Source: Polyangiaceae bacterium (GTDB lineage: Bacteria; Myxococcota_A; Polyangia; Polyangiales; Polyangiaceae). Taken from it: 64,000 bases of DNA. Positions within the stretch are counted from its first letter, which is position 1. Each line of letters starts with the position of its first letter. Both the position numbers and the translations under genes were made by a program. The stretch is from contig JAHBVX010000002.1 of NCBI GenBank assembly GCA_019637295.1, positions 868,001 to 932,000 of the forward strand, in the 5' to 3' direction. Below are positions 1 through 64,000 of this stretch, in pieces. The notes under the pieces are model-generated. The model saw only the letters and a list, made by a program, of their open reading frames with translations, did no database searches and was not told where the DNA came from.

Positions 1-1
1 C

Positions 2-3000
2 AACTACCTGCGGGACGCCTGGGGAACGCGGGGTGGTGACTTCGGACGCGTCGTCACGCTGGCAGAGCGGTTGGCCTCCGAGGCCGAGACCGCCCCTGCT
101 CGCGCCTTCTTGCTCGCTCAGGCCGGGCTCATCACCTGGCGTGAGCAGAGTGATCTGATCCGCGCGCGGAGCTACTTCGAGCGCTTGGCTGCAGTCGATC
201 CGGCTCATCCGGCGCTGTCGGCCTTCGAGGCTCAGATCGGCGAGTCGCTGTCGGGCGCAACCGTGGCGACGCCCGCCGCGCCCGAGCTGGAGGTCGCCGC
301 GCCCGAGCTGGAGGTGGAGGTTGCCGCGCCCGAGCTGGAGGTCGCCGCGCCCGAGTTGGAGGTCGCCGCGCCCGAGCTGGAGGTCGCCGCGCCCGAGCTG
401 GAGGTCGCCGCCTCGGTTCCCTCGGGCCCCCCCGCTGTGGCGGACGAAGGCAAGATCGCCGAGCTGCGCGCACAGCTCGAGGAGCAGGAGTCCGCCAAGC
501 GCTACCACGAATACGTCAAGACGCTGGTGGCACTAGCGGACGAGCTCACGGACGGCGAGGAGCGCGCCTCCCTGTACTTGAAGGCGGCGGACTTGTACGT
601 CAACAAGTTCGTCAACCAAGCCGAGGCAGTTCGCACCTACGAGCGAGTGCTCGAGGTGTCCCCGGGTAACCCCGAGGCCGCCGAGTACCTCCGCCAGATG
701 TACGAGAAGCGACGAGATTGGGAGAAGCTCATCGCGCTGTCGACGGACCAAGCCAAGGTGATGGAGCCGGGGCCAGCACGCGTCCAGGCGTTCAAGGAGA
801 TCGCGCTGCTCGCCACCGAGCGCGTCAAGAAGCCCGAGGTGTGCATCGATCTGTGGGCGGTCGTGCTGGAGAATGATCCGGACGACGTGGAAGCGCTCGG
901 CGCGCTCGGGCAGCTCTATGAGCGGGCGCGCGACTACGAGAAGCTGGCGGACGTGCTCGAGAAGCAGGCCGAGCTCACGATGGACCTGAACGAGCGCATC
1001 GCCACCTTGACCAAGCTCGGGCAGGTCGCCGGCGATCGCATCAAGGACGACGCACGTGCGGCGGAGGCGTATCGCCAACTGCTCACACTCCAACCGGACG
1101 ATCGCAGGGCGCAAGAGCAGCTCAAGAAGCGCTACGTCGCGCTGGGACGCTGGGACGACCTCGAGGTGTTCTACGCCGACAGCGGCAAGTGGGACGAGTT
1201 CATCCGAGTGCTGGAGACCAACGAGTCGCGTGCGGAGTCGGACGAGCAGCGCATCGGCATGCTGATGAAGGTCGCCGAGCTGTGGATGACCCAGAAGGGC
1301 AAACCCGATCGCTCGGCGCGAGCGTACGAGAAGGTGCTCGGCATCGACGAGAACAACCTCGGCGCAGCGGAGCGGCTGATCCCGATCTACCAGGCCGCGA
1401 ACAACCCCAAGGGGCTGGCGGGCGCCATCGAGGTCAAGCTGAGCCACACCGAGCAGGCCGAGGAGCGTCTGGGTTTGCTGCGGGAGGTCGCCGCGCTGTA
1501 CGAGGGTCGCATCAACGACAAGGAGCGCGCGTTCGAGCGTTACCGAGCCGCCTTCCAGATCGCGCCGAGCGACGAGCAAGGTCAGGCGGATCTCGAGCGC
1601 GCAGCAGCGCTCGTGGGTCAGTGGCAGCCGGTCACGGACGCCTATCGTCAAGCCATCACGGACGCGGAGAGCGGCGGAGACACGTTCGGCGCCAACGTGC
1701 TTCGCCTCAAGCTCGGTCGCGTGCTGGTCGAGGAGGCTCAGGACGTCGACGGGGCGCTGGCGGAGTACCGCACGGTGTACGAAGCCGAGCCCGAGAACGC
1801 CGTGGCGCTCGAGGCCCTCGAGCGGCTGTACCGTCAGACGGAGCGCTGGAAGGATCTGCTGGACGTCTACTCACGCAAGCGCGAGCTGGCCGCGGAGTTC
1901 GAGGAGCGCAAGCAGATCTTGTACGAGATCGCGCGGCTGTACGAGACACAGCTCACCGACGCGGCGCACGCCATCGAGACCTACCAGGCAGTGCTCGAAG
2001 AGGATCCTGCGGACGGAGTCGCCCTCGAGGCGCTCGACCGTTTGTACCTGGAGACTCAGGCGTGGGAACAGTACGCCGACGTGTTGCGGCGGCGGATCGA
2101 GCTCGACGTTCCGGAGGAGCAGCTCGTCGATCTGAAGTTTCGGCTGGCTGAGACCCAGCGCGGGCACCTGGCGGATCACGAGGGCGCGCTCGGCAACTAC
2201 CGCGAGATCCTGTTCATCAACCAGGAGCACGACGGCGCACGCCAGGCGCTCGAGGGGTTCCTCGAACACCCAGAGCTGAGCGCCGAGGCGGCGTCCATCC
2301 TCGAGACCATTTACGAGGTTCGCGGCGATTGGGAGAAGCTGATCGGGAGCCTGGAGATCTTGTCCCGTTCGAGCGAGGACTCCGCTCGGCGTGTCGAGCT
2401 GCTGCGCAAGGTCGCTTTCGTGGCCGCAAATCAGCTCGGCAGTGTCGAGCGCGCGATCGACGCGCAGGCCCGCGCGATCAAGGAGGATCCCAGCCTCGCG
2501 GACTCGCGGCTCGAGCTCGAGGCGTTCGCCGAACAGGCGGGAGCCTTCGATCAGCTGGTCGCGATCTACGCCGACGTGGCGCAGGGTCTGCAGGATCCGC
2601 AGCTCGCCCGCGAGTATTGGATGCGTCTGGCCAACATCCAGGAGCGGCTGCAGCAGGTGGACGCCGCTGCCAAGAGCTACGAGCGAGTGCTCGAACTCGA
2701 CAGTTCGGACGCCGAAGTGCTCGAGGCGATGGATGCGCTCTATCGTCGCACGGAGCATTGGGACCAGCTGGTTGGCGTCTATCGACGACGCATCGATCTG
2801 TCCCTGGATGGTGGCGAGCGGGAGTCGCTCTACGCACAGATGGCCCAGGTGTTCGAGGAGAAGCTCGGACGCCCGCAGGACGCCATTGGCGCCTATCAGG
2901 AGGTGCTCGCGCTCGACCCCGCCAGCCGGCTGGCGCTGAGCGCGCTCGATGGGCTCTTCCAGCGCCAGGGCCTGTGGGGCGACCTGAGCGAGAACCTGGA

Positions 3001-6000
3001 GACTCAACTGACCCTCGCGGACAGCGAGCAGGAACAGCTGGATCTGATGCTGCGGCTGGCTGCGCTGCGCGAGTCGCAAATGGGTCAGGTGGAGGCCGCG
3101 GTCGAAGGTTACCGTCAGGTCCTGGAGCGGGACCAAACGCACCAGTCCGCTCTCCAGGCGCTCGAGCGCCTCGGCGCGCAGCCGGATTACGAGCTGGTCG
3201 TCTCCGAAATCCTCGAGCCCTTGTACCGGAACCAGGGCGACTACCAGAAGCTCATTGGCGTTTACGAAGTGCAGGTGCGGCGCGCCGAAGACGCCGCGCG
3301 CAAGGTCGAGCTCCTCGAGCAGATCGCTCAGCTGTACGAGGACGCGGCGGGCGACGTCAATCGCGCCTTCGACACCCACGCTCGCTCGCTGGCCGTCGAC
3401 CCGGCCCACGAGGGAACTCAGCAGTCCCTCGACCGCTTGGCGCGCGCCACTGGACGTCACCAAGATCTAGCGCGCGTGTTCACCGAGCTCGGGGAACAGC
3501 AGACCGACGCCGAGCTCGGCAGCACGCTGCTCACCTTTGCGGCTCGTGTGTACGAGCATGATGTCGGGGACGTGGAGCGGGCCATCGAGCTTCACCGGCA
3601 GGTGCTGACGATCGATCCCATGAGCTTGAGCTCCGCGCAGGCGCTCGAGACCCTGTTCCAGGCGACGGATCGGTACGCGGACATGTCGCTGATCCTGCAG
3701 CGCAAAGCGACCATCCTCGAGGACATGGACGACCAGAAGGCGGCGCTGTTTCAGGCGGCGACGCTGGAAGAAGAGGTGCTGGAGCGGCGCGAGAGCTCCA
3801 TTGGCGTTTACCTCAAGGTGCTCGAGCTCGATCCCGAGGACCTTCAGGCCATCGACGCGCTCATCAATCTGTACCTCGGCCTGTCGCGCTGGGAGGAGCT
3901 GCTCGGCGTCTACAACAAGAAGGCCGATCTGGTCATCGATACGGAAGAGAAGAAGCTCATCTTCTATCAGGTTGGAGCGGTGTTCGAGCGGGAACTCCGG
4001 GACCTGGCCCGCGCCATCGACACGTATCAGAAGGTGCTCGAACTCGATCCCGATGATCTGACGGCGCTTGGACGACTCGACGCTCTGTACCAGACGGCGG
4101 AGAACTGGCAGGAGTTGCTCGGCGTCCTGACCCACGAGTCGGAGCTGACGCAGGATCCGTCCGAGGCGGTGAGCTTTCAGTATCGCATCGCCGAGCTGTA
4201 CGAGAGGCGCCTCGGGGACATCGACCGCGCGGTCGAGCTCTATCGCGAGATCCTGGGCATCCTGCCCGACCACCAACCGACCCTGCAGGCGCTCGAGGGG
4301 ATCAAGGACGGCGACCGGTCGCCGCTCGCGGCAGCCAGCGTGCTGGAGCCAGTCTACGACGCGATGGGTGAGTACGCGCGCCTGGTCAGCGTGCTCGAGG
4401 TCCAGGTCCGATTCGCGGACGACCCGTTCTCGAGGGTGGATCTGCTGCACCGCATCGCCCGCCTCTTCGAGGAGAGCTTGGGTGATCACCAGCGTGCGTT
4501 CGACACCTACGCGCGCGCCGTCGAGGCCGACAGCCAGAACGAGGACACGCTTGCGTCCCTCGAACGACTGGCGATGATGATCGAGCGCTGGCCGGGTGTG
4601 GCGTCAATCTACGACCGCGAGCTAGACAAGCTTGCGGACGATCCCGAACGGGTCGTCGAGCTCGGACTGCGGGTGGCTCAGGTGTACGAGGTTCAGCTCG
4701 AAGACGTCGAGAACGCTGTCTCTCGCTACCGACGAGTGCTGGAGGCGGACCCGGAGAATCAGAGCGCCGTGCGCTCGCTGGATCGGTTGTTCACCCAGAC
4801 GGAGCGCTGGGCCGATCTGGCGGATGTCCTCGCGCGCGAGGCCAACATCGGCGAGAGCCCCGAAGAGATCCTCGAGTTCAAGTACCGACTCGGACAGGTC
4901 TTCCAGCTCCGGCTCGGCGATCTCGACCAAGCCATCGATGCCTACCGGGAGGTGCTCGCCGCGGCGCCGGAGCACATGGAGACCCTCACCGCCCTCGAGG
5001 GTCTGTTCGAGGCGGGCACCAAGCAGGTCGAGATCGGCGAGATACTGGAGCCGCTGTATCAGGCCAGCGCCGAGTGGGAGAAGTTGATCCGCGTCCGTGA
5101 GGCTCAGCTCAGCCACGCGACGGATCCCGAGCTGCGCGTCCAGATGTATCACCGCATCGCAGAGGACGCGGAGGAGCGTCTGCTCGATCCGGTGCTGGCT
5201 TTCAGCGTGTTCGTGCGCGCACTGAAGGAGCAGCCCCTCGAGGAACGCAGTGGCGAAGAGCTGGAACGGCTCGCGGCCATGACCGACGGTGGCTGGGAGC
5301 AGCTAGCCAACGCCTACGCGGACATCCTCGGGACGCCGGGGCTCGACGTCGCGACGCTGGCAGTCATCGGCAAGCGACTTGCCCGCGTCTTCGAGGAAGA
5401 GCTCGCAGACGTGGCCAAGGCGGAAGAGACCTACCGCTACGTCCTGACCGTCGCGCCTGGCGAGCCGGACTCGCTGGCGCAGCTCGACCGCATCTACTCG
5501 TCGCTGGAGCAATGGCCTGAGCTCGCGGGTGTGCTCGAGCAGCGCTCCGCAGCGGCCGAGGAGCCGATGGACAAGGTCGAGCTCTACACCCGGCTCGGCC
5601 AGGTCTACGAAGAACAGCTCGGCCAAGTCGCGGACGCGATCCGAGCCTACCGGATGATCTTTGACCAGCTCGAGCCGGCCAACGAGGACGCCATCGCGGC
5701 ACTCGGTAGAATCTTCGAGGCTACCGAGCAGTGGACGGAGCTCGACGCCGTGTTCCGGCGCGAGCTCGACAACGCCGTGGGGGACGTTCAGGAAGCGGAG
5801 ATCCGCGCCAAGATGGCGCGCCTGGCGTCGGAGCGGCTTGGCAAGGTGGACGAGTCCATCGACGGCTGGAAGCGAGTCCTGGATCTACGCGGGGAGGACC
5901 CGGAAGCCCTGTGGGCGCTCGCTGGCCTCTACGAGCAACAGAGTCGGTGGGCCGAGCTCACGGACGTGCTCGAGCGTCACTTCGACATCGCGGACAGCGA

Positions 6001-9000
6001 CGAAGAGCGCATCAACATCCTGACGCGCCGCGCTCGACTGTTCAAGGAGCAGCTGGGCCGTGACGACGAGGCCCTCGAGACCTGGCAGCGTGTGCTCGAC
6101 ATCGACTTCTCCAACGTCGCTGCGCTGTTCGCGATCGCGCAGATCTGGCGTGAGCGCAACGATCCGCAGGAGTTGGTCGGCGCGCTGCATGCGACCATCG
6201 ATCGGGCGGCCGCGCTGCTCGAGCCGCAGGACTTGGTGGCGGTCTACCGTGAGCTCGGCAAGACCTACGGCCAGGTCCTCGAGCAGCCCTACGGGGCCGT
6301 GGAGGCATGGAGCCGGTTGCTCGAGGTCGACCCGGGCGACTTCGAGGCCATGGCGGAGCTCGAGCGGGCCTACCGCGCCGAGGAGCGCTTCGTCGAGGTC
6401 GTGAGCGTCAAGATGCAGCGCGCCGAGGCGCTCGAGGATCCGGCGGAGAAGATCCGGGAGCTGCTCGAAGTCACTGAGATCTGGAAGCGAGAGATCGACG
6501 ACTACGATCAGGCGACAGCGGCGTTCGAGCGCGTCCTGACCATCGACCCCGCGCACGACGCGGCCTTCGAGGCCCTCGAGCGCTTGCACACCGCCGCAGG
6601 CCGGTGGGAGCCGCTCATCGAACTGTACCTCAACCGCCTGGAGACGCGCGAGGAGACCGACGAGAAGAGCGATCTGCTGCGCCGAATCGCCAAGGTGTTC
6701 GAGGAGCAACTCGACGACAAGAACCAGGCCTTCGACGCGCTCGTCAACGCGTTCAGCGAGGACTTCAGCGACGATGAGACGGCTCGCTATCTCGAGCGCA
6801 TGGCCCAGGCCACCAGCCGCTGGGGCGAACTGATCAACACCGCCAACGCCTGGCTCGGCGAGCAAGAGGTACCGAAGAGCAAGATCCAGCTCTGCCTGCG
6901 GCTCGGCAAGTGGTACGGCGAAGACCTGGGGCATCCCGAGTACGCGCAGCCCTACTACGCCCAGATCATGCAGCTGGATCCGAACAACGTTCAGGTCCTG
7001 CGGCAAATGGCCGCCATCCACCGGCTGGGCAGCCAGTGGCAGAAGATGGGCGAGACGCTGACGCGGGCGCTGGACGTCGCCGTGTCCAACGACGACCGCA
7101 AGCTGATCCTGGTGGATCTCGGCGAGCTCCTCGAGAAGCACATGGGCATGGCGGATCAGGGCATCACGCACTACAAGCGTGCCCTCGAGATCGATCCCCT
7201 GCACCTGCCTGCGCTGGAGGCGCTGGAGCGCCTGTACGACCAGCGGGGCAGCCACCAGGAGCTGGTGGACATCTTGACCAGCAAGGTGCAAGCGCTGCAG
7301 GACACGGACGCCATCGCGCAGCACAAGATGCGGATGGGCGGACTCTACGAGACCGCGCTGGGCGACTTCGAGCGAGCGGGCAAGGTCTACCGCGAGGTGC
7401 TGGAGCTCGACGGCACGAGCATCTTCGCGCTGCGCGGGCTCGAGCGCATCTACGACGCGCTGCAGGACTGGCCGGACCTGGTGGACGTCTTCGAGCGTCA
7501 GCTGGACGTCGTAGAGACCGAGCGCGAACGAGTGGAGGTGTTGCTCAAGGTCGCACGCATCCAGGAAGAGCAGTTCCTCAAGGCCGACCTCGCCGCCCAG
7601 CGCCTCGAGCAGGCCGTCGAGATCGATGCCGGCTGCGAGCCGGCTTATGTCGCGCTCGAGCGCTGCTACCGGAGGCTGAAGCAGTGGCTCGACTTGATCA
7701 ACACCTACGAGCGACACATCAGCGAAGCCGCGGACAGCGCCACCAAGGTGGAGCTGTATGGGCAGATCGCGCAGGTCTACTCGGATGAGGTCGGCGACAT
7801 CGACCGAGCCATCGACGCCCACCAGAACATCGTCGACATCGACGAGAACAACATCCCGGCCCTCGAAGCGCTATCGAAGCTGTACGAGAAGCAGGAAGAC
7901 TCGGCGCGAGCGATCGAGTTCATGACGCGAGTCGCCGACCTGACGAGCGACGGCACGCAGCGCGTGGAGATGTACTATCGCATCGGGCGAGCGCTCGAGG
8001 AGAAGCTCGGGGACCGTCGCGAGGCGCAGGAGCGCTTCGAGATGGCGCTGGACCTCGATCCGACACACCTGCCGACCCTCGCGGCGCTTCGGACCATCGC
8101 CATCGACGAGAGTGATTGGGATCGCGCCGCGCGCTACCTGGAGCAGGAGCAGATGAACACGCAGGCCCCTCGGCCCCGCGCGAAGCTCCTGGTGGAACTC
8201 GGCAAGCTGCGTGACGAGATGCTCGGCGAGCACGAGCAAGCGATGCTGGCCTACGAGCTTGCCATACAGTGCGACGAGGACTGCGAGGATGCCGCTCTGC
8301 CGTTGGTCGAAGAGTACCTGCGGACCGAGCGCTTCCCGGAGGCCGAGCCGCTAGCCGAAATGCTGGTGCGCAAGAGCAAGAACAAGGAGCGCGCCGAGCA
8401 GCACACGCTCTACAAGTTGCTGGGTAAGGTGCACGCTGCGCTCCGCAACGACGACAAGGCGCTAAAGGCCTATCAGACGGCGAACCAGCTCGATCTCACG
8501 GATCAAGAAGCGATTCGCGGCATAGCCGACGTTGCCTTCCGCCTCGGGGACTGGCCCAGCGCGCTGACGAACTACCAGAAGGTGCTCACCGCTCTGGGCG
8601 AGGACGACGTCGACGAGCGTACGGACGTCTACTACTACCTGGGTTGCATCAAGCGGGAGCAGGGCCAGGCCAAGCAGGCCATCAACAACTACGAGAAGGC
8701 CCTCGCCCTGAACAGCGAGCACCGTGCCACGCTCGAGGCGTTGATCGGCGTGTACGCGGCGGGCAACGACTGGAAGCAGGTCGCGGCGTACAAGCGTCAA
8801 ATCCTCGACAGCATCATCGACGGCGAGGAGCGCTATGTGCTGCTCAACGAGATTGGTGATCTGTGGTCCGAGAAGGAGAAGAATCCGCACAAGGCCATCG
8901 AGGCGCTCGAGGAGGCGCGGGACCTCAAGCCTGATGATCACGTCCTGCTTCACAAGCTGCTCCAGCTGTATCAGGCCGCTGCGGATTGGCAGAAGATGGT

Positions 9001-10462
9001 CGACGCGCTGCAAGCGATCGCCGACATCGAGCAGAAGCCCGAGGTGCGCTCGCGCTACCTGAACACGATGGGGCAGCTGTATCGCGACAAGCTCGAGGAC
9101 GTCGACCGGGCCGTGGAGTTGTTCAACGAGGCGTTGGATCTGGATCCGGGCTTCCTCCAAGCGTTCGAGCGCATCAACAAGGTGCTCACGGGTCAGAAGA
9201 ATTGGAAGGCGCTCGAGCGTTCCTACCGGAAGATGCTCCACCGCATCGCGGGCAAGGGTAAGCCGGACTTGGAGCACACCTTGTGGCACCAGCTCGGCTT
9301 GATCTACCGGGACCGACTGCAGAAGCCCGACGACGCGATCGAGGCGTTCAAGATGGCTTCGACCGTCAAGCCTGGGGACATCCTGGAGGCGCAAATCCTC
9401 GCGGAGCTGTATGAGTCCACCGAGCGCTTCGACGACGCGATCGCCGCTCAGCGGACGATCCTCGAGTCGGATCCGTTGCGCATCGATCCGTATCGCGCCC
9501 TGTATCGCCTGTACCTGCAGAAGCACGCCTATGACGAGGCGTGGTGCTTGGCGGCAGCGATGGCCTTCATGAAGAAGGCGGACCCGGACGAGACCCAGTT
9601 CTTCGAGGACTACCGGCCTCAGGGGATGCTCGCGGTGAAGGGGCGCCTCACCAACGAGATGTGGGTCAAGCACCTCTTCCATGCCGACGAGAACCTGTAC
9701 GTCTCGAAGATCATGGAGTTTATCGCCCCGAGCGCGCTGCAGGCGAAGATCGCGCAGCTCAAGACGCAGAACAAGCTGCCCGTACTCGATGCTCGCTTCA
9801 AGCAGGACCCACAGAGCTCTACCGTGACGTTCGCCAAGACGTTCGGTTGGGCGGCGCAGGTGTTGGGTATCCCGACGCCGGATCTGTACGTGCGCAATGA
9901 CGTGCCCGGATCGATCCTGCCCGTACCCGCCGTACCGCCGGCCTCACTCGCCGGGCAGACGGTGCTGACGGGGTTCACGCCGCCCGAGCTGGTCTTCATC
10001 TGCGGTCGACACCTGTCGCACTATCGTGGGGAGCACTACATTCGCACGCTGTTTCCGACCCAGGCGGAGCTCACCATCATGCTCTTTGCGGGCGTGATGT
10101 TGGCGGCGCCCAATACCCCCATGCCGGCAGACATCCAAGGCCAGGTACGGATGACCGCTCAGGAGCTGGCCAAGTACATGCAGCCCGTCCAGCTCGAGGG
10201 CTTGCGCCAGGTGGTGAAGCGCTTCATCGAGGAGGGCGCGAAGGCGAACATCAAGCGTTGGAGTCAAGCGGTCGAGTTGACCTCGTGCCGAGCGGGCTTG
10301 CTGGTGTGCGCGGACTTGGAGATCGCCAAGAAGATCATCGCGAGCGACGCGGGACTACCCGGCGATCTGCCGCCCGCCGACAAGATGAAGGAACTGCTCG
10401 TGTTCAGCGTGAGCGAGCACTACGCGCAGCTTCGCAAGGCGCTGGGCGTGGCGGTCGGGTAG
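2..10462 (+). CDS. Giant tetratricopeptide-repeat protein, 5' end beyond the window
   Basis: The frame is open to the left edge, so the true start lies upstream; the first in-window start-like codon is a TTG at 71. At least 3,480 residues are encoded. An Ala/Pro/Glu spacer of heptad repeats (bases 281-412) comes first. After it, roughly 3,000 residues are almost pure TPR-like helical repeats. They form a supra-repeat of about 74 residues: an 'AxxxYxxVLExDP' helix pair followed by 'W..L..V...R.ELA' and 'ER...L..RLAxLYE'. About 40 copies would fit. The last ~330 residues form a globular domain. It contains GRHLSHYRGEHYIR and AVELTSCRAGLLVC, which look like a zinc-less M48-type peptidase fold (no HExxH). 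It probably acts as a large scaffold. No signal peptide can be judged because the N-terminus is missing. The gene is one uninterrupted frame of over 10 kb. Confidence 0.9.
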   Translation, partial: NYLRDAWGTRGGDFGRVVTLAERLASEAETAPARAFLLAQAGLITWREQSDLIRARSYFERLAAVDPAHPALSAFEAQIGESLSGATVATPAAPELEVAAPELEVEVAAPELEVAAPELEVAAPELEVAAPELEVAASVPSGPPAVADEGKIAELRAQLEEQESAKRYHEYVKTLVALADELTDGEERASLYLKAADLYVNKFVNQAEAVRTYERVLEVSPGNPEAAEYLRQMYEKRRDWEKLIALSTDQAKVMEPGPARVQAFKEIALLATERVKKPEVCIDLWAVVLENDPDDVEALGALGQLYERARDYEKLADVLEKQAELTMDLNERIATLTKLGQVAGDRIKDDARAAEAYRQLLTLQPDDRRAQEQLKKRYVALGRWDDLEVFYADSGKWDEFIRVLETNESRAESDEQRIGMLMKVAELWMTQKGKPDRSARAYEKVLGIDENNLGAAERLIPIYQAANNPKGLAGAIEVKLSHTEQAEERLGLLREVAALYEGRINDKERAFERYRAAFQIAPSDEQGQADLERAAALVGQWQPVTDAYRQAITDAESGGDTFGANVLRLKLGRVLVEEAQDVDGALAEYRTVYEAEPENAVALEALERLYRQTERWKDLLDVYSRKRELAAEFEERKQILYEIARLYETQLTDAAHAIETYQAVLEEDPADGVALEALDRLYLETQAWEQYADVLRRRIELDVPEEQLVDLKFRLAETQRGHLADHEGALGNYREILFINQEHDGARQALEGFLEHPELSAEAASILETIYEVRGDWEKLIGSLEILSRSSEDSARRVELLRKVAFVAANQLGSVERAIDAQARAIKEDPSLADSRLELEAFAEQAGAFDQLVAIYADVAQGLQDPQLAREYWMRLANIQERLQQVDAAAKSYERVLELDSSDAEVLEAMDALYRRTEHWDQLVGVYRRRIDLSLDGGERESLYAQMAQVFEEKLGRPQDAIGAYQEVLALDPASRLALSALDGLFQRQGLWGDLSENLETQLTLADSEQEQLDLMLRLAALRESQMGQVEAAVEGYRQVLERDQTHQSALQALERLGAQPDYELVVSEILEPLYRNQGDYQKLIGVYEVQVRRAEDAARKVELLEQIAQLYEDAAGDVNRAFDTHARSLAVDPAHEGTQQSLDRLARATGRHQDLARVFTELGEQQTDAELGSTLLTFAARVYEHDVGDVERAIELHRQVLTIDPMSLSSAQALETLFQATDRYADMSLILQRKATILEDMDDQKAALFQAATLEEEVLERRESSIGVYLKVLELDPEDLQAIDALINLYLGLSRWEELLGVYNKKADLVIDTEEKKLIFYQVGAVFERELRDLARAIDTYQKVLELDPDDLTALGRLDALYQTAENWQELLGVLTHESELTQDPSEAVSFQYRIAELYERRLGDIDRAVELYREILGILPDHQPTLQALEGIKDGDRSPLAAASVLEPVYDAMGEYARLVSVLEVQVRFADDPFSRVDLLHRIARLFEESLGDHQRAFDTYARAVEADSQNEDTLASLERLAMMIERWPGVASIYDRELDKLADDPERVVELGLRVAQVYEVQLEDVENAVSRYRRVLEADPENQSAVRSLDRLFTQTERWADLADVLAREANIGESPEEILEFKYRLGQVFQLRLGDLDQAIDAYREVLAAAPEHMETLTALEGLFEAGTKQVEIGEILEPLYQASAEWEKLIRVREAQLSHATDPELRVQMYHRIAEDAEERLLDPVLAFSVFVRALKEQPLEERSGEELERLAAMTDGGWEQLANAYADILGTPGLDVATLAVIGKRLARVFEEELADVAKAEETYRYVLTVAPGEPDSLAQLDRIYSSLEQWPELAGVLEQRSAAAEEPMDKVELYTRLGQVYEEQLGQVADAIRAYRMIFDQLEPANEDAIAALGRIFEATEQWTELDAVFRRELDNAVGDVQEAEIRAKMARLASERLGKVDESIDGWKRVLDLRGEDPEALWALAGLYEQQSRWAELTDVLERHFDIADSDEERINILTRRARLFKEQLGRDDEALETWQRVLDIDFSNVAALFAIAQIWRERNDPQELVGALHATIDRAAALLEPQDLVAVYRELGKTYGQVLEQPYGAVEAWSRLLEVDPGDFEAMAELERAYRAEERFVEVVSVKMQRAEALEDPAEKIRELLEVTEIWKREIDDYDQATAAFERVLTIDPAHDAAFEALERLHTAAGRWEPLIELYLNRLETREETDEKSDLLRRIAKVFEEQLDDKNQAFDALVNAFSEDFSDDETARYLERMAQATSRWGELINTANAWLGEQEVPKSKIQLCLRLGKWYGEDLGHPEYAQPYYAQIMQLDPNNVQVLRQMAAIHRLGSQWQKMGETLTRALDVAVSNDDRKLILVDLGELLEKHMGMADQGITHYKRALEIDPLHLPALEALERLYDQRGSHQELVDILTSKVQALQDTDAIAQHKMRMGGLYETALGDFERAGKVYREVLELDGTSIFALRGLERIYDALQDWPDLVDVFERQLDVVETERERVEVLLKVARIQEEQFLKADLAAQRLEQAVEIDAGCEPAYVALERCYRRLKQWLDLINTYERHISEAADSATKVELYGQIAQVYSDEVGDIDRAIDAHQNIVDIDENNIPALEALSKLYEKQEDSARAIEFMTRVADLTSDGTQRVEMYYRIGRALEEKLGDRREAQERFEMALDLDPTHLPTLAALRTIAIDESDWDRAARYLEQEQMNTQAPRPRAKLLVELGKLRDEMLGEHEQAMLAYELAIQCDEDCEDAALPLVEEYLRTERFPEAEPLAEMLVRKSKNKERAEQHTLYKLLGKVHAALRNDDKALKAYQTANQLDLTDQEAIRGIADVAFRLGDWPSALTNYQKVLTALGEDDVDERTDVYYYLGCIKREQGQAKQAINNYEKALALNSEHRATLEALIGVYAAGNDWKQVAAYKRQILDSIIDGEERYVLLNEIGDLWSEKEKNPHKAIEALEEARDLKPDDHVLLHKLLQLYQAAADWQKMVDALQAIADIEQKPEVRSRYLNTMGQLYRDKLEDVDRAVELFNEALDLDPGFLQAFERINKVLTGQKNWKALERSYRKMLHRIAGKGKPDLEHTLWHQLGLIYRDRLQKPDDAIEAFKMASTVKPGDILEAQILAELYESTERFDDAIAAQRTILESDPLRIDPYRALYRLYLQKHAYDEAWCLAAAMAFMKKADPDETQFFEDYRPQGMLAVKGRLTNEMWVKHLFHADENLYVSKIMEFIAPSALQAKIAQLKTQNKLPVLDARFKQDPQSSTVTFAKTFGWAAQVLGIPTPDLYVRNDVPGSILPVPAVPPASLAGQTVLTGFTPPELVFICGRHLSHYRGEHYIRTLFPTQAELTIMLFAGVMLAAPNTPMPADIQGQVRMTAQELAKYMQPVQLEGLRQVVKRFIEEGAKANIKRWSQAVELTSCRAGLLVCADLEIAKKIIASDAGLPGDLPPADKMKELLVFSVSEHYAQLRKALGVAVG
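281..412 (+). repeat. Six-copy 21-bp in-frame tandem repeat (PELEVAA)
   Basis: Six tandem copies of a unit beginning cccgagctggaggtcgccg. Five are 21 bp. The second (302-328) is 27 bp because of an inserted Glu-Val pair. The copies are nearly identical in DNA, which indicates recent expansion or slippage. They encode an acidic/hydrophobic heptad linker in front of the TPR array. Confidence 0.9.
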
Positions 10463-10521
10463 CTGGAGAGGGCACGTGTGGTGCCGCGCCCTGGCGCGAG
10501 CACTGCGCGTTCAGAGGCTCG

Positions 10522-11259
10522 TCACTTGCCGGGCAGATCGAAGACGATGCGCGCGCCGGTGGAGAACTGCCAGTGGTTGGCGCCCGACGCGAGCTCCCCC
10601 GGGCTGCGCGAGGAGTATCGACCTACACTCAGCTCCATGTAGGGCCCAAAGCCAAGCTTGTCGAAGGCGTACCAGTCTCCGCCGAGCTTGAGATTCAGCC
10701 ACTCGATACCGGCGTAGTCGATGTCCGAGGCGGACGTGCTGATGCGGGTGACTCGGTAGCCGATGCCGGCGGACATCCAGGGATCGAAGCGGACCCCTTG
10801 GACCAGGTGATAGCGAATGAACGCTCCGCCAGCGTAGCTGGTGGTCGAGCAACCCTTGCAGCGGTCCCCCTCGCCGAAGAAGGCGGCTTGCCCGAACAGT
10901 CCGAGCATGACCGTGCGGCTGACGCCGTAGCCCGCGTCGAACCCGACGCCCGGTCCGCTACCCAGAGAATCCGCCTGCGACGCGCCGCTCTCGAGCCCGC
11001 CGAAGGGAATGAACCAGCCGCCCGACAGACCCAGCGCGAAATGGCCGGCCAGGGTGTCGAGCGCGGGCGGTAGCAATGGCGGGTCAGGCGGATCTTCGTC
11101 GTCCGGCAGGGGCGGAGGTGGAGCTGGGGCTTGCTCGTCCCCGGCTGGCTCGACCGCTTCCGGGCCGTCGGCACCGTCGCCGTCTGCGCTCTGGCCAAGC
11201 GCTGTGCGCGTGAGCAGTAGGATCGTGACGAAGAGTGGAGCGCCAGCTCGCCGAAGCAT
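10522..11259 (-). CDS. Outer-membrane beta-barrel protein
   Basis: 245 residues from an ATG at 11259. I chose this start because it opens a clean signal peptide (MLRRAGAPLFVTILLLTRTALG); longer in-frame starts add a non-signal-like leader. After the signal come an acidic Pro-rich linker (about residues 25-70) and then alternating amphipathic strands rich in Gly, Tyr and Phe. It ends in a strand (FSTGARIVFDLPGK) typical of small OmpA/OmpW-like barrels. Two Cys occur close together (CKGC, mid-protein). It converges with the giant TPR gene and diverges, across only 56 or 101 bp depending on that gene's start, from the FHA-sigma54 regulator. No specific function can be assigned. Confidence 0.75.
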   Translation of the reverse strand: MLRRAGAPLFVTILLLTRTALGQSADGDGADGPEAVEPAGDEQAPAPPPPLPDDEDPPDPPLLPPALDTLAGHFALGLSGGWFIPFGGLESGASQADSLGSGPGVGFDAGYGVSRTVMLGLFGQAAFFGEGDRCKGCSTTSYAGGAFIRYHLVQGVRFDPWMSAGIGYRVTRISTSASDIDYAGIEWLNLKLGGDWYAFDKLGFGPYMELSVGRYSSRSPGELASGANHWQFSTGARIVFDLPGK

Positions 11260-11360
11260 CGGCGCCCTGCTTAGCACGCACTCGGCCTCACGGGTGACTC
11301 TTTGTCGACGCCCGGATGGGCCGCAACTGCGTCTGTGGAGGACCGATTGGTCCATCCACG

Positions 11361-12677
11361 ATGTTCGAGCAATCCTACGCCGACGGCGGGTCGATGGCCG
11401 CAGGGGAGGAGACGCAAGAGCTCTCGTGGCCAGCGGCGCTGGGCCCTTGGCTGGTCGAGGTCGGGGCTTCCCAGCAGTCCGAGTCGCGGGTGCTCGGCAT
11501 GGGCGAAGAGTTGGTGATCGGCAGCGCGCGCGACGCGGACCTGCGGGTGTGCGATCGATCCGTCAGCGGCCGCCACTGCCGGCTGGTGGCGACGCGTCAG
11601 GGCGTGGAGCTGAGCGACCTGGGCTCGAGGAACGGCGTCTTCGTCGGCCGTGCGCGTACCACCCACTGCGTCTTGCCGGATAGCGGCGGCGTGGTGGTGA
11701 TCGGGGCTGCGACGGTCGCCGTGCGGCCGCAGACCGATCACGCAACGGTGCCCGCGCGCTCCGTCCCGGGGCTCGTTGGAGATTCGCAGGTGATGCGCAG
11801 GGTGGCGGATGCAGTGCATCGCTACGCGGCCCTTGGCCGCCCGGTGTTGATCCAGGGCGAGTCGGGTACGGGCAAGGACGTGGTGGCCCGCGCGCTGCAC
11901 GATCTGTCCGGCCGAAAGGGAGAGTACGTTCCAATGAACGTGGGTGCGGTCGCCGAGTCACTGGCGGACGCGGAGTTGTTCGGCCACCGCCGCGGTGCCT
12001 TCACGGGTGCGGTCGAGTCCCGGGAGGGGGCGTTCGAGCAAGCGCATCGAGGCACGTTGTTCCTCGATGAGGTCGCCGAACTCTCCCACGCCATGCAGGT
12101 GAAGCTGCTGCGGGTCGTCGAAGACGGACAAGTGCGGCCAGTGGGAGGCAAGGCGCTGTGCGTCGACGCGCGTGTCGTCTCTGCCACCTGGGCAGCGCTC
12201 AGCGACCGGGTGAAGCAAGGGCGCTTCCGTCCGGATCTGTACCACCGACTGAGTACCCTGGTGATCGAGCTGCCGCCGCTTCGGCAGCGGCGCAGCGACA
12301 TCCCGCAGCTCGCGCGCTATCTGCTGGAGCGACATCAGTCGGAGCTCGGGCCTCGGCACCTCGCACCCGCCGCGCTTGCTCGGCTCGTCGCGTACGACTG
12401 GCCGGGGAACGTGCGGGAGCTCTCCGGCGTGCTGTACCGGGCAGCCGTCGTCAGCAGCGGAGCGCGGATCGACGAGCGTCATGTCCACGAGGCGCTGCCG
12501 TCGAGCGGGACCGCGCCACGCGATCCTGTGGTCAGCTCGGGTCGTCAGGTCACGGTGGACGAGGCGCGTGTGCTGCTCGAGCAGAACGGTGGGAATGCCT
12601 CTGCCGCTGCGCGTGCCGCGGGGGTGCCGCGGAGCACGTTCAGAGCCTGGCTGGGCGGCCGTCGGCGAGCCGGCTGA
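11361..12677 (+). CDS. FHA-domain sigma-54-dependent transcriptional activator
   Basis: 438 residues from ATG 11361. Other in-frame ATGs lie at 11316 and 11394 and none has a convincing Shine-Dalgarno, so the start is uncertain. An FHA domain (about 45-110, with RxxxSGRH and the GSRNG motif) replaces the usual receiver domain. It implies control by binding phosphothreonine on a partner, which suggests input from Ser/Thr kinases. The AAA+ domain follows: Walker A GESGTGKD (166-173), the sigma-54 contact loop GAFTGA (212-217) and Walker B TLFLDEV (232-238). A Fis-type helix-turn-helix ends the protein (NGGNASAAARAAGVPRSTF). FHA-sigma54 activators are a hallmark of myxobacteria. Confidence 0.93.
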   Translation: MFEQSYADGGSMAAGEETQELSWPAALGPWLVEVGASQQSESRVLGMGEELVIGSARDADLRVCDRSVSGRHCRLVATRQGVELSDLGSRNGVFVGRARTTHCVLPDSGGVVVIGAATVAVRPQTDHATVPARSVPGLVGDSQVMRRVADAVHRYAALGRPVLIQGESGTGKDVVARALHDLSGRKGEYVPMNVGAVAESLADAELFGHRRGAFTGAVESREGAFEQAHRGTLFLDEVAELSHAMQVKLLRVVEDGQVRPVGGKALCVDARVVSATWAALSDRVKQGRFRPDLYHRLSTLVIELPPLRQRRSDIPQLARYLLERHQSELGPRHLAPAALARLVAYDWPGNVRELSGVLYRAAVVSSGARIDERHVHEALPSSGTAPRDPVVSSGRQVTVDEARVLLEQNGGNASAAARAAGVPRSTFRAWLGGRRRAG

Positions 12678-12684
12678 GAGGCGT

Positions 12685-13845
12685 TCAGAGCTCGCCGGCG
12701 AAGCCGAGACCGGCGGTGCCCGGCCCGAGCAGCGGAACGAGGGCGGTGCGTGGTGCTCGAGGCTTGCGCGCGCTGGCGGGCTTCTCCTTCGCGTCGATGA
12801 AGTAGTAGCCGACGGTGCCAGCCGCAGCCACCCCGGCCACGATGAAGGAGACCATCGTGAGCGTCTTCTGGCTCTCGGCGGTGTCGACGCGGTCCTGATA
12901 GCTGGTGCAAGCGCTGGTGTAGTTCGTGGGAAAGGTGACGGGCGGCGGTCCACACGGTCCGGTGACGCCGTCCTTCGCGGCCTGCGCGGTGATCTTGTTC
13001 TTGATGCTGTCGGCGCTGCTGAAGTTGGAGCTGGACGAGAGCGCGAACGCAACTCCGCCGATCAAGCCGAGGGCAGTGACGCCGCCGCCCACCCAAGCCA
13101 CGGGCGTCTCGGTGGCCCACTCGAAGAAGGGGCGTCGCTTCTCTGAGGTGTCGAAGCCGATCGAGCCCTGATCCCCGGGCGGGGGCTGGGGGCCGGGGCC
13201 CGGACCTGGGCCGGGCTGCGTTCCCGGCGGGGCGACCATGGGACCGGTGACTGGCGCAGTGGCCCCGCCGGGGTTCGAGAACGACAGAGCGATGGAGCTG
13301 GTCTGTCCGGCGGTCGCGTTCACGGCCACCGCGGCGGTGCGGCCGTCTCGCCGGGCTTCGAGGTTGTGATCCCCGGGTGAGAGGTAGATCGGGCCGGGCA
13401 GGGGGGAACGCCCTTCGAAGTTGCCGTCCACATAGACTTCGGAGCCCTCGAGCTCGACGGTGACGGTAAACTCGCCGACAGCAGCCTTCGCGGCTGCGAG
13501 GCCCTTCTCCGCTTCGGCACGCTCGGCGCCCGTCGCGCTCGCTTCACGCAGGTACTGTGCGAAGTGCTTTGCCGCGTCCGCCTCGTGCTTCGCGCGAAGC
13601 TCGCTCTGCGCGAGGTTGAGGAGCACGGCCGGGTGTTTGCGAAGCGCATAGGCCTGCAGGAACGCTGCGCGAGCCTTCTCGTACTGCTTCTGGTCGTAGA
13701 AACGCACGCCTTCCTGAAACCGCTCGCGCGCCATTTGGGTTGCGACGTCGTCTTGCGCATGTACCGGCTCGGTCCAGCTGGCTGCTGCCAGCAGGGGAGA
13801 GAGGACGATCAGCAGCCGGGCGGCAGCGCGCGCGCTTCGAATCAT
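12685..13845 (-). CDS. TPR-PEGA domain protein with two membrane segments
   Basis: 386 residues from ATG 13845, chosen because it begins a signal peptide (basic start, hydrophobic core, VHAQ cleavage region). Residues about 32-125 form a TPR pair containing FYDQKQYEKARAAFLQAY. Residues about 125-170 are a PEGA-type beta domain (VYVDGNFEGRSPL...LSPGDHNLEARRDG), common in surface proteins of myxobacteria. A Gly/Pro-rich linker leads to two hydrophobic helices at about 245-268 and 330-352, with a Cys/Tyr-bearing loop between them. It is the second gene of an operon, 26 bp after the Pro/Ala-rich membrane protein. The specific role is unknown; envelope anchoring or scaffolding is an inference. Confidence 0.8.
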   Translation of the reverse strand: MIRSARAAARLLIVLSPLLAAASWTEPVHAQDDVATQMARERFQEGVRFYDQKQYEKARAAFLQAYALRKHPAVLLNLAQSELRAKHEADAAKHFAQYLREASATGAERAEAEKGLAAAKAAVGEFTVTVELEGSEVYVDGNFEGRSPLPGPIYLSPGDHNLEARRDGRTAAVAVNATAGQTSSIALSFSNPGGATAPVTGPMVAPPGTQPGPGPGPGPQPPPGDQGSIGFDTSEKRRPFFEWATETPVAWVGGGVTALGLIGGVAFALSSSSNFSSADSIKNKITAQAAKDGVTGPCGPPPVTFPTNYTSACTSYQDRVDTAESQKTLTMVSFIVAGVAAAGTVGYYFIDAKEKPASARKPRAPRTALVPLLGPGTAGLGFAGEL

Positions 13846-13871
13846 GGTGGGTGCTCCGAACTCGAACAGCT

Positions 13872-14852
13872 TCAAAAGGGGGTTTCGCGAACGATGGTGC
13901 CCGACTTGGGCTGAGGCGGCGGCGCCGCGGCGGGCTTCGGCCACGCGCCGGCGGGCGGTTTGGGGGCAGGCTTGGGTGGAGTTGCCGCTGGCTTTTCAGG
14001 GGCAGGCGCCGGCGCGGTGGTCTGGGTGGGGGCGGGAGGCTCGGGGATCTCCTCCGCGGTTGCGGTTGCCGTGGCGGTTTGTGTGGCGGTGGCGGCAGGT
14101 GTCGAAACCGGAGTGGGGGACGGCGCGGCGGTGGTGGCGACCGGCGTCCCGCTCGCGTCGTCACCGCCGCTGAACTTCACGATGACGCCCACGAGCACGA
14201 GCAACCCGGCGCCGCCCAAGATGCCCCAGACCAGCGCGCGGTTCTTCTGGACCGGCGGCTCATACGGTTCGTCGAGGGTGGCGGAGCGTGCGGAGAGGGG
14301 CTCAGCGCGCCTGCGGCTGCGAGGCACCTCACTGGGCTCGTCCGCCATGCGTGCCGCCTTGCTCACTCGGCGGGGTTCTTCTGGCTCGGGGGCCACCGGC
14401 GGCGGGGTGGTCTCGGGGGACGATGGCTTGGCGGCGGCGTCCTCGGGAGCGGAGCTCGCTGCAGCGGGCGGGGGCGCTTCTGCGGGCTCGACTGGCGGGC
14501 CGTCCGTCGGTTCGGTGCTAGCAGCCGCGCCCTCGGGTCCGGCGAGGTGCGGGGGCAGGTGGCCAATCAACGTCTTGTGCTCGAGCTTGTCTGCGGGCGG
14601 AGCAGCGTCCTTGTCCGCAGGCGGAGGAATGCTCTTGGCGGAGACGACCGGCTTGGCCTCGATCTTCTTGCGAGCGGCAGCTGGCTCAGTCGCCGCGGGG
14701 GGCTCGGACGCCGGGGCTGCGGCGGGTGACGCAGCGTCTTCGGCAGTCGCGTCCGGGGCTGCGTCTTCGGTGTCCCAGAACGGCTTGATGCTCTCGGCCA
14801 AGCGGTCGGCGTCTTCTTCCGTGAGCTTGGGGTCTTCGGGTTGATCAGGCAT
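13872..14852 (-). CDS. Pro/Ala-rich single-pass membrane protein
   Basis: 326 residues from ATG 14852, which starts the acidic segment MPDQPEDPKLTEEDADRL. The N-terminal ~200 residues are low-complexity Ala/Pro/Glu. A basic patch precedes one transmembrane helix (LVWGILGGAGLLVLVGVIV, about residues 210-230). The C-terminal ~95 residues are Thr/Ala/Pro-rich. This layout, a cytosolic disordered tail with one helix and a periplasmic disordered tail, is common for myxobacterial envelope linkers. First gene of an operon with the TPR-PEGA protein and divergent from the amidase lipoprotein. No family is recognised. Confidence 0.75.
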   Translation of the reverse strand: MPDQPEDPKLTEEDADRLAESIKPFWDTEDAAPDATAEDAASPAAAPASEPPAATEPAAARKKIEAKPVVSAKSIPPPADKDAAPPADKLEHKTLIGHLPPHLAGPEGAAASTEPTDGPPVEPAEAPPPAAASSAPEDAAAKPSSPETTPPPVAPEPEEPRRVSKAARMADEPSEVPRSRRRAEPLSARSATLDEPYEPPVQKNRALVWGILGGAGLLVLVGVIVKFSGGDDASGTPVATTAAPSPTPVSTPAATATQTATATATAEEIPEPPAPTQTTAPAPAPEKPAATPPKPAPKPPAGAWPKPAAAPPPQPKSGTIVRETPF

Positions 14853-15001
14853 CGCTTGGTCCCCTAGCGCCGGTCGGAAGGCTAGCACCGCCTTCGGCGT
14901 TCACGCAATGTTGGCCGGCTGCGAATTTCTAGCGGATTGTCGTGCTCGGCCGCGGCCCGAAAGCTCGACCGCAGGCGCCGGGGCGCGCTAGACCTCAGTC
15001 G

Positions 15002-16624
15002 GTGAAGAGATGGCTGCTGCCCGTGACCCTGCTGCTGCTCGCCGGCGGCTGCCGCCAGCCTGCGGGGACACCCGAAGACGCGGCTGGCGTCGAGGACGCG
15101 GCCGAATCGCCCCTCCCGTCCCGCGAGGAGGCCGTGGCCGAAGCCGCTCGGCTGGCGGTCGAGGCGGCGCGCGCCTCGGGGGTCGAGCGCTCGAGGCTGC
15201 TGCTCGCCGCGGCACGACTGCGCGAGCGCACCTGGCGCCTGGAGCGTCGTGAGTCGGATGCGCTCGAGGCACTGGAGCTGCTCGAGCAAGTCGCCGACTC
15301 CCCCGAGCCGCTGGGGTGCGGCGCTCGACTCGATCGCGCTCTGCTCGAGGGGGAGCTGAGGCGGTCGCCGCCGGCCACCTACCGAGCGGTGTACGTGGCG
15401 CGCCGCCGAACCGAGGACGCTGCCTGCCGCCGCCGAGTCGACGCGCTGCTCGCGACGCTGGCCGCCTTTCGCCCGCTCCCCACCGTGCTGGCGGAGCTCG
15501 ATCGGCAGGCCGGGGACGACAGCGGGATCGCGTCCACGACGCTCGGCAGCGCCGGCCCTGTCGTCGTGCCGACCCTCCCGATCAACAATCCGACGGGACC
15601 TACCCGCATCACTGGCATCGAGCGCTACGGCTCGGAGGACGGCGCGCGCATCGTCGTCAACTTGACCCAGCCGGCGCTGTTCGAGGTCGGGATCTTGGGT
15701 CGTCAGGGCGACCGCGGCCCGAGGTTGTACGTGGACGTCGCGAAGGCCAGCTACAAGGGGCCCCTCGAGTTGCCCGTGGGCGGACTGGTCGAGCGCGTGC
15801 GCTTGGGCAAGCAGACTGGCGGCACGCGCCTCGTGCTCGACCTTCGACGCGAGGCCTGGCGCAAGGTGTTCTACTTGCCAGAGCCCTTCCGCTTGGTGAT
15901 CGATGTGGCCAAGGAGGCGCCCGCCCTGCCCGTCGCGGCGCCCACTGGACCTCGGGGCGTGCGTCGCGTGGTGCTCGACCCTGGTCACGGCGGACACGAC
16001 CCAGGCGCGGTCGGGCCCGCGGGACTCCGCGAGAAGGACGTCACCCTCGACATTGCCCACCGCGCCGCGCCGCTCATCGCTCGTGAGCTCGGGGTCGTGA
16101 CCTTGCTCACGCGGGACTCGGACGTGTTCGTTCCGCTCGACGAGCGGGCGGCCCGAGCCAACGCGTTCCAGGCGGACCTCTTCCTGTCGATTCACTGCAA
16201 CGCCAACGAAGACGGCACCGGGCGCGGGGTCATGACTTTCGTGCTCGACGAATCCCGGGATCCTCACGCGCTGAGCATCGCTGCGCGCGAGAACGCTTCG
16301 TCACCCGCCGCCGCGGCAGAGCTCGCGAGCGTGCTGTCTCGGGTGGTCGATCAGGGCGTCCGCGCTCGGTCCAATCACTTCGCCGAGTTGCTTCAGCGCT
16401 CCACGATGGCGTCCCTGTCCCCGCGCTATCCGGACGCCACCGACCACGGGGTGAAGCGAGCTGGATTCTACGTGCTCGCGGGTGCTCGAATGCCAGCTGC
16501 GCTGTTCGAGTCTTCGTTCATCTCGCACCCGACGGAGGAGAGTCGGCTCGACACGGCGGACTACCGCCAGAAGCTGGCGGACGCCATCGTCAACGCCGTG
16601 CGCGCGTATCGCGACGGGCGCTGA
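15002..16624 (+). CDS. N-acetylmuramoyl-L-alanine amidase lipoprotein (AMIN + Amidase_3)
   Basis: 540 residues from GTG 15002, chosen because VKRWLLPVTLLLLAGGC is a textbook lipoprotein signal with the lipid-modified Cys at 17. A helical region follows. At about 200-300 lies a beta-rich AMIN-type domain (RIVVNLTQPALFEVGIL...), which in AmiC-type enzymes targets peptidoglycan or the septum. The catalytic domain (about 320-540) has the zinc residues of Amidase_3: His in LDPGHGGHDPGA, Glu in LREKDVTLDIA, His in LSIHCNAN and the catalytic Glu in LFESSFISHP. It should cleave the peptide stem from muramic acid in the periplasm during cell separation. It is divergent from the envelope operon on the left. 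Confidence 0.95.
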   Translation: MKRWLLPVTLLLLAGGCRQPAGTPEDAAGVEDAAESPLPSREEAVAEAARLAVEAARASGVERSRLLLAAARLRERTWRLERRESDALEALELLEQVADSPEPLGCGARLDRALLEGELRRSPPATYRAVYVARRRTEDAACRRRVDALLATLAAFRPLPTVLAELDRQAGDDSGIASTTLGSAGPVVVPTLPINNPTGPTRITGIERYGSEDGARIVVNLTQPALFEVGILGRQGDRGPRLYVDVAKASYKGPLELPVGGLVERVRLGKQTGGTRLVLDLRREAWRKVFYLPEPFRLVIDVAKEAPALPVAAPTGPRGVRRVVLDPGHGGHDPGAVGPAGLREKDVTLDIAHRAAPLIARELGVVTLLTRDSDVFVPLDERAARANAFQADLFLSIHCNANEDGTGRGVMTFVLDESRDPHALSIAARENASSPAAAAELASVLSRVVDQGVRARSNHFAELLQRSTMASLSPRYPDATDHGVKRAGFYVLAGARMPAALFESSFISHPTEESRLDTADYRQKLADAIVNAVRAYRDGR

Positions 16625-16639
16625 CGCCGGCGCCGCGGG

Positions 16640-17506
16640 CTAGGCACGTTCGGGTACGAAGCGCCCATCGCGCAGCACGAAGCGCGTCGGGCCCGCCGCT
16701 GTGTCGAGCGTGCCGCCTCCCGGGTACAGTGGGTCTCCGGGCAGCGCGAGCACCGCGAGCTCGCCATCCATGGCGAAGTGCGGGCACAACGGGTCGAGGG
16801 ATTGGGCCGCGGCGATGTCCGTGGCGTGGCCGACGCTACGCGCCGACGCCAGCAGGGCAAGCGTGTGCGACGTCGGTGGCGCCAGCATCAGCTCGCCCAG
16901 CTCCCAGCGCTGAAGCACCGCCGCCGGGGTGGCCCAGAAGCCTTCCGTCGTCTCGTGTCGGTCAGGGCGGCCGACCTGCGGCCCGTGCCAGGGGAGCAAG
17001 TAGAAGCGCGTGTCATAGCGTCGTGACTCGGCTTGGGGCGTGACCCAACGCGCGAGGGCCTCGAGCCGCGCAGTGTCCAAGCGCAAGCCCTCCAGCCGGA
17101 GCAGCTGACGGAGCGCACCCTCGGAGCCGTCGGCGCCGGCGCGCTCGCGTAGCGCGAGGGCGTGCTCGTGTCCCAGGTCGTGCGTCGTCGTGGTGAGCAG
17201 TGCGGCTTCCTCGAACAGCTCGCGGAGCCCGGCGACCGCGAAGGCCAGGCCTGACGCCTCGCTAGCGGCCAACGCGCCCGCGCGCGCCCCGAGCCCAGTG
17301 GTGAGCACGGTCCACTCCGGGTGCGCGTCGTCGGCGGAGAGTTTGCCGCCGGGGAACACCACCGCGCCGCCCAGGAAGCCGGACCGGACGTGACGTTTGA
17401 CGCAGTACACTTCGGGTCCGCCCGAGGCGTCGCGGAGCACGATGATGGTCGCTGCGTCGCTAGGCTCCACGGGCGCGCGCCCTTGCTCCAAGTCCAGCAT
17501 GGGCAT
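16640..17506 (-). CDS. NUDIX hydrolase (NUDT19-like)
   Basis: 288 residues. The N-terminal half carries a NUDIX box split by an insert: GG...FPGGKL near residue 50, then GLRELFEEAALL, which supplies the RExxEE metal-binding helix. A long insertion between the two halves, and the overall length, are typical of NUDT7/NUDT19-type enzymes acting on CoA derivatives or other bulky nucleoside diphosphates; the substrate is not certain. Two ATGs two codons apart (17506 and 17500) are possible starts. It converges with the amidase gene and is divergent from dksA. Confidence 0.85.
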   Translation of the reverse strand: MPMLDLEQGRAPVEPSDAATIIVLRDASGGPEVYCVKRHVRSGFLGGAVVFPGGKLSADDAHPEWTVLTTGLGARAGALAASEASGLAFAVAGLRELFEEAALLTTTTHDLGHEHALALRERAGADGSEGALRQLLRLEGLRLDTARLEALARWVTPQAESRRYDTRFYLLPWHGPQVGRPDRHETTEGFWATPAAVLQRWELGELMLAPPTSHTLALLASARSVGHATDIAAAQSLDPLCPHFAMDGELAVLALPGDPLYPGGGTLDTAAGPTRFVLRDGRFVPERA

Positions 17507-17665
17507 GCCAGATTACTCCGGTTTTGCGGCCCGGAAAGCCGCTTTGGCGGGTGGGCGGGGGGGGCTGCCGGGGGCCGCTGCCGGGCCCGCCCGGAGGCGT
17601 TGACGTGGCGGGCAAGTCACCCTAGGTTGCTCCGCTCCGTGCCCGGCCGGGCGCGCCTGACCGCC

Positions 17666-18028
17666 ATGACCAAGGCTCAGCTCAAGAAGTTCCGCGACCT
17701 GCTCGAATCCAAGCGCCAGGAGATCATCCGTCGCGCGCAGCAGACACTGGACGAGGACATGACCCTCGACGCCAACGATCTCCCGGACGAGATGGACCTG
17801 GCCTCGAGCGAGTACCTCCAGAGCTTCACCTTCCGTCTGCGTGGCCGCGAGAAGGTGTTCCTCGACAAGATTCAGAAGGCGCTCGAGAAGATCGACGACG
17901 GCAGCTTCGGTGTCTGCGACGACTGTGGCGAGAAGATATCCGTGAAGCGTCTCGAGGCTCGCCCCGAGACGACGCTCTGCATCCGCTGCAAAGAAGATCA
18001 GGAGCGCGTCGAGAAAGACTTCGGCTGA
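17666..18028 (+). CDS. dksA: DksA/TraR-family zinc-finger regulator
   Basis: 120 residues from ATG 17666; upstream in-frame codons overlap the NUDIX promoter region and look non-coding. A helical N-terminal hairpin (KKFRDLLESKRQEIIRRAQQ) is followed by a DD/DE-bearing coiled-coil turn and a C4 zinc finger CDDC...CIRC near the C-terminus. DksA binds the RNA polymerase secondary channel and, with ppGpp, adjusts promoter use in starvation. In myxobacteria this response is tied to development. It is somewhat shorter than E. coli DksA (151 aa), as is usual for DksA-like proteins in this group. Confidence 0.9.
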   Translation: MTKAQLKKFRDLLESKRQEIIRRAQQTLDEDMTLDANDLPDEMDLASSEYLQSFTFRLRGREKVFLDKIQKALEKIDDGSFGVCDDCGEKISVKRLEARPETTLCIRCKEDQERVEKDFG

Positions 18029-18046
18029 CCGGGCTCCACGGGCGGC

Positions 18047-20923
<2,877 letters not shown>

Positions 20924-21008
20924 GCGGCGTGGGAACGTACCACGCTCCCGCCAGCCCGAACCAGCCCGGCGCGATCCGAGCCAATTGACCCGCGCGTGCT
21001 CGGAAAAC

Positions 21009-21962
21009 TTGTCCAAAGTCGCGGTCGCGTGGCTACTGCCCTGGACGGTGCTCCCTCCGGACCTCTGGCCCTTGGCGCCGCTCGTCATCGCGCTCTCGCC
21101 CTTGCCGGTGTCGCCGGACCTGCAGCTCTCGCTCGCGGCCGTGGCGAGCGTGACGGTCGTGCAGGGGTTGCCCGAGCCCTGCCCCGAGGGCATGGCCTTG
21201 GTCGATGGCGACTACTGTCCGGCGCTCGAGTACCAGTGCGACGCCTTCGTCGACGAGCGCTCTCCGAGCTGCGCGTCTTACGCGCGGAAACCGGAGTGTC
21301 GCTTCAACGAGGTGAGCAAGCGCTTCTGCATCGACGAGCACGAGTGGCCCAATCGTGTGGGCGAGAAGCCGACGGTCTTCGTCAACTGGCACGAAGCGCA
21401 GCGCGCGTGCAGCGGCGTCGGCAAGCGTCTCTGTGCCCGGAGCGAATGGACGCTCGCGTGCGAAGGACCCAAGCGAGCGCCGTACCCCTACGGTTGGGAG
21501 CGGCTGCCGAGCCCGTGTAACGTCGGCCGACCCGTCGAGGAGGTCGACGCCAAGAAGTTGATCGACCCCCGCACTCGAGCAGCGGAGCTCGAACGGCTGT
21601 GGCAGGCCGAGCCGAGCGGCAGCCATCCCGACTGTCAAAGCCCGTTCGGCGTCTTTGACATGGTGGGCAACGTCGACGAGTGGACGGACAACCGCGAGGA
21701 GGGGACGCGTGTGGTGTCCACGCTGAATGGAGGTTATTGGGGGCCCGTGCGCAACACCTGCCGGCTGACGACCAAGACCCACGGCCCGGATTTTCAGTTC
21801 TACCAGATCGGCTTTCGCTGCTGTTCCGAGGCACGCGACGGCATCGAGGTGCCGGCGAGTCGTCCGCGCCTCCCAAGCCACGAGCTCGACGTGCGCGCCG
21901 GGCCCGACGGCTGGCCCGTCGTGGTGGGCGAGGAGCCGCGAGGCAGCGCCGGGAGGGGTTGA
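21009..21962 (+). CDS. FGE-sulfatase (SUMF1-like) domain exported protein, copy 1
   Basis: About 317 residues from a TTG at 21009, chosen because it opens a signal-like N-terminus (SKVAVAWLLPWTVLPP). A GTG at 21048 is the alternative. From about residue 55 the protein follows the FGE-sulfatase fold: a CIDEHEWPN motif, the NWHEAQRACSGVGKRLC helix, PYGWERLPSPCN, then FGVFDMVGNVDEWT and a terminal GFRCC. Many Cys suggest disulfides outside the cytoplasm. Most relatives of this domain are not true formylglycine-generating enzymes. It is followed after 3 bp by a clear paralogue, so the two form an operon. Confidence 0.85.
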   Translation: MSKVAVAWLLPWTVLPPDLWPLAPLVIALSPLPVSPDLQLSLAAVASVTVVQGLPEPCPEGMALVDGDYCPALEYQCDAFVDERSPSCASYARKPECRFNEVSKRFCIDEHEWPNRVGEKPTVFVNWHEAQRACSGVGKRLCARSEWTLACEGPKRAPYPYGWERLPSPCNVGRPVEEVDAKKLIDPRTRAAELERLWQAEPSGSHPDCQSPFGVFDMVGNVDEWTDNREEGTRVVSTLNGGYWGPVRNTCRLTTKTHGPDFQFYQIGFRCCSEARDGIEVPASRPRLPSHELDVRAGPDGWPVVVGEEPRGSAGRG

Positions 21963-21965
21963 CCG

Positions 21966-22874
21966 ATGTGCCTGCCCGCCGTCCGGGTGGCCCGCGGCGC
22001 CGGCGCACTCGCGACGCTCCTCGGCGCGCTTGCCGCTGGCTGCAACGCCCCCGCGTCCGAGAGGCCGTCGGACGCTGTAGACGCTCGAGGCGAGCCCGTC
22101 GAGTCGGCGGCGCCGTCCGCGTCGCCCAGCGCTGCGCCGGACGCACTCGAGGGCGCTGCGGCCGGCCCCTGCCCGGAGGGCATGGTCCCCATCGTCGGCA
22201 AGTACTGTCCGTACGTGGGGCACCGCTGTGTCGAGTGGATCGAGGAGCACCGGGATCGCTGCCGTCGCTATGCGCCGCCGCCCCTGTGCGAAGGCCGCAT
22301 CGTCGACAAGAGCCTGTGCATGGATCGCTACGAGTACCCCAATCAAGCTGGCGTGCTTCCAGCGGTGATGGTGAGCTACATCGAAGCGGCCGAGGCCTGT
22401 CGCGCCGAGGGCAAGCGGTTGTGTACCGAGGACGAGTGGACCTTCGCGTGTGAAGGCGAGGAGCGTTTGCCGTACCCCTACGGTTGGGAGCGTGACGCGA
22501 CGGCGTGCAACATCGATCGGCCCTACAACCTTCCTGATTTCGAGGCGTTCAGCCATGCTCGCAGGATCGCGCCCGAGATGGAGCGTCTCGATCAGCGCGT
22601 ACCGAGCGGGTCCCGCCCGCGGTGCAAGAGTCCCTTCGGCGTGTTCGACATGACAGGAAACGTGGACGAGTGGACACGCAACGAGAGCCCCAAGCCCGAG
22701 CGCAACGTGGACATCTCCAGCTTGAAGGGCGGGTACTTCGGACCCATTCGCGCGCGCTGCCGACCCGTGACCCGCTCGCACAATCGCTGGTTTCGGTTCT
22801 ATCAGGTGGGGTTTCGCTGCTGCGCCGACCTCGCGCTTGCCGAGCCCGCGGCTCCCGTCGCGCCGGGCGGCTGA
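21966..22874 (+). CDS. FGE-sulfatase (SUMF1-like) domain lipoprotein, copy 2
   Basis: 302 residues. A signal ending LGALAAGC gives a lipoprotein with lipidated Cys at about 26. An Ala/Ser/Pro linker follows, then the FGE-sulfatase domain: CMDRYEYPN, EAAEACRAEGKRLCTEDEW, PYGWERDATACN, FGVFDMTGNVDEWT and a terminal GFRCC. Block by block it parallels the preceding gene, so the pair arose by tandem duplication. Distribution of Cys is nearly the same in both. Role unknown; a surface-bound domain using this fold for ligand binding rather than catalysis is an inference. Confidence 0.87.
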   Translation: MCLPAVRVARGAGALATLLGALAAGCNAPASERPSDAVDARGEPVESAAPSASPSAAPDALEGAAAGPCPEGMVPIVGKYCPYVGHRCVEWIEEHRDRCRRYAPPPLCEGRIVDKSLCMDRYEYPNQAGVLPAVMVSYIEAAEACRAEGKRLCTEDEWTFACEGEERLPYPYGWERDATACNIDRPYNLPDFEAFSHARRIAPEMERLDQRVPSGSRPRCKSPFGVFDMTGNVDEWTRNESPKPERNVDISSLKGGYFGPIRARCRPVTRSHNRWFRFYQVGFRCCADLALAEPAAPVAPGG

Positions 22875-23048
22875 CCGCCTGGCCCGCGCGGCCTCGCCGG
22901 CTGTTGCCCCGGCCCAGCGATTCGACTAGGTTTCCGGGCGTGGAAATTGCGTTCACCAGCCCCTTTCGCACTCGAGGCTGGCTTCGCTCCGTTCCGCGTT
23001 CGAGCCGGCCTCGGGGATCGGTATCGGATCGCAACGCATCCTCGCCCC

Positions 23049-23122
23049 GGGCCCATAGCTCAATCGGTCAGAGCCCCCGGCTCATAACCGGGCTGTTCCT
23101 GGTTCGAACCCAGGTGGGCCCA
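23049..23122 (+). tRNA. tRNA with CAU anticodon (probably tRNA-Ile2, or Met)
   Basis: The cloverleaf closes fully. Acceptor GGGCCCA pairs with TGGGCCC (23115-23121), the D arm is GCTC/GAGC, the anticodon stem CCCGG/CCGGG holds loop CTCATAA (anticodon 23083-23085), and the T arm is CTGG-TTCGAAC-CCAG. CCA is not encoded. It is not initiator: there is no C1:A72 mismatch and the GGG/CCC anticodon-stem pairs are missing. C4:G69 and C5:G68, with the CTCATAA loop, resemble tRNA-Ile2, whose C34 is converted to lysidine by TilS. A second CAU tRNA in the window looks more like elongator Met. Confidence 0.9.
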
Positions 23123-23199
23123 CCGCCTCGCCAGCCGACGCCTCTGCCGCGCCGGCTGCCCGCATTTCTCAATGTCTTGGCAAGGAGCTTAGTGTCACC

Positions 23200-23964
23200 G
23201 TGAAACTCGAAGCCCAGATCGACGCCCTGGAACGATTGGCCGCCATCGACGCCGAGCTCGGCGTGCTCGAGGAGCAGCTGTCGAAGGACCGAACCGTGTT
23301 CGACGGCAAGAAGTCGCACCTCGTCGAGCTGGAGGGCCGGCTTGGGACGTCCGAGACGAGCGTCAAGGAGATGGAGCGAACGCGCGGGGAGATCATCCAG
23401 GAGCTGCGCCAGATGAGCGTGCAAATCGACAAGTCTCGCGAGAAGCTGTCGCGGGTTCGCAGCGAGCGGGAGGCCAACGCGGTCACTCGCGAGCTGGAAG
23501 AGCTTCGCAAGCTGTACCGGGATCGGGAGATCGAGATCGAGAAGCTCACGGGGCTGGCGGATCAGGCCAAGGGCGAAATCGAGACGACCCGTGCCCAACG
23601 CGACGAGCTCTCCGCCGAGGTCGGGGACAACGAAGACGCCGTCACCTCCCGTCTCGGAGCCGCCGCGGAGCTCGTGGCGGGCAAGCAGGCCGAGCGCGCC
23701 GCAGTGGTGAACGAGCTGCCGGTCGTGCTCTATCGTCGTTACGAGATGGTGCGCAAGCGCCGCGGGACCGCGATCGCGTTCACCGTCGAGGGCACCTGCA
23801 GCGCGTGCAACATCATGCTCCCGCCGATGTTCTTTCAGACGCTGAAGCGTCAAGAGGAGCTGAGCCAGTGTCCGAGCTGCAATCGCATCCTCTACTTTCG
23901 CAGGAACAACGGCGAGTCGGTGACGGTCTCGGACGCGCAGGACACCCCGTCCGGGGGGCCGTGA
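23200..23964 (+). CDS. Coiled-coil zinc-ribbon protein (zf-RING_7 / CdsZ-like)
   Basis: 254 residues from GTG 23200, supported by an aaggag Shine-Dalgarno about 12 bp upstream. Residues about 5-170 form a long antiparallel coiled coil rich in Glu, Leu and Arg. The C-terminus carries a C4 zinc ribbon: CSACN and CPSCNRILYF. This is the architecture of the widespread family related to chlamydial CT398/CdsZ, proposed to bind nucleic acids or act as an adaptor. It follows the CAU tRNA and precedes the kinase by 46 bp. Confidence 0.88.
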   Translation: MKLEAQIDALERLAAIDAELGVLEEQLSKDRTVFDGKKSHLVELEGRLGTSETSVKEMERTRGEIIQELRQMSVQIDKSREKLSRVRSEREANAVTRELEELRKLYRDREIEIEKLTGLADQAKGEIETTRAQRDELSAEVGDNEDAVTSRLGAAAELVAGKQAERAAVVNELPVVLYRRYEMVRKRRGTAIAFTVEGTCSACNIMLPPMFFQTLKRQEELSQCPSCNRILYFRRNNGESVTVSDAQDTPSGGP

Positions 23965-24010
23965 GACCTAGACAGAAGGGCGGTCGAGAGTTGACCCAGT
24001 CAGGGGGCCA

Positions 24011-25327
24011 ATGAAGGCCTGCGCGGCCTGCAGCCGATTGTACCCCGACGATGCGGGGTTCTGCCCGGTGGACGGCAACGCGCTGGTGAGCGCGACCCAG
24101 GTGCCCGTCGCGACCGCTGGGGATGACGCCCGCATCGGCCAGCTCATGTGCCAGCGCTATCAGGTGCGGCGCGTGGTCGCGGATGGCGGGATGGGTCGCG
24201 TGTACGAGGCGCTCGACATGGTCGACCGCACTAACTTGGCGCTCAAAATCCTCCACCCGGACGTTGCTCGGGACGAGGTGGCCCTCGAGCGGTTCCGTCG
24301 GGAGTTCGAGGTGAGCCAGAGCCTGGCCCATCCACACGTCGTGCGGGTGGTCGATTTTCAGCCGACCCACGACGGCAGCTACGCGCTGGTGATGGAGTTC
24401 CTCTACGGTGAGGAGCTGCGCAGCATGCTCAAGCGAGAGCGCACACTCTCGCCCGCGCGTGTCGTGCGCATGGTCAGTCAAGCGGCGCTGGCGTTGGACG
24501 CGGCGCACGCGCGCAAGCTGGTGCACCGGGACCTCAAGCCCGACAACATCTTCCTGTGTCAGACCCGCGACGGGGACAACGTCAAGATCCTCGACTTCGG
24601 GTCCGTCAAGGACAAGGCCGAGAGCGCCAAGAAGCTGACGGTCATGGGGACCACCATCGGCTCACCCTTCTACATGGCCCCGGAGCAAGCCCAGGGGCTC
24701 GACACCCTCGATCAGCGCGCGGACGTGTGGTCACTCGCGGCCATCGTGTACGAGTGCATCACGGGACAGGTGCCCTTCAGCGGCAACAACGGGCCGGCCA
24801 TCTTGCTCGAGATTTTGACCAAGGAGCCGCGGCCCGCCAGCAACGCCGCGCGGGATGCGAAGTACCCAGTCCCGCCTGGCGTGGACCGCGTACTCTTCCA
24901 CGCGTTCAAGAAGATGGCAGCCCTGCGCATCGCCTCGGTGGGCGCGCTCGCGGACGCGCTGGGCTTGGCTTACGGGCTCACCGGGGACCATCACGCCTGG
25001 GCGGTGACGACCGAGACCGAGCTCGGCGCGCAGATCGACGCTCGACTTCCCGAGCTGATGAAGGCCGATGGTGGTGCGACCGCGATGGACGTTGCAGCGG
25101 ACGGCTTCTTCGGGGAGAGCGCTGCGCTCGACGCGCTCGACGTTCCCGCGCCGCCGGCGGCGGGCTGGCAGCCGGCGCCCGCCACGGGCCCGCACTGGGC
25201 GCCGCCGGACGAGGATCTGGTCCCCGTCGGGGTGCCGACCAACAACAGCGTGCTGATCCTGGTCGCCGTACTGGTGGGTGGGTTCTTCCTGATCGCCGGG
25301 GTGCTGCTGGTCGTGTTCGTGTTCTAG
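24011..25327 (+). CDS. Membrane-anchored Ser/Thr protein kinase with N-terminal zinc-ribbon-like motif
   Basis: 438 residues. The first 25 carry CAAC...FCPVDG, a short zinc-ribbon-like element frequent in myxobacterial kinases. The kinase domain (about 47-320) has the Gly loop DGGMGRVYEA, Lys in ALKIL, HRDLKPDN, DFG, and APEQ in place of APE. All catalytic residues are present, so it should be active. After an Ala/Pro-rich linker a single transmembrane helix (ILVAVLVGGFFLIAGVLLVVFVF) ends the protein, with almost nothing beyond it. The kinase is therefore cytoplasmic and tail-anchored. The lipoprotein gene follows after 50 bp. Confidence 0.95.
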   Translation: MKACAACSRLYPDDAGFCPVDGNALVSATQVPVATAGDDARIGQLMCQRYQVRRVVADGGMGRVYEALDMVDRTNLALKILHPDVARDEVALERFRREFEVSQSLAHPHVVRVVDFQPTHDGSYALVMEFLYGEELRSMLKRERTLSPARVVRMVSQAALALDAAHARKLVHRDLKPDNIFLCQTRDGDNVKILDFGSVKDKAESAKKLTVMGTTIGSPFYMAPEQAQGLDTLDQRADVWSLAAIVYECITGQVPFSGNNGPAILLEILTKEPRPASNAARDAKYPVPPGVDRVLFHAFKKMAALRIASVGALADALGLAYGLTGDHHAWAVTTETELGAQIDARLPELMKADGGATAMDVAADGFFGESAALDALDVPAPPAAGWQPAPATGPHWAPPDEDLVPVGVPTNNSVLILVAVLVGGFFLIAGVLLVVFVF

Positions 25328-25377
25328 GCGCCAACTTCGCTGTAGCCAGCTGGGAGGGCCGTGCTAAATCCGTGCGC

Positions 25378-25893
25378 ATGGCTGAACGCTCGAAGTTTCA
25401 CGCTGCGGCGCTGTGCGCCGTGGCCCTGGGCCTCGGCTCGGGCTGCAGCAAGGACACGCCCAAGGCCGAGCAGCCCGCGACGCCGACCGAGCCGGGAGCG
25501 GCGCTGACGCCGAAGCCCGAGGTCGAGGGTCCCGGTCAGCCGAGCTACAGCGAAGAGAGCTTCGAGCTGACGCTGTCGCCCAAGGGCAGCTACGCCGTGG
25601 ACCAACCGGCTCAGGCCGAAGTCGTGCTGGTGGCCCGTGGCGCCTTCAAGTGCAACGACCAGTACCCCTACAAACTGAAGCTCGACCCCAGCGAGGGGCT
25701 GCAGTTCCCCAAGCAGCTGATCACGAAGGATGCCGTCGAGCTGCAGCACAAGTCGGCCGTCATGACCGTCGACTTCACCCCCACGCGGGCGGGGGCGGCG
25801 ACGCTCAGCGGCCTGTACAGCTTCTCGGTGTGTACCGACGACAAATGTCTGATCGAAAAGCGCAAGCTGTCGCTGGCTATCGACGTGAAGTAG
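25378..25893 (+). CDS. Hypothetical lipoprotein
   Basis: 171 residues from ATG 25378. A signal with lipobox LGSGC gives a lipidated Cys at about 23. A Pro/Thr-rich linker follows, then about 115 residues of beta-rich sequence with two Cys (FKCNDQYPYKL and CTDDKCLIEKRKL) that could form a disulfide. The pattern of an immunoglobulin-like beta-sandwich is plausible but not demonstrated. It lies between the Ser/Thr kinase and the PrkA-type kinase, 24 bp before the latter, so co-transcription is likely. Function unknown. Confidence 0.85.
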   Translation: MAERSKFHAAALCAVALGLGSGCSKDTPKAEQPATPTEPGAALTPKPEVEGPGQPSYSEESFELTLSPKGSYAVDQPAQAEVVLVARGAFKCNDQYPYKLKLDPSEGLQFPKQLITKDAVELQHKSAVMTVDFTPTRAGAATLSGLYSFSVCTDDKCLIEKRKLSLAIDVK

Positions 25894-25917
25894 GCCCCTC
25901 GTGTTACCCTGAGGCCG

Positions 25918-28170
25918 ATGGCGCCTCCGAAGATTCTGGACGAGCTCGCCGCCGTCGCGAAGCACATGCAGCAGCGCTTCGAGGAGCAGCGGCGGCTGCT
26001 GTCCTTCTCGGAGTACATCCAGCTCTTCGCCGATGACCCGGTGCGACAGACGAGGGATGCATCCCGGTACCTACGCGACGCATTCCTGCACTACGGCAGA
26101 GACGAGCTCACGCGGCCCTGGGGGAACCTCGTCCGCTATCGGCTGTTCGACCTGCCCTTCGCGCCGGACGAAGAGGCGCGCCGGGACGCGTTGGTGGGGC
26201 ACGAGACCATTCAGGCTGAGCTCTTCCGCGTGTTGTCGAACTTCGCGCGGGAAGGCCGCGCCAATCGTGTGGTCTTGCTGCACGGCCCGAACGGTTCCGC
26301 CAAGAGTACCGCCGCCGCGTGCCTGATGCGGGCGCTGGAGCACTACTCCACCCTGGACGAGGGCGCGCTGTACCGCTTCCACTGGGTGTTCCCGAATCAG
26401 GGCAAGCTCAAGGGATCCATCGGCTTCACCGGCAGACGCTCGTCGAGCCCGGACGATCAGAGCTACGCGCACTTGCCCGAGAGTCAGATCGACGCTCGCC
26501 TGTTCATGGAGGTCCGCGATCATCCGCTCTTTCTGCTGCCGCAGCCGGAGCGCAAGCAGCTGCTGGTGCGCGCCTACGAGGAGGCGGGCGCGACGGAGGC
26601 GCCGCCGAACTGGATGCTGCGCGGCAGCCTCTCCCACAAGAGCCGGCAGGTGTTCGATGCCCTGCTGACCAGCTACGAGGGCTCCCTCGAAGACGTCCTG
26701 CGCCACGTCCAAGTGGAGCGGTACTTCGTCTCCCGACGCTACCGGGTGGGAGCCGTGACCCTGGGGCCCGAGCTGAGCGTCGACGCGGGGGAGCGGCAAA
26801 TCACCGCGGATCGGTCCGTGGCCGCGCTGCCGTCCTCGCTGCAGGCCGTCACGCTGTTCGAGGCGTTTGGCGAGCTGGTCGACGCGGCGGGGGGCGTGCT
26901 CGAGTTCTCGGACTTGCTGAAGCGCCCCCTCGACGCCTTCAAGTACCTACAGATCACGGCCGAGACCGGAGAGGTCGCGCTGCGCTCCCAGTCGGTTCAG
27001 GTCAACTGCGTCATGATCGCCAGTGGGAACGAGGTCCATCTCGCGGCGTTTCGCGAGCACCCCGAGTTCGAGAGCTTCCGCGGTCGCTTCGAGCTGGTCA
27101 AGATGCCGTACCTGCGCAGCTGGTATGACGAGCGAGACATCTACGAGACTCAGATCGCCAAGCAGGCACAGAAGCACGTCGCGCCTCACGCCATCGAGAT
27201 CGCGGCGCAGTTCGCGGTGCTCACGCGCATGCGCAAGCCCATCGCGGAGCGCTACGACAAGCCCCTGCGAGACGTCGTCGCCAGCTTGACCGCCTTGGAG
27301 AAGATGGACCTGTACGCGACAGGAGTTGCGCCGGCTCGTCTCGATCACGAAGGCACCAAGCTGCTGCAGGCAGCCATCGGCGCGCTGTACACCGAGTCCG
27401 AGGCCTACCCGGTGTACGAGGGCAGCCTAGGGGCTAGCCCGCGGGAGATGCGCACGCTGCTCTTGGATGCGCTGCAGAGCCCGCGCTACGAGTGCTTGTC
27501 GCCGCTGGGCGTGCTCGAGGAGCTCGATCGCCTGTGCGAGCGCGTTGGTGAGTACGCCTGGCTGCAAGAGGAGAGAGTCTCCGGCGGCTACCACGACCAC
27601 AAGCTGTTCCGCGAGGCCTTGCGGCAACGGTTGCTCGACACCTTCGAAGACGAGTTTCGCGTGGCCAGCGGACTGGTCGAGGAAGATCGCTATAGCGAGC
27701 TGTTCGACAAGTACATCACCCACGTCAGCTACTGGGTGAAGCAGGAGAAGGTGCGCAACGCGCTGACGGGACAGTACGAGGATCCGGACGAGCGCATGAT
27801 GCAGGAGGTGGAGGCGCTGTTGGGTGTGACGGAGGGTCACGAGCGACAGCGGGAGTCCCTGCTCGGGCGCGTGGCCGCGTGGGCGATCGACAACCCGGGT
27901 GCGGCGGTGGACAACCGGCGCGTGTTCGCCCCCCAACTCAAGCGCATTCAGGACGCCGTGTTCGCCGAGCGCCGGGTAGCGGTAGCGCGCCTCACACGCG
28001 ACGTGATGCTGCTGTTGCGCGAGGAGGACGGCGGCCTCGATGCTGCGCGCAGGGAAGCAGCGGAGGCCGCTGTGTCGCGGCTGAGCGACACCTTTGGCTA
28101 TCAGCGGTCGTCGGTGGCGGACGCGGCGGTCGCGCTCGTGCGCGAGCGCTTCGCGGATCTGCTGGCGTAG
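25918..28170 (+). CDS. prkA: PrkA-family AAA+ serine protein kinase
   Basis: 750 residues. The PrkA AAA+ domain is clear: RPWGNLVRYRLF near residue 65, GHETIQAELFRVL, Walker A GPNGSAKST (about 122-130), the FPNQGKLKGS insert and NCVMIASGNEVHLAAF. The C-terminal PrkA kinase-like region follows (HKLFREALRQRLLDTFEDEFR, YITHVSYWVKQEKV). PrkA/YeaG proteins link stress and stationary-phase signals to other factors, and in Bacillus and E. coli they occur with a YeaH/SpoVR pair. No such partner is next to this copy. It is about 100 residues longer than E. coli YeaG. The permease gene starts 6 bp later. Confidence 0.9.
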   Translation: MAPPKILDELAAVAKHMQQRFEEQRRLLSFSEYIQLFADDPVRQTRDASRYLRDAFLHYGRDELTRPWGNLVRYRLFDLPFAPDEEARRDALVGHETIQAELFRVLSNFAREGRANRVVLLHGPNGSAKSTAAACLMRALEHYSTLDEGALYRFHWVFPNQGKLKGSIGFTGRRSSSPDDQSYAHLPESQIDARLFMEVRDHPLFLLPQPERKQLLVRAYEEAGATEAPPNWMLRGSLSHKSRQVFDALLTSYEGSLEDVLRHVQVERYFVSRRYRVGAVTLGPELSVDAGERQITADRSVAALPSSLQAVTLFEAFGELVDAAGGVLEFSDLLKRPLDAFKYLQITAETGEVALRSQSVQVNCVMIASGNEVHLAAFREHPEFESFRGRFELVKMPYLRSWYDERDIYETQIAKQAQKHVAPHAIEIAAQFAVLTRMRKPIAERYDKPLRDVVASLTALEKMDLYATGVAPARLDHEGTKLLQAAIGALYTESEAYPVYEGSLGASPREMRTLLLDALQSPRYECLSPLGVLEELDRLCERVGEYAWLQEERVSGGYHDHKLFREALRQRLLDTFEDEFRVASGLVEEDRYSELFDKYITHVSYWVKQEKVRNALTGQYEDPDERMMQEVEALLGVTEGHERQRESLLGRVAAWAIDNPGAAVDNRRVFAPQLKRIQDAVFAERRVAVARLTRDVMLLLREEDGGLDAARREAAEAAVSRLSDTFGYQRSSVADAAVALVRERFADLLA

Positions 28171-28176
28171 CTGGTC

Positions 28177-29451
28177 ATGGCAGGCGGCTCGGCGTCGACG
28201 TCTGCGCTGGGCTTCTGGTCATTGCTCTCGCTCGGCATCAACGGCATCGTCGGAGTCGGGATCTTCTTCGCGCCGCGCGAGGTCGCCGGCCTGGTGCCGG
28301 GTTCACTCGGCCTTGGCGTGTACCTCGCAACGGCGCTGTGTCTGGCGCCGGTGGCGGGAGTGTACGCGCTGCTCGGCAGCCGGTTCGCCGAGGACGGGGG
28401 ACCCTACGTCTGGGCACGGGCGGCCTTCGGCGACAGCGCGAGCTACTTCGTGGGCTGGGTCACGGCGGTCAGCGCGCTGTTCAGCACCGCGGCGGTGATT
28501 GGCGGCCTCGCGCTGCATGTCGCACCGTTGCTCTCGCTGTCGGGCGAGGCGGGTCGGGCGGCCGTGGCCCTGGGCAGTGTCGTGCTGCTGGGCGGCGTGG
28601 CGGCCGTCGGGCTGCGCCCGAGCGCTTGGGCGTGGACCGTGCTCACCCTCGCGAAGCTCGCGCCGCTCGTGGCGCTGGTGCTCGCGTCCGCGGCGAGTGA
28701 GAGCCGCTCGCTGCCCGAGACAGGGGGTGTGACTGGCTCCGCCTTCGGTCGAGCGATGCTGGTGTGCATCTTCGCGACTCAGGGCTTCGAGATCGTAGCC
28801 GTGCCCGCGGGTCACGTCCGGTCCGGGCGCTGGGCCGTCGGCGCGGCCACGGTCGGCGCGCTGCTGGTGGCTGCTGCGCTCTACACGCTCCTGCACGCGG
28901 CGTGCCTGGTGTTGCCCGATCTGGCGAGCCGCGAGGCGCCACTGGTGGCCGCTGCAGGCGTCCATGGCGGTGCGCGTTTGGCGCGTGGCGTGGAGATCGC
29001 GACCACCGTGTCCGCCCTGGGTATCGCGTTCGGCATGATGGCGATGACGCCACGTTACGTAGCGGCCCTCGGACGGACCGAGGCGCTCGGGCGCTGGCTG
29101 TCGCGAGAGTCGCGCCAGGCCGTGCCGCTGCGTGCGCTCGGTATGGTCGTGCTGCTGGTAGCGCTGCTTGGCGCCGGTCCCGGGCTGCAGGCGCTCTTCG
29201 TGCTGTCCGCGGTGGCCGTCGTCGCCCAGTACAGCGTCAGCGCGCTGTCGCTGCTCGTACTCAGCACGAGGCGTCGCCATCAGCTCGGTCCGCGGCACGT
29301 CGCCGTCGCCCTGGCCGCGCTGGTGCCGGTCGCGTTGGTGGGGGCCGCGACGCGCTGGACGGAGCTGCTGTTCGTCTTGGTGACCCTGCTCGTCGGGGCC
29401 GGGGTGCTCGCCCTGCGCCGCGCGGCCGGGGCAGGGCGCTCCCCCGACTGA
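28177..29451 (+). CDS. APC-superfamily amino-acid permease
   Basis: 424 residues and about 12 predicted transmembrane helices. The first helix has the APC substrate-site pattern GINGIVGVGIFFAP (unwound G-x-G helix). The sequence keeps the order of helices of amino-acid/polyamine permeases throughout, including FATQGFEIVAVPAG in helix 6. The substrate cannot be read from sequence. It starts 6 bp after prkA, so it is probably translated from the same transcript. The run of inverted repeats at 29480-29622 lies just downstream and may end or process this transcript. Confidence 0.9.
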   Translation: MAGGSASTSALGFWSLLSLGINGIVGVGIFFAPREVAGLVPGSLGLGVYLATALCLAPVAGVYALLGSRFAEDGGPYVWARAAFGDSASYFVGWVTAVSALFSTAAVIGGLALHVAPLLSLSGEAGRAAVALGSVVLLGGVAAVGLRPSAWAWTVLTLAKLAPLVALVLASAASESRSLPETGGVTGSAFGRAMLVCIFATQGFEIVAVPAGHVRSGRWAVGAATVGALLVAAALYTLLHAACLVLPDLASREAPLVAAAGVHGGARLARGVEIATTVSALGIAFGMMAMTPRYVAALGRTEALGRWLSRESRQAVPLRALGMVVLLVALLGAGPGLQALFVLSAVAVVAQYSVSALSLLVLSTRRRHQLGPRHVAVALAALVPVALVGAATRWTELLFVLVTLLVGAGVLALRRAAGAGRSPD

Positions 29452-29479
29452 AGGTCTGTCAAGAATTGACCCAGTTCAT

Positions 29480-29622
29480 GCCGGCGAAGCCGGCCCGCGT
29501 GGGGTGGGGCCCCAACGAATTCACTTCGTTGGGGCGGGGAGGCGCGTGCCTCCCCGGCGACAGAATGAAAGAGCTGTCGATCTTTCGACAGCTCTTGAGG
29601 CCCCCCTTCCGCTCCGAAGCGG
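29480..29622. repeat. Cluster of five consecutive inverted repeats
   Basis: Five hairpin-forming palindromes in 143 bp. H1 is 29480-29494 (GCCGGC, GAA loop). H2 is 29509-29535 (11-bp stem, TTCAC loop). H3 is 29535-29556 (9-bp stem, GCGT loop). H4 is 29569-29596 (perfect 12-bp stem AAGAGCTGTCGA, TCTT loop). H5 is 29609-29622 (5-bp stem). TTCAT at 29475 and ATGAA at 29565 could also pair and enclose H1-H3. No U-tract follows any stem. The block sits between the permease stop and the Sec-peroxiredoxin start (29630). It could be a transcript-processing region, a mobile palindromic element or a 5'-leader control region. Confidence 0.8.
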
Positions 29623-29629
29623 GCGCGTT

Positions 29630-30175
29630 ATGGACCTCTCCGTGGAGACCAACCTCGGGTCCTTCGACGTGCTCTCTCCGGATGGCCATCCCGTTCAGTT
29701 GGCATCGCTCTGGCGTGACCAACCCGCCGTGCTCGGTTTCGTTCGCCACTTCGGGTGACTGTTCTGCCACGAGCAGGTCGAGCAGTTGCGCGACGGAGAA
29801 CCAGCGATTCGGGACCGCGGCGGCTGTCTGTTCATCATCGGGAATGGCAAGCCGGACCACGCGCGTCACTTCGTAGAGCGGACTGGGCTCGACGGGAAGG
29901 TGTTCACGGATCCTGGCCGAGCGACCTACCGAGCCCTGGGCATGCGCGGCGGCGTCGGCGCTTCGCTGAGCCTGGAGCTGTTTCGCAACGCTTGGCGCGC
30001 CTATCGAGCGGGCTTTCGCCAGTCGTCCGTGCAGGGCGATCCCTGGCAGCAAGGGGGCGCCGCGGTGGTGTCGCCGGGAGGGCAGATTGGCTACCTGCAC
30101 GTCGCTCGCACGGCAGGAGATCACGCTCCTCTCGCGGCGATTCTCGCTGCGCTGGAGCGGCTACGCGGGACTTGA
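29630..30175 (+). CDS. Sec-containing peroxiredoxin-like (AhpC/TSA_2) protein, UGA recoded at 29756
   Basis: 181 residues from ATG 29630 when the in-frame UGA at 29756-29758 is read as selenocysteine 43. The segment FVRHFG-U-LFCHEQVEQLR matches the redox site of peroxiredoxin-like 2 (AhpC-TSA_2) proteins, where the usual HFGC..C has Cys in the Sec position, so the motif becomes UxxC (U43, C46). Downstream the frame continues as a full thioredoxin fold (GCLFIIGNG, FTDPGRATYRALGM, PWQQGGAAVVSPGGQIGYLH). The coding sequence on both sides of the UGA fits one protein. Standard gene calling would give two fragments or a pseudogene. A stem-loop candidate follows the UGA but is weaker than in selD. 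Confidence 0.85.
29759..29804 (+). promoter_or_regulatory. Possible bacterial SECIS region after the peroxiredoxin UGA
   Basis: Bases after the UGA can fold, but weakly. CTGC (29764-29767) can pair with GCAG at 29773-29776 or 29782-29785. The second option puts AGGTC in the loop, as in E. coli fdhF. A longer pairing CTG+TTCT (29759-29765) with AGAA+CAG (29797-29804) is also possible. It needs folding software to judge. Confidence 0.35.
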
Positions 30176-30236
30176 GGGGCGGCCGAGGGGCAGCGCTGGC
30201 TGGCGTTGGCGCCGAGTCCGGTTATCCTGTGAGTTC

Positions 30237-31577
30237 GTGGTTATCCGACGGCGACTCGTGGGATCCGGCGCGCTCGCGACGTCGGTCGCGGTCCACGCTG
30301 CGGCGCTCGGGCTCGGGGCTTGGATCGTCGCGCGGAGCCTGGGAACGTCGGCCTCCGACGTCACGGTCGATGTCGTGCTGGTCGACCCGACCCCGGCGGG
30401 ACGAGGGATCGAGCTGCCGACGGTTGGCGTCGGCGCGCTGAGAGGCGATCGTGACGTGCCCGCGACGCCAGAGCCTGAGCTGCCCGGTGGAGGCGAGCGC
30501 GCGGCCCGCCCGGACCAAACCCGCGCCGGTCGGGGAGGTACGGACTTCGCTCCGAGCGAAGCGCTCAACCTGGCCGACTCGGTCGACGGGCTCACGCTCG
30601 ATCGGGACGTGCTGAGCCGCCTGGACCGGAGCCAACTCCAACGCATCGAGACCGCCGCCGTGCGGCGCAGCCTCGACGATCGCCGCGCCACGCCGGAGCC
30701 GATGGAGTTCGACTTCCTCGCCAGCGGCAGCGGGACGCTGGCGGAGCGCCGCCCACTCGGGGCTCACCAGCCCGGTCCCGGGCGGATGTCGGGCGAGTCG
30801 CCCACGCAAGTGGGTGGTCCGCTCGGCGGGGCCGAGCTGCCGGACTCGGAGAGTGGGCGATTGCCCGGAGCTCGGGAGCCGGGGGGAGAGCGCACGCGGG
30901 CCGCGGCCGGGCTCACCGGCGCTCCGGCTCGTCGAGGCGTGTCGCGCACCGCGTCCGTCGCGCTCGCGCGGCCGTGGGTCACGCGAGCGCGAGCGGCAGT
31001 GCCGGCGCCCGAGCGCGGTAGCCCGAGCGACACCGTCGACAGCCGGAAAGAGGTCGCGAGTCAGGTGCGCGCGCTGCTGCACGCCAGCACCGCCGGCGGG
31101 CGTCCCGGTCCCGGGGTGGGCGGCGAGAAGGGCGGGGCTGCGCCGGGCAGCGGCGGCCCCAGCGGTCCCGGTTCGCGCTCCGCGGCTGCAGGCCACGGCG
31201 CGGGACCGGCGCGGGACGCCAGCGCCGATCCGCGAACCCTCGGCTACTTCCGAGCCATCGAGCGGCGCCTCGAGCCGCTCTGGCGCGACGCCTTCCCCGA
31301 ATGGGCCATCGCCGAGGGCCGTGGCGGGGTCGTGATCGTCGAGTTCACCGTCCATCCGAGCGGAGGGCTCGTGTCGGCCTCGGTACATCGCCCCAGCGGC
31401 GTGCCCGAGTTCGATCGGAACGTCATGACTGCAGTTCGTCGCGCAGCACCGTTCGGTCCGCTGCCCGCCGTCTTCGGCAACAAGCCGCTGACCTTGCGCA
31501 TGAGCTTCGATGCGGTCAATCCCGCCGTGGGTCGAGACGGCCCCGGTCGCGGCCAGCGCCGCGCCGCGCACGAGTGA
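30237..31577 (+). CDS. TonB C-terminal domain protein
   Basis: 446 residues from GTG 30237. A hydrophobic helix near the N-terminus (ALATSVAVHAAALGLGAWIV) anchors it in the inner membrane. A very long Gly/Pro/Arg-rich periplasmic region (about 60-320) follows. The last ~110 residues form a TonB_C-type domain (GRGGVVIVEFTVHPSGGLVSASVHRPSGVPEFDRNVMTAVRRAAPFGPLP), the beta-alpha-beta fold that contacts TonB boxes or peptidoglycan. The arrangement resembles TonB/TolA-like proteins. ExbB/ExbD homologues are not nearby, so its energising partners are unknown. Confidence 0.88.
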   Translation: MVIRRRLVGSGALATSVAVHAAALGLGAWIVARSLGTSASDVTVDVVLVDPTPAGRGIELPTVGVGALRGDRDVPATPEPELPGGGERAARPDQTRAGRGGTDFAPSEALNLADSVDGLTLDRDVLSRLDRSQLQRIETAAVRRSLDDRRATPEPMEFDFLASGSGTLAERRPLGAHQPGPGRMSGESPTQVGGPLGGAELPDSESGRLPGAREPGGERTRAAAGLTGAPARRGVSRTASVALARPWVTRARAAVPAPERGSPSDTVDSRKEVASQVRALLHASTAGGRPGPGVGGEKGGAAPGSGGPSGPGSRSAAAGHGAGPARDASADPRTLGYFRAIERRLEPLWRDAFPEWAIAEGRGGVVIVEFTVHPSGGLVSASVHRPSGVPEFDRNVMTAVRRAAPFGPLPAVFGNKPLTLRMSFDAVNPAVGRDGPGRGQRRAAHE

Positions 31578-31645
31578 CTATCGGGCAAGCCAGCGAACGG
31601 CCTTGACGTCTCAGCCCTCGGCCTTCATAGTCGGCGGCCCAAAAA

Positions 31646-31719
31646 GCCGAGGTAGCTCAGCTGGTTAGAGCACGCGCTTCATAAGCGTGGGGTCGTCGGT
31701 TCAAGTCCGACCCTCGGTA
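31646..31719 (+). tRNA. tRNA-Met (CAU anticodon), elongator type
   Basis: Acceptor GCCGAGG pairs with CCTCGGT (31712-31718; G1:U72 wobble). The D arm is GCTC/GAGC. The anticodon stem CGCGC/GCGTG has one G:U pair and its loop TTCATAA holds anticodon CAT at 31680-31682. The T arm is GTCGG-TTCAAGT-CCGAC. No encoded CCA. The loop and the GGGGTC variable region are like bacterial elongator tRNA-Met. Its last 19 bp are antisense to the 3' end of the protease gene. Confidence 0.93.
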
Positions 31720-34700
31720 CCCAGTAGTCGACGTGCTCGCCGGGAGCGCCAAGCCGCGCCGACCAGCAACAGCCCGAGAGCCAGACCTGACCCGCCCGAG
31801 CGGGAGCGACCCGCCGCCCCGCAGGCGCAGCCGCCCATCGGCTCGAGCTTGGGTGTGCCGGGCGGTTCGGTGTCGGCCGCGCAGCTGCCCTCCGCGTTGA
31901 GCTCGAGCGGGCCTGCGGCGCTCCGCAGCGTTCCTTGCTCGAGGGGCGTGGCGTAGTTGCCCGTGTTGCGGTTGTCGTGATGGAAGCTCTCCCACGCGAC
32001 GACGCCGTCCGTCTTGCCTTTCGTCTTCCACGCGTACAACCAGCCAGAGCGACTCGGCACCACCACGTCGAGGTTGCCATCGCCATCCACGTCGCCGACG
32101 GCGGTGGTGGCAATGACCCACTGACCGGTGAACTTGGGCCAGCCTTCGGGGGACCGGCCGCAGGCATCCACGGCGTGCACGTAGTAGCCGCCGCTGCCCG
32201 TGATCACCTCGGGGTAGCCGTCGCCGCTGAGGTCGGCGATCGCCTGGTTGTTGAAGAAGGTGAAGTCCTCCAGCACGATGGGGCTCGCGGGCATCATGCG
32301 CCCGGTCTTGCCGTTCCACATCGACAGCATGTGCTGGGTGGGGTTGTCGAGGGGCTGGCTCGAGAGCAAGCTCCCAGCGACGCTCAGGGAGCCTCCGCTC
32401 GCGATGATGTCGACGATGCCGTCTTGATCGAGATCGCCGACCGAGGGCTGGGAGAACAGCGGCAGCATGACGTCCGGTCGATAGGCCTTGGAGTCGGGTC
32501 CGAACAGGTTCGTCGACTCGAGGCCGCGCTCCGTCTCTCCGGTGTCCGGATCGACGCGGATGGGCAACGCGTTGGGTGGGTTGTTGCCGTAACCGGATGT
32601 GGGTTGAACGCCAGGGTCGGCAGGCACGATCATGGGCTTGCTCGCGTTGCCGTGGAAGACGACGTCGGTCTTGCCGTCACCGTCCACGTCGGCGACCACC
32701 GGGCTGTTCGGGATCCCCTCGGCGACGAGGGGGAACAGCTGGAAGCTGATCATCGTGAGCGGCCAGTTGGTCAGGTACAGACTCGGTGCGTCGGTGCCGC
32801 GGCCATCGACGACGTACATCGCGCCGGCGCCGCCTCCGGGTCCGATGCGCTCGTTCGAGCCGACGACCAGGTCCTTGACGCCGTCCCCGTTCAGATCGGC
32901 GACCGCGGGAGTCGTCATGATGCGATTGAACTCCTGCTTGTCGCCCCCCTTCTCGAAGTGCAGCTGGATGGGGAATCCCTGCTTGTCGCTGCCGTCGGCG
33001 TTGTACACGTAGACCCAGCCGTCGAACGCGGCTTGGATGATCTCGAACTTGCCGTCGCCATCCATGTCTTCGATCACGGGGCTGCCGAAGGCGCCCCGCG
33101 TGATCCGGGTGAACGTGTCCATGCAGGGCACCGCCGGATCCTTGTCCACGTCGAGGGGGCAGCTCACGACCGGCGGCAAGCGACGCGGCCAGCCCGGCAG
33201 CGCCTTGCCGTCGTTGCCGATGGCGTAGGTCGTACCCTCGTAGGTGGTGACCACGATGTCGAGCTTGCCGTCGCCGTTCAGATCGGCGATCGCGGCGGTT
33301 GGCGTGATGCTCTCCCCAGCCTGAGTCGGGTCGACGCCGTCGGTCGACTTGTAGGCGGGAGCGTCCAGGTAGCTCGGCGCGTTGCCGTCGAGGCCGTCGA
33401 TGCGCTTGACCTGAAATGGAAATCCCGCCACGGCGGTGGGCTTGCCGCTGGCCAGCGACCAGACGTGGACCTTGCCGTCGGCGGTTCCGAGCACGATGTC
33501 CCGAGTTCCGTCGCCATCGATGTCGGCGAGCTTGGGGCTGCCCTCGCCGCCGGAGCCGATATACAGAGGAAATCCGGGGAGCAAGTCCGGGTCCTCGTGC
33601 ACGGCGTAGGTGCGGCGCAGCTCGCCCGGCACGTCGCCAATGTCTCCGCCGTAGTGCGCGATGGACCGGATGCGAACGGTGATGGTGTACCGGTTCTCGC
33701 CCAGGCGGCTGTCGACGTCCCACTCGTGAGTCGGATCGACCTCGCGGATATCCAGCTCCGCCAGCGGAGCGCCGTCCCCGCCGAGGATGGTGCTACCCGG
33801 GATGTTCTCGACCTTTCGGATCAGCTTGAAGGCCGAGTCCAGCGGTTGCACTCCAGGTGCCCACTCCACGATCACGTCGTAGCTCGGCGCGCGCCGCGCG
33901 CTCACGGTGCCCATGATGGGCACGGGCTGCGTGACCTGATCCTTGTACAGTACCTGGAACCAGAGCGGCTTGACTATGTCCACGTCCGGCGGAATGCGGC
34001 CGTCCTTCACGGCTTCGACGGCGCTGTTCGCGTTGACGCGACCGTAGCCGAAGCGCTGGTCGAAGCCGGGTTGCGACCAGAAGTGTTGACTGTTCGGCTG
34101 CTGAGACTCGGGCACGAAGATGTCGTCGGCGGTCATCAGGAAGATCTGCATCACCTCCCCGGCGGAGAGCGGGGGGTCGAGCTTGGCCTGCAGGCCCATG
34201 GCGTAGACCAAACCCGACAGGCCGCTGAGCCGCCCGACGGCCTCGCTCGAGCATCCCGTTCCGGAGGCGGACAGGTAGTTCTGCCCGCCGTAGTTGGTGC
34301 ACGGGTTGAAGGCCAAGAAGCTCCGGGCCGTGGTGCTCTGCTCGTCCGCGCCCAACATCGTGATCGCGTGCACCGGCATGGTGTGATTGTTCGCGGCGGG
34401 CTGGTTGTGGTGGCGGGAGTTCTCGTCCGCCATGCTAGCCACGATCACGGTGCCCTTCGCCCAGGCGTAGTCCATGGCCGCCTGGGCGTAGCTGTTCATG
34501 TTGATGGTACCCAGGGCCTCCTGCACCACCTGCGCGCCGTTGTCCGCGGCGTAGATGACGGCCTGGGCATAGTCGTTCACGTTGGCGATGAAGCTGTCGC
34601 CCACGCGCATCGCGACGAACCGGCAGGTCGGACACACCCCGGCGCCGCCGATCCCGTTGTTGGTGGCGCCGGCGGAGTCCCGGGCCTCGCCAGTGCCGTG

Positions 34701-35444
34701 TCCGTAGTCCGTGTCATCGAACGGATCGTTGTCGTTCTTGAAGAAGTCCCAGCCGGAGATGTCATCGACGTAGCCGTTGCCGTCGTCGTCCTTGCCGTCC
34801 GAGAAGTTCAGGATCAAGTCCCCCGCGTCGAGCACGCCGTTGCGGTTCTTGTCTCCCTTGGGCCGACCGCTACTGGCCTCCGGCTCGAGGGTCGGATGGT
34901 CGGCGTAGTCCGCTACGGTCAGGATGCCGTCCCCGTTGCAGTCGAAGAGGTCCTCGGTTGGCTTCGACGGGTCGAGGGGCTCGCACGGGCTCGAGTCGGC
35001 GCGCAGGGGTTGGTGCCCGCGCAGCTCGCCGATGTTCAGGTAGGCCTTCTCGATCAGATCCGTCTCGCGCCAGCGAATACCCGAGTCGAGCACGGCGATG
35101 AGCACCCGGTCGTCGCCAATCGTGTGGCGCCAGGCCAGATCGACGCTCATGCCGCTGGCGGTCTCTGCCTCACGGATCGGCGGTGCTCCGCTGGAGCGGT
35201 CCGGGATGAAGGAGTAGAACTGCCACTGGCCCTTCTTGCGCTCCGAGGGCTTGTCCGCTGCGACGTAGCCATAGTCCGGGTCGTTCGGCCAGAACTCCGG
35301 CTTCTTCATGTCTGCGCTCGTGGCCGTGAGGGGCGGAGGCCAGGCGGCGTGCACGGCTGGGCGCCCCAGCAGCGAGGCGACCCCCAGGCCGAGCAGTCCC
35401 GCGGCGGTCCGCAAGCGAAGGCGTTGACGGGAAGTGCGGTGCAT
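31701..35444 (-). CDS. Secreted subtilisin-like (S8) protease with FG-GAP repeats and MYXO-CTERM tail
   Basis: 1,247 residues from ATG 35444. It starts with a signal peptide (LLGLGVASLLGRPAVHA). The S8 domain shows catalytic Asp in VLIAVLDSG, His in DYGHGTGEA and a Ser-bearing GTGCSSEA loop, less canonical than the usual GTSMA. EF-hand-like calcium loops sit inside it (DCNGDGILTVADY, DKNRNGVLDAGDL). A long C-terminal half carries about eight FG-GAP/VCBS calcium repeats (DIDGDGTRDIV, DLNGDGKLDIV and others). The end (GGCACGAAGRSR, hydrophobic helix, RSRRARR) is a MYXO-CTERM sorting signal, implying surface attachment or release. Its stop lies inside the tRNA-Met. Confidence 0.92.
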   Translation of the reverse strand: MHRTSRQRLRLRTAAGLLGLGVASLLGRPAVHAAWPPPLTATSADMKKPEFWPNDPDYGYVAADKPSERKKGQWQFYSFIPDRSSGAPPIREAETASGMSVDLAWRHTIGDDRVLIAVLDSGIRWRETDLIEKAYLNIGELRGHQPLRADSSPCEPLDPSKPTEDLFDCNGDGILTVADYADHPTLEPEASSGRPKGDKNRNGVLDAGDLILNFSDGKDDDGNGYVDDISGWDFFKNDNDPFDDTDYGHGTGEARDSAGATNNGIGGAGVCPTCRFVAMRVGDSFIANVNDYAQAVIYAADNGAQVVQEALGTINMNSYAQAAMDYAWAKGTVIVASMADENSRHHNQPAANNHTMPVHAITMLGADEQSTTARSFLAFNPCTNYGGQNYLSASGTGCSSEAVGRLSGLSGLVYAMGLQAKLDPPLSAGEVMQIFLMTADDIFVPESQQPNSQHFWSQPGFDQRFGYGRVNANSAVEAVKDGRIPPDVDIVKPLWFQVLYKDQVTQPVPIMGTVSARRAPSYDVIVEWAPGVQPLDSAFKLIRKVENIPGSTILGGDGAPLAELDIREVDPTHEWDVDSRLGENRYTITVRIRSIAHYGGDIGDVPGELRRTYAVHEDPDLLPGFPLYIGSGGEGSPKLADIDGDGTRDIVLGTADGKVHVWSLASGKPTAVAGFPFQVKRIDGLDGNAPSYLDAPAYKSTDGVDPTQAGESITPTAAIADLNGDGKLDIVVTTYEGTTYAIGNDGKALPGWPRRLPPVVSCPLDVDKDPAVPCMDTFTRITRGAFGSPVIEDMDGDGKFEIIQAAFDGWVYVYNADGSDKQGFPIQLHFEKGGDKQEFNRIMTTPAVADLNGDGVKDLVVGSNERIGPGGGAGAMYVVDGRGTDAPSLYLTNWPLTMISFQLFPLVAEGIPNSPVVADVDGDGKTDVVFHGNASKPMIVPADPGVQPTSGYGNNPPNALPIRVDPDTGETERGLESTNLFGPDSKAYRPDVMLPLFSQPSVGDLDQDGIVDIIASGGSLSVAGSLLSSQPLDNPTQHMLSMWNGKTGRMMPASPIVLEDFTFFNNQAIADLSGDGYPEVITGSGGYYVHAVDACGRSPEGWPKFTGQWVIATTAVGDVDGDGNLDVVVPSRSGWLYAWKTKGKTDGVVAWESFHHDNRNTGNYATPLEQGTLRSAAGPLELNAEGSCAADTEPPGTPKLEPMGGCACGAAGRSRSGGSGLALGLLLVGAAWRSRRARRLLGTEGRT

Positions 35445-35513
35445 TCGGAGAACTCCTGTCGTTGACCCGCGGAGGACGGTGAGTCCGCGCGGCGAGGGGG
35501 GCTTGGGCGGCGG

Positions 35514-36122
35514 TCAGTTGTCGCCGAAGAGGTCCTGAATCCTGGTCTCGAGGGCGACGGCGATCTTGTAGAGGCTCGAGATGCTCGGGCTCGACTCGGC
35601 TCGCTCGATCTGCGAGAGCAGTGAGATGCTGAGGCCCGTGCGGCGACTCATCTGCTTCAGGGTGAGCTCGCGAGTCTTGCGCATGCCGCGGATGGTATCA
35701 CCGATGATGCGGTGAAGTTGCTCCTCTGGGGTGCGCGCGAGGCCCTTGCGCTTCATGACACGAGCGATGACCTCTCGGAACTCGTCGACGTTGAAGGGCT
35801 TGCGGATGTAGTCGACCGCCTCGAGCTTCATCGAGGCGATGGCCGAGTCGAGGTTCGGGTGGGCGGTGAACATGATGACCGCCAGGTCCGTGTCGAAGGC
35901 ACGGATGCGCGTCAGCACCTCGATGCCGTCGAGCTTGGGCATCATCAGATCCAGGATCACGACGTGATAGTTGCCGCGCCGGATCTCCTCTTCCACCTGC
36001 GTCGGATCGTTGAGCGTCTGGACCGCGAACCCGTCCTTCTCGAGCAGGGTGCGCATGTAGTCGCAGATGGCTCGATCGTCGTCGACGATCAGGATCCGTA
36101 CGGCAGGGACTTCGATGGGCAC
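35514..36122 (-). CDS. Receiver domain-XRE helix-turn-helix response regulator
   Basis: 202 residues. The receiver domain (about 8-125) has the acidic pair DDD, phospho-Asp in VILDLMMPKLDG, Thr in MFTAHPN and Lys in IRKPF. The C-terminal domain is a Cro/C1-type helix-turn-helix (LTLKQMSRRTGLSISLLSQIERAESSPSISSLYKIA). This pairing is unusual: most response regulators carry OmpR, NarL or NtrC output domains. No histidine kinase is adjacent, so the input is unknown. A perfect 11-bp palindrome lies in the divergent promoter region upstream and may be its operator. Confidence 0.92.
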   Translation of the reverse strand: MPIEVPAVRILIVDDDRAICDYMRTLLEKDGFAVQTLNDPTQVEEEIRRGNYHVVILDLMMPKLDGIEVLTRIRAFDTDLAVIMFTAHPNLDSAIASMKLEAVDYIRKPFNVDEFREVIARVMKRKGLARTPEEQLHRIIGDTIRGMRKTRELTLKQMSRRTGLSISLLSQIERAESSPSISSLYKIAVALETRIQDLFGDN

Positions 36123-36147
36123 GGGTCGACCTCCGGCAGCGGGATTT

Positions 36148-36158
36148 TAGTGTCACTA
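36148..36158. promoter_or_regulatory. 11-bp perfect palindrome in divergent promoter region
   Basis: TAGTGTCACTA is a perfect inverted repeat centred between the REC-XRE gene (start 36122, minus) and the HD gene (start 36258, plus). TACAAT overlaps its right edge on the plus strand and could be a -10 element. Binding by the XRE domain is an inference from position. Confidence 0.4.
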
Positions 36159-36257
36159 CAATAGCGCACCCATGGCGTCAGGCCCAAAGCCATTCTCGAT
36201 GGATCTCCCGGACGGTCATGCCGCACGGCGTCACGCGCCGGTGCTACCTTCCAGCCC

Positions 36258-36857
36258 ATGGTTTCCGACTGCTATGGCGCGCGCATGTCCGAGGCGCTCG
36301 CCTACGTGGCGGAGCGTTTTCAGCGGATCCGCCGCAAGGGCAGCGGGGTGCCCTATTTGTCGCACCTGCTCGCGGTGGCGGGGCTGGTGGCGGACCACCG
36401 GGGGGACGAGGAGCAGATCATCGCCGCGCTGCTGCACGACGTCCTGGAGGATATCGACGGCGTTACCCCGAGCGAGCTCGAGACCCGGTTCGGCGGGCGC
36501 GTCGCGCGCCTGGTGGTGGGCTTGTCCGACACGACCTCGCGCCCGAAGCCGCCCTGGACCGCGCGCAAGCAGGCCTACCTCGCGCGGCTGCGGGGTGAGC
36601 CGGCGGACCTCAAGCTGATCTGCGCTGCCGACAAGCTGCACAACGCGACGACGCTGCTACGCGACTACGGGGTGGAGGGCGACGCGCTGTGGAGGCGCTT
36701 CACACCCACCCGCGAGCAGACGCTTTGGTACTATCGCGCCATCGTGGCTTCGCTGCGGGACGGTTTCTCGCATCCCATCCTGGATGAGCTCGAGGCGGTG
36801 GTCCTAGCGCTGCACGAGCGGGTCGGCGTCGAGCCGCCGCTCGTCGACGAGCTCTGA
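36258..36857 (+). CDS. HD-domain phosphohydrolase (RelA/SpoT hydrolase-like)
   Basis: 199 residues from ATG 36258 (another ATG at 36285). The HD signature is HLLAVAGLV...ALLHDVLEDIDG; the pattern LSHLLAVAG...LLHDVLED plus ADKLHN matches the SpoT/MESH1-like class that hydrolyses (p)ppGpp or related nucleotides. No synthetase or TGS domain is present, so it is a stand-alone hydrolase. It converges with selD (16 bp apart). The exact substrate is not proven. Confidence 0.88.
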   Translation: MVSDCYGARMSEALAYVAERFQRIRRKGSGVPYLSHLLAVAGLVADHRGDEEQIIAALLHDVLEDIDGVTPSELETRFGGRVARLVVGLSDTTSRPKPPWTARKQAYLARLRGEPADLKLICAADKLHNATTLLRDYGVEGDALWRRFTPTREQTLWYYRAIVASLRDGFSHPILDELEAVVLALHERVGVEPPLVDEL

Positions 36858-36873
36858 CGCTCTCGCAGCTCGC

Positions 36874-37896
36874 CTAGCGGAGTTCGACGCGTCCGGCGTC
36901 CGCGGTCAGCTCTCCGAGCACGGCCGCGGGCGGCCCAAGCTCTGCGACCAGCGCGTCTGCGTCTTCCGCTGACAGGCACAGCAAGAGCCCCCCACTGGTC
37001 TGGGCGTCGGCCAAGAGCAGGCGCAGGGCTGTCTCGAGCGGGGGACCCGTGAGCCGATGCTCGACATAGGCGGCGTTGCGCTTGCTACCACCGGGCAAGT
37101 GCCCTGCTCGTGCGGCGGCGAGCGCCCCGGGCAGCAGCGGCACGCGTTCGGTTTGCACCACTGCGCCGACACCGCTCGCGTCCAGTATGTGGCCCAAGTG
37201 CCCGAGGAAGCCGAACCCTGTCACGTCGGTAGCGGCGGTCACCCGGTGGACCCGACCGAGCTCGGCGGCGCGCGCGTTGAGCGTGCACATCGACTCGACC
37301 GCCGCCGTCAGGGCCATGTCGTCGATCGCATCTGCCCGCAGCGCCTGGGCGAGCACGCCGGTGCCGAGCGCCTTGGTGAGCACCAGTCGTTGTCCTGCGC
37401 TTGCGCGGGTGTGGCTCCATGCCTGTCCCGCCTGTACGGAGCCGACCACCGCCAGTCCGGCCTTGGGCTCGCTGTCTCGAATCGTGTGACCGCCCACGAT
37501 GGCGACGGCTGCGTCTTGGCACGTCGCGCTCATTCCCTCGAGGATCTGCCGCAGCACTTCCAGCCCGAGGGCGTCGGGAGCGCCGACGAAGCTGAGCGCC
37601 ACCTGGGGACGGCCGCCCATCGCGTAGACGTCGCTCAGCGCGTTGGCGGCGGCGATGCGACCGAAGGCGCGGGGCTCGTCGACCAGCGGCGTGATCACAT
37701 CCAGAGTCAGCACGAGCTGGGCGCTCGCGCCCTCCGGACGCACGAGTGCCGCGTCGTCCAGGGGCCCCGTGTCGGAGCTGACCCAACGATGAGCGACCGT
37801 GGGGAGGTGTCTCAGGACCTCGACCAGGTCCTCGGCGGGGAGCTTACGCGCTCAACCGCCGCCCTGAACGAGCTTCGTCAGTCGGATCGACGTCAC
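36874..37896 (-). CDS. selD: Selenophosphate synthetase with Sec at the catalytic position (UGA 37852-37854)
   Basis: 340 residues from GTG 37896 when UGA at 37852-37854 is read as Sec15. An AAAGGAGGT Shine-Dalgarno lies 6-8 nt upstream, strong support for this start. The N-terminus IRLTKLVQGGG-U-ARKLPAEDLVEVL aligns with the SelD catalytic loop where E. coli has Cys17; Lys18 fits the ATP-site Lys. The rest is standard SelD: VSSDTGPLDD, TLDVITPLVDEPRAFGRIAAANALSDVYAMGG, GGHTIRDSEPKAGLAVVG, LTKALGTGVL, TDVTGFGFLGH, DAQTSGGLL. It makes selenophosphate for Sec-tRNA. Without recoding, gene calling would start at 37743 and lose the active site. A SECIS candidate follows the UGA. Confidence 0.92.
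37814..37854 (-). promoter_or_regulatory. UGA and candidate bacterial SECIS hairpin in selD
   Basis: On the coding strand, 19 nt after the UGA, AGGACC (37832-37827) and GGTCCT (37819-37814) make a perfect 6-bp stem around a 7-base loop TGGTCGA. GGTC in the loop resembles the apical GGUC of E. coli SECIS elements. The loop begins 25 nt after the UGA, within the range reported for bacterial SECIS. Confidence 0.65.
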
Positions 37897-38012
37897 TTCG
37901 GTACCTCCTTTCTTGCCTTCAGGTCGAGCCGATCTCGGCCTGCCCAGCTTGTGATGGAATTGTAGCTGCTCCGGGGTCGTGCTCTGCTCGTACCAAGCTG
38001 CCCACGTCCAAT
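37897..38012 (-). promoter_or_regulatory. Leader/promoter region of selD
   Basis: 116 bp between the cytochrome c stop and the selD GTG. On the coding strand a TACAAT hexamer (37964-37959) is a plausible -10 box, but no good -35 lies 16-18 bp upstream. The strong Shine-Dalgarno occupies the last 15 bp. selD may have its own promoter or be read through from the cytochrome gene. Confidence 0.3.
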
Positions 38013-38435
38013 CTAGCGCTTGAACGATCTCACCGTGGCCACCAAGGCGCTCACCAGCTCCGGCTTGCCCTTGAGATCGGGGTTCGGAGGCATGGCGGCG
38101 CTCTTGCCCGCCGCCGCGCCACCGTCCACGATGATCCTCGCGAGGTGCTCGTCCGTCACCGAAGCCTGCCACTGTGCATTGCTGAACGCGGCGGGCTTCG
38201 GGTCGAGCGCCGCGGCCCCCGGACCGTCGCCTTCACCGCGGGGCCCGTGGCAGACGACGCACTTCTGCTGGAAGTAGGTCTTGGCTTGGGCGGCGGGCGC
38301 GGGCGGCTCTGCCCTTGGCTGTTGGTTCGACGCGGTGGCGGGCGGGGTCGCCTCGTCCGCCTTCCGATCGCAGCTCGTCGTCGCGACGGGGGTGGACAGG
38401 CCGAGGACCATGGCGAGGCGAGTGAAACGAGACAT
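38013..38435 (-). CDS. Exported c-type cytochrome
   Basis: 140 residues. An N-terminal signal (MSRFTRLAMVLGLSTPVATTSC) may be a lipoprotein signal with Cys at 22, though the lipobox is atypical. After an Ala/Pro-rich linker comes one heme-c site, CVVCH (Cys-x-x-Cys-His), in the pattern YFQQKCVVCHGPRGEGDGPGAAAL. The distal Met ligand is likely in AAMPPNPDLKG. It should be a small class I cytochrome in the periplasm. selD lies downstream on the same strand and a radical SAM gene lies upstream, divergent. Confidence 0.92.
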   Translation of the reverse strand: MSRFTRLAMVLGLSTPVATTSCDRKADEATPPATASNQQPRAEPPAPAAQAKTYFQQKCVVCHGPRGEGDGPGAAALDPKPAAFSNAQWQASVTDEHLARIIVDGGAAAGKSAAMPPNPDLKGKPELVSALVATVRSFKR

Positions 38436-38618
38436 GGGTCAGCTCTGCCTCACTATACCCGCTGGGCCCGAGCTGCCGCGACTCAGCTCTGTCGGATCGC
38501 GCAGAAGCTGCGGGAACCCAGCCCCCGTTCGAAGGGACTGCGCGCCATGGCGCACCCACCCGCCCCTTTCTCGCTCGTCGCAGGCCTCGGCACGGAGGTT
38601 GAAAGGAGGGAGCCCACC

Positions 38619-39719
38619 ATGACGTCGACCCGCTACGACGAGAAGCCGTTCATCGCCATCTGGGAGCTCACCCAGGCCTGCGATCTGATGTGCCTCCACT
38701 GTCGGGCCTGCGCCATCCCTGACCGTGATCCTCAGGAGCTCTCCACCCGAGAAGGCAAGAAGCTCCTCGACGACCTGGCGGCAGCCAAGGTCCCTCTGGT
38801 GGTGCTCACGGGCGGGGATCCGGCCAAGCGCGCCGACCTGGTCGAGCTCGTCGCGTATGGGCGTGACGCCGGCCTGGGCATGGGGCTGACGCCGTCGACG
38901 ACGCCGCTCGTGACGCCAGAGCTGCTGACGGCGCTTCACCGCGCGGGGTTGTCGCGGCTCGCGGTCAGCATCGACGGTCCTACCGCGGACGTTCATGATG
39001 CGTTCCGAGGTGTGCCCGGCAGCTTCGATCAGTCGCTCCGCATCTTGGCCAGCGCGCGTGAGCTCGGCATCACGACGCAGGTCAACAGCAGCGTACACGC
39101 GGATCTCATCGGGCGCTTGGCGGAGACCGCCCAGGTCGTAGCAGACGCCGGCGCGGCCCTGTGGAGTGTCTTCTTCCTCGTGCCCACCGGGCGCGCGCGG
39201 GCGGACATGCTGCCAACGGCGCAGGCGGCCGAGGCGGCCCTGGAGCAGCTCGCGGACATCGCCGAGGAGGCGTCCTTTGCGCTGAAGACGACCGCGGCTC
39301 CCCACTATCGCCGCTTGCTGCTCGAGCGTCAGAAGCGAACGGGTCAGAAGCTGGCTCACGGCGTGCACGGCCAGCGCGCGCTTCGAATCAACGACGGCAG
39401 GGGCTTCGTGTTCGTCTCGCATCGAGGTGACATCTACCCTTCGGGCTTCCTGCCGGAGTGGTGTGGCAACGTTCGCGACGACAACGTGATCGAGGTGTAC
39501 CGGAATCACCCGCTGTTTCAGCGTCTGCGTGACCCCGACGCGTTGCTCGGCAAGTGCGGAGCGTGCGAGTACCGCTCGGTGTGCGGGGGTTCACGCGCGC
39601 GAGCCTTCGCCCTGACCGGCGATCCACTCGAGAGCGATGACCTCTGCGCCTATGTCCCGCCCGGCTACGAGGATCGTCCGCGACGGCAGCGGGTCTGGCT
39701 CGAGGTGCTCGGTGCATGA
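38619..39719 (+). CDS. Radical SAM/SPASM domain protein (TIGR04053-like)
   Basis: 366 residues from ATG 38619, supported by a gaaaggagg Shine-Dalgarno at 38601-38609. The radical SAM cluster is CDLMCLHC (LTQACDLMCLHCRAC). A C-terminal SPASM-type Cys set follows (WCGNVRDDN, CGACEYRSVCGGSRARAF, DLCAYVPPG), binding extra iron-sulfur clusters. The form LWELTQACDLMCLHCR resembles the TIGR04053 group, related to heme-modifying AhbC/D and NirJ. Substrate not certain; peptide or heme modification are the options. The YwiC-like gene overlaps its end by 8 bp, so they are co-translated. Confidence 0.9.
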   Translation: MTSTRYDEKPFIAIWELTQACDLMCLHCRACAIPDRDPQELSTREGKKLLDDLAAAKVPLVVLTGGDPAKRADLVELVAYGRDAGLGMGLTPSTTPLVTPELLTALHRAGLSRLAVSIDGPTADVHDAFRGVPGSFDQSLRILASARELGITTQVNSSVHADLIGRLAETAQVVADAGAALWSVFFLVPTGRARADMLPTAQAAEAALEQLADIAEEASFALKTTAAPHYRRLLLERQKRTGQKLAHGVHGQRALRINDGRGFVFVSHRGDIYPSGFLPEWCGNVRDDNVIEVYRNHPLFQRLRDPDALLGKCGACEYRSVCGGSRARAFALTGDPLESDDLCAYVPPGYEDRPRRQRVWLEVLGA

Positions 39720-40293
39720 GCGGCGCTCGCCGCCCTTCTGGCCACGCGAGCACGGGTTCTGGGTCATGGCCGCCGCAGTGCTGCTGGGCGCGCTGCTGCG
39801 CGACGTGACCGAGCCCTGGCTCTGGCTCACGGCGCTCGCGACCCTCGCCGTGGCCGCGCTGGCGGGCGGGCTACTGCGGCGGACCATCCGGCAGCACGGG
39901 GCAGTGCAGTTCGCGAGTGCGGCGCTGCTGGCGCTGCTTGGGCTGCCGGTGGACGCCGTGGCGGGCCGTGAACTCTGGCCGTCCCTGATGACGGCGGCGG
40001 CCTGGGCTGCCATCTTCGTTCCGAGCGCGCTCGCGGTGCGCTCGACGTTCTGGCGAGCGAAGCGAGACGACGTTCGCGCCGCAGGTGCCGCCGCCGGCGC
40101 GGTCTTGCTGCCCGTCGTCGCCGCGGTCGGGCTGGGCCTGTTGGGCTACGCGGCCGAGGCTTTGGCCTGCGCCCTGGCCGGCTTCGGGCTCGGCCTCGTG
40201 GCGCTGTGGCGTCCGACGGTCAAACAGCTGAGGCCCGTCGGGCTGTCGCTGGCGGCGATCGCGCTGGTCGCCGCCGGCGTCATCGGTCTGTAG
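39712..40293 (+). CDS. YwiC-like membrane protein
   Basis: 193 residues from GTG 39712, whose start overlaps the end of the radical SAM gene by 8 bp. The N-terminal signature PFWPREHGFWVM is the PREHG motif of YwiC-like proteins. Six or so hydrophobic helices follow, rich in Ala, Leu and Gly. YwiC-like proteins occur near nitrate-respiration genes in Bacillus but their function is unknown. Its last 14 bp overlap the end of the convergent degenerate-kinase gene. Confidence 0.82.
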   Translation: MHERRSPPFWPREHGFWVMAAAVLLGALLRDVTEPWLWLTALATLAVAALAGGLLRRTIRQHGAVQFASAALLALLGLPVDAVAGRELWPSLMTAAAWAAIFVPSALAVRSTFWRAKRDDVRAAGAAAGAVLLPVVAAVGLGLLGYAAEALACALAGFGLGLVALWRPTVKQLRPVGLSLAAIALVAAGVIGL

Positions 40294-42004
40294 CAGACGG
40301 CGGCTCCGGCGCAGGGCCACCGCACCACGGCGCGAGCAGGAGTGCGAGCGACGCGCAGCTGGTGGCCGCGTCGAGGCGCTCGAGCAACGCGGCGTCGAGC
40401 AGGGCGTCGGTCTTGGCGCGCCGGAGCAGGTCACGACAGAGCGCCTTGGCGAGCGGGGCGTGCGCCGCGTGCGCTTGCTCCACGGCGCTTCCGCGGGCGT
40501 ACAGCAAATCCCGCAGCCACAGCCGCCCGCTGGGCGAGACCATGAAGCGGTCGAAGCGCACGTCCGGCAACTCGACTCCGGCGTTGGCCAGCGCCGCGAG
40601 CACACAGGCAGCCTCGTGTGCCATCGCGAGCACGAGATCAGCCTCGGGGCGCTGCAGGGACGAGGCGAGACTCACGCCCATGCGCGGGACGGCCAGGAAG
40701 GGGACTCCGTCCGCGGAGATGCCCTGCTCGACGACGGGCGCCAGCGAAGGCACCGGGAGGCGCCTCCAGAGCGCGGCGGCCTGGGCGAACTCGCTGGCGT
40801 CGGCTGCGTCGCCCAGAGCCAGCCACACGGGCCTCTGGCTGCCCAGATCCAGCGCTGGCCGAAAGCGCGAGGCGCCGCCGCGCTTGCTCGCGGAATCGTC
40901 CAGCAGCGCAAAGCGGCCAAAGCGCGGCGCGTCGAGGGCACGTAGCCAGCGCACGGGAAGCCGGAAGGCCGGGTACTCTCGCGTCAGTCGCGTGAGCCAG
41001 CGGCGCGCCTGCGCCTCGTCGCCCGAGCCCAGCCACAGTTCGGCCATCCGGAGCATCGCGTCGCTGCGCTCCCGGGATCCCGCGTCGAAGCAGTCCGTCA
41101 AGGTGCCGAGGCCGACGGCGAACTCTGCGGCTCGACCCGGGGCGAAGCCGGCGCCGAGCTCGAACAGACGCCGGCGCAGTGGGGCGCGGTGACTCTGCAG
41201 TACTCCGTCACGCACCGACAGCAGCATCCTCACGCCCTCGCCCAGGACAGCGCTGCCGTGCGGAGTGCTGCCGCCGCCGGTGAGCACCCCATGCGCTGCG
41301 CGCAGTGGCACGAAGGACTCCGCCAGCTCCGCGGGCAACGCGTCCGTCGAGCGGTCGAAGCTGTCGCGAAAGCTCTTGCTCTGCAAGAGCCCGAACACCA
41401 GCTGAGGCCGATCGCGTGCGTCGAACAACTCGGCGATCAACTCGAGAACCCGGCGCATGTGCGCCGCTGCCACCTCCGAGAAATCGATGCGCTCGAGCGC
41501 TTGCCACAGCGCGGCCGTCGCCTCCTGGCGCGACGTCGAGCCCTTCAAGCTCTCGAGGTACGAGAGGAGGTAGGGAACATCCGGTGACATCCGGACGATG
41601 CCGGCGAGCAGTCGGCTGCGCGCCGCAGGGTCGAGCCGTTCGGCGGCCGCGGTCACCCGGGCTCGGCTCACCTTGTCGAGCAGGTGCTGGCACACGCCGC
41701 GGTGGGTCGGGTCGCGCGCGCCGTTGAGCAGCAGATCCTCAGCGGCGTTGAGCTTCAGCTGCAACACCTTGCGGTGTGCGCGGAGAAACCGGAAGTGCTC
41801 GCGCATCAGCGCGGCCTCCTCGGGCGTGAGCGGCACGTCGGCGGACACCGAGGTGTCGAGCGCCGGGCGAGCGTCGACGATGACTCGAGCCGCGGCGGAG
41901 CGCTCGTTGTTCGTTGCGGTCTTCTGGCCGGGCTCCCGTCGGGGGCGCCGCCGGCGGCCGCGGCCCGGGGCCTCGCGAGCCGGGGGTCGGTTCGGTGCGC
42001 TCAC
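40280..42004 (-). CDS. Helical-repeat protein with degenerate protein-kinase-like C-terminus
   Basis: 574 residues. The first ~40 are basic and disordered. The middle (about 60-370) is Ala/Leu/Arg-rich and helical, TPR/HEAT-like. The C-terminal ~200 residues look like a decayed Ser/Thr kinase lobe: the part GISADGVPFLAVPRMGVSLASSL has the hinge-like pattern, and VRFDRFMVSPSGRLWLRDLLYARG stands where HRDLKPEN...DFG would be, with His, Lys, Asn and DFG lost. It is therefore probably a pseudokinase. This is an inference from pattern, not alignment. It converges with and overlaps the YwiC-like gene by 14 bp. Confidence 0.65.
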   Translation of the reverse strand: MSAPNRPPAREAPGRGRRRRPRREPGQKTATNNERSAAARVIVDARPALDTSVSADVPLTPEEAALMREHFRFLRAHRKVLQLKLNAAEDLLLNGARDPTHRGVCQHLLDKVSRARVTAAAERLDPAARSRLLAGIVRMSPDVPYLLSYLESLKGSTSRQEATAALWQALERIDFSEVAAAHMRRVLELIAELFDARDRPQLVFGLLQSKSFRDSFDRSTDALPAELAESFVPLRAAHGVLTGGGSTPHGSAVLGEGVRMLLSVRDGVLQSHRAPLRRRLFELGAGFAPGRAAEFAVGLGTLTDCFDAGSRERSDAMLRMAELWLGSGDEAQARRWLTRLTREYPAFRLPVRWLRALDAPRFGRFALLDDSASKRGGASRFRPALDLGSQRPVWLALGDAADASEFAQAAALWRRLPVPSLAPVVEQGISADGVPFLAVPRMGVSLASSLQRPEADLVLAMAHEAACVLAALANAGVELPDVRFDRFMVSPSGRLWLRDLLYARGSAVEQAHAAHAPLAKALCRDLLRRAKTDALLDAALLERLDAATSCASLALLLAPWCGGPAPEPPSATDR

Positions 42005-42052
42005 CGTCCTCGGATACGACAGGCCCAGCGCCCTGCCTAGCCCTTGCGGTCG

Positions 42053-43525
42053 TCAGCGGGCCCGGAGCAGGGCCTCGACCCGCGCGCGAACGTCCGTCGC
42101 CGTGGTCGTCTCCAGGGTGTGGCGTCGTCGACCGCTGGCGTCGAAGATCCACACGACGGGCAGCCCGGAGGCGCCGGCCAGGTGTCGTCGCGCGGCCGGG
42201 GAGTCGAAGTCCACGATCTCGACCCGGCGCACCGCGAGCTGCGGGTTGGCCGCCGCGAGCCGAGCGAGCTCACGATCGATGTCGTGGCAGGGTGCGCACC
42301 AGCTCGCCCAGAAGTCGATCACCGTCACCTTGCCAGCGACGATGGCCTCGGACAGCTCGAAGGACTCACCTCCCGTCGCCAGGTCGAGCACGTCACCCCC
42401 CGCTGCGCCGGGCTCGTCCGCTTCGTGAGCGTGGTCGTCGTCGTGAGCGTGGTCGCAGTGCTCGTGACCCGCTCGCCGTGTTGGGGGCGGCGCGAGATCG
42501 AAGCCCCAGCTCGCTCCCAGACCCACCACGACGGGCACGTCGATCTGCCCGCCTCGCTCGTGCACCGTGAAGGGACGCTTGAGCAGCGCGTGCAGCGAAA
42601 GCTCCGGCGCGGGGCGCCAGAAGAGCCCTGCGGTGGCGATGATGTCCGTGCGCCCGCTGTTGACCGACTCGGCGCCATCCTCCCACGTCGACGGCTGCTC
42701 GTGGAAGACCTCGGGGCCGAGCGCGAACCTCACGCTCTCGAGGCCGAACCCGGTCTGCGGCAGCACGCCGGCCGAGACGCGGGTCCCCGCCCGGTAGCCG
42801 CGGGGATTGTCCCACAGGCTCGCGCGCACGCTCAGCCAGGAAGCCACGGTGAGCTGTCCAGCGCGGTGGGTGACGTCGACCCCGCCGATCGGATCGAGCG
42901 TACCGCTGCCGAAGAAGATGTGCTGGTGCGCGCGGCCACGACGCCCGAGCGCGAACGGATTGTCCTCGATGTTGCCCGTGGGCAGCGCGGTGCCGGCGCG
43001 CAAGTCGACGGTCCAGGGTCCGGCCCCGGGTCGCGTCAAGCGCAGCCGATTGTACAGCTCCACGTCGCCTATCCCCGTGAGCGTCTCGTTGCGATGGTGG
43101 ATGCTCTCGTAGCTCGCCAGCTCACCTCCGTCAGCGTCGAGGAACTTCGCGTCGATGTCCACGACGCGAAACGGCACGCGAAGCTCCAGGGCGAGCTTGG
43201 GCCCGAGGCCCACGCCCAGGTTCAGGGCCACGTCCAGCAAGCGCATGTGGATGACGTGCTCCGCGGCTTGCTCGTTCTTCGGCAGGCCCGTGGCCGGATC
43301 GACCTCGAGCTGATCGAGCCCCACCGGATGTGACGCGTTCACGAGGGTGCCGACCATGTCGAGCCCGAGCCGCAAGCGGCCGAGCGCGAGATCACTGACT
43401 GGGGACGTCCCTCCACCCGGGAGGTTGGGATTGCTTCAGGCCGCTCACCCGGCGGAGAACGACGGGTGGCTGTACAGCAGAACGGCCGCGACCATCCCGC
43501 ACACGGTCAGAAACCTCAGCTTCAT
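42053..43525 (-). CDS. Two-Sec (UxxU) outer-membrane beta-barrel/His-rich/thioredoxin fusion
   Basis: 490 residues from ATG 43525, with in-frame UGAs at 43445-43447 (U27) and 43436-43438 (U30). A clean signal peptide MKLRFLTVCGMVAAVLLYS...SFSAG comes directly before U-A-A-U-SNPNLPGGG. The UGAs lie in a CxxC-like slot just after the predicted cleavage site. About 300 residues of amphipathic strands follow and look like an outer-membrane barrel. Next is a His/Asp-rich linker HEHCDHAHDDDHAHE (about 354-368). A thioredoxin-like domain ends the protein, with WCAPC at about 409-413 and GLPVVWIF cis-Pro loop. Standard calling would start at 43375 and lose both signal peptide and Sec motif. It is divergent from carbonic anhydrase. 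Recoding is inferred. Confidence 0.75.
43410..43447 (-). promoter_or_regulatory. UGA-x-x-UGA and candidate bacterial SECIS hairpin in the barrel-thioredoxin gene
   Basis: On the coding strand, 11 nt after the second UGA, CCTCC (43424-43420) and GGAGG (43414-43410) make a 5-bp stem around loop CGGGT. The loop begins 16 nt after the UGA, matching bacterial SECIS spacing, and has GGGU at its apex as expected for SelB contact. One hairpin would have to serve both UGAs. Confidence 0.6.
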
Positions 43526-43631
43526 GCTGCCCGGGGCTTTGGCAGTCGCCCGCGGGAGCGTCAAGGCCGCAACGCACGGGTGACGGCACTTTTCTGCTGA
43601 AGTCGGGCGCGAGCCGGCGTACTCGACTCGG

Positions 43632-44291
43632 GTGCAGAAGCTGGTTCAGGGCAATCGCTCGTTCTTGCGCGGTTACTTCGCGACGCACCGGCAGCTCTTC
43701 GAGCAGCTGGCTAGCGCCGGGCAGCACCCGGAGACGCTGTTCATCACCTGCTCGGACTCGCGCATCGATCCGAACCTGATCACCAACGCGCCGCCGGGTG
43801 AGCTGTTCACGATTCGCAACGCCGGCAACCTCGTCCCCCACCCGAGTCTCCCCGGCGGTACTGCGGCGTCCGTCGAGTATGCGGTGGAGGTGCTCGAGGT
43901 GGAGAACATCATCGTCTGCGGTCACACCCAGTGCGGCGCCATCGACGCCATCCTGAACCCGGAGCGCATCACCCACCTGCCGTTCGTGAGCCGCTGGGTC
44001 GCGCAGGCCGCGAAGCTGCGCGAGATCCTGGAAGAACGCTACTCGCACCTCACGGGGGAGGCGCGCATGCTCGCGGCGGTGCAAGAGAACGTGCTGTGCC
44101 AGGTGGAGCATCTGCGCGAGTTCGAGCTGGTGCGGCGGCGCCTCGACGCCGGCAGGCTGCGGGTCAGCGCTTGGGTGCTTCGGCTGAGCACCGGCGAGGT
44201 GTTCGACTACGATCCGGACTGCGAGCAGTTCCTGCTGCTGCAGGACCCCACAGAAGAGGGCACCGGGCCGGTGTCGCTCGGATCGCCCTGA
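43632..44291 (+). CDS. Beta-class carbonic anhydrase
   Basis: 219 residues from GTG 43632. The beta-carbonic anhydrase motifs are intact: CSDSRIDPNLI supplies one zinc Cys and the Asp/Arg dyad, and VCGHTQCGAIDA supplies zinc His and the second Cys. IRNAGNLVPHP and GTAASVEYAVEVL match the family. It interconverts CO2 and bicarbonate in the cytoplasm. The gene diverges from the Sec-barrel gene with about 106 bp between them, and a shared control region is possible. Confidence 0.96.
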   Translation: MQKLVQGNRSFLRGYFATHRQLFEQLASAGQHPETLFITCSDSRIDPNLITNAPPGELFTIRNAGNLVPHPSLPGGTAASVEYAVEVLEVENIIVCGHTQCGAIDAILNPERITHLPFVSRWVAQAAKLREILEERYSHLTGEARMLAAVQENVLCQVEHLREFELVRRRLDAGRLRVSAWVLRLSTGEVFDYDPDCEQFLLLQDPTEEGTGPVSLGSP

Positions 44292-44298
44292 CCGGCGT

Positions 44299-45840
44299 CT
44301 ACTTACCGCAGTAGTAGCCGCCGACCTTGGCGATCCACTGCCCAGCGTTCCCGCTGAACTCGCAGAAGGCCCCGGGGCCGCTCAGCGCCGCTTGGGCGCA
44401 GTAGTAGCCGTTGACCCAGGACGCGCACTGTCCGCCCTGCTCGAACACCTGCTGGCGGCAGCCCGGGTCTTGTCCCGGGGAGCACTGATTGCACGACCCG
44501 TTGCTGCAGAACAGCGCGCAGGTCAGGTCGTGATTGCAGCTCGGCGTGAGGAACGGCGCCAGGCAGCGGGAGTAGGCCGAGTCCGTCGTGAACTGCAGCA
44601 GGCAGCCGTAACACTGCGGATTGCTCGTGAGCAGCGTCTGATAGTACTGCCCGCAGCCTGGCCCCGGAGGCGAGCCCTGGCACGCCGCGGCCAACGCGGA
44701 GAGCTCCTGGGCCGAGCAGCTGCTCGATGCGACGGGCGGTGGCGTCAGCGCATCGGGTGAGCAGCCGGGGTACGCGGCCGGACACGTGGAGCCCGAGCTG
44801 CAGGCCTGAGCGACGCAGCTCTGACCCTTCGTGGAGCAGTTGTCACAGAGCTTGCCGAACAGTCCGCAGGCGTCGGAGGACGAGCCCGTGACGCAGGTGC
44901 CATTGGCGGTGCAGCAGCCACCGCAGTTGTCCGGGCCGCAGTGGGGGCCCGAGTAGCAGAAGCCCGAGGCCGCACAGGCCTGACCCGTGGCGCTGCAGTC
45001 CTTGCAGGCCTGACCGGCGCTGCCGCAGGATTTGTCGAGCTGGCCGCTCTTGCACTGGCCGCTCGCGTCGCAGCAGCCCGCGGGGCACGTGAACGGTCCA
45101 CACGCCGGGAAGAAGGCGCAGTAGTTGCCCGGCTGCGTGCACGTCGTGCCGCTCGCGGTGCAGCTCTGACACGAAGCGCCGGCCTGTCCGCAGGCAGCGT
45201 TGGACGTGCCGGGTTGGCACTGGCCGGCGGCGGTGCAGCAGCCTCCGCAGTTGCCCGGTCCGCACGTCGGCGCAGGCCCCATGCAGGCGCTGTTCACGCA
45301 ACCCTGGCCGCTTGGGCCGCAGTCTTCGCACGCCTGCCCGCCCGTGCCGCAGGCGTCCGTCTCGGTGCCGAACCGACACAGTCCCGCGGCCGTACAGCAG
45401 CCATTGCACGTGCCGGGACCGCAGGGTGGGGCGGTCCCCTCGCAGGCGCCATTGAGGCACGCGAAGCCCAGCGCACCGCAGTCGAGGCAGGGCACGTTGC
45501 CGTCGCCGCACGCGTTGATGTCGTTACCCGGCCGACAGATGCCTGCCGGATCGCAGCATCCCGCGCAGGGGCCGCAGCCCGGCCCGCCGCCGATCCCGCC
45601 GCTGGCGCCGGTGCCGCTGCCGCCGGTCGCGCCGGTGCCGCTCGTACCGCCGAACGCCGACCCGCCCGCGCCGGACCCGCCGCCCGTGCCGCCGCCGCCC
45701 GCTCCGGCTGCGCCGGTCCCCGAGTCCCCGTTGGAGTCGTCGTCGACCACCGAGCGCCCGCAGCCGACGGCGAAGGCCAATGACGCTCCCATGAAGACGG
45801 CGACCGACTTCGCAACGCTCTGCCACACTCTTCGGGTCAT
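44299..45840 (-). CDS. Cys-rich repeat lipoprotein
   Basis: 513 residues from ATG 45840, which opens the signal MTRRVWQSVAKSVAVFMGASLAFAVGC (lipid Cys at 27). A Gly/Ser-rich linker follows, then about seven tandem ~40-residue repeats of the type CGPxxCxGCC-xxxG-xCxxG-xxxxACGxxGxxCxxC. These predict many disulfides or metal sites. A separate Cys-rich C-terminal domain (about 350-513) ends in a ...QWIAKVGGYYCGK tail. Cys content is extreme, so it is certainly extracytoplasmic. No family is recognised; the repeats resemble those in large myxobacterial surface proteins. It converges with carbonic anhydrase (7 bp apart). Confidence 0.82.
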   Translation of the reverse strand: MTRRVWQSVAKSVAVFMGASLAFAVGCGRSVVDDDSNGDSGTGAAGAGGGGTGGGSGAGGSAFGGTSGTGATGGSGTGASGGIGGGPGCGPCAGCCDPAGICRPGNDINACGDGNVPCLDCGALGFACLNGACEGTAPPCGPGTCNGCCTAAGLCRFGTETDACGTGGQACEDCGPSGQGCVNSACMGPAPTCGPGNCGGCCTAAGQCQPGTSNAACGQAGASCQSCTASGTTCTQPGNYCAFFPACGPFTCPAGCCDASGQCKSGQLDKSCGSAGQACKDCSATGQACAASGFCYSGPHCGPDNCGGCCTANGTCVTGSSSDACGLFGKLCDNCSTKGQSCVAQACSSGSTCPAAYPGCSPDALTPPPVASSSCSAQELSALAAACQGSPPGPGCGQYYQTLLTSNPQCYGCLLQFTTDSAYSRCLAPFLTPSCNHDLTCALFCSNGSCNQCSPGQDPGCRQQVFEQGGQCASWVNGYYCAQAALSGPGAFCEFSGNAGQWIAKVGGYYCGK

Positions 45841-45919
45841 GAGTCCTCCGCGCAGCCAAGCGTATCGCAGTTCGCATTCGGCTGCACCGATGGCGCTCGG
45901 GAGGGTACAGTCGGCGGCG

Positions 45920-46897
45920 ATGAAGGCGCGAGTTTCGCTGATCGAGGCGCTGGGAGTTCGCCCCTGGCGCACCACGGCGCGCCAGGCCTGGCTGGTGCTC
46001 CGGGGCGACGCCAATACGCCCAAGACTCGCTTCGATCGCACGAGCCTGCGCCAGTTTCGACCGCGCTATGCGCTACCCCTGTGGCTCGGCCTGCGCCCGA
46101 TGGGTCGGCGCGTGCCCATCACCAATTTGTTCAACTACCGCCAGCCGCCCCCGGAGCTCGGCTGGAGCGTGCGGGTCACGGACGTCGAGGACTTCCGCGG
46201 CGGAAAGAACACCTACGACAGCCACAACGGGACCGACTTCGCCGTTCCGCCCGGAACGCGGGTCCTCGCTGCGGCGCCCGGCGTCGTGCTCCGGGTCTCG
46301 AGCGAGTTTCACCGCGGCGGTCGCAAGGTGATCCTCGATCACGGGCGGGGGCTGGTCACTACCTACAACCACTTGGCGCGGCCCCTCGTCCAGCCGGGGC
46401 AGCGGGTTCGGCGGGGGGAAGTCATCGCGCTGTCCGGATACAGCGGGATCGACGCGTTGGTCGGCTTTCCATGGACCCCGCCCCACGTGCATTTCAACAC
46501 CTGGCACAACGGTGAGTACGTCGACCCCTTCACCCCCGCCGGCGGCGACGAGCCCTCGCTCTGGCGGCGACACAACGATCCGATCCCCGCGTCTCACGCG
46601 GACTTGGCCGATGAGCAGCTCGAGCCCACCCCCTGGGACCCGGCGCTGATCGAGCGGGTCGTGTCGGCCTGCCTGCACCCCGCTGCGCGCCAGGAGCTCC
46701 GAGCGCAGCCGACCCTCGGGCAGCAGGCCGGGGCCGCGCTGCTCCAGCTCAACTACTTTCCCACCCGCTTCGATCGGGACGCGCTCGGCGCGAGCGGCGG
46801 CCGAGTGCTGTACCCCGAGGCCTTTCCGCGGCAGCCGCGGATGGACCTGCCCTTCTCGTCGACGGACTACGACGGCGTGGTGTTCCCCGACTGGTGA
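45920..46897 (+). CDS. M23 (LytM-type) metallopeptidase-domain protein
   Basis: 325 residues from ATG 45920. The LytM/M23 domain (about 85-205) has HNGTDFAVPPGTRVLAAAPG, holding the first zinc His and Asp, then LVTTYNHLARPLVQPGQRVRRGEVIALSG and the HVHF zinc motif. Such enzymes cut peptidoglycan cross-links. No clear signal peptide is seen; the N-terminus is basic and helical, so the location is uncertain. The last ~110 residues lie outside the family. It is divergent from the Cys-rich lipoprotein; the DLH gene follows after 46 bp. Confidence 0.9.
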   Translation: MKARVSLIEALGVRPWRTTARQAWLVLRGDANTPKTRFDRTSLRQFRPRYALPLWLGLRPMGRRVPITNLFNYRQPPPELGWSVRVTDVEDFRGGKNTYDSHNGTDFAVPPGTRVLAAAPGVVLRVSSEFHRGGRKVILDHGRGLVTTYNHLARPLVQPGQRVRRGEVIALSGYSGIDALVGFPWTPPHVHFNTWHNGEYVDPFTPAGGDEPSLWRRHNDPIPASHADLADEQLEPTPWDPALIERVVSACLHPAARQELRAQPTLGQQAGAALLQLNYFPTRFDRDALGASGGRVLYPEAFPRQPRMDLPFSSTDYDGVVFPDW

Positions 46898-46943
46898 CCG
46901 GGCGCGCTCGACGGCGCGCGGATTCCGTGGTGGAGAGCTGAGC

Positions 46944-47675
46944 ATGATCGAGTCCGAGCTCGCCATCGAGACCCCGCACGGCCGGATGACCACCGTGTGC
47001 GTTCACCCCGAAGAAGAGGGGCCGCATCCCGTCGTGATCTACCTGATGGACGCGCCCAGCGTGCGCCCCGCGCTGCGGGACATGGCCAGCCGGCTCGCGT
47101 CGGCGGGCTACTATGTGATGCTGCCCTACCTCTACTACCGGAGCGAGCCGTTCCGGGAGTTCTCCGCCAGCGACGAGGACATGCATCGGCGCAAGGAGCT
47201 CATGGCCGGGGTGACGCGCGCGACCGTGGTCGAGGACGTGCGCGCCCTGCTTCGGCATGCGGAACGAGTCGAGGTGGCGTCGGCGGCGAGGGTAGGAGTC
47301 GTCGGCTTCTGCATGAGCGGTCCCTTCGCCCTCGCGGTGGCCAACGCACTGCCCGAGCGCGTGGCCGCGGTCGCGAGCATTCATGGCGCGTGGTTCGTGA
47401 CGGACAAGGCCGATTCGTCGCACCTGGGCGTGAGCGGGGTGCGCGCCGAGGTCTACTGCGCTTGGGCGGCGGACGACGTCACGGCGCCCCCCGAAGACGC
47501 CGCCGCCATGGCGCGTGCGTTCGAGGCGGCCTCAGTCAAGTATCGCATCGAGCACTACCCGGGCGCGCTGCACGGGTTCGCTCCGCCGGGGGGCGCGCGC
47601 TACGACCGGACCGCGTCCGAGCGTCACTGGGAACGGGTGCACGCGCTGCTTCGTCGCAATCTGCCACGCCTCTGA
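46944..47675 (+). CDS. Dienelactone hydrolase-family protein
   Basis: 243 residues. The alpha/beta-hydrolase triad of the DLH family is present: Cys in GFCMSGPFALAVA (nucleophile), Asp in WAADDVTAPPEDA and His in GALHGFAPPG. DLH converts dienelactones to maleylacetate in chloro-aromatic breakdown, but many family members act on other esters or lactones, so the substrate is open. It is followed after 17 bp by a SAM methyltransferase gene. Confidence 0.93.
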   Translation: MIESELAIETPHGRMTTVCVHPEEEGPHPVVIYLMDAPSVRPALRDMASRLASAGYYVMLPYLYYRSEPFREFSASDEDMHRRKELMAGVTRATVVEDVRALLRHAERVEVASAARVGVVGFCMSGPFALAVANALPERVAAVASIHGAWFVTDKADSSHLGVSGVRAEVYCAWAADDVTAPPEDAAAMARAFEAASVKYRIEHYPGALHGFAPPGGARYDRTASERHWERVHALLRRNLPRL

Positions 47676-47692
47676 CACGAACCGGCGGAGCC

Positions 47693-48481
47693 ATGAGCCT
47701 TCCTCGTCTGCAGCTGTTCGAGTTCAACGATCTGCGCTGGGTTGGCGCGGACGTTCGCGACACGTTGATCGAGTCGCTCAGCCGTGGCCTCGACTGGGGA
47801 CGGACCCTCACGGGGCTGGTGGGTCCGTTCGAGGAGTTCCTCGACGCCGCGGGCACGAGGCAGGTGCTCGACCTGTGCGCCGGAGCTGGGGGCCCGGCGC
47901 TGATCCTAGCCAAGGAGTTTCGGCGCGCGGGCGCGCTGCCGCCGGAGGTGCGACTCACGGACCTGTACCCGCGACGCCGAGCCTGGGAGCGAATCACGAG
48001 GGGCGAGCCCACCCTGGTCGGGCATCCAGAGCCCGTCGACGCCACCAACATCGCCGCGGAGCTGGGCGCCGGGCGTGCGCGCGCCATCATCAACGCCTTT
48101 CACCACTTTCCTCCCGAGCTGGCGCGAGGGATCTTGGCGGATGCGGTGCGCGTCCGGTCGCCGATCTGGATCTCCGAGCCCTTCGACCGCAACCCGCTGC
48201 TGTTCCTGTCGTTCGCGCCGTTCGGCCTGGCCGCGCTGCTCAGCAACCCCGTGCTCACGCCCGAGCGCACCTGGGGCAAGGTCGCCCTCACCTGGGGCCT
48301 CACGCCTTTGGCGCTCGCGCTCAGCGCGTGGGATGGCCTGGTCAGCACGCTCCGGGTGTACGAGCGCTCCGAGCTCGAGGCCATGGTAGCGCCGCTCGCT
48401 GCGGACTACCGCTGGCGTTTCGGAACCTACCGCTACGCGCTCGGCGGCAAGGGGTACTACTTCTGGGGAGTGCCTCGCTAG
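47693..48481 (+). CDS. Class I SAM-dependent methyltransferase-like protein
   Basis: 262 residues from ATG 47693. The SAM motif I VLDLCAGAGGPALILA is clear; LTDLYPRRRAWERI gives the acidic residue of motif II. The C-terminal half has hydrophobic segments (PLLFLSFAPFGLAALLSNPVL and LTPLALALSAWDGLV), which may bind lipids or a membrane. Substrate unknown. It is preceded by the DLH gene on the same strand and likely co-transcribed. The tRNA-Pro lies just past its stop, on the opposite strand. Confidence 0.85.
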   Translation: MSLPRLQLFEFNDLRWVGADVRDTLIESLSRGLDWGRTLTGLVGPFEEFLDAAGTRQVLDLCAGAGGPALILAKEFRRAGALPPEVRLTDLYPRRRAWERITRGEPTLVGHPEPVDATNIAAELGAGRARAIINAFHHFPPELARGILADAVRVRSPIWISEPFDRNPLLFLSFAPFGLAALLSNPVLTPERTWGKVALTWGLTPLALALSAWDGLVSTLRVYERSELEAMVAPLAADYRWRFGTYRYALGGKGYYFWGVPR

Positions 48482-48542
48482 CGGGCGACGGCCGGGTTTA
48501 CCGTCGCCATCTAGCGGTACTCTCGAGTTCTCGTCGTCATTG

Positions 48543-48616
48543 TCGGGGCGGGCAGATTCGAACTGCCGACCTCACGGACCCGAACCGTGCGCGCTACCAA
48601 ACTGCGCTACGCCCCG
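48543..48616 (-). tRNA. tRNA-Pro (CGG anticodon)
   Basis: On the minus strand the acceptor CGGGGCG pairs with CGCCCCG. The anticodon loop TTCGGGT gives CGG. The D arm TAGCGCAGTTTGGTAGCGCG and the T arm GGCAG-TTCGAAT-CTGCC are of tRNA-Pro type. The discriminator is A and CCA is not encoded (next bases are CA). It lies between the methyltransferase and etfA. Confidence 0.95.
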
Positions 48617-48687
48617 TAGGACTGCCCGCCCCCAAGGGGACGGGCGCGGGACGATGATGGATGCGTCCCGTTCTGTCAAGCTAGTCC

Positions 48688-49662
48688 TCAGCCTTTGGCT
48701 GCTTTGTGCTTCGCGAGCTCCTGGGCCAGCTCCGGCACCGCCTGGAACAGGTCGGCGACCAGCCCGTAGTCCGCTAGCTGAAAGATGGGCGCCTCGGCGT
48801 CCTTGTTGATCGCCACGATGGTCTTGGAGCCCTTCATGCCAGCGATGTGTTGAATCGCCCCCGAGATTCCGATGGCGATGTACAGGGACGGCGCGACGAT
48901 CTTGCCCGTCTGACCGACCTGATAGTCACCCGGCGCGTAGCCCGCGTCGCAGGCAGCGCGACTCGCGCCGATGGCCGCGCCGAGCACGTCCGCAAGCGGA
49001 TTCATGATGTCGAAGAACTTCTCCTTGATGGCGCGTCCGCCCGAGACCACGACCGAGGCCTCACCCAGCTCCGGGCGCTCGCTCTTCACCGTCGCGACGC
49101 CCAGGTGCTGGATCCGACTCGCCGCAGCGCCCGGCGCGACCTTGGCCACGCTCTCCACCGGAGAGCTACCTCCGGTGGGCTCGGCGGGATCGACCTCGCT
49201 CTGCCGGCACGTGGCGAGCTGGATCGGCGTCGACATCTGGCAGTAGCCGAACGCGTTGCCCGCGAACATCGGACGCTTGAACGTCAGCGCGCCTCCGTTG
49301 CTGGTCACGCTCGCGCAGTCGCCGGCGTAGGCGCCGTCCAGCCGGCCCGCGACGCGCGGCAGCAGGTCCTTGCCGAAGCTCGACGCGGTGGCCACCACGA
49401 GCCGAAAGCCCTGTTTGGCCACCTCGGCCACCGTGGGTGCGAAGTGCTCGGCCACGTAGGCCCCCAGGGAGGCATCCTCGCAGGCGAAGACCTTCTCGGC
49501 ACCGAAGCCAGTCAGCTCTTGGGCGGCGGCGCTGGCCTTGTCGCCCAGCACCAAGATGGAGAAGCCGCCGCCGGCCTGCTGCGCGAAGGCGATGGCGTTG
49601 TGCGTGGTCTTGCGGACCGCGCCAGTTTCGGTGAGCTCTGCAACGACGAGTACGTTAGCCAT
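48688..49662 (-). CDS. etfA: Electron transfer flavoprotein alpha subunit
   Basis: 324 residues from ATG 49662, with a ggagg Shine-Dalgarno. The FAD-binding C-terminal domain has VVVSGGRAIKEKF, GASRAACDAGYAP, QVGQTGKIVAPSLYIAIGISGAIQH and TIVAINKDAEAPIF, the standard EtfA sequence. With EtfB it accepts electrons from acyl-CoA and other dehydrogenases and passes them to ETF-quinone oxidoreductase. It is the second gene of the etfBA operon, 15 bp after etfB. Dehydrogenase partners are not in the window. Confidence 0.98.
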   Translation of the reverse strand: MANVLVVAELTETGAVRKTTHNAIAFAQQAGGGFSILVLGDKASAAAQELTGFGAEKVFACEDASLGAYVAEHFAPTVAEVAKQGFRLVVATASSFGKDLLPRVAGRLDGAYAGDCASVTSNGGALTFKRPMFAGNAFGYCQMSTPIQLATCRQSEVDPAEPTGGSSPVESVAKVAPGAAASRIQHLGVATVKSERPELGEASVVVSGGRAIKEKFFDIMNPLADVLGAAIGASRAACDAGYAPGDYQVGQTGKIVAPSLYIAIGISGAIQHIAGMKGSKTIVAINKDAEAPIFQLADYGLVADLFQAVPELAQELAKHKAAKG

Positions 49663-49677
49663 GATCTGGTTCCTCCG

Positions 49678-50508
49678 TCAGATGACCTTCGCCTCGGTGG
49701 CGAGCTTTTGGACGAGCTCCTGCACGTCCTTGACCTTGATTCCCGCCTTGCGTCCGGGCGGAGCTTCGTACTTGACGTAGCGCGTGGTGCTCTTCAGATC
49801 CGGGGTCAGCTCCGAGAGATTCTTGATGGCCAGAGGCTTCTTCTTGGCCTGCATGATGGCCGGCAAGGGCGCGAAGCGCACCTCTTCGTAGGGGTACTTG
49901 AAGCCGGCCTCGGTGTGTTTCGACCGAACGCTGGTGGGTGACACGATGCGGAGGTCGACGGTCACGACGGCGGGCAGCGTGACCTTCACTTTGGCGACGC
50001 CGCCATCGACCTCGCGCTCGACGAGCAGGCCGTCGGGCTGCTCCTGGATGGTCGCCGCGAAGGTGGCCATCGGCCAGTCGAGCAGCTCAGCGAGCACCTG
50101 CCCGACCATGTTGGTCTCGCTGTCGACGACCTGCTTGCCCATCATGACGACGTCGGGCTTCTCCTCCTCCACGATCTTGGCCAGGGCGTGCGCCACCAGC
50201 CGGCCGTCAAGCTCCTCGTCGACCGCCTCGATGCGAATGGCGCGGTCCGCGCCCGTGGCCAGAGCCGAACGCAGGTTCGTCTCCGTCTCCTTGGGGCCGA
50301 TCGTCAGCACCACGACCTCGCCCTCGCGCTTCTTGGGGTTCTTGCCGTTCTCCGTGAGACGGAGAGCTGTCTCGAGCGCGTACAGGTCGAAGGGGTTGAT
50401 TTGCCACTCGAGCCCTGCCGTATCGATGCGATCGCCCGAGGCGGGGATCTTCACCTTGTTGTGGTTGGCGGGGTCGGCCACCCGCTTCAGCGCGACCAGG
50501 ATCTTCAC
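49678..50508 (-). CDS. etfB: Electron transfer flavoprotein beta subunit
   Basis: 276 residues from GTG 50508 (MKILVALKRVADP start of the family). It has the AMP-binding pattern LEWQINPFDLYALETALRL, TIGPKETETNLRSALATGADRAI and DVVMMGKQVVDSETNMVGQVLAELLDWP. It is the upstream gene of the etfBA operon. The divergent nadB is 212 bp away, and the promoters of both lie in that gap. Confidence 0.98.
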   Translation of the reverse strand: MKILVALKRVADPANHNKVKIPASGDRIDTAGLEWQINPFDLYALETALRLTENGKNPKKREGEVVVLTIGPKETETNLRSALATGADRAIRIEAVDEELDGRLVAHALAKIVEEEKPDVVMMGKQVVDSETNMVGQVLAELLDWPMATFAATIQEQPDGLLVEREVDGGVAKVKVTLPAVVTVDLRIVSPTSVRSKHTEAGFKYPYEEVRFAPLPAIMQAKKKPLAIKNLSELTPDLKSTTRYVKYEAPPGRKAGIKVKDVQELVQKLATEAKVI

Positions 50509-50720
50509 GAGGACCTCATTTCTGGGAATCGACCGGGTCCGGCTGGGTGCCGCTCCGGCCAGAGGGGAGGGAGCCTGAGGCGCCGGACACCCGGTCGGAA
50601 CTCCGGAAACCAGCGCCGACGCCGGGATTAATGCCTTTGAAGCGGCGCGTCAATCGCAGCCGTAGGGCTCTGGCCTCGCGCGGCTGGGCGCAGCCGGTGA
50701 ATCGCGATACTGCGCGGGGG

Positions 50721-52331
50721 ATGAAGCAGTCTACCGATTGTCTGGTCATCGGCAGCGGCATCGCCGGGCTCAGCTTCGCGCTGAAGGCGGCGGAGCACGC
50801 GCAGGTGCGGATCATCACCAAGCGCTCGCCCGCCGACGCGGCAACCGCCTGGGCGCAGGGCGGGATCGCCGCGGTCCTGGCGCCGGACGACTCGCCGCGC
50901 AGTCACGTCGAGGACACGCTCATCGCCGGTGCGGGGCTCTGTCACGACGTGGTCGTCGAGTTGTGCGTGAACGAAGGACCCGAGGCGGTGCGCTGGCTGA
51001 TGGAGCAGGGCGTCGAGTTCTCCCGCGGCGCCGACGGTCAGCTCGATCTCGGTCGGGAGGGTGGACACAGCGCGCGCCGGGTCGCGCACGCTGGTGACAT
51101 CACCGGACGCGAGATCGAGCGGGCGTTGCTCGCGCGTGTCGCCGCGCACCCCAACATCGAGATGCTCGAGTGGCACATGGGAGTCGACCTGATAACCCTG
51201 AGCAAGTTCGGCGGCCCGGATCAGTGCGTTGGCGCGTATGTGCTCGATGAGCGCACCGGCGTCGTGGAGACCTGTCTGGCGCGCGTGACCGTGATCGCGA
51301 CTGGCGGCGCGGGCAAGGTCTACTTGTACACGTCCAATCCAGACGTGGCGACCGGGGACGGCGTGGCCATGGCGTATCGGGCCGGGGCCGAGATCGCCAA
51401 CATGGAGTTTTACCAGTTCCACCCGACGTGCTTGTTCCACCCCCAGGCCAAGAGCTTCTTGATCAGCGAGGCGCTGCGGGGGGAGGGTGCGGTGCTCCGC
51501 CTGCCGGATGGCGGTGAGGCGTTCATGCAGCGCCACCACGACCGGGCGGACCTGGCCCCGCGCGACATCGTGGCTCGGGCCATCGACTTCGAGATGAAGC
51601 GCACCGGCAGTGACTACGTGCACCTGGACATCTCGCACAAGCCCGCTGACTTCGTGCGCGAGCGTTTCCCCAACATCGACGCCGAGGTCCGACGCTTCGG
51701 TTGGGACCTGACTCGCGAGCCCATTCCCGTCGTGCCGGCGGCGCACTATCTGTGCGGTGGTATCACGTCGGACCTGCGCGGGCGCTCGACGCTGCCAGGC
51801 CTGTGGGTCGTAGGCGAAGCGAGCTGTACTGGCCTGCACGGAGCCAACCGCTTGGCGTCCAACTCGCTGCTCGAAGGGCTGGTGTTCGGGCGGCGCGCTG
51901 CGGACAAAGTGCGGGAGGTCCTGCCCGAGCTGCGGCAGGCGCCTTCGCCGGACGTGCCCGAGTGGGAGGTGGGCTCGGCGGTGGCCAGTGACGAAGCAGT
52001 CGTCGTCACACACAACTGGGACGAACTCAGGCGCATGATGTGGAACTACGTCGGGATCGTGCGCAGCACGGCTCGCTTGCGCCGCGCGGCGCGTCGAGTC
52101 GCGCTGCTGGAAGAGGAGATCCGCGAGTACTACTGGAAGCACCTGGTGACTCGCGATCTGCTCGAGCTCAGGAACATCGCGACCGTCGCGGAGCTCATCA
52201 TCGCCTCGGCGGCCAGCCGCCGAGAGAGCCGCGGGCTGCACACGAACATCGACCACCCGGCGACGGACGAGGCGCTCGCCCTCGACACGGTGACCAAGCG
52301 CGGTGTGGCGCCACACCTGCGGGGGCGCTGA
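50721..52331 (+). CDS. nadB: L-aspartate oxidase
   Basis: 536 residues from ATG 50721 (MKQSTDCLVIGSGIAGLSFALKAAE), the usual FAD-binding N-terminus; the longer frame overlaps the etfB promoter. Family motifs include SRGADGQLDLGREGGHSARRVAHAGD, HPTCLFHP and GEASCTGLHGANRLASNSLLEGLVFG. It oxidises aspartate to iminoaspartate in NAD synthesis. NadA and NadC are not adjacent. The patatin gene begins immediately after its stop (52332), so translation is probably coupled. Confidence 0.97.
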   Translation: MKQSTDCLVIGSGIAGLSFALKAAEHAQVRIITKRSPADAATAWAQGGIAAVLAPDDSPRSHVEDTLIAGAGLCHDVVVELCVNEGPEAVRWLMEQGVEFSRGADGQLDLGREGGHSARRVAHAGDITGREIERALLARVAAHPNIEMLEWHMGVDLITLSKFGGPDQCVGAYVLDERTGVVETCLARVTVIATGGAGKVYLYTSNPDVATGDGVAMAYRAGAEIANMEFYQFHPTCLFHPQAKSFLISEALRGEGAVLRLPDGGEAFMQRHHDRADLAPRDIVARAIDFEMKRTGSDYVHLDISHKPADFVRERFPNIDAEVRRFGWDLTREPIPVVPAAHYLCGGITSDLRGRSTLPGLWVVGEASCTGLHGANRLASNSLLEGLVFGRRAADKVREVLPELRQAPSPDVPEWEVGSAVASDEAVVVTHNWDELRRMMWNYVGIVRSTARLRRAARRVALLEEEIREYYWKHLVTRDLLELRNIATVAELIIASAASRRESRGLHTNIDHPATDEALALDTVTKRGVAPHLRGR

Positions 52332-53402
52332 GTGGATCCGGGCACCAAGGTGGCCCTGTGCCTGCCGGGCGGGGGAGCGACGGGCGCCATGTACCAAATT
52401 GGCGCGCTCGCCGCGCTCGAGGACGGCGTCGCCGGCCTGGGCGAGCACGGCTTCGACCTGTATGTGGGCACCTCCAGCGGGGCGAGCGTCGCGGCGGTGC
52501 TGGCTGCGGGGCTGCGGCCGGAGCGGATCTACCGCGCCTTCCTCGACCCTGCCGACACCTACTTCCCCCTCGAGCGCAAGCACCTGTTGCGAATGGACCT
52601 CGTGGAGTGGCGTCGCACCGCCGTCGCCGTGTGGCAGACCTTGAGGCACGGCAGTGCGAGCCTGTTCTCCCGGGGTCCGGCGCCAACGCCTGCGATGCTC
52701 TGGGAGGAGCTGGACCGACTGTACGACGCGCTGCCCGCGGGCTTCTTCAGCCTCGACGGCTACGAGGGATTCCTCGAGGAGTTCTTCGTTCGTCGCGAAG
52801 TGCCCAACACCTTTCAGCAGATGCCGCGCACCCTGCGCGTGCTCGCCCACGATCTCGACTCGGGCGAACAGGTCTGCTTCGGCGACCCCGGGCACGAGCA
52901 CGTCGCCATTACTCGGGCGTGCATCGCGTCCATGGCCGTTCCGCCGTTCTTCTCGCCGGTTCGCATCGGGCAACGGCACTACATCGACGCGGGCGCGGCA
53001 CAGGTGAGCCATTTGGACGTCGCGTTGGCGCAAGGCGCGAACGTGATCGTCGTGGTGAGCCCGATGGTGCCCGTGTTGGCGGAGGCAGTCCCCACGGGGC
53101 ACGGCAAGAAGTCCAGCGTGCGCGACAAGGGCTTGATGTGGGTGATGAACCAGGCCATCCGCATCGGCATGCACAAGCTCTTGCACGAGTCCGTGCAGCG
53201 CATCGCGGCCAGCGGAAGAGCCGAGGTGCTGCTGATCGAGCCAGAGCCCACGGATGCGTTGCTGTTCATGCACAACCCCGCGAGCTTCGCGGCTCGACGC
53301 AAGATCCTCGAGCACGCCTATCGCACCACCCGCGCGCGCCTCGGCACCTGGTTCGAGGATCGGAGCCCCGCGTTCCTGCAGGCGGGGTACGCACCGAGGT
53401 GA
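52332..53402 (+). CDS. Patatin-like phospholipase
   Basis: 356 residues from GTG 52332, directly after the nadB stop. Patatin elements: oxyanion loop LPGGGATGAMYQIGAL, nucleophile Ser in YVGTSSGASVAAVL (GxSxG), and catalytic Asp in YIDAGAAQVSH (DxG/A). The acyl hydrolase should act on phospholipids or other fatty-acyl esters. A hydrophobic N-terminal signal is absent, so it is likely cytoplasmic or membrane-associated. It is separate in function from nadB but shares the transcript. Confidence 0.93.
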   Translation: MDPGTKVALCLPGGGATGAMYQIGALAALEDGVAGLGEHGFDLYVGTSSGASVAAVLAAGLRPERIYRAFLDPADTYFPLERKHLLRMDLVEWRRTAVAVWQTLRHGSASLFSRGPAPTPAMLWEELDRLYDALPAGFFSLDGYEGFLEEFFVRREVPNTFQQMPRTLRVLAHDLDSGEQVCFGDPGHEHVAITRACIASMAVPPFFSPVRIGQRHYIDAGAAQVSHLDVALAQGANVIVVVSPMVPVLAEAVPTGHGKKSSVRDKGLMWVMNQAIRIGMHKLLHESVQRIAASGRAEVLLIEPEPTDALLFMHNPASFAARRKILEHAYRTTRARLGTWFEDRSPAFLQAGYAPR

Positions 53403-53433
53403 AGCGCCGGCCGGGGTTTGCTATGTTGCTCGG

Positions 53434-53934
53434 GTGGTGCGAGACCGAGTCGGACTGACGCGCGCGCTGTGCGCCCTGCTGCTCTGTGCCGGCGTCACGC
53501 TGGGCTGCCAGGAGACCTATCGGGTGGGCGAGCACGTCTGGGTCGAGTGGGAGGGCAACGACTACCCGGCCTACATCGTCGATCGCGCGGGTCGGGGTCG
53601 ATTTCGGGTTCACTTCGAGGGCTACGACGCGCGCTGGGACGAAGACGTCACCCTCGACCGCATCAAGGGACGCATCACCGGTCCGGTCAGCGCCCCCCCG
53701 CCGCCGCCCAAAGTGGCGCGGGCCTCCGGGCTCGCGCCGTCGGCGCTCGGCTCGAGCGGCCCCGTCAGCGCCTACAAGGAAGGGGACAAGGTTCGGGTTC
53801 GCTGGCGGGGCTCGGTGTACACCGCGACCGTGGTCGCCGTGCTCGGCCGCGACAAGTTCGTCGTGCACTACGACGGCCACGAGAGCGCGTGGGACGAGAC
53901 CATCAGCCTGGATCGCATCGTGACCTCACCCTGA
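53434..53934 (+). CDS. Lipoprotein with two Tudor/Agenet-like domains
   Basis: 166 residues from GTG 53434 (53437 is a second GTG). The signal peptide ends GVTLGC, so it is a lipoprotein with Cys at about 25. Two repeats follow: YRVGEHVWVEWEGNDYPAYIVDRAGRGRFRVHFEGYDARWDEDV and YKEGDKVRVRWRGSVYTATVVAVLGRDKFVVHYDGHESAWDETI. Both fit the Tudor-knot/Agenet fold: VxVxWxGxxYxAxVV...xFxVHYxGxxxxWDE. They are joined by an Ala/Pro linker. This fold normally reads methylated lysine or arginine in eukaryotes; on a bacterial lipoprotein the ligand is unknown. Confidence 0.85.
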   Translation: MVRDRVGLTRALCALLLCAGVTLGCQETYRVGEHVWVEWEGNDYPAYIVDRAGRGRFRVHFEGYDARWDEDVTLDRIKGRITGPVSAPPPPPKVARASGLAPSALGSSGPVSAYKEGDKVRVRWRGSVYTATVVAVLGRDKFVVHYDGHESAWDETISLDRIVTSP

Positions 53935-54025
53935 GCTGCGGATTGTTTGGCCTGACCAGCCCTGGCCTGATAGCAGCAGACACACCAGGCGCGCTCATCC
54001 AGACGCGCCGAAGGAGTGTCGGGAC

Positions 54026-54472
54026 ATGCTCGTTCGATCGACGTATGGCAGACGGCTGTTCGTGCTGGCGGGTCTGTTGGCTTGCGTGCTCGGTGAAGCG
54101 AGCGCGGCACCCGCGCGGCCGGTCTCCCTCGGTGAGATCCGCGCGGCGGAGCACGCCGAGCTCGAGGCCGTCTTCCGCCGCTCCGTGGAGCGAGAGCTGG
54201 CGAGCCTGGACCTGTCCGCGGTGAAGACCCCCGAGCGCTTCGTGCTGAGCGCGGAGCTCACCGAGCTCGAGACGCGACGCGAGGACCGCGAGCTGCGCGC
54301 CACCGCGAAGGTGACGGCTACGCTTCGCCGTGCTCGTGGAGGCGAGCTGCATGCCATCGTACGCGGCAGCGCGACCACCGCCGAGTCCGCACGAGCGAGC
54401 CGCGCCACGATGGAGGCGGTGGTGCGCGCGGCAGCCCGCAGCGCCGTGCGGCGAGTGCCCGAGGCGCTGTGA
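54026..54472 (+). CDS. Small secreted protein of unknown function
   Basis: 148 residues from ATG 54026, preceded by gaaggag at suitable spacing. A signal peptide is clear (RRLFVLAGLLACVLGEASA). The mature part is charged, mixed alpha/beta (RSVERELASLDLSAVKTPERFVLSAELTELETRREDRELRATAKVTATLRR), with no Cys. It seems a small periplasmic domain; no family is recognised. It converges with the DUF1501 gene (2 bp apart). Confidence 0.8.
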   Translation: MLVRSTYGRRLFVLAGLLACVLGEASAAPARPVSLGEIRAAEHAELEAVFRRSVERELASLDLSAVKTPERFVLSAELTELETRREDRELRATAKVTATLRRARGGELHAIVRGSATTAESARASRATMEAVVRAAARSAVRRVPEAL

Positions 54473-54474
54473 GC

Positions 54475-55800
54475 TCAGCCGAAGAGCGGCAGGTCCAGCC
54501 CCGGCAAGGGGAACTGCGCGCTCACGTCGGCGCCGTCGATCTGCGCTAGCTTGCGCAGGGCGCGGTGGATGTGCTCCGGGCGGATGCGCACGCCGTCCTT
54601 GGCGTTGCCCAAGGTGGCCAAGCTGCTCGGGTCCACGTTGAAGGGCTTCTGATCCGCGTCGGCGGTCGCGCCGATCACGCGATTGCCCGCGATACCGGGG
54701 CCCATGGCCAGGACGCTGGTGATGGGCCAGTGATCCTTGCCGGAGCTGGCGTTGGTCCCGTTGTACTTCGGCGTGCGGCCGAAGTCGGAGCACACGACCA
54801 CGTAGGTCTTCGCGGCGATGCCCTGGGCCTGTGCCTCGTCCATGATGTAGTTCACGCCGGCCAGGAGCTTCTGCAGCTGGCGTCGCTGGCCCACGTCGTG
54901 GTTGCCGTGGGTGTCGAAGCCGCCCAGGCTGACGTTGGCGGCGACGGCCAACCCGGACTTGAAGGCTGCGATGGCCAGCTGCGCCTGCTGCATGAGCCGC
55001 TGCAGGTCGCTGAGGGCGTTGGGCAGGGTGACGGGCGTGTCCGGTAGCTGCAGCTTCTCGAGCTCGTTCTCGGCCAAGCGGGCCAGGTAGAGCTGGTTCA
55101 TCCCGCCTCGCACCTTGGGCAGGTTCATCTGCTCCTGAAGCGCGGCGATGCGCGCTGCCTGGGCCTGTGCGATGCGAGCGAACGTCTCGTCCGTGTGATA
55201 GCGGGCGCCTTGCAGGTTGGCCGGGTCGATCACGTTGGGGTAGGCGATGCGCCGCAGCACTGCCGCGCTGCTCACCCGAGTGAGCGCGACGATGTTCTGG
55301 GTCGCGTCGTAGCCACCGCTCGACAGGAACGCCATCGGCTTCTCCTTCGCGCGCGCTGCGGCCACCAGCGCGCCGAACGCGGGGTAACCCTCGGGGATCC
55401 GTCCACACCACATGGCCCGGTTGCCCGAGTCGTGGTTGTTCGTGGACGTATCCACGCCGTTGATCACGCACAGCTTGCTGCCGAACTTGGTCAGGAAGCT
55501 CTCGTTGTCCATCAGGTGCTGCCCAAGGGCGGGATCGAGATTGATGGCCTCGGGATCGTTGGGGATGGGCGAGTACTTGATGTTACCGATCTGCTGGACC
55601 GCGCTGGTCAGCCGGTTCTGGTCGGGGTTCGCGGTGGGGTCGAACGCGAACCGGGGATCCCAGCCGCCGCCCGCGTTGACCAGGATCCAGAAGGGGCCGG
55701 CGTAGGGTGGCGATTCGGCGCCCGCGTCTCGGCTGAACAGCGGCGCCGTCACGGCGAGTCCGCTGATGGCTGCGGCTTTCAGGAAGTCACGTCGTTCCAT
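54475..55800 (-). CDS. DUF1501 Tat-exported protein
   Basis: 441 residues from ATG 55800. The N-terminus MERRDFLKAAAISGLAVTAP has the twin-arginine motif RRDFLK, so export of a folded protein is expected. The body shows DUF1501 (sulfatase-fold) features: NAGGGWDPR near the start, LGGFDTHGNHDV and VVCSDFGRTPKYNG. This family often stands next to a cytochrome-type partner (DUF1592/1549-like), and that is the case here (11 bp gap). Function of such pairs is not established. Confidence 0.9.
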   Translation of the reverse strand: MERRDFLKAAAISGLAVTAPLFSRDAGAESPPYAGPFWILVNAGGGWDPRFAFDPTANPDQNRLTSAVQQIGNIKYSPIPNDPEAINLDPALGQHLMDNESFLTKFGSKLCVINGVDTSTNNHDSGNRAMWCGRIPEGYPAFGALVAAARAKEKPMAFLSSGGYDATQNIVALTRVSSAAVLRRIAYPNVIDPANLQGARYHTDETFARIAQAQAARIAALQEQMNLPKVRGGMNQLYLARLAENELEKLQLPDTPVTLPNALSDLQRLMQQAQLAIAAFKSGLAVAANVSLGGFDTHGNHDVGQRRQLQKLLAGVNYIMDEAQAQGIAAKTYVVVCSDFGRTPKYNGTNASSGKDHWPITSVLAMGPGIAGNRVIGATADADQKPFNVDPSSLATLGNAKDGVRIRPEHIHRALRKLAQIDGADVSAQFPLPGLDLPLFG

Positions 55801-55811
55801 GATCGTCCTCC

Positions 55812-58145
55812 TCACTCGTACAAGAAGCCGAAGTCGGCCAAGAGGTAGCTGATGACCGCCGTCCAGGCGCGCACCGTGTAGTCCGGATCCTGCTCGAGAC
55901 GTTGATCCGTGGGCAGGTCCTGCTCCGTGTACGGGTTTCTGCGCGCTCGACAAGCCGTCGACAGACTGGCTCCGAGCTCTTGGGAGGCGAGCTTGGCTTG
56001 GCCTTCGGCCAGCGTGGCGACGAACAGCTCGTAGGTGCGCTCGAGCTCCGGATCGCCGGCGGGCAACGCCTCCCCGAGGATGTGGGCGTGCAGGTACTGG
56101 ATGTTCTTGCGGATCGAAGCGGCGTTCGACTCGGGTGTGTCGTCCACCGTGACGTATGGAAAGAGGAAGCGGTCGCTGTGCTTGCTCAAGGACAGGTCCC
56201 AGGCCGTCGTCTGGCACGCGACCTCGTTGGCCATGCGCCAGCCGACGTTGGCCATCACGCCGTTGGGTACCGTGAGCCGCATGGTCACGTCGTCCGAGTC
56301 GATGCCGCCGTACAGGATGCGATAGTCGGTCGTGAGCAGGTGCACCTTGTAGCCACCGCTCGTTCTGGCCCAGGGCAGCCCCGTGACGGCCTGGATCTTC
56401 CGGGCCAGCACCTCCGGCGTGGACAGCTTGCCCGTGCCCACCGCGCCGAGCTCGATCTGGCGCGCCGGCGTGGGGGTCCCGAGCGTGTTCTTGGCGCGAA
56501 AATACGGCGAGAGGATCACGCCCTTGAAGGCGGCCTTGAGGTTGTAGTTGCTGGCGACGAACACGTCGCCGATGCTGCGAAATAGTGCGTCTTGGCTCTC
56601 CCAGGAGGCGAGCTTCTGCTCGAAGCCCTCGTCGTCCACGTCCGGATAGGCGAGGGGTTCCTCTCCGGTGAGCGCGTGGAAAGCCGTGTACACGACCGAG
56701 AGCGAGAAGCGGGGGTCCTTCACCACGCGCTCGGCGAGCCAGCTCAGCGCCTGGCCGTATTGGCTCGTCTCCATCACCTCCTTGCCAAAGCCCGGAGGGA
56801 ACATGGCAGCGTGCCAGTTCTTGTTCGGCTCGAACTTCTCCTGGTCGTTGTCGTTGAACTTCATGAACGCGCCCGCGATCGGGTCCAGCATGCGGTGGCA
56901 GACGTTGCAGCTCGGATCCTCGCGGGTCGGGTTGTTGTAGCTGGTTGCCTGCGTCGGATCGATCGGGCGCTCGGCGATCCGCAAGATGTCCGTGGCCAGG
57001 AAGAACTTGAGCACCATGCGCGCGCGATGGCGGTTCAGGTTCGTCGGCGTGGTCGGGAAACGATTGAGGAAGATGGGCGACGAGAGCACCCCCGCGTGGG
57101 GCAGCACCATGTCCGCGGGCTCGTTGTTCGCGGGGTTGCCCTTGGCCACGATCTGCCCCGCCTTCCACTCGTTCTCGTCGTTCGGGTTCGAGAACTGAAG
57201 GCTCGCGTTGTAGACCCGCGCCGACATGGGATTCATCAGCGTGTAGTCGGCGGTCAACACCTCGGTGAACGGGCGCTCGTTGCGCACGATGTAGGCGATG
57301 AGTTCGAGGGGCTCGCGCGCGATCGCCGTGTTGACCTTGGGCTTCTCCGCGTCCGGCAGCGTCTCGAACCACGCGTCCCCCGCTTGCGGGAAGTGGCTCT
57401 TGTTCAGCAGGTTGAGGGCGTAGCTGCTGTAACCGAGGTAGCGGTCACCGAGCAGCATGTCGTTGTACATTTCCTTGAGGCGAGTGAAGAAGGCGTCTTC
57501 CTTCATCAGCTCGTCGAGCAGCGGCTCGAGCGCCTGCTCACCATCGTCGAGGATCCGCTGGATCTCGCCGGCGTTGGGCAGCCGCGCCGCGAGGTTCAGG
57601 GTCGCCATCCGATAGGTCGTGAGGGTGTCGTGCAGCACGACGTCGTCGAAGCCCTTCACGGAGCTGCCGCCCTGGCAGAAGTCGTTGTTCTTCACCTTCT
57701 GGATGAACGCCTCGAGGGCGCGGTACTCCGCGCTGTCCGCTTCGAGTTGCTTCTCCCCGCCGTGCTCGAGTTCACCGAGCGGCTTGCGCAGCAGCACGCT
57801 CTTGCCGTCGTACTCCGTCTTGGCAAACAGCTTGGCGGCCGCGAGATTGGCGTCCACGAACCCGGGATAGGCCGAGGGTAGCAGCGTGAATTTCGCGCCC
57901 TCCTCGTCGGCTTGGCCGCCCGGCGCGTGGCACTTCGTGCACGTCTTGGCCAGCACCGGCGCCCAGACGTTCTTGGCGAAGTAGTCGCGCTCGCTCAAGC
58001 ACTGGTTGGTCGTGCCGGGCCCGTCGCCCGGGCCTGCCTCCTCGCCCGAGCAGCCGGCGCCGAGCAGCAAGCTCGCCGCCAACGCGACGAGCATCCTGCC
58101 GAGGGTGCTCGTGAGTGGGGACGTTCGCACCGTGCGCTCAGTCAT
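55812..58145 (-). CDS. Diheme c-type lipoprotein (DUF1592/DUF1588-like)
   Basis: 777 residues from ATG 58145. Signal ending LLLGAGC gives a lipoprotein with Cys at about 32. Two heme-c motifs: CTKCH near the N-terminus and CNVCH in the middle (EDPSCNVCHRMLDPIAGAFMKFND). The middle and C-terminal parts resemble the cytochrome-containing large proteins that accompany DUF1501 proteins. It is the upstream gene of the pair, so both are exported or membrane-bound outside the cytoplasm. Redox partner and substrate are unknown. Confidence 0.85.
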   Translation of the reverse strand: MTERTVRTSPLTSTLGRMLVALAASLLLGAGCSGEEAGPGDGPGTTNQCLSERDYFAKNVWAPVLAKTCTKCHAPGGQADEEGAKFTLLPSAYPGFVDANLAAAKLFAKTEYDGKSVLLRKPLGELEHGGEKQLEADSAEYRALEAFIQKVKNNDFCQGGSSVKGFDDVVLHDTLTTYRMATLNLAARLPNAGEIQRILDDGEQALEPLLDELMKEDAFFTRLKEMYNDMLLGDRYLGYSSYALNLLNKSHFPQAGDAWFETLPDAEKPKVNTAIAREPLELIAYIVRNERPFTEVLTADYTLMNPMSARVYNASLQFSNPNDENEWKAGQIVAKGNPANNEPADMVLPHAGVLSSPIFLNRFPTTPTNLNRHRARMVLKFFLATDILRIAERPIDPTQATSYNNPTREDPSCNVCHRMLDPIAGAFMKFNDNDQEKFEPNKNWHAAMFPPGFGKEVMETSQYGQALSWLAERVVKDPRFSLSVVYTAFHALTGEEPLAYPDVDDEGFEQKLASWESQDALFRSIGDVFVASNYNLKAAFKGVILSPYFRAKNTLGTPTPARQIELGAVGTGKLSTPEVLARKIQAVTGLPWARTSGGYKVHLLTTDYRILYGGIDSDDVTMRLTVPNGVMANVGWRMANEVACQTTAWDLSLSKHSDRFLFPYVTVDDTPESNAASIRKNIQYLHAHILGEALPAGDPELERTYELFVATLAEGQAKLASQELGASLSTACRARRNPYTEQDLPTDQRLEQDPDYTVRAWTAVISYLLADFGFLYE

Positions 58146-58303
58146 CGCAGGCTCCTCCAGATACGGGACACGACCAACGTCCCAAGGGTACCCTGCGGTT
58201 GAGCGAGATCAATTGGACCCGACCCGTCGCGTGCGACCTGGCTGGTCACGGCGAGCGCGGAGCACACCGGAGCATGGTGTAGGTGGGTGAGCGCGCAGGT
58301 CTC

Positions 58304-58669
58304 TCAGCGCGCGGAGAGCACGACCTGGCCGGGCATGAGACCGAGCGCGCGCCACGCGGTGTGCAGCCGGCTCTTGTCGACGGCGTCGAGAGCGTCGGGC
58401 TCGACGGCGACCGTGGCGTGGCAGCGGGTGAGCCACGCCGCAGCCGTCTCCGCTTCGCCCACGGCTAGATGACTGAGCCCACGGTACAGGGCGTAGCGGG
58501 CAGTACGCTCCGAGCTCGCGCGCCAGTCGCTCTCGGGCACGGCCTCGAGCGCGGCGAGGGCCTCGGGGTACTGGGTCTTCTCATAGGCCGCCACCGCTCG
58601 TCCGTAGCGCCCCCCGCAGCCCCAGAGCGTGAGAGCCAGCCCCAGCCAGACGACGCGACGAGACCACAT
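58304..58669 (-). CDS. Small TPR-like lipoprotein
   Basis: 121 residues. Signal MWSRRVVWLGLALTLWGC ends in a lipobox, giving lipidated Cys at 18. Two helix pairs resemble TPR: RAVAAYEKTQYPEALAALEAVP and YALYRGLSHLAVGEAETAAAWL. No function can be assigned. It diverges from the XRE-cupin regulator. Confidence 0.78.
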   Translation of the reverse strand: MWSRRVVWLGLALTLWGCGGRYGRAVAAYEKTQYPEALAALEAVPESDWRASSERTARYALYRGLSHLAVGEAETAAAWLTRCHATVAVEPDALDAVDKSRLHTAWRALGLMPGQVVLSAR

Positions 58670-58761
58670 GGGCCCCAGGTCGACCGCGAGGCGGGTCAGT
58701 TGCGCTCCAAGTGCGCGCGGGGGCCCCGTGCCGGCCCAGGCTGGACTATCGTGGCCGGGCG

Positions 58762-59313
58762 ATGGAGGAAGCGGCGCGCCGACTGGCGACCAACCTGAGG
58801 CGCCTGCGAACCCAGCGCCGGCTGAGTCAGCAGAGCCTGGCGGAGCTGTCCGGGGTGCCTCGCCCGACGGTCGCGCTGCTGGAGTCTGGGGCCGCCAACC
58901 CCACGCTCAGCGTGCTGATGCGGGTCGCGGCGGCCCTCGGTGTGACGCTGGAGGCCCTCGTGGGACACCCGCCCGGGAGGGTCCGGCACTACCCGGCTCG
59001 GGCGCTGCCCGAGCGCACCCTGGGGGTCGCCCGCGCCCGAGAGCTCTTGCCGGACGCAGGCCCGGGCCTGTCCCTCGAGCGGCTCGAGCTGCCAGCCGGT
59101 GCGCGGATCGTTCGCCGCCCGTCCAGCTCGAAATCCCGCTGTTACGTGGTTTGCGAGGTCGGGGAGGTGGAGCTGCTGCTCGGCGCGGGCGTGTGGCGAA
59201 TCGCCGCCGGGGAGGTGCTGGCCTTCGACGCCGAGGAGCTCGGCGGCTACGTCAACCCCACACGTCGCAAGGCGGTCTGCTATAGCGTCACCGCGCCGGC
59301 GACCCTGGGCTAG
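58762..59313 (+). CDS. XRE-family regulator with cupin domain
   Basis: 183 residues from ATG 58762. The N-terminal helix-turn-helix (NLRRLRTQRRLSQQSLAELSGVPRPTVALLESGAANPTLSVLMRVAAALGVTLEALV) is Cro/C1-type. The C-terminal half is a cupin-like beta-barrel, so ligand binding is likely to change DNA binding. It lies 40 bp upstream of bipA on the same strand. The ligand is unknown. Confidence 0.9.
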   Translation: MEEAARRLATNLRRLRTQRRLSQQSLAELSGVPRPTVALLESGAANPTLSVLMRVAAALGVTLEALVGHPPGRVRHYPARALPERTLGVARARELLPDAGPGLSLERLELPAGARIVRRPSSSKSRCYVVCEVGEVELLLGAGVWRIAAGEVLAFDAEELGGYVNPTRRKAVCYSVTAPATLG

Positions 59314-59353
59314 TCGGCGCCCCGCTTTCGCACGCCCCGCCAGCTTCCTTCCC

Positions 59354-61177
59354 ATGTCGAACGACCACCTTCGCAACGTGGCGATCATCGCCCACGTCGA
59401 TCACGGAAAGACCACCCTCGTCGACGCCATGCTGCGTCAGACCGGGTCCCTGAAGAACGCCGAGGCCAGCGCCGAACGCGTCATGGACTCGGGGGATCTC
59501 GAACGCGAGCGAGGCATCACCATCTTCGCCAAACACGCCAGTGTGCGCTGGAAGGATCTGGTCTTCAACATCATCGACACGCCGGGCCACGCCGATTTTG
59601 GTGGTGAGGTCGAGCGCACCCTGAAGATGGCGGACGGCGCGCTGCTGCTGGTCGACGCCGCCGAAGGTCCGCTGCCGCAGACCCGGTTCGTGCTCAAGCA
59701 GGCCATCGAGTTGGGCTTGGCGATCATCGTGGTGATCAACAAGATCGATCGCACGGACGCGCGCGCCGAGGACGTCGTGGACGAAGTCTTCTCCCTCTTC
59801 TGCGACCTCAGCGCCAGCGACGCGCAGGCGGCGTTCCCGACCTTGTACGCGGTCGGGCGCCGCGGCGTCTGCAAGCGCGCGCTGGGCGATCCGGACGGAG
59901 ACCTCACGCCGCTGTTCGAGACCTTGCGGGACGCGGTGCCCCCGCCGCGGGGGGATGCGTCGGCCCCGCTGCAGATGCTGGTCCACAACGTGGAGCACGA
60001 CGACTACGTCGGGCGCCTGGCGATCGGCCGCGTGTGGCGCGGGCGCTTGGCGGTCGGTCGCGAGGTCGAGATCATCGCGGAGCAGTCCCGCTCGCGCGCG
60101 CGACTGTCGAGCCTGTTCGGCTTCGAGGGCAACCGCCGGGTCCGCATCGATGCCGCCGAGGCTGGCGACATCGTCGCCATCGCGGGGCTCGCCGACGTGC
60201 AGATCGGCGACACGGTCGCCGAGCCCGAGCAGGCCGAGGCCTTGCCGCGCATCGCGGTAGAGGAGCCCACGATCAAGATCAGCTTCTGCGTGAACACCGC
60301 TCCGACGGCGGGCAAGGCCGGCCGCTGGGTCACCTCGCGTCACCTGCGGGAGCGGCTGCTGAAGGAGACCAAGCGGAATTTGGCGCTGCGGGTGGAGGAG
60401 ACCGACGAGCCCGACGTGTTCGTGGTGTACGGTCGCGGCGAGCTGATGCTGTGCGTGCTCGCGGAGACCATGCGTCGCGAAGGCTACGAGCTGATGCTCG
60501 GCATGCCGGAGGTGGTCACCAAGGAGATCGACGGCGTCCGAGTCGAGCCCGTCGAGCGCGTGGTCGTCGATGTCCCGGACGAGCACGTGGGGGTCGTCAC
60601 GCAGGCGCTGGGCGAGCGCCGCGGCCAGATGGAGCGCATGCATCAGCTGGGCTCGGGTCGCGTGCGGCTGGAGTTCCGCGTGCCCTCCCGCGGGCTGATC
60701 GGGTTCCGCTCCGAGTTCTTGACGGAGACCCGCGGAACCGGCCTGCTCAACACCCTGCTCGAGGGTTGGGAACCCTACGGCGGCGCCATGCTGCGCCGGA
60801 AGAACGGCGCGCTGGTCGCGGACCGCAGCGGGACCGCCACCCCCTACGCGCTGTTCCAGCTCCAGCCGCGCGGGGTCATGTTCATCGAGCCCGGCACCGA
60901 GGTGTACGAGGGCATGGTCGTAGGCGAGAACAACCGACCGAACGACCTGGACGTCAACGTGACCCGCGAGAAGAAGCTGACCAACATTCGCGCGGCGGGT
61001 CGCGACGAGAACGTCATCCTGGCGCCGCCCCGGCGGCTCACGATCGACACGGCGCTCGAGTTCATCGACCGCGACGAGCTGGTCGAGGTGACGCCAGACG
61101 CCGTGCGCCTCCGCAAGCGCGTGCTGCTCGGCGCCCGTCGCCCACGCCGCGACGACGAGGTCAGAGCTTCGCGCTGA
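59354..61177 (+). CDS. typA: GTP-binding protein TypA/BipA
   Basis: 607 residues from ATG 59354. GTPase motifs: HVDHGKTT (G1), ERGITI (G2), DTPGHADF (G3), NKID (G4). Domains follow the EF-G-like order. The C-terminal domain carries RGLIGFRSEFLTETRGTGLLNTL and GTEVYEGMVVGENNRPNDLDVN. BipA binds the ribosome and helps 50S assembly under stress and at low temperature. Its last 17 bp overlap the end of the convergent hflX. Confidence 0.97.
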   Translation: MSNDHLRNVAIIAHVDHGKTTLVDAMLRQTGSLKNAEASAERVMDSGDLERERGITIFAKHASVRWKDLVFNIIDTPGHADFGGEVERTLKMADGALLLVDAAEGPLPQTRFVLKQAIELGLAIIVVINKIDRTDARAEDVVDEVFSLFCDLSASDAQAAFPTLYAVGRRGVCKRALGDPDGDLTPLFETLRDAVPPPRGDASAPLQMLVHNVEHDDYVGRLAIGRVWRGRLAVGREVEIIAEQSRSRARLSSLFGFEGNRRVRIDAAEAGDIVAIAGLADVQIGDTVAEPEQAEALPRIAVEEPTIKISFCVNTAPTAGKAGRWVTSRHLRERLLKETKRNLALRVEETDEPDVFVVYGRGELMLCVLAETMRREGYELMLGMPEVVTKEIDGVRVEPVERVVVDVPDEHVGVVTQALGERRGQMERMHQLGSGRVRLEFRVPSRGLIGFRSEFLTETRGTGLLNTLLEGWEPYGGAMLRRKNGALVADRSGTATPYALFQLQPRGVMFIEPGTEVYEGMVVGENNRPNDLDVNVTREKKLTNIRAAGRDENVILAPPRRLTIDTALEFIDRDELVEVTPDAVRLRKRVLLGARRPRRDDEVRASR

Positions 61178-62849
61178 GCTCGGGACTCGGCGGCGGCAGG
61201 TCCGGCGCCGTCGCCCACGCGGGGAGCTCCGCTTCGATGCGCTCGAGCAAGGCGTGGGTGCTGTCCCGCTGCAGCGCGGACACGCACACCGAGCGCTCCC
61301 GCTCCGCCAGCGAAGCACGCTGCGCCTCGTCGAGACGATCGACCTTGTTGTACACCGTCAGCCGGGGGATGCGCTCGAGATCGAGCTCCTGCAGCAGGCG
61401 CTCGGTGGTCGCCTCGTGGTCCTCGTGCTCCGGGTCCGAAGCGTCCACGACCTCGAGCAGTAGGTCCGCGTCGGCCGCCTCTTCGAAGGTGGCGCGGAAG
61501 GCGGCGAACAGCTCCTTGGGCATCTCGCGGATGAAGCCCACGGTGTCGGTCAGGACTGCCACGCGGCCGGCTCCGAGCTCGAGCCGCCGGGCGCGGGTAT
61601 CGAGGGTCGCGAACAGGCGATTCTCCGCGAGCACTCCCGCGCCTGTCAGCGTGTTGAGCAGGGTGCTCTTGCCCGCGTTCGTGTAGCCCACGATGGCGAC
61701 CACCGGCAGCTCGCCCGAGCTGCGCCGCCGCCGTCGCTCTGCGCGCTGCCGTGCGAGGCGCGCGAGCTCCCGCTCCAGGCGCGTGACGCGTTCGCGCGCG
61801 CGCCGTCGCCCGATCTCGAGCGTCGTCTCGCCCGGCCCCCGCCCGCCGATGCCGCCGGTGAGGCGGCTGAGCGCGTCGTCCTTCTGGCCGAGCCGCGGCA
61901 GGGTGTACTTGAGCTGTGCCAGCTCGACCTGGAGCTTGCCGTCTCGCGTCTCGGCGCGCTGAGCGAAGATGTCCAAGATGAGCTGGGTTCGGTCGATGAC
62001 CTTCAGGTCAGTCTGCTCCGCGATGCCGCTGGCCTGGGCCGGCGTCAGGTCCAGGTCGAAGATCAAGGTCTCCACGTCCAGCTCGATGGCGCGCATCACG
62101 ACCTGCTCGAGCTTGCCCTTGCCCAGCACGAACTTGGGATCGACGCGCTCCCGTAGCTGGGTGATCTGGTCGGCGACCTCGACGCCCGCCGTCTCGGCCA
62201 GGCTGCGAAGCTCGGACAGGCGCGATGCTGCACGCTGGCTGCCGCCACGACGCTTGTCCCCCACGTGGACCAGTATTGCGCGCCCGTCCTTGGCGCGCAC
62301 CTCTCGCCCGCGAGCGCTCTCGGCGAACTCCCGCTCGAGGGCGGCGATGAGCTCACCGAAGTGGGGTTGCGGGCTGCCGTAGGATAGGGGCCCGACGACC
62401 TCGTAAGGCGTACCCGTGCCCGCGGATGCCGGCACGTTGTAGGCCCAGGTCATGGAGCGGGGCTCACCCTCCGGCGAGAGCAGCACCGCTGCGACGAGAT
62501 CCAGGCGCAGGCGGGTCAGGTCGACGAGGTCGTCCTGCGTCAGCCCTTCGTTGAAGAGGTGGGTGTGGACCAAGCGGAGCGCGCGAAATCTCCCGTGCGC
62601 GGCGCGCAGCCGGCCAACGTCGGGCAGCATCAGGCCCGTTGGGCTGCCCACGATGACCGTGTCTACGCTGCCCGAGCGGTGCACCAGTGCGCCGACCTGA
62701 CGACCCGTCTCGCGGGAGGCTTCGGCCAGCGACCGAACGAGCTCCGGCGTAGCGATGCGGTCGGGCGGAACGCGGCGGCGATAGATTCGCTCTAGGGACT
62801 TCTGGGCGCCGGTGCCGAGACCCGTGGTGTTGCCGAAGACGTCGGGCAT
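61161..62849 (-). CDS. hflX: GTPase HflX, long form
   Basis: 562 residues from ATG 62849 (MPDVFGNTTGLGTGAQKS); an earlier ATG at 62942 would add an unlikely leader and overlap thrB. The N-terminal extra domain (about 1-180, SVDTVIVGSPTGLML, LVHTHLFNEGLT) is found in long HflX proteins of this phylum. Then come the HflX core helical domain and the glycine-rich GGIGGRGPGETTLEIGRRR, and a G domain with GYTNAGKST (G1), DTVGFI (G3) and NKVD (G4). HflX splits stalled or hibernating ribosomes. It overlaps bipA by 17 bp tail to tail. Confidence 0.93.
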   Translation of the reverse strand: MPDVFGNTTGLGTGAQKSLERIYRRRVPPDRIATPELVRSLAEASRETGRQVGALVHRSGSVDTVIVGSPTGLMLPDVGRLRAAHGRFRALRLVHTHLFNEGLTQDDLVDLTRLRLDLVAAVLLSPEGEPRSMTWAYNVPASAGTGTPYEVVGPLSYGSPQPHFGELIAALEREFAESARGREVRAKDGRAILVHVGDKRRGGSQRAASRLSELRSLAETAGVEVADQITQLRERVDPKFVLGKGKLEQVVMRAIELDVETLIFDLDLTPAQASGIAEQTDLKVIDRTQLILDIFAQRAETRDGKLQVELAQLKYTLPRLGQKDDALSRLTGGIGGRGPGETTLEIGRRRARERVTRLERELARLARQRAERRRRRSSGELPVVAIVGYTNAGKSTLLNTLTGAGVLAENRLFATLDTRARRLELGAGRVAVLTDTVGFIREMPKELFAAFRATFEEAADADLLLEVVDASDPEHEDHEATTERLLQELDLERIPRLTVYNKVDRLDEAQRASLAERERSVCVSALQRDSTHALLERIEAELPAWATAPDLPPPSPELSAKL

Positions 62850-62917
62850 GCTGTATCGGGAGCCGAGCGAACGAAACAACCGTAGCGTCTCCGCAGTCGG
62901 CTCGCAAGCGCCCGAGG

Positions 62918-63874
62918 ATGTGTTCTGATGGGGGCTTGGCACGGCTTACTCCGCTCGATCTAGGCGAGGTGCGCGCCGCGCTCGGCCCGGCGGGGCCGGA
63001 TCTCTCGAGCCTCGACGCGCTGGACGCGGGCAGCGTGAACTCGAACTTCCTGGGCATCGATGGCGCGGGGACGCGCTATTTCTTGCGCCTCTACGAAGAG
63101 CAAGGCGTCGAGGGCGCGCGCAGGGAGCTCGCCGTGCTCGAGCAGCTCTCTGCCGCGGGCGTGCCGGTCGTGGCAGCGCGCGCACACCAGGGTCGACCCT
63201 GGCTCGGTGTGGCCGCCGGCAAGCCGCTGGCGGTCTTCCCCTGGCGAGAGGGGCACATGCTCTGCCAGCGGGCGGTGACCCCCGACGCAGCCCGGCGGGT
63301 GGGTCGTGCGCTGGCGCAGGTACACAGCGCGCCGGTGGAGGGTGCGCCGGCGGATCGCTTCGACCCAGCGGAGCTCGTCCGCCGGCTCGAGCGAGTGCAG
63401 CGAGAGTCCCGGGCCCTCGCCCCGGACGCGCGACGGGTGGAGCGCGAGCTTCTGCGCGTACGCGCCAGCCGAGACAGCGCGCTGCCGCGTGGGCTGATCC
63501 ACGGTGACCTGTTTCGAGACAACGTGCTCTGGCAAGGCGAGCGGATCTCCGCGCTGCTCGACTTCGAGAGTGCCTGCGACGGTCCGTACGTGTACGACCT
63601 GGCGGTGTGCTTGCTCGCCTGGTGCCACGGTGACGTCTTCGAGCCGCCGCTGCTCACGGCGATGAGCGAGGGCTATCAGGAGGTGCGCCCGCTCGGCGCC
63701 GCCGAGCGCGCCGCCCTGCCTACCGAGGCGGCCCTCGCGGCCCTGCGCTTCGCCACCACACGCATGACCGACTTCTCGCTTCGGGCACCGGCGGATCAGC
63801 CCCCGCTGCGCGACTATCGCCGTTTCCTGCGGCGGCTCGAGGCGGTGGAGGGCGGCGCGCTCGACGGCCTGTAG
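62918..63874 (+). CDS. thrB: Homoserine kinase (APH-fold)
   Basis: 318 residues from ATG 62918; a TTG at 62936 would give ARLTPLDLGEV, also typical of the family. The protein has the ThrB type II pattern: LTPLDLGEVRAALG, NSNFLGIDGAGTRYFLRLYEE, catalytic HGDLFRDNVLWQGE and LLDFESACDGPYVYDLAVCLLAWC, which hold the APH-type catalytic Asp and Mg residues. It phosphorylates homoserine in threonine synthesis. It is divergent from hflX. Confidence 0.92.
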   Translation: MCSDGGLARLTPLDLGEVRAALGPAGPDLSSLDALDAGSVNSNFLGIDGAGTRYFLRLYEEQGVEGARRELAVLEQLSAAGVPVVAARAHQGRPWLGVAAGKPLAVFPWREGHMLCQRAVTPDAARRVGRALAQVHSAPVEGAPADRFDPAELVRRLERVQRESRALAPDARRVERELLRVRASRDSALPRGLIHGDLFRDNVLWQGERISALLDFESACDGPYVYDLAVCLLAWCHGDVFEPPLLTAMSEGYQEVRPLGAAERAALPTEAALAALRFATTRMTDFSLRAPADQPPLRDYRRFLRRLEAVEGGALDGL

Positions 63875-64000
63875 CCCCGGCAATATTCTAGGCCGGCGGC
63901 GCGTTCGGCCGTGTTGTATACCTCGACGAGAGCACGCGCGCGCGACGCGGCGCGTCGGAGGACGAGAGCGCTTGGCAAGAATTGGACAGCTCGATTTCGA
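63875..64000. other. Right-edge intergenic sequence
   Basis: 126 bp after thrB, ending at the window edge. I see no coding frame. A TTGGCA at 63972 could be a -35 box for a gene beyond the edge. A CAAGAATTG core here is also found at 29460 (see findings). Confidence 0.5.

Follow-up and report, generated by a model that had tools for sequence, protein, structure and literature searches.

A putative selenoprotein family with a UxxU motif at the head of a predicted outer-membrane barrel in Myxococcota

The window analysed here, a stretch of 64,000 nucleotides from a Polyangiaceae bacterium, contains a frame that a plain list of open reading frames (UGA as stop) starts at TTG 43375, past two in-frame UGAs. 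The locus raises the question whether these UGAs are stops or selenocysteine (Sec, U) codons of a longer gene, and, if the latter, what a pair of Sec residues might do at the head of an outer-membrane barrel.

Reading frame and the UxxU site in relatives

When TGA was read as Sec, a single frame was obtained on the minus strand from ATG 43525 to the stop at 42055-42053 (selenoprotein gene, 42053..43525, 490 codons plus stop). The only internal stops in this frame are the two TGAs, read as Sec27 (43445..43447) and Sec30 (43436..43438). The chain begins with the signal peptide MKLRFLTVCGMVAAVLLYSHPSFSAG (residues 1-26, 43448..43525, assigned by hydropathy only), followed by the motif UAAU, a predicted 12-stranded outer-membrane barrel (residues 50-343, 42497..43378), a His-rich linker containing HEHCDHAHDDDHAHEAD (about residues 350-376, 42398..42478, low pLDDT) and a thioredoxin domain (residues 378-489, 42059..42394), all on the same strand. 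The C-terminal domain matched PF00085 with 31.2 bits, above the cut-off of 23.5, its fold matched thioredoxin chains with Z values of 13 to 14, and its sequence carries the WCxxC active site as WCAPC (42287..42301). Against NCBIfam, the full protein gave matches in the thioredoxin region only, all under cut-off. The plain ORF reading truncates the gene: if the UGAs are not read through, the signal peptide is cut off from the barrel. A carbonic anhydrase gene (window 43632-44291, plus strand, PF00484, 156.9 bits) is divergent to the selenoprotein gene, and a protein of repeated Cys-rich units without a Pfam match at E 0.01 is encoded at window 44299-46041 (minus strand).

With the read-through protein as query, 377 Myxococcota genomes yielded dozens of relatives flagged as having two TGAs, and relatives at 24-48% identity were found to hold UGAs at the same place. 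A family set of 74 regions, including the own one, was picked from the listed matches and does not comprise every relative in the 377 genomes; the barrel profile matched 74/74. One region (L057) is truncated by a contig end and was left out of the site counts, leaving 73 readable copies, and five others (L070, L077, L114, L119 and L120) entered the set via C-terminal matches only. The site reads UxxU in 59 copies, CxxU in 4, CxxC in 8 and a lone second Cys in 2. U is thus found at the first position in 59/73 copies, U or C at the second in 73/73, and U or C at both in 71 of the 73. UAA or UAG was not observed at the site in any of the 73 readable copies. Between the motif and the stop, no TAA or TAG was present in the frames that were read, though some search rows (G054, G052, G091, G092, G117 and G219) reported one inside the matched stretch. 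The residues between the pair vary (AA, PA, SG, AG, LG, TG, TA, PG, GA and others), and the sequence after the motif is mostly NPxL[PQ]. Alignments A1, A2 and A3 contain 54/73, 32/73 and 43/73 of the copies, respectively.

A hydrophobic segment was found directly upstream of the motif in 73/73 copies (10-residue window, hydropathy ≥1.8), indicating that the motif lies at or near the mature N-terminus. The possibility that UxxU forms part of a lipobox was considered and is disfavoured; since the residue at -3 is Leu in just 1/73 copies, ordinary signal-peptidase cleavage is likelier. The original prediction had claimed a 490-residue frame from ATG 43525 with UGA as Sec, joining a signal peptide, barrel, His-rich linker and WCAPC thioredoxin in one chain, with two UGAs three codons apart just after the cleavage site and never interrupted by UAA or UAG. 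All of this held, U27 and U30 being at the predicted mature N-terminus, and the absence of UAA and UAG extended to the 73 readable copies. The homologues with UxxU or CxxC at the same place that would support it were found (UxxU, CxxU and CxxC), and homologues starting past the UGAs with their own signal peptide, which would have refuted it, were not seen among the 73 copies, as judged by hydropathy only.

A scan of genome contigs with a single sequence gave no relative, and a barrel-only profile built from alignment A2 later gave 99, of which 80 were kept as a set from named genomes. This set overlaps partly with the 74 regions (L121-L200 versus L047-L120). Its 80 loci comprise UxxU in 65, CxxU in 6, CxxC in 4 and a lone Cys in 4, with one cut off. 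UxxU is found in Polyangium fumosum (DSM 14668) and Paraliomyxa miuraensis, as well as in bins titled Acidobacteriota, Planctomycetota and Candidatus Poribacteria; CxxU is found in Pyxidicoccus caerfyrddinensis (CA032A), a Myxococcus sp. and Archangium violaceum (Cb vi76). In copies with a single Sec, it was always the second residue, whose codon is the one spaced for the hairpin (4/4 in the 73-copy set and 6/6 in the named set), and UxxC at the barrel site was encountered in neither set. Copies with a lone second Cys read [RQ]ATC (L058, L067, L139, L140, L147 and L159). In two of these, L058 and L067, the PVG codons are retained and there is no His-rich linker; they are probably relics of the Sec form. 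One barrel (L193) came from a bin titled Klebsiella pneumoniae, a title that is very likely wrong. A tblastn search of plasmids with the Polyangium relative as query gave no match.

Hairpin and selenium machinery

A bacterial-type SECIS hairpin with the stem CCUCC/GGAGG and the loop CGGGU (43410..43424, minus strand) lies 11 nt after the second UGA. Its spacing and loop resemble those of the E. coli fdhF element. In 63 Sec-form genes, the stem starting 11 nt past the second UGA had a mean length of 6.29 bp, and none of 1000 synonymous-codon shuffles, which keep each protein, reached this value (mean 3.13, sd 0.20, maximum 3.73). For the 10 Cys-form genes the stem was 2.8 versus 2.2 in shuffles (sd 0.285, maximum 3.1), showing that the hairpin excess in these forms is slight or none. 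The loop of the Sec forms is G-rich (GGU in 35/63, GGG in 12/63 and GGC in 12/63). The stem also covaries: two alignments, A5 and A6, which were separated on protein sequence only, show pairing in 99.4% and 92.0% of cells, and 0/500 shuffles attained the covariation score in either; one further measure per alignment was unexceptional (209/500 and 94/500 shuffles). At the protein level, the GG of the hairpin-building residues LPxGG is present in 53/63 Sec forms versus 0/8 CxxC forms, and two lone-Cys copies retain LPVG or VPVG, as relics would. The retention of the UGAs in relatives of 24-48% identity, together with a hairpin above 1000/1000 shuffles, demonstrates that the observation is beyond chance.

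Outside Myxococcota, the same hairpin was found in 6 Acidobacteriota copies with stems of 4 to 7. In three Planctomycetota (L192, L196 and L197) and three Poribacteria copies (L195, L198 and L199), a hairpin in the usual register was not found (stem 0 to 2). These six copies have UxxU and no thioredoxin was seen in the stretch examined; by eye only, a hairpin is possible a few bases later in the Poribacteria copies. An Rfam SECIS_1 scan of the own genome gave no match, which is uninformative, as 0/14 control genomes matched either. It is possible that one hairpin, placed for the second UGA, serves two UGAs nine bases apart; this belongs to the bolder reading given below and provides a testable case.

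Searches for tRNA-Sec and SelB gave weak matches in 14/14 control genomes, above cut-off in 5 and 2, respectively, and the machinery was therefore judged by curated cut-offs. The own genome contains tRNA-Sec (70 bits, cut-off 47), SelB (272.4, cut-off 242.25) and SelA (E 2.8e-143). In addition, SelD (TIGR00476, 315 bits) is encoded in the window about 4 kb from the barrel gene (36874-37896, minus strand; the start at 37896 is a guess). By its sequence SelD is itself a selenoprotein, with a UGA at 37854-37852 in the context LTKLVQGGG-U-ARK, and the plain ORF list starts selD late. Near selD are genes for a cytochrome c (PF00034, window 38013-38435, minus strand) and a TIGR04053-like radical SAM/SPASM protein (window 38700-39719, plus strand, 388 bits versus a cut-off of 395). 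The original prediction had placed a G-rich-loop hairpin 11 nt after the second UGA, which held, the hairpin being above the shuffle null and covarying. The presence of selB, named as support, was likewise confirmed, and the refuting case of a genome without selB, selA and tRNA-Sec did not arise, as all three are present, plus SelD.

The association with SelA was assessed in 70 genomes with a readable site, of which 61 were Sec-form, 8 CxxC-only and 1 lone-Cys-only. A SelA match (E ≤0.001) was obtained in 56/61 Sec-form versus 1/8 CxxC genomes (Fisher p 5e-6), two of the 56 matches being fragments under cut-off (G185 and G236). SelA went unmatched in five Sec-form genomes; SelB passes its cut-off in four of these, and the fifth, which is 77% complete, has neither. 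The CxxC genome G264 retains both SelA and SelB. In 19 named genomes chosen from among the 80 loci, SelA was found in 17/17 Sec-form and 0/2 CxxC genomes. A quick tree of 116 of 153 barrels, from which short rows, near-duplicates and copies whose motif was missed by the script were dropped, requires three changes for the CxxC state, two of them forced by well-supported branches, indicating repeated exchange between Sec and Cys. The CxxC state goes with loss of the Sec machinery; selenium itself is not required for the function. Taken from sequence, conservation, hairpin and machinery, and without experiment, the inference that the protein is a true selenoprotein is a very strong one.

Predicted barrel, histidines and thioredoxin partner

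AlphaFold2 models were built with Cys in place of Sec. The full protein was predicted with a mean pLDDT of 87.4 as the 12-stranded barrel (50-343) and the thioredoxin (378-489), and the mature barrel with a pLDDT of 92.3, the first two ten-residue blocks of the latter having values of 77 and 70. With VIA-align, the best fold match was the COG4313 channel 4rl8 (Z 24.5, rmsd 2.8, 251 residues, 12% identity), followed by FapF (Z 23.5). Residues of the model from 1 on, in the part with pLDDT 77/70, align with the autotransporter chains EspP and NalP before their first strand. PF13557 matched 4/43 family members (E ≤0.1, best 7.3e-6) and not the own protein, and a mature-barrel profile found no PDB sequence at E ≤1. 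As predicted by the model, the protein is very likely an outer-membrane barrel of the COG4313 fold. In 4rl8, about 14 N-terminal residues fold into the lumen and occlude it (PMC4493636); by analogy, UxxU would probably lie in the pore lumen, within an N-terminal plug.

In alignment A1, six barrel histidines (66, 90, 143, 144, 200 and 202) are well conserved: among the 40 main-clade rows with a Sec or lone-Cys site, each is retained in 35 to 39, and the 6 CxxC rows have His at all six positions. From the strand order of the predicted barrel, the conserved histidines are inferred to sit at the extracellular end, or outer mouth. His143-His144 (43094..43099, minus strand) are at the predicted extracellular barrel end and His200-x-His202 (42920..42928, minus strand) in predicted extracellular loop 3; both are kept in most copies, the former being absent and the latter mostly absent in one divergent clade. 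This fused clade, 8 rows of A1 with UxxU or CxxU, lacks nearly all six barrel histidines. It consists of L068, L070, L077, L093, L107, L109, L114 and L119, and might have a different substrate. Among fused forms, the His-rich linker is found in 11/18 and absent in 7/18. Five divergent members (L093, L107, L109, L114 and L119) have neither barrel histidines nor His-rich linker, so that a metal reading is unsupported in them, and our confidence in the metal role was lowered slightly.

Conservation of the neighbourhood is confined to one gene, which encodes a secreted thioredoxin on the same strand directly upstream of the barrel (36 loci by clustering, 44/73 by profile). In 18/73 copies the thioredoxin is fused to the barrel, as here, and in 11/73, one of them at a contig end, an adjacent or fused thioredoxin was not found. 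The 80 named loci show it upstream in 39, fused in 21 and neither in 20, several of the latter near contig ends. In alignment A7, which holds 38 of the 44 upstream partners, an HMA domain (PF00403, E ≤0.01) was matched in 23/38 and not matched in 15/38. The score of the L049 partner was 39.2 bits against a cut-off of 24.8, that of the L112 partner 18.9, under cut-off; the own window protein had no HMA match. Inspection by eye indicates a secreted upstream partner with a metal-binding front part, in many cases starting with a lipoprotein-like N-terminus. This front is Cys/His-rich in 9/44 partners; the one of these that was scanned individually gave no Pfam match.

Eight genomes were searched beyond the locus. 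Five of them carry a separate HMA-thioredoxin gene away from the barrel, and so does G054, where the contig breaks off upstream of the barrel; in G152 and G118 a barrel-thioredoxin paralogue takes its place. These paralogues (L205 at G152:C98 and L206 at G118:C20) adjoin a thioredoxin-like protein that reads WWUGKC in one genome and WWCGKC in the other. A DsbD-type membrane domain was detected in the own genome (163 bits). No other neighbour cluster exceeded 6 loci, compared with 36 for the thioredoxin, and a Pfam tally of 131/242 neighbour ORFs revealed no family in more than 3 and no metal theme. The neighbour ORFs came from a simple caller, which missed 8/44 upstream thioredoxin genes. In a single case (L196, Planctomycetota) the barrel lies beside ZnuA (PF01297, 169.5 bits), a porin-like protein and a Cys/His-rich small protein. 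As the thioredoxin is mostly a separate upstream gene, often with an HMA domain, metal handling, though itself only inferred, appears likelier than pure redox work.

Proposed function, rivals and known systems

Gene structure, conservation, hairpin, machinery and partner are established at the sequence level; the metal role is inferred, without experiment. Our preferred reading, held by a narrow margin, is a redox-controlled metal-binding channel. UxxU, at or near the mature N-terminus of the secreted protein, would be carried by an N-terminal segment folded into the barrel pore. There the two selenols, together with the histidines in copies that have them, may bind a soft metal ion. The thioredoxin of the periplasm, part of the same chain here but mostly a separate gene, probably acts on UxxU, although this too is inferred; it would reduce an Se-Se or Se-S bond, whereupon metal is bound or released, with electrons supplied to it by the DsbD-type protein. 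In the periplasm, the metal may be taken or given by the partner's HMA domain or, where the thioredoxin is fused, by the His-rich linker. The identity of the metal and the direction of transport are left unspecified. In a bolder version, to which we give rather less than even credence, a selenol/diselenide plug sits in the pore and the thioredoxin-HMA partner opens, closes or metal-loads the channel; if true, selenium chemistry would gate or load an outer-membrane metal channel. Of the original suggestion that a diselenide site is paired with a thioredoxin for metal or redox work, the selenoprotein part is thus supported and the metal role remains inferred.

The main rival, which remains possible, is an outer-membrane redox enzyme without metal cargo, whose thioredoxin-recycled UxxU reduces peroxides, disulfides or electrophiles entering the pore. 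UxxU beside a thioredoxin suits a selenol oxidoreductase, the thioredoxin is the most constant partner, and the five fused members without barrel histidines or His-rich linker nevertheless keep UxxU or CxxU; however, the HMA domain in 23/38 partners and the histidines kept in the main clade argue against it. A channel for hydrophobic molecules of the COG4313 type, a family implicated in the uptake of such molecules (PMC4493636), in which UxxU would either act on the substrate or gate the plug by its redox state, would agree with the best fold match (Z 24.5) and with PF13557 in 4/43 members. But it leaves no place for the histidines or the HMA partners, and no catabolic Pfam family recurs among the first 25 tallied for the 131 neighbour ORFs. 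We regard it as unlikely.

A porin for selenium uptake or sensing could be suggested by selD about 4 kb away in the window and by a SelA match among the neighbour ORFs. That match was seen in only 1/131 of them, however, and the persistence of CxxC forms in genomes without SelA (7/8, and 2/2 named) led us to set a selenium-uptake role low; this rival appears very unlikely. That the UGAs are true stops, with a barrel starting later or a dead gene, is all but excluded. The start at TTG 43375 in the plain ORF list speaks for it, but both UGAs and the hydrophobic segment are conserved in distant copies, the hairpin is above the shuffle null, and a later start would leave a barrel without a signal peptide.

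The redox-controlled metal-binding channel that we prefer shares features with several known systems. The 12-stranded barrel is the fold of COG4313 channels (Pput2725, 4rl8; PF13557), but 4rl8 has 12% identity, and no Sec, CxxC or His cluster is mentioned for it in the relevant sections of PMC4493636. Known UxxU selenoproteins (Prx-like PF00578, NF041115 and FmdB-like) likewise have two Sec residues three positions apart, and NF041115 is listed as a metal-binding protein, 'putative mercuric reductase' (PMC13188914). As far as is known, these families are soluble domains, whereas here UxxU heads a barrel, to which they gave no NCBIfam match. Sec in an outer-membrane protein, as here, is known from the TonB-dependent receptor of the FCYXU type (NF049945) and from GSU2204/MtrB-like proteins (NF041027), but each has one Sec in the review table and neither model matched the present family. 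The copper barrel PcoB (7pge) ties an outer-membrane barrel to a soft metal, yet its fold match (Z 12.5 over 189 residues) is far under that of COG4313, and to our knowledge it has no Sec or thioredoxin partner. The porin-like ExtI of Geobacter is an outer-membrane channel tied to selenium chemistry, being linked to selenite and tellurite reduction (PMC5877670).

No NCBIfam model, including NF041115 and NF049945, matched any of 43 barrel members at E 0.01 (0/43). A 2026 review covers 119 selenoprotein families (PMC13188914), and the present family is absent from its table, in the sections that bear on it; nor was it found in the relevant sections of a 2022 review (PMC9312934), the GOS study (PMC2398784) or deep-Sep (PMC12013277). 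In the open-access literature searched, with preprints and most subscription papers outside its scope, there was no myxobacterial or Myxococcota selenoprotein of the present kind. Each element has precedents, namely selenoproteins, UxxU motifs and selenoproteins of the outer membrane; their combination is probably new, as far as searched, and the claim that it is undescribed held to the extent of these models and papers. The literature searched contained no description of an outer-membrane channel whose mature N-terminus bears two Sec residues. The analysis adds a putative selenoprotein family that is common in Myxococcota and also occurs in records titled Acidobacteriota, Planctomycetota and Poribacteria. 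Because it is present in the named strains Polyangium fumosum DSM 14668, Pyxidicoccus caerfyrddinensis CA032A and Archangium violaceum Cb vi76, it is directly testable.

The family also ties selenium to partners with metal-binding domains. Nothing on a selenoprotein with an HMA domain and a periplasmic thioredoxin was found in the open-access literature searched. At one locus (L135, Acidobacteriota OFTM27), the HMA-thioredoxin partner reads GLT-U-QSC, a possible Sec in the metal-binding CxxC site of the HMA domain (UxxC).
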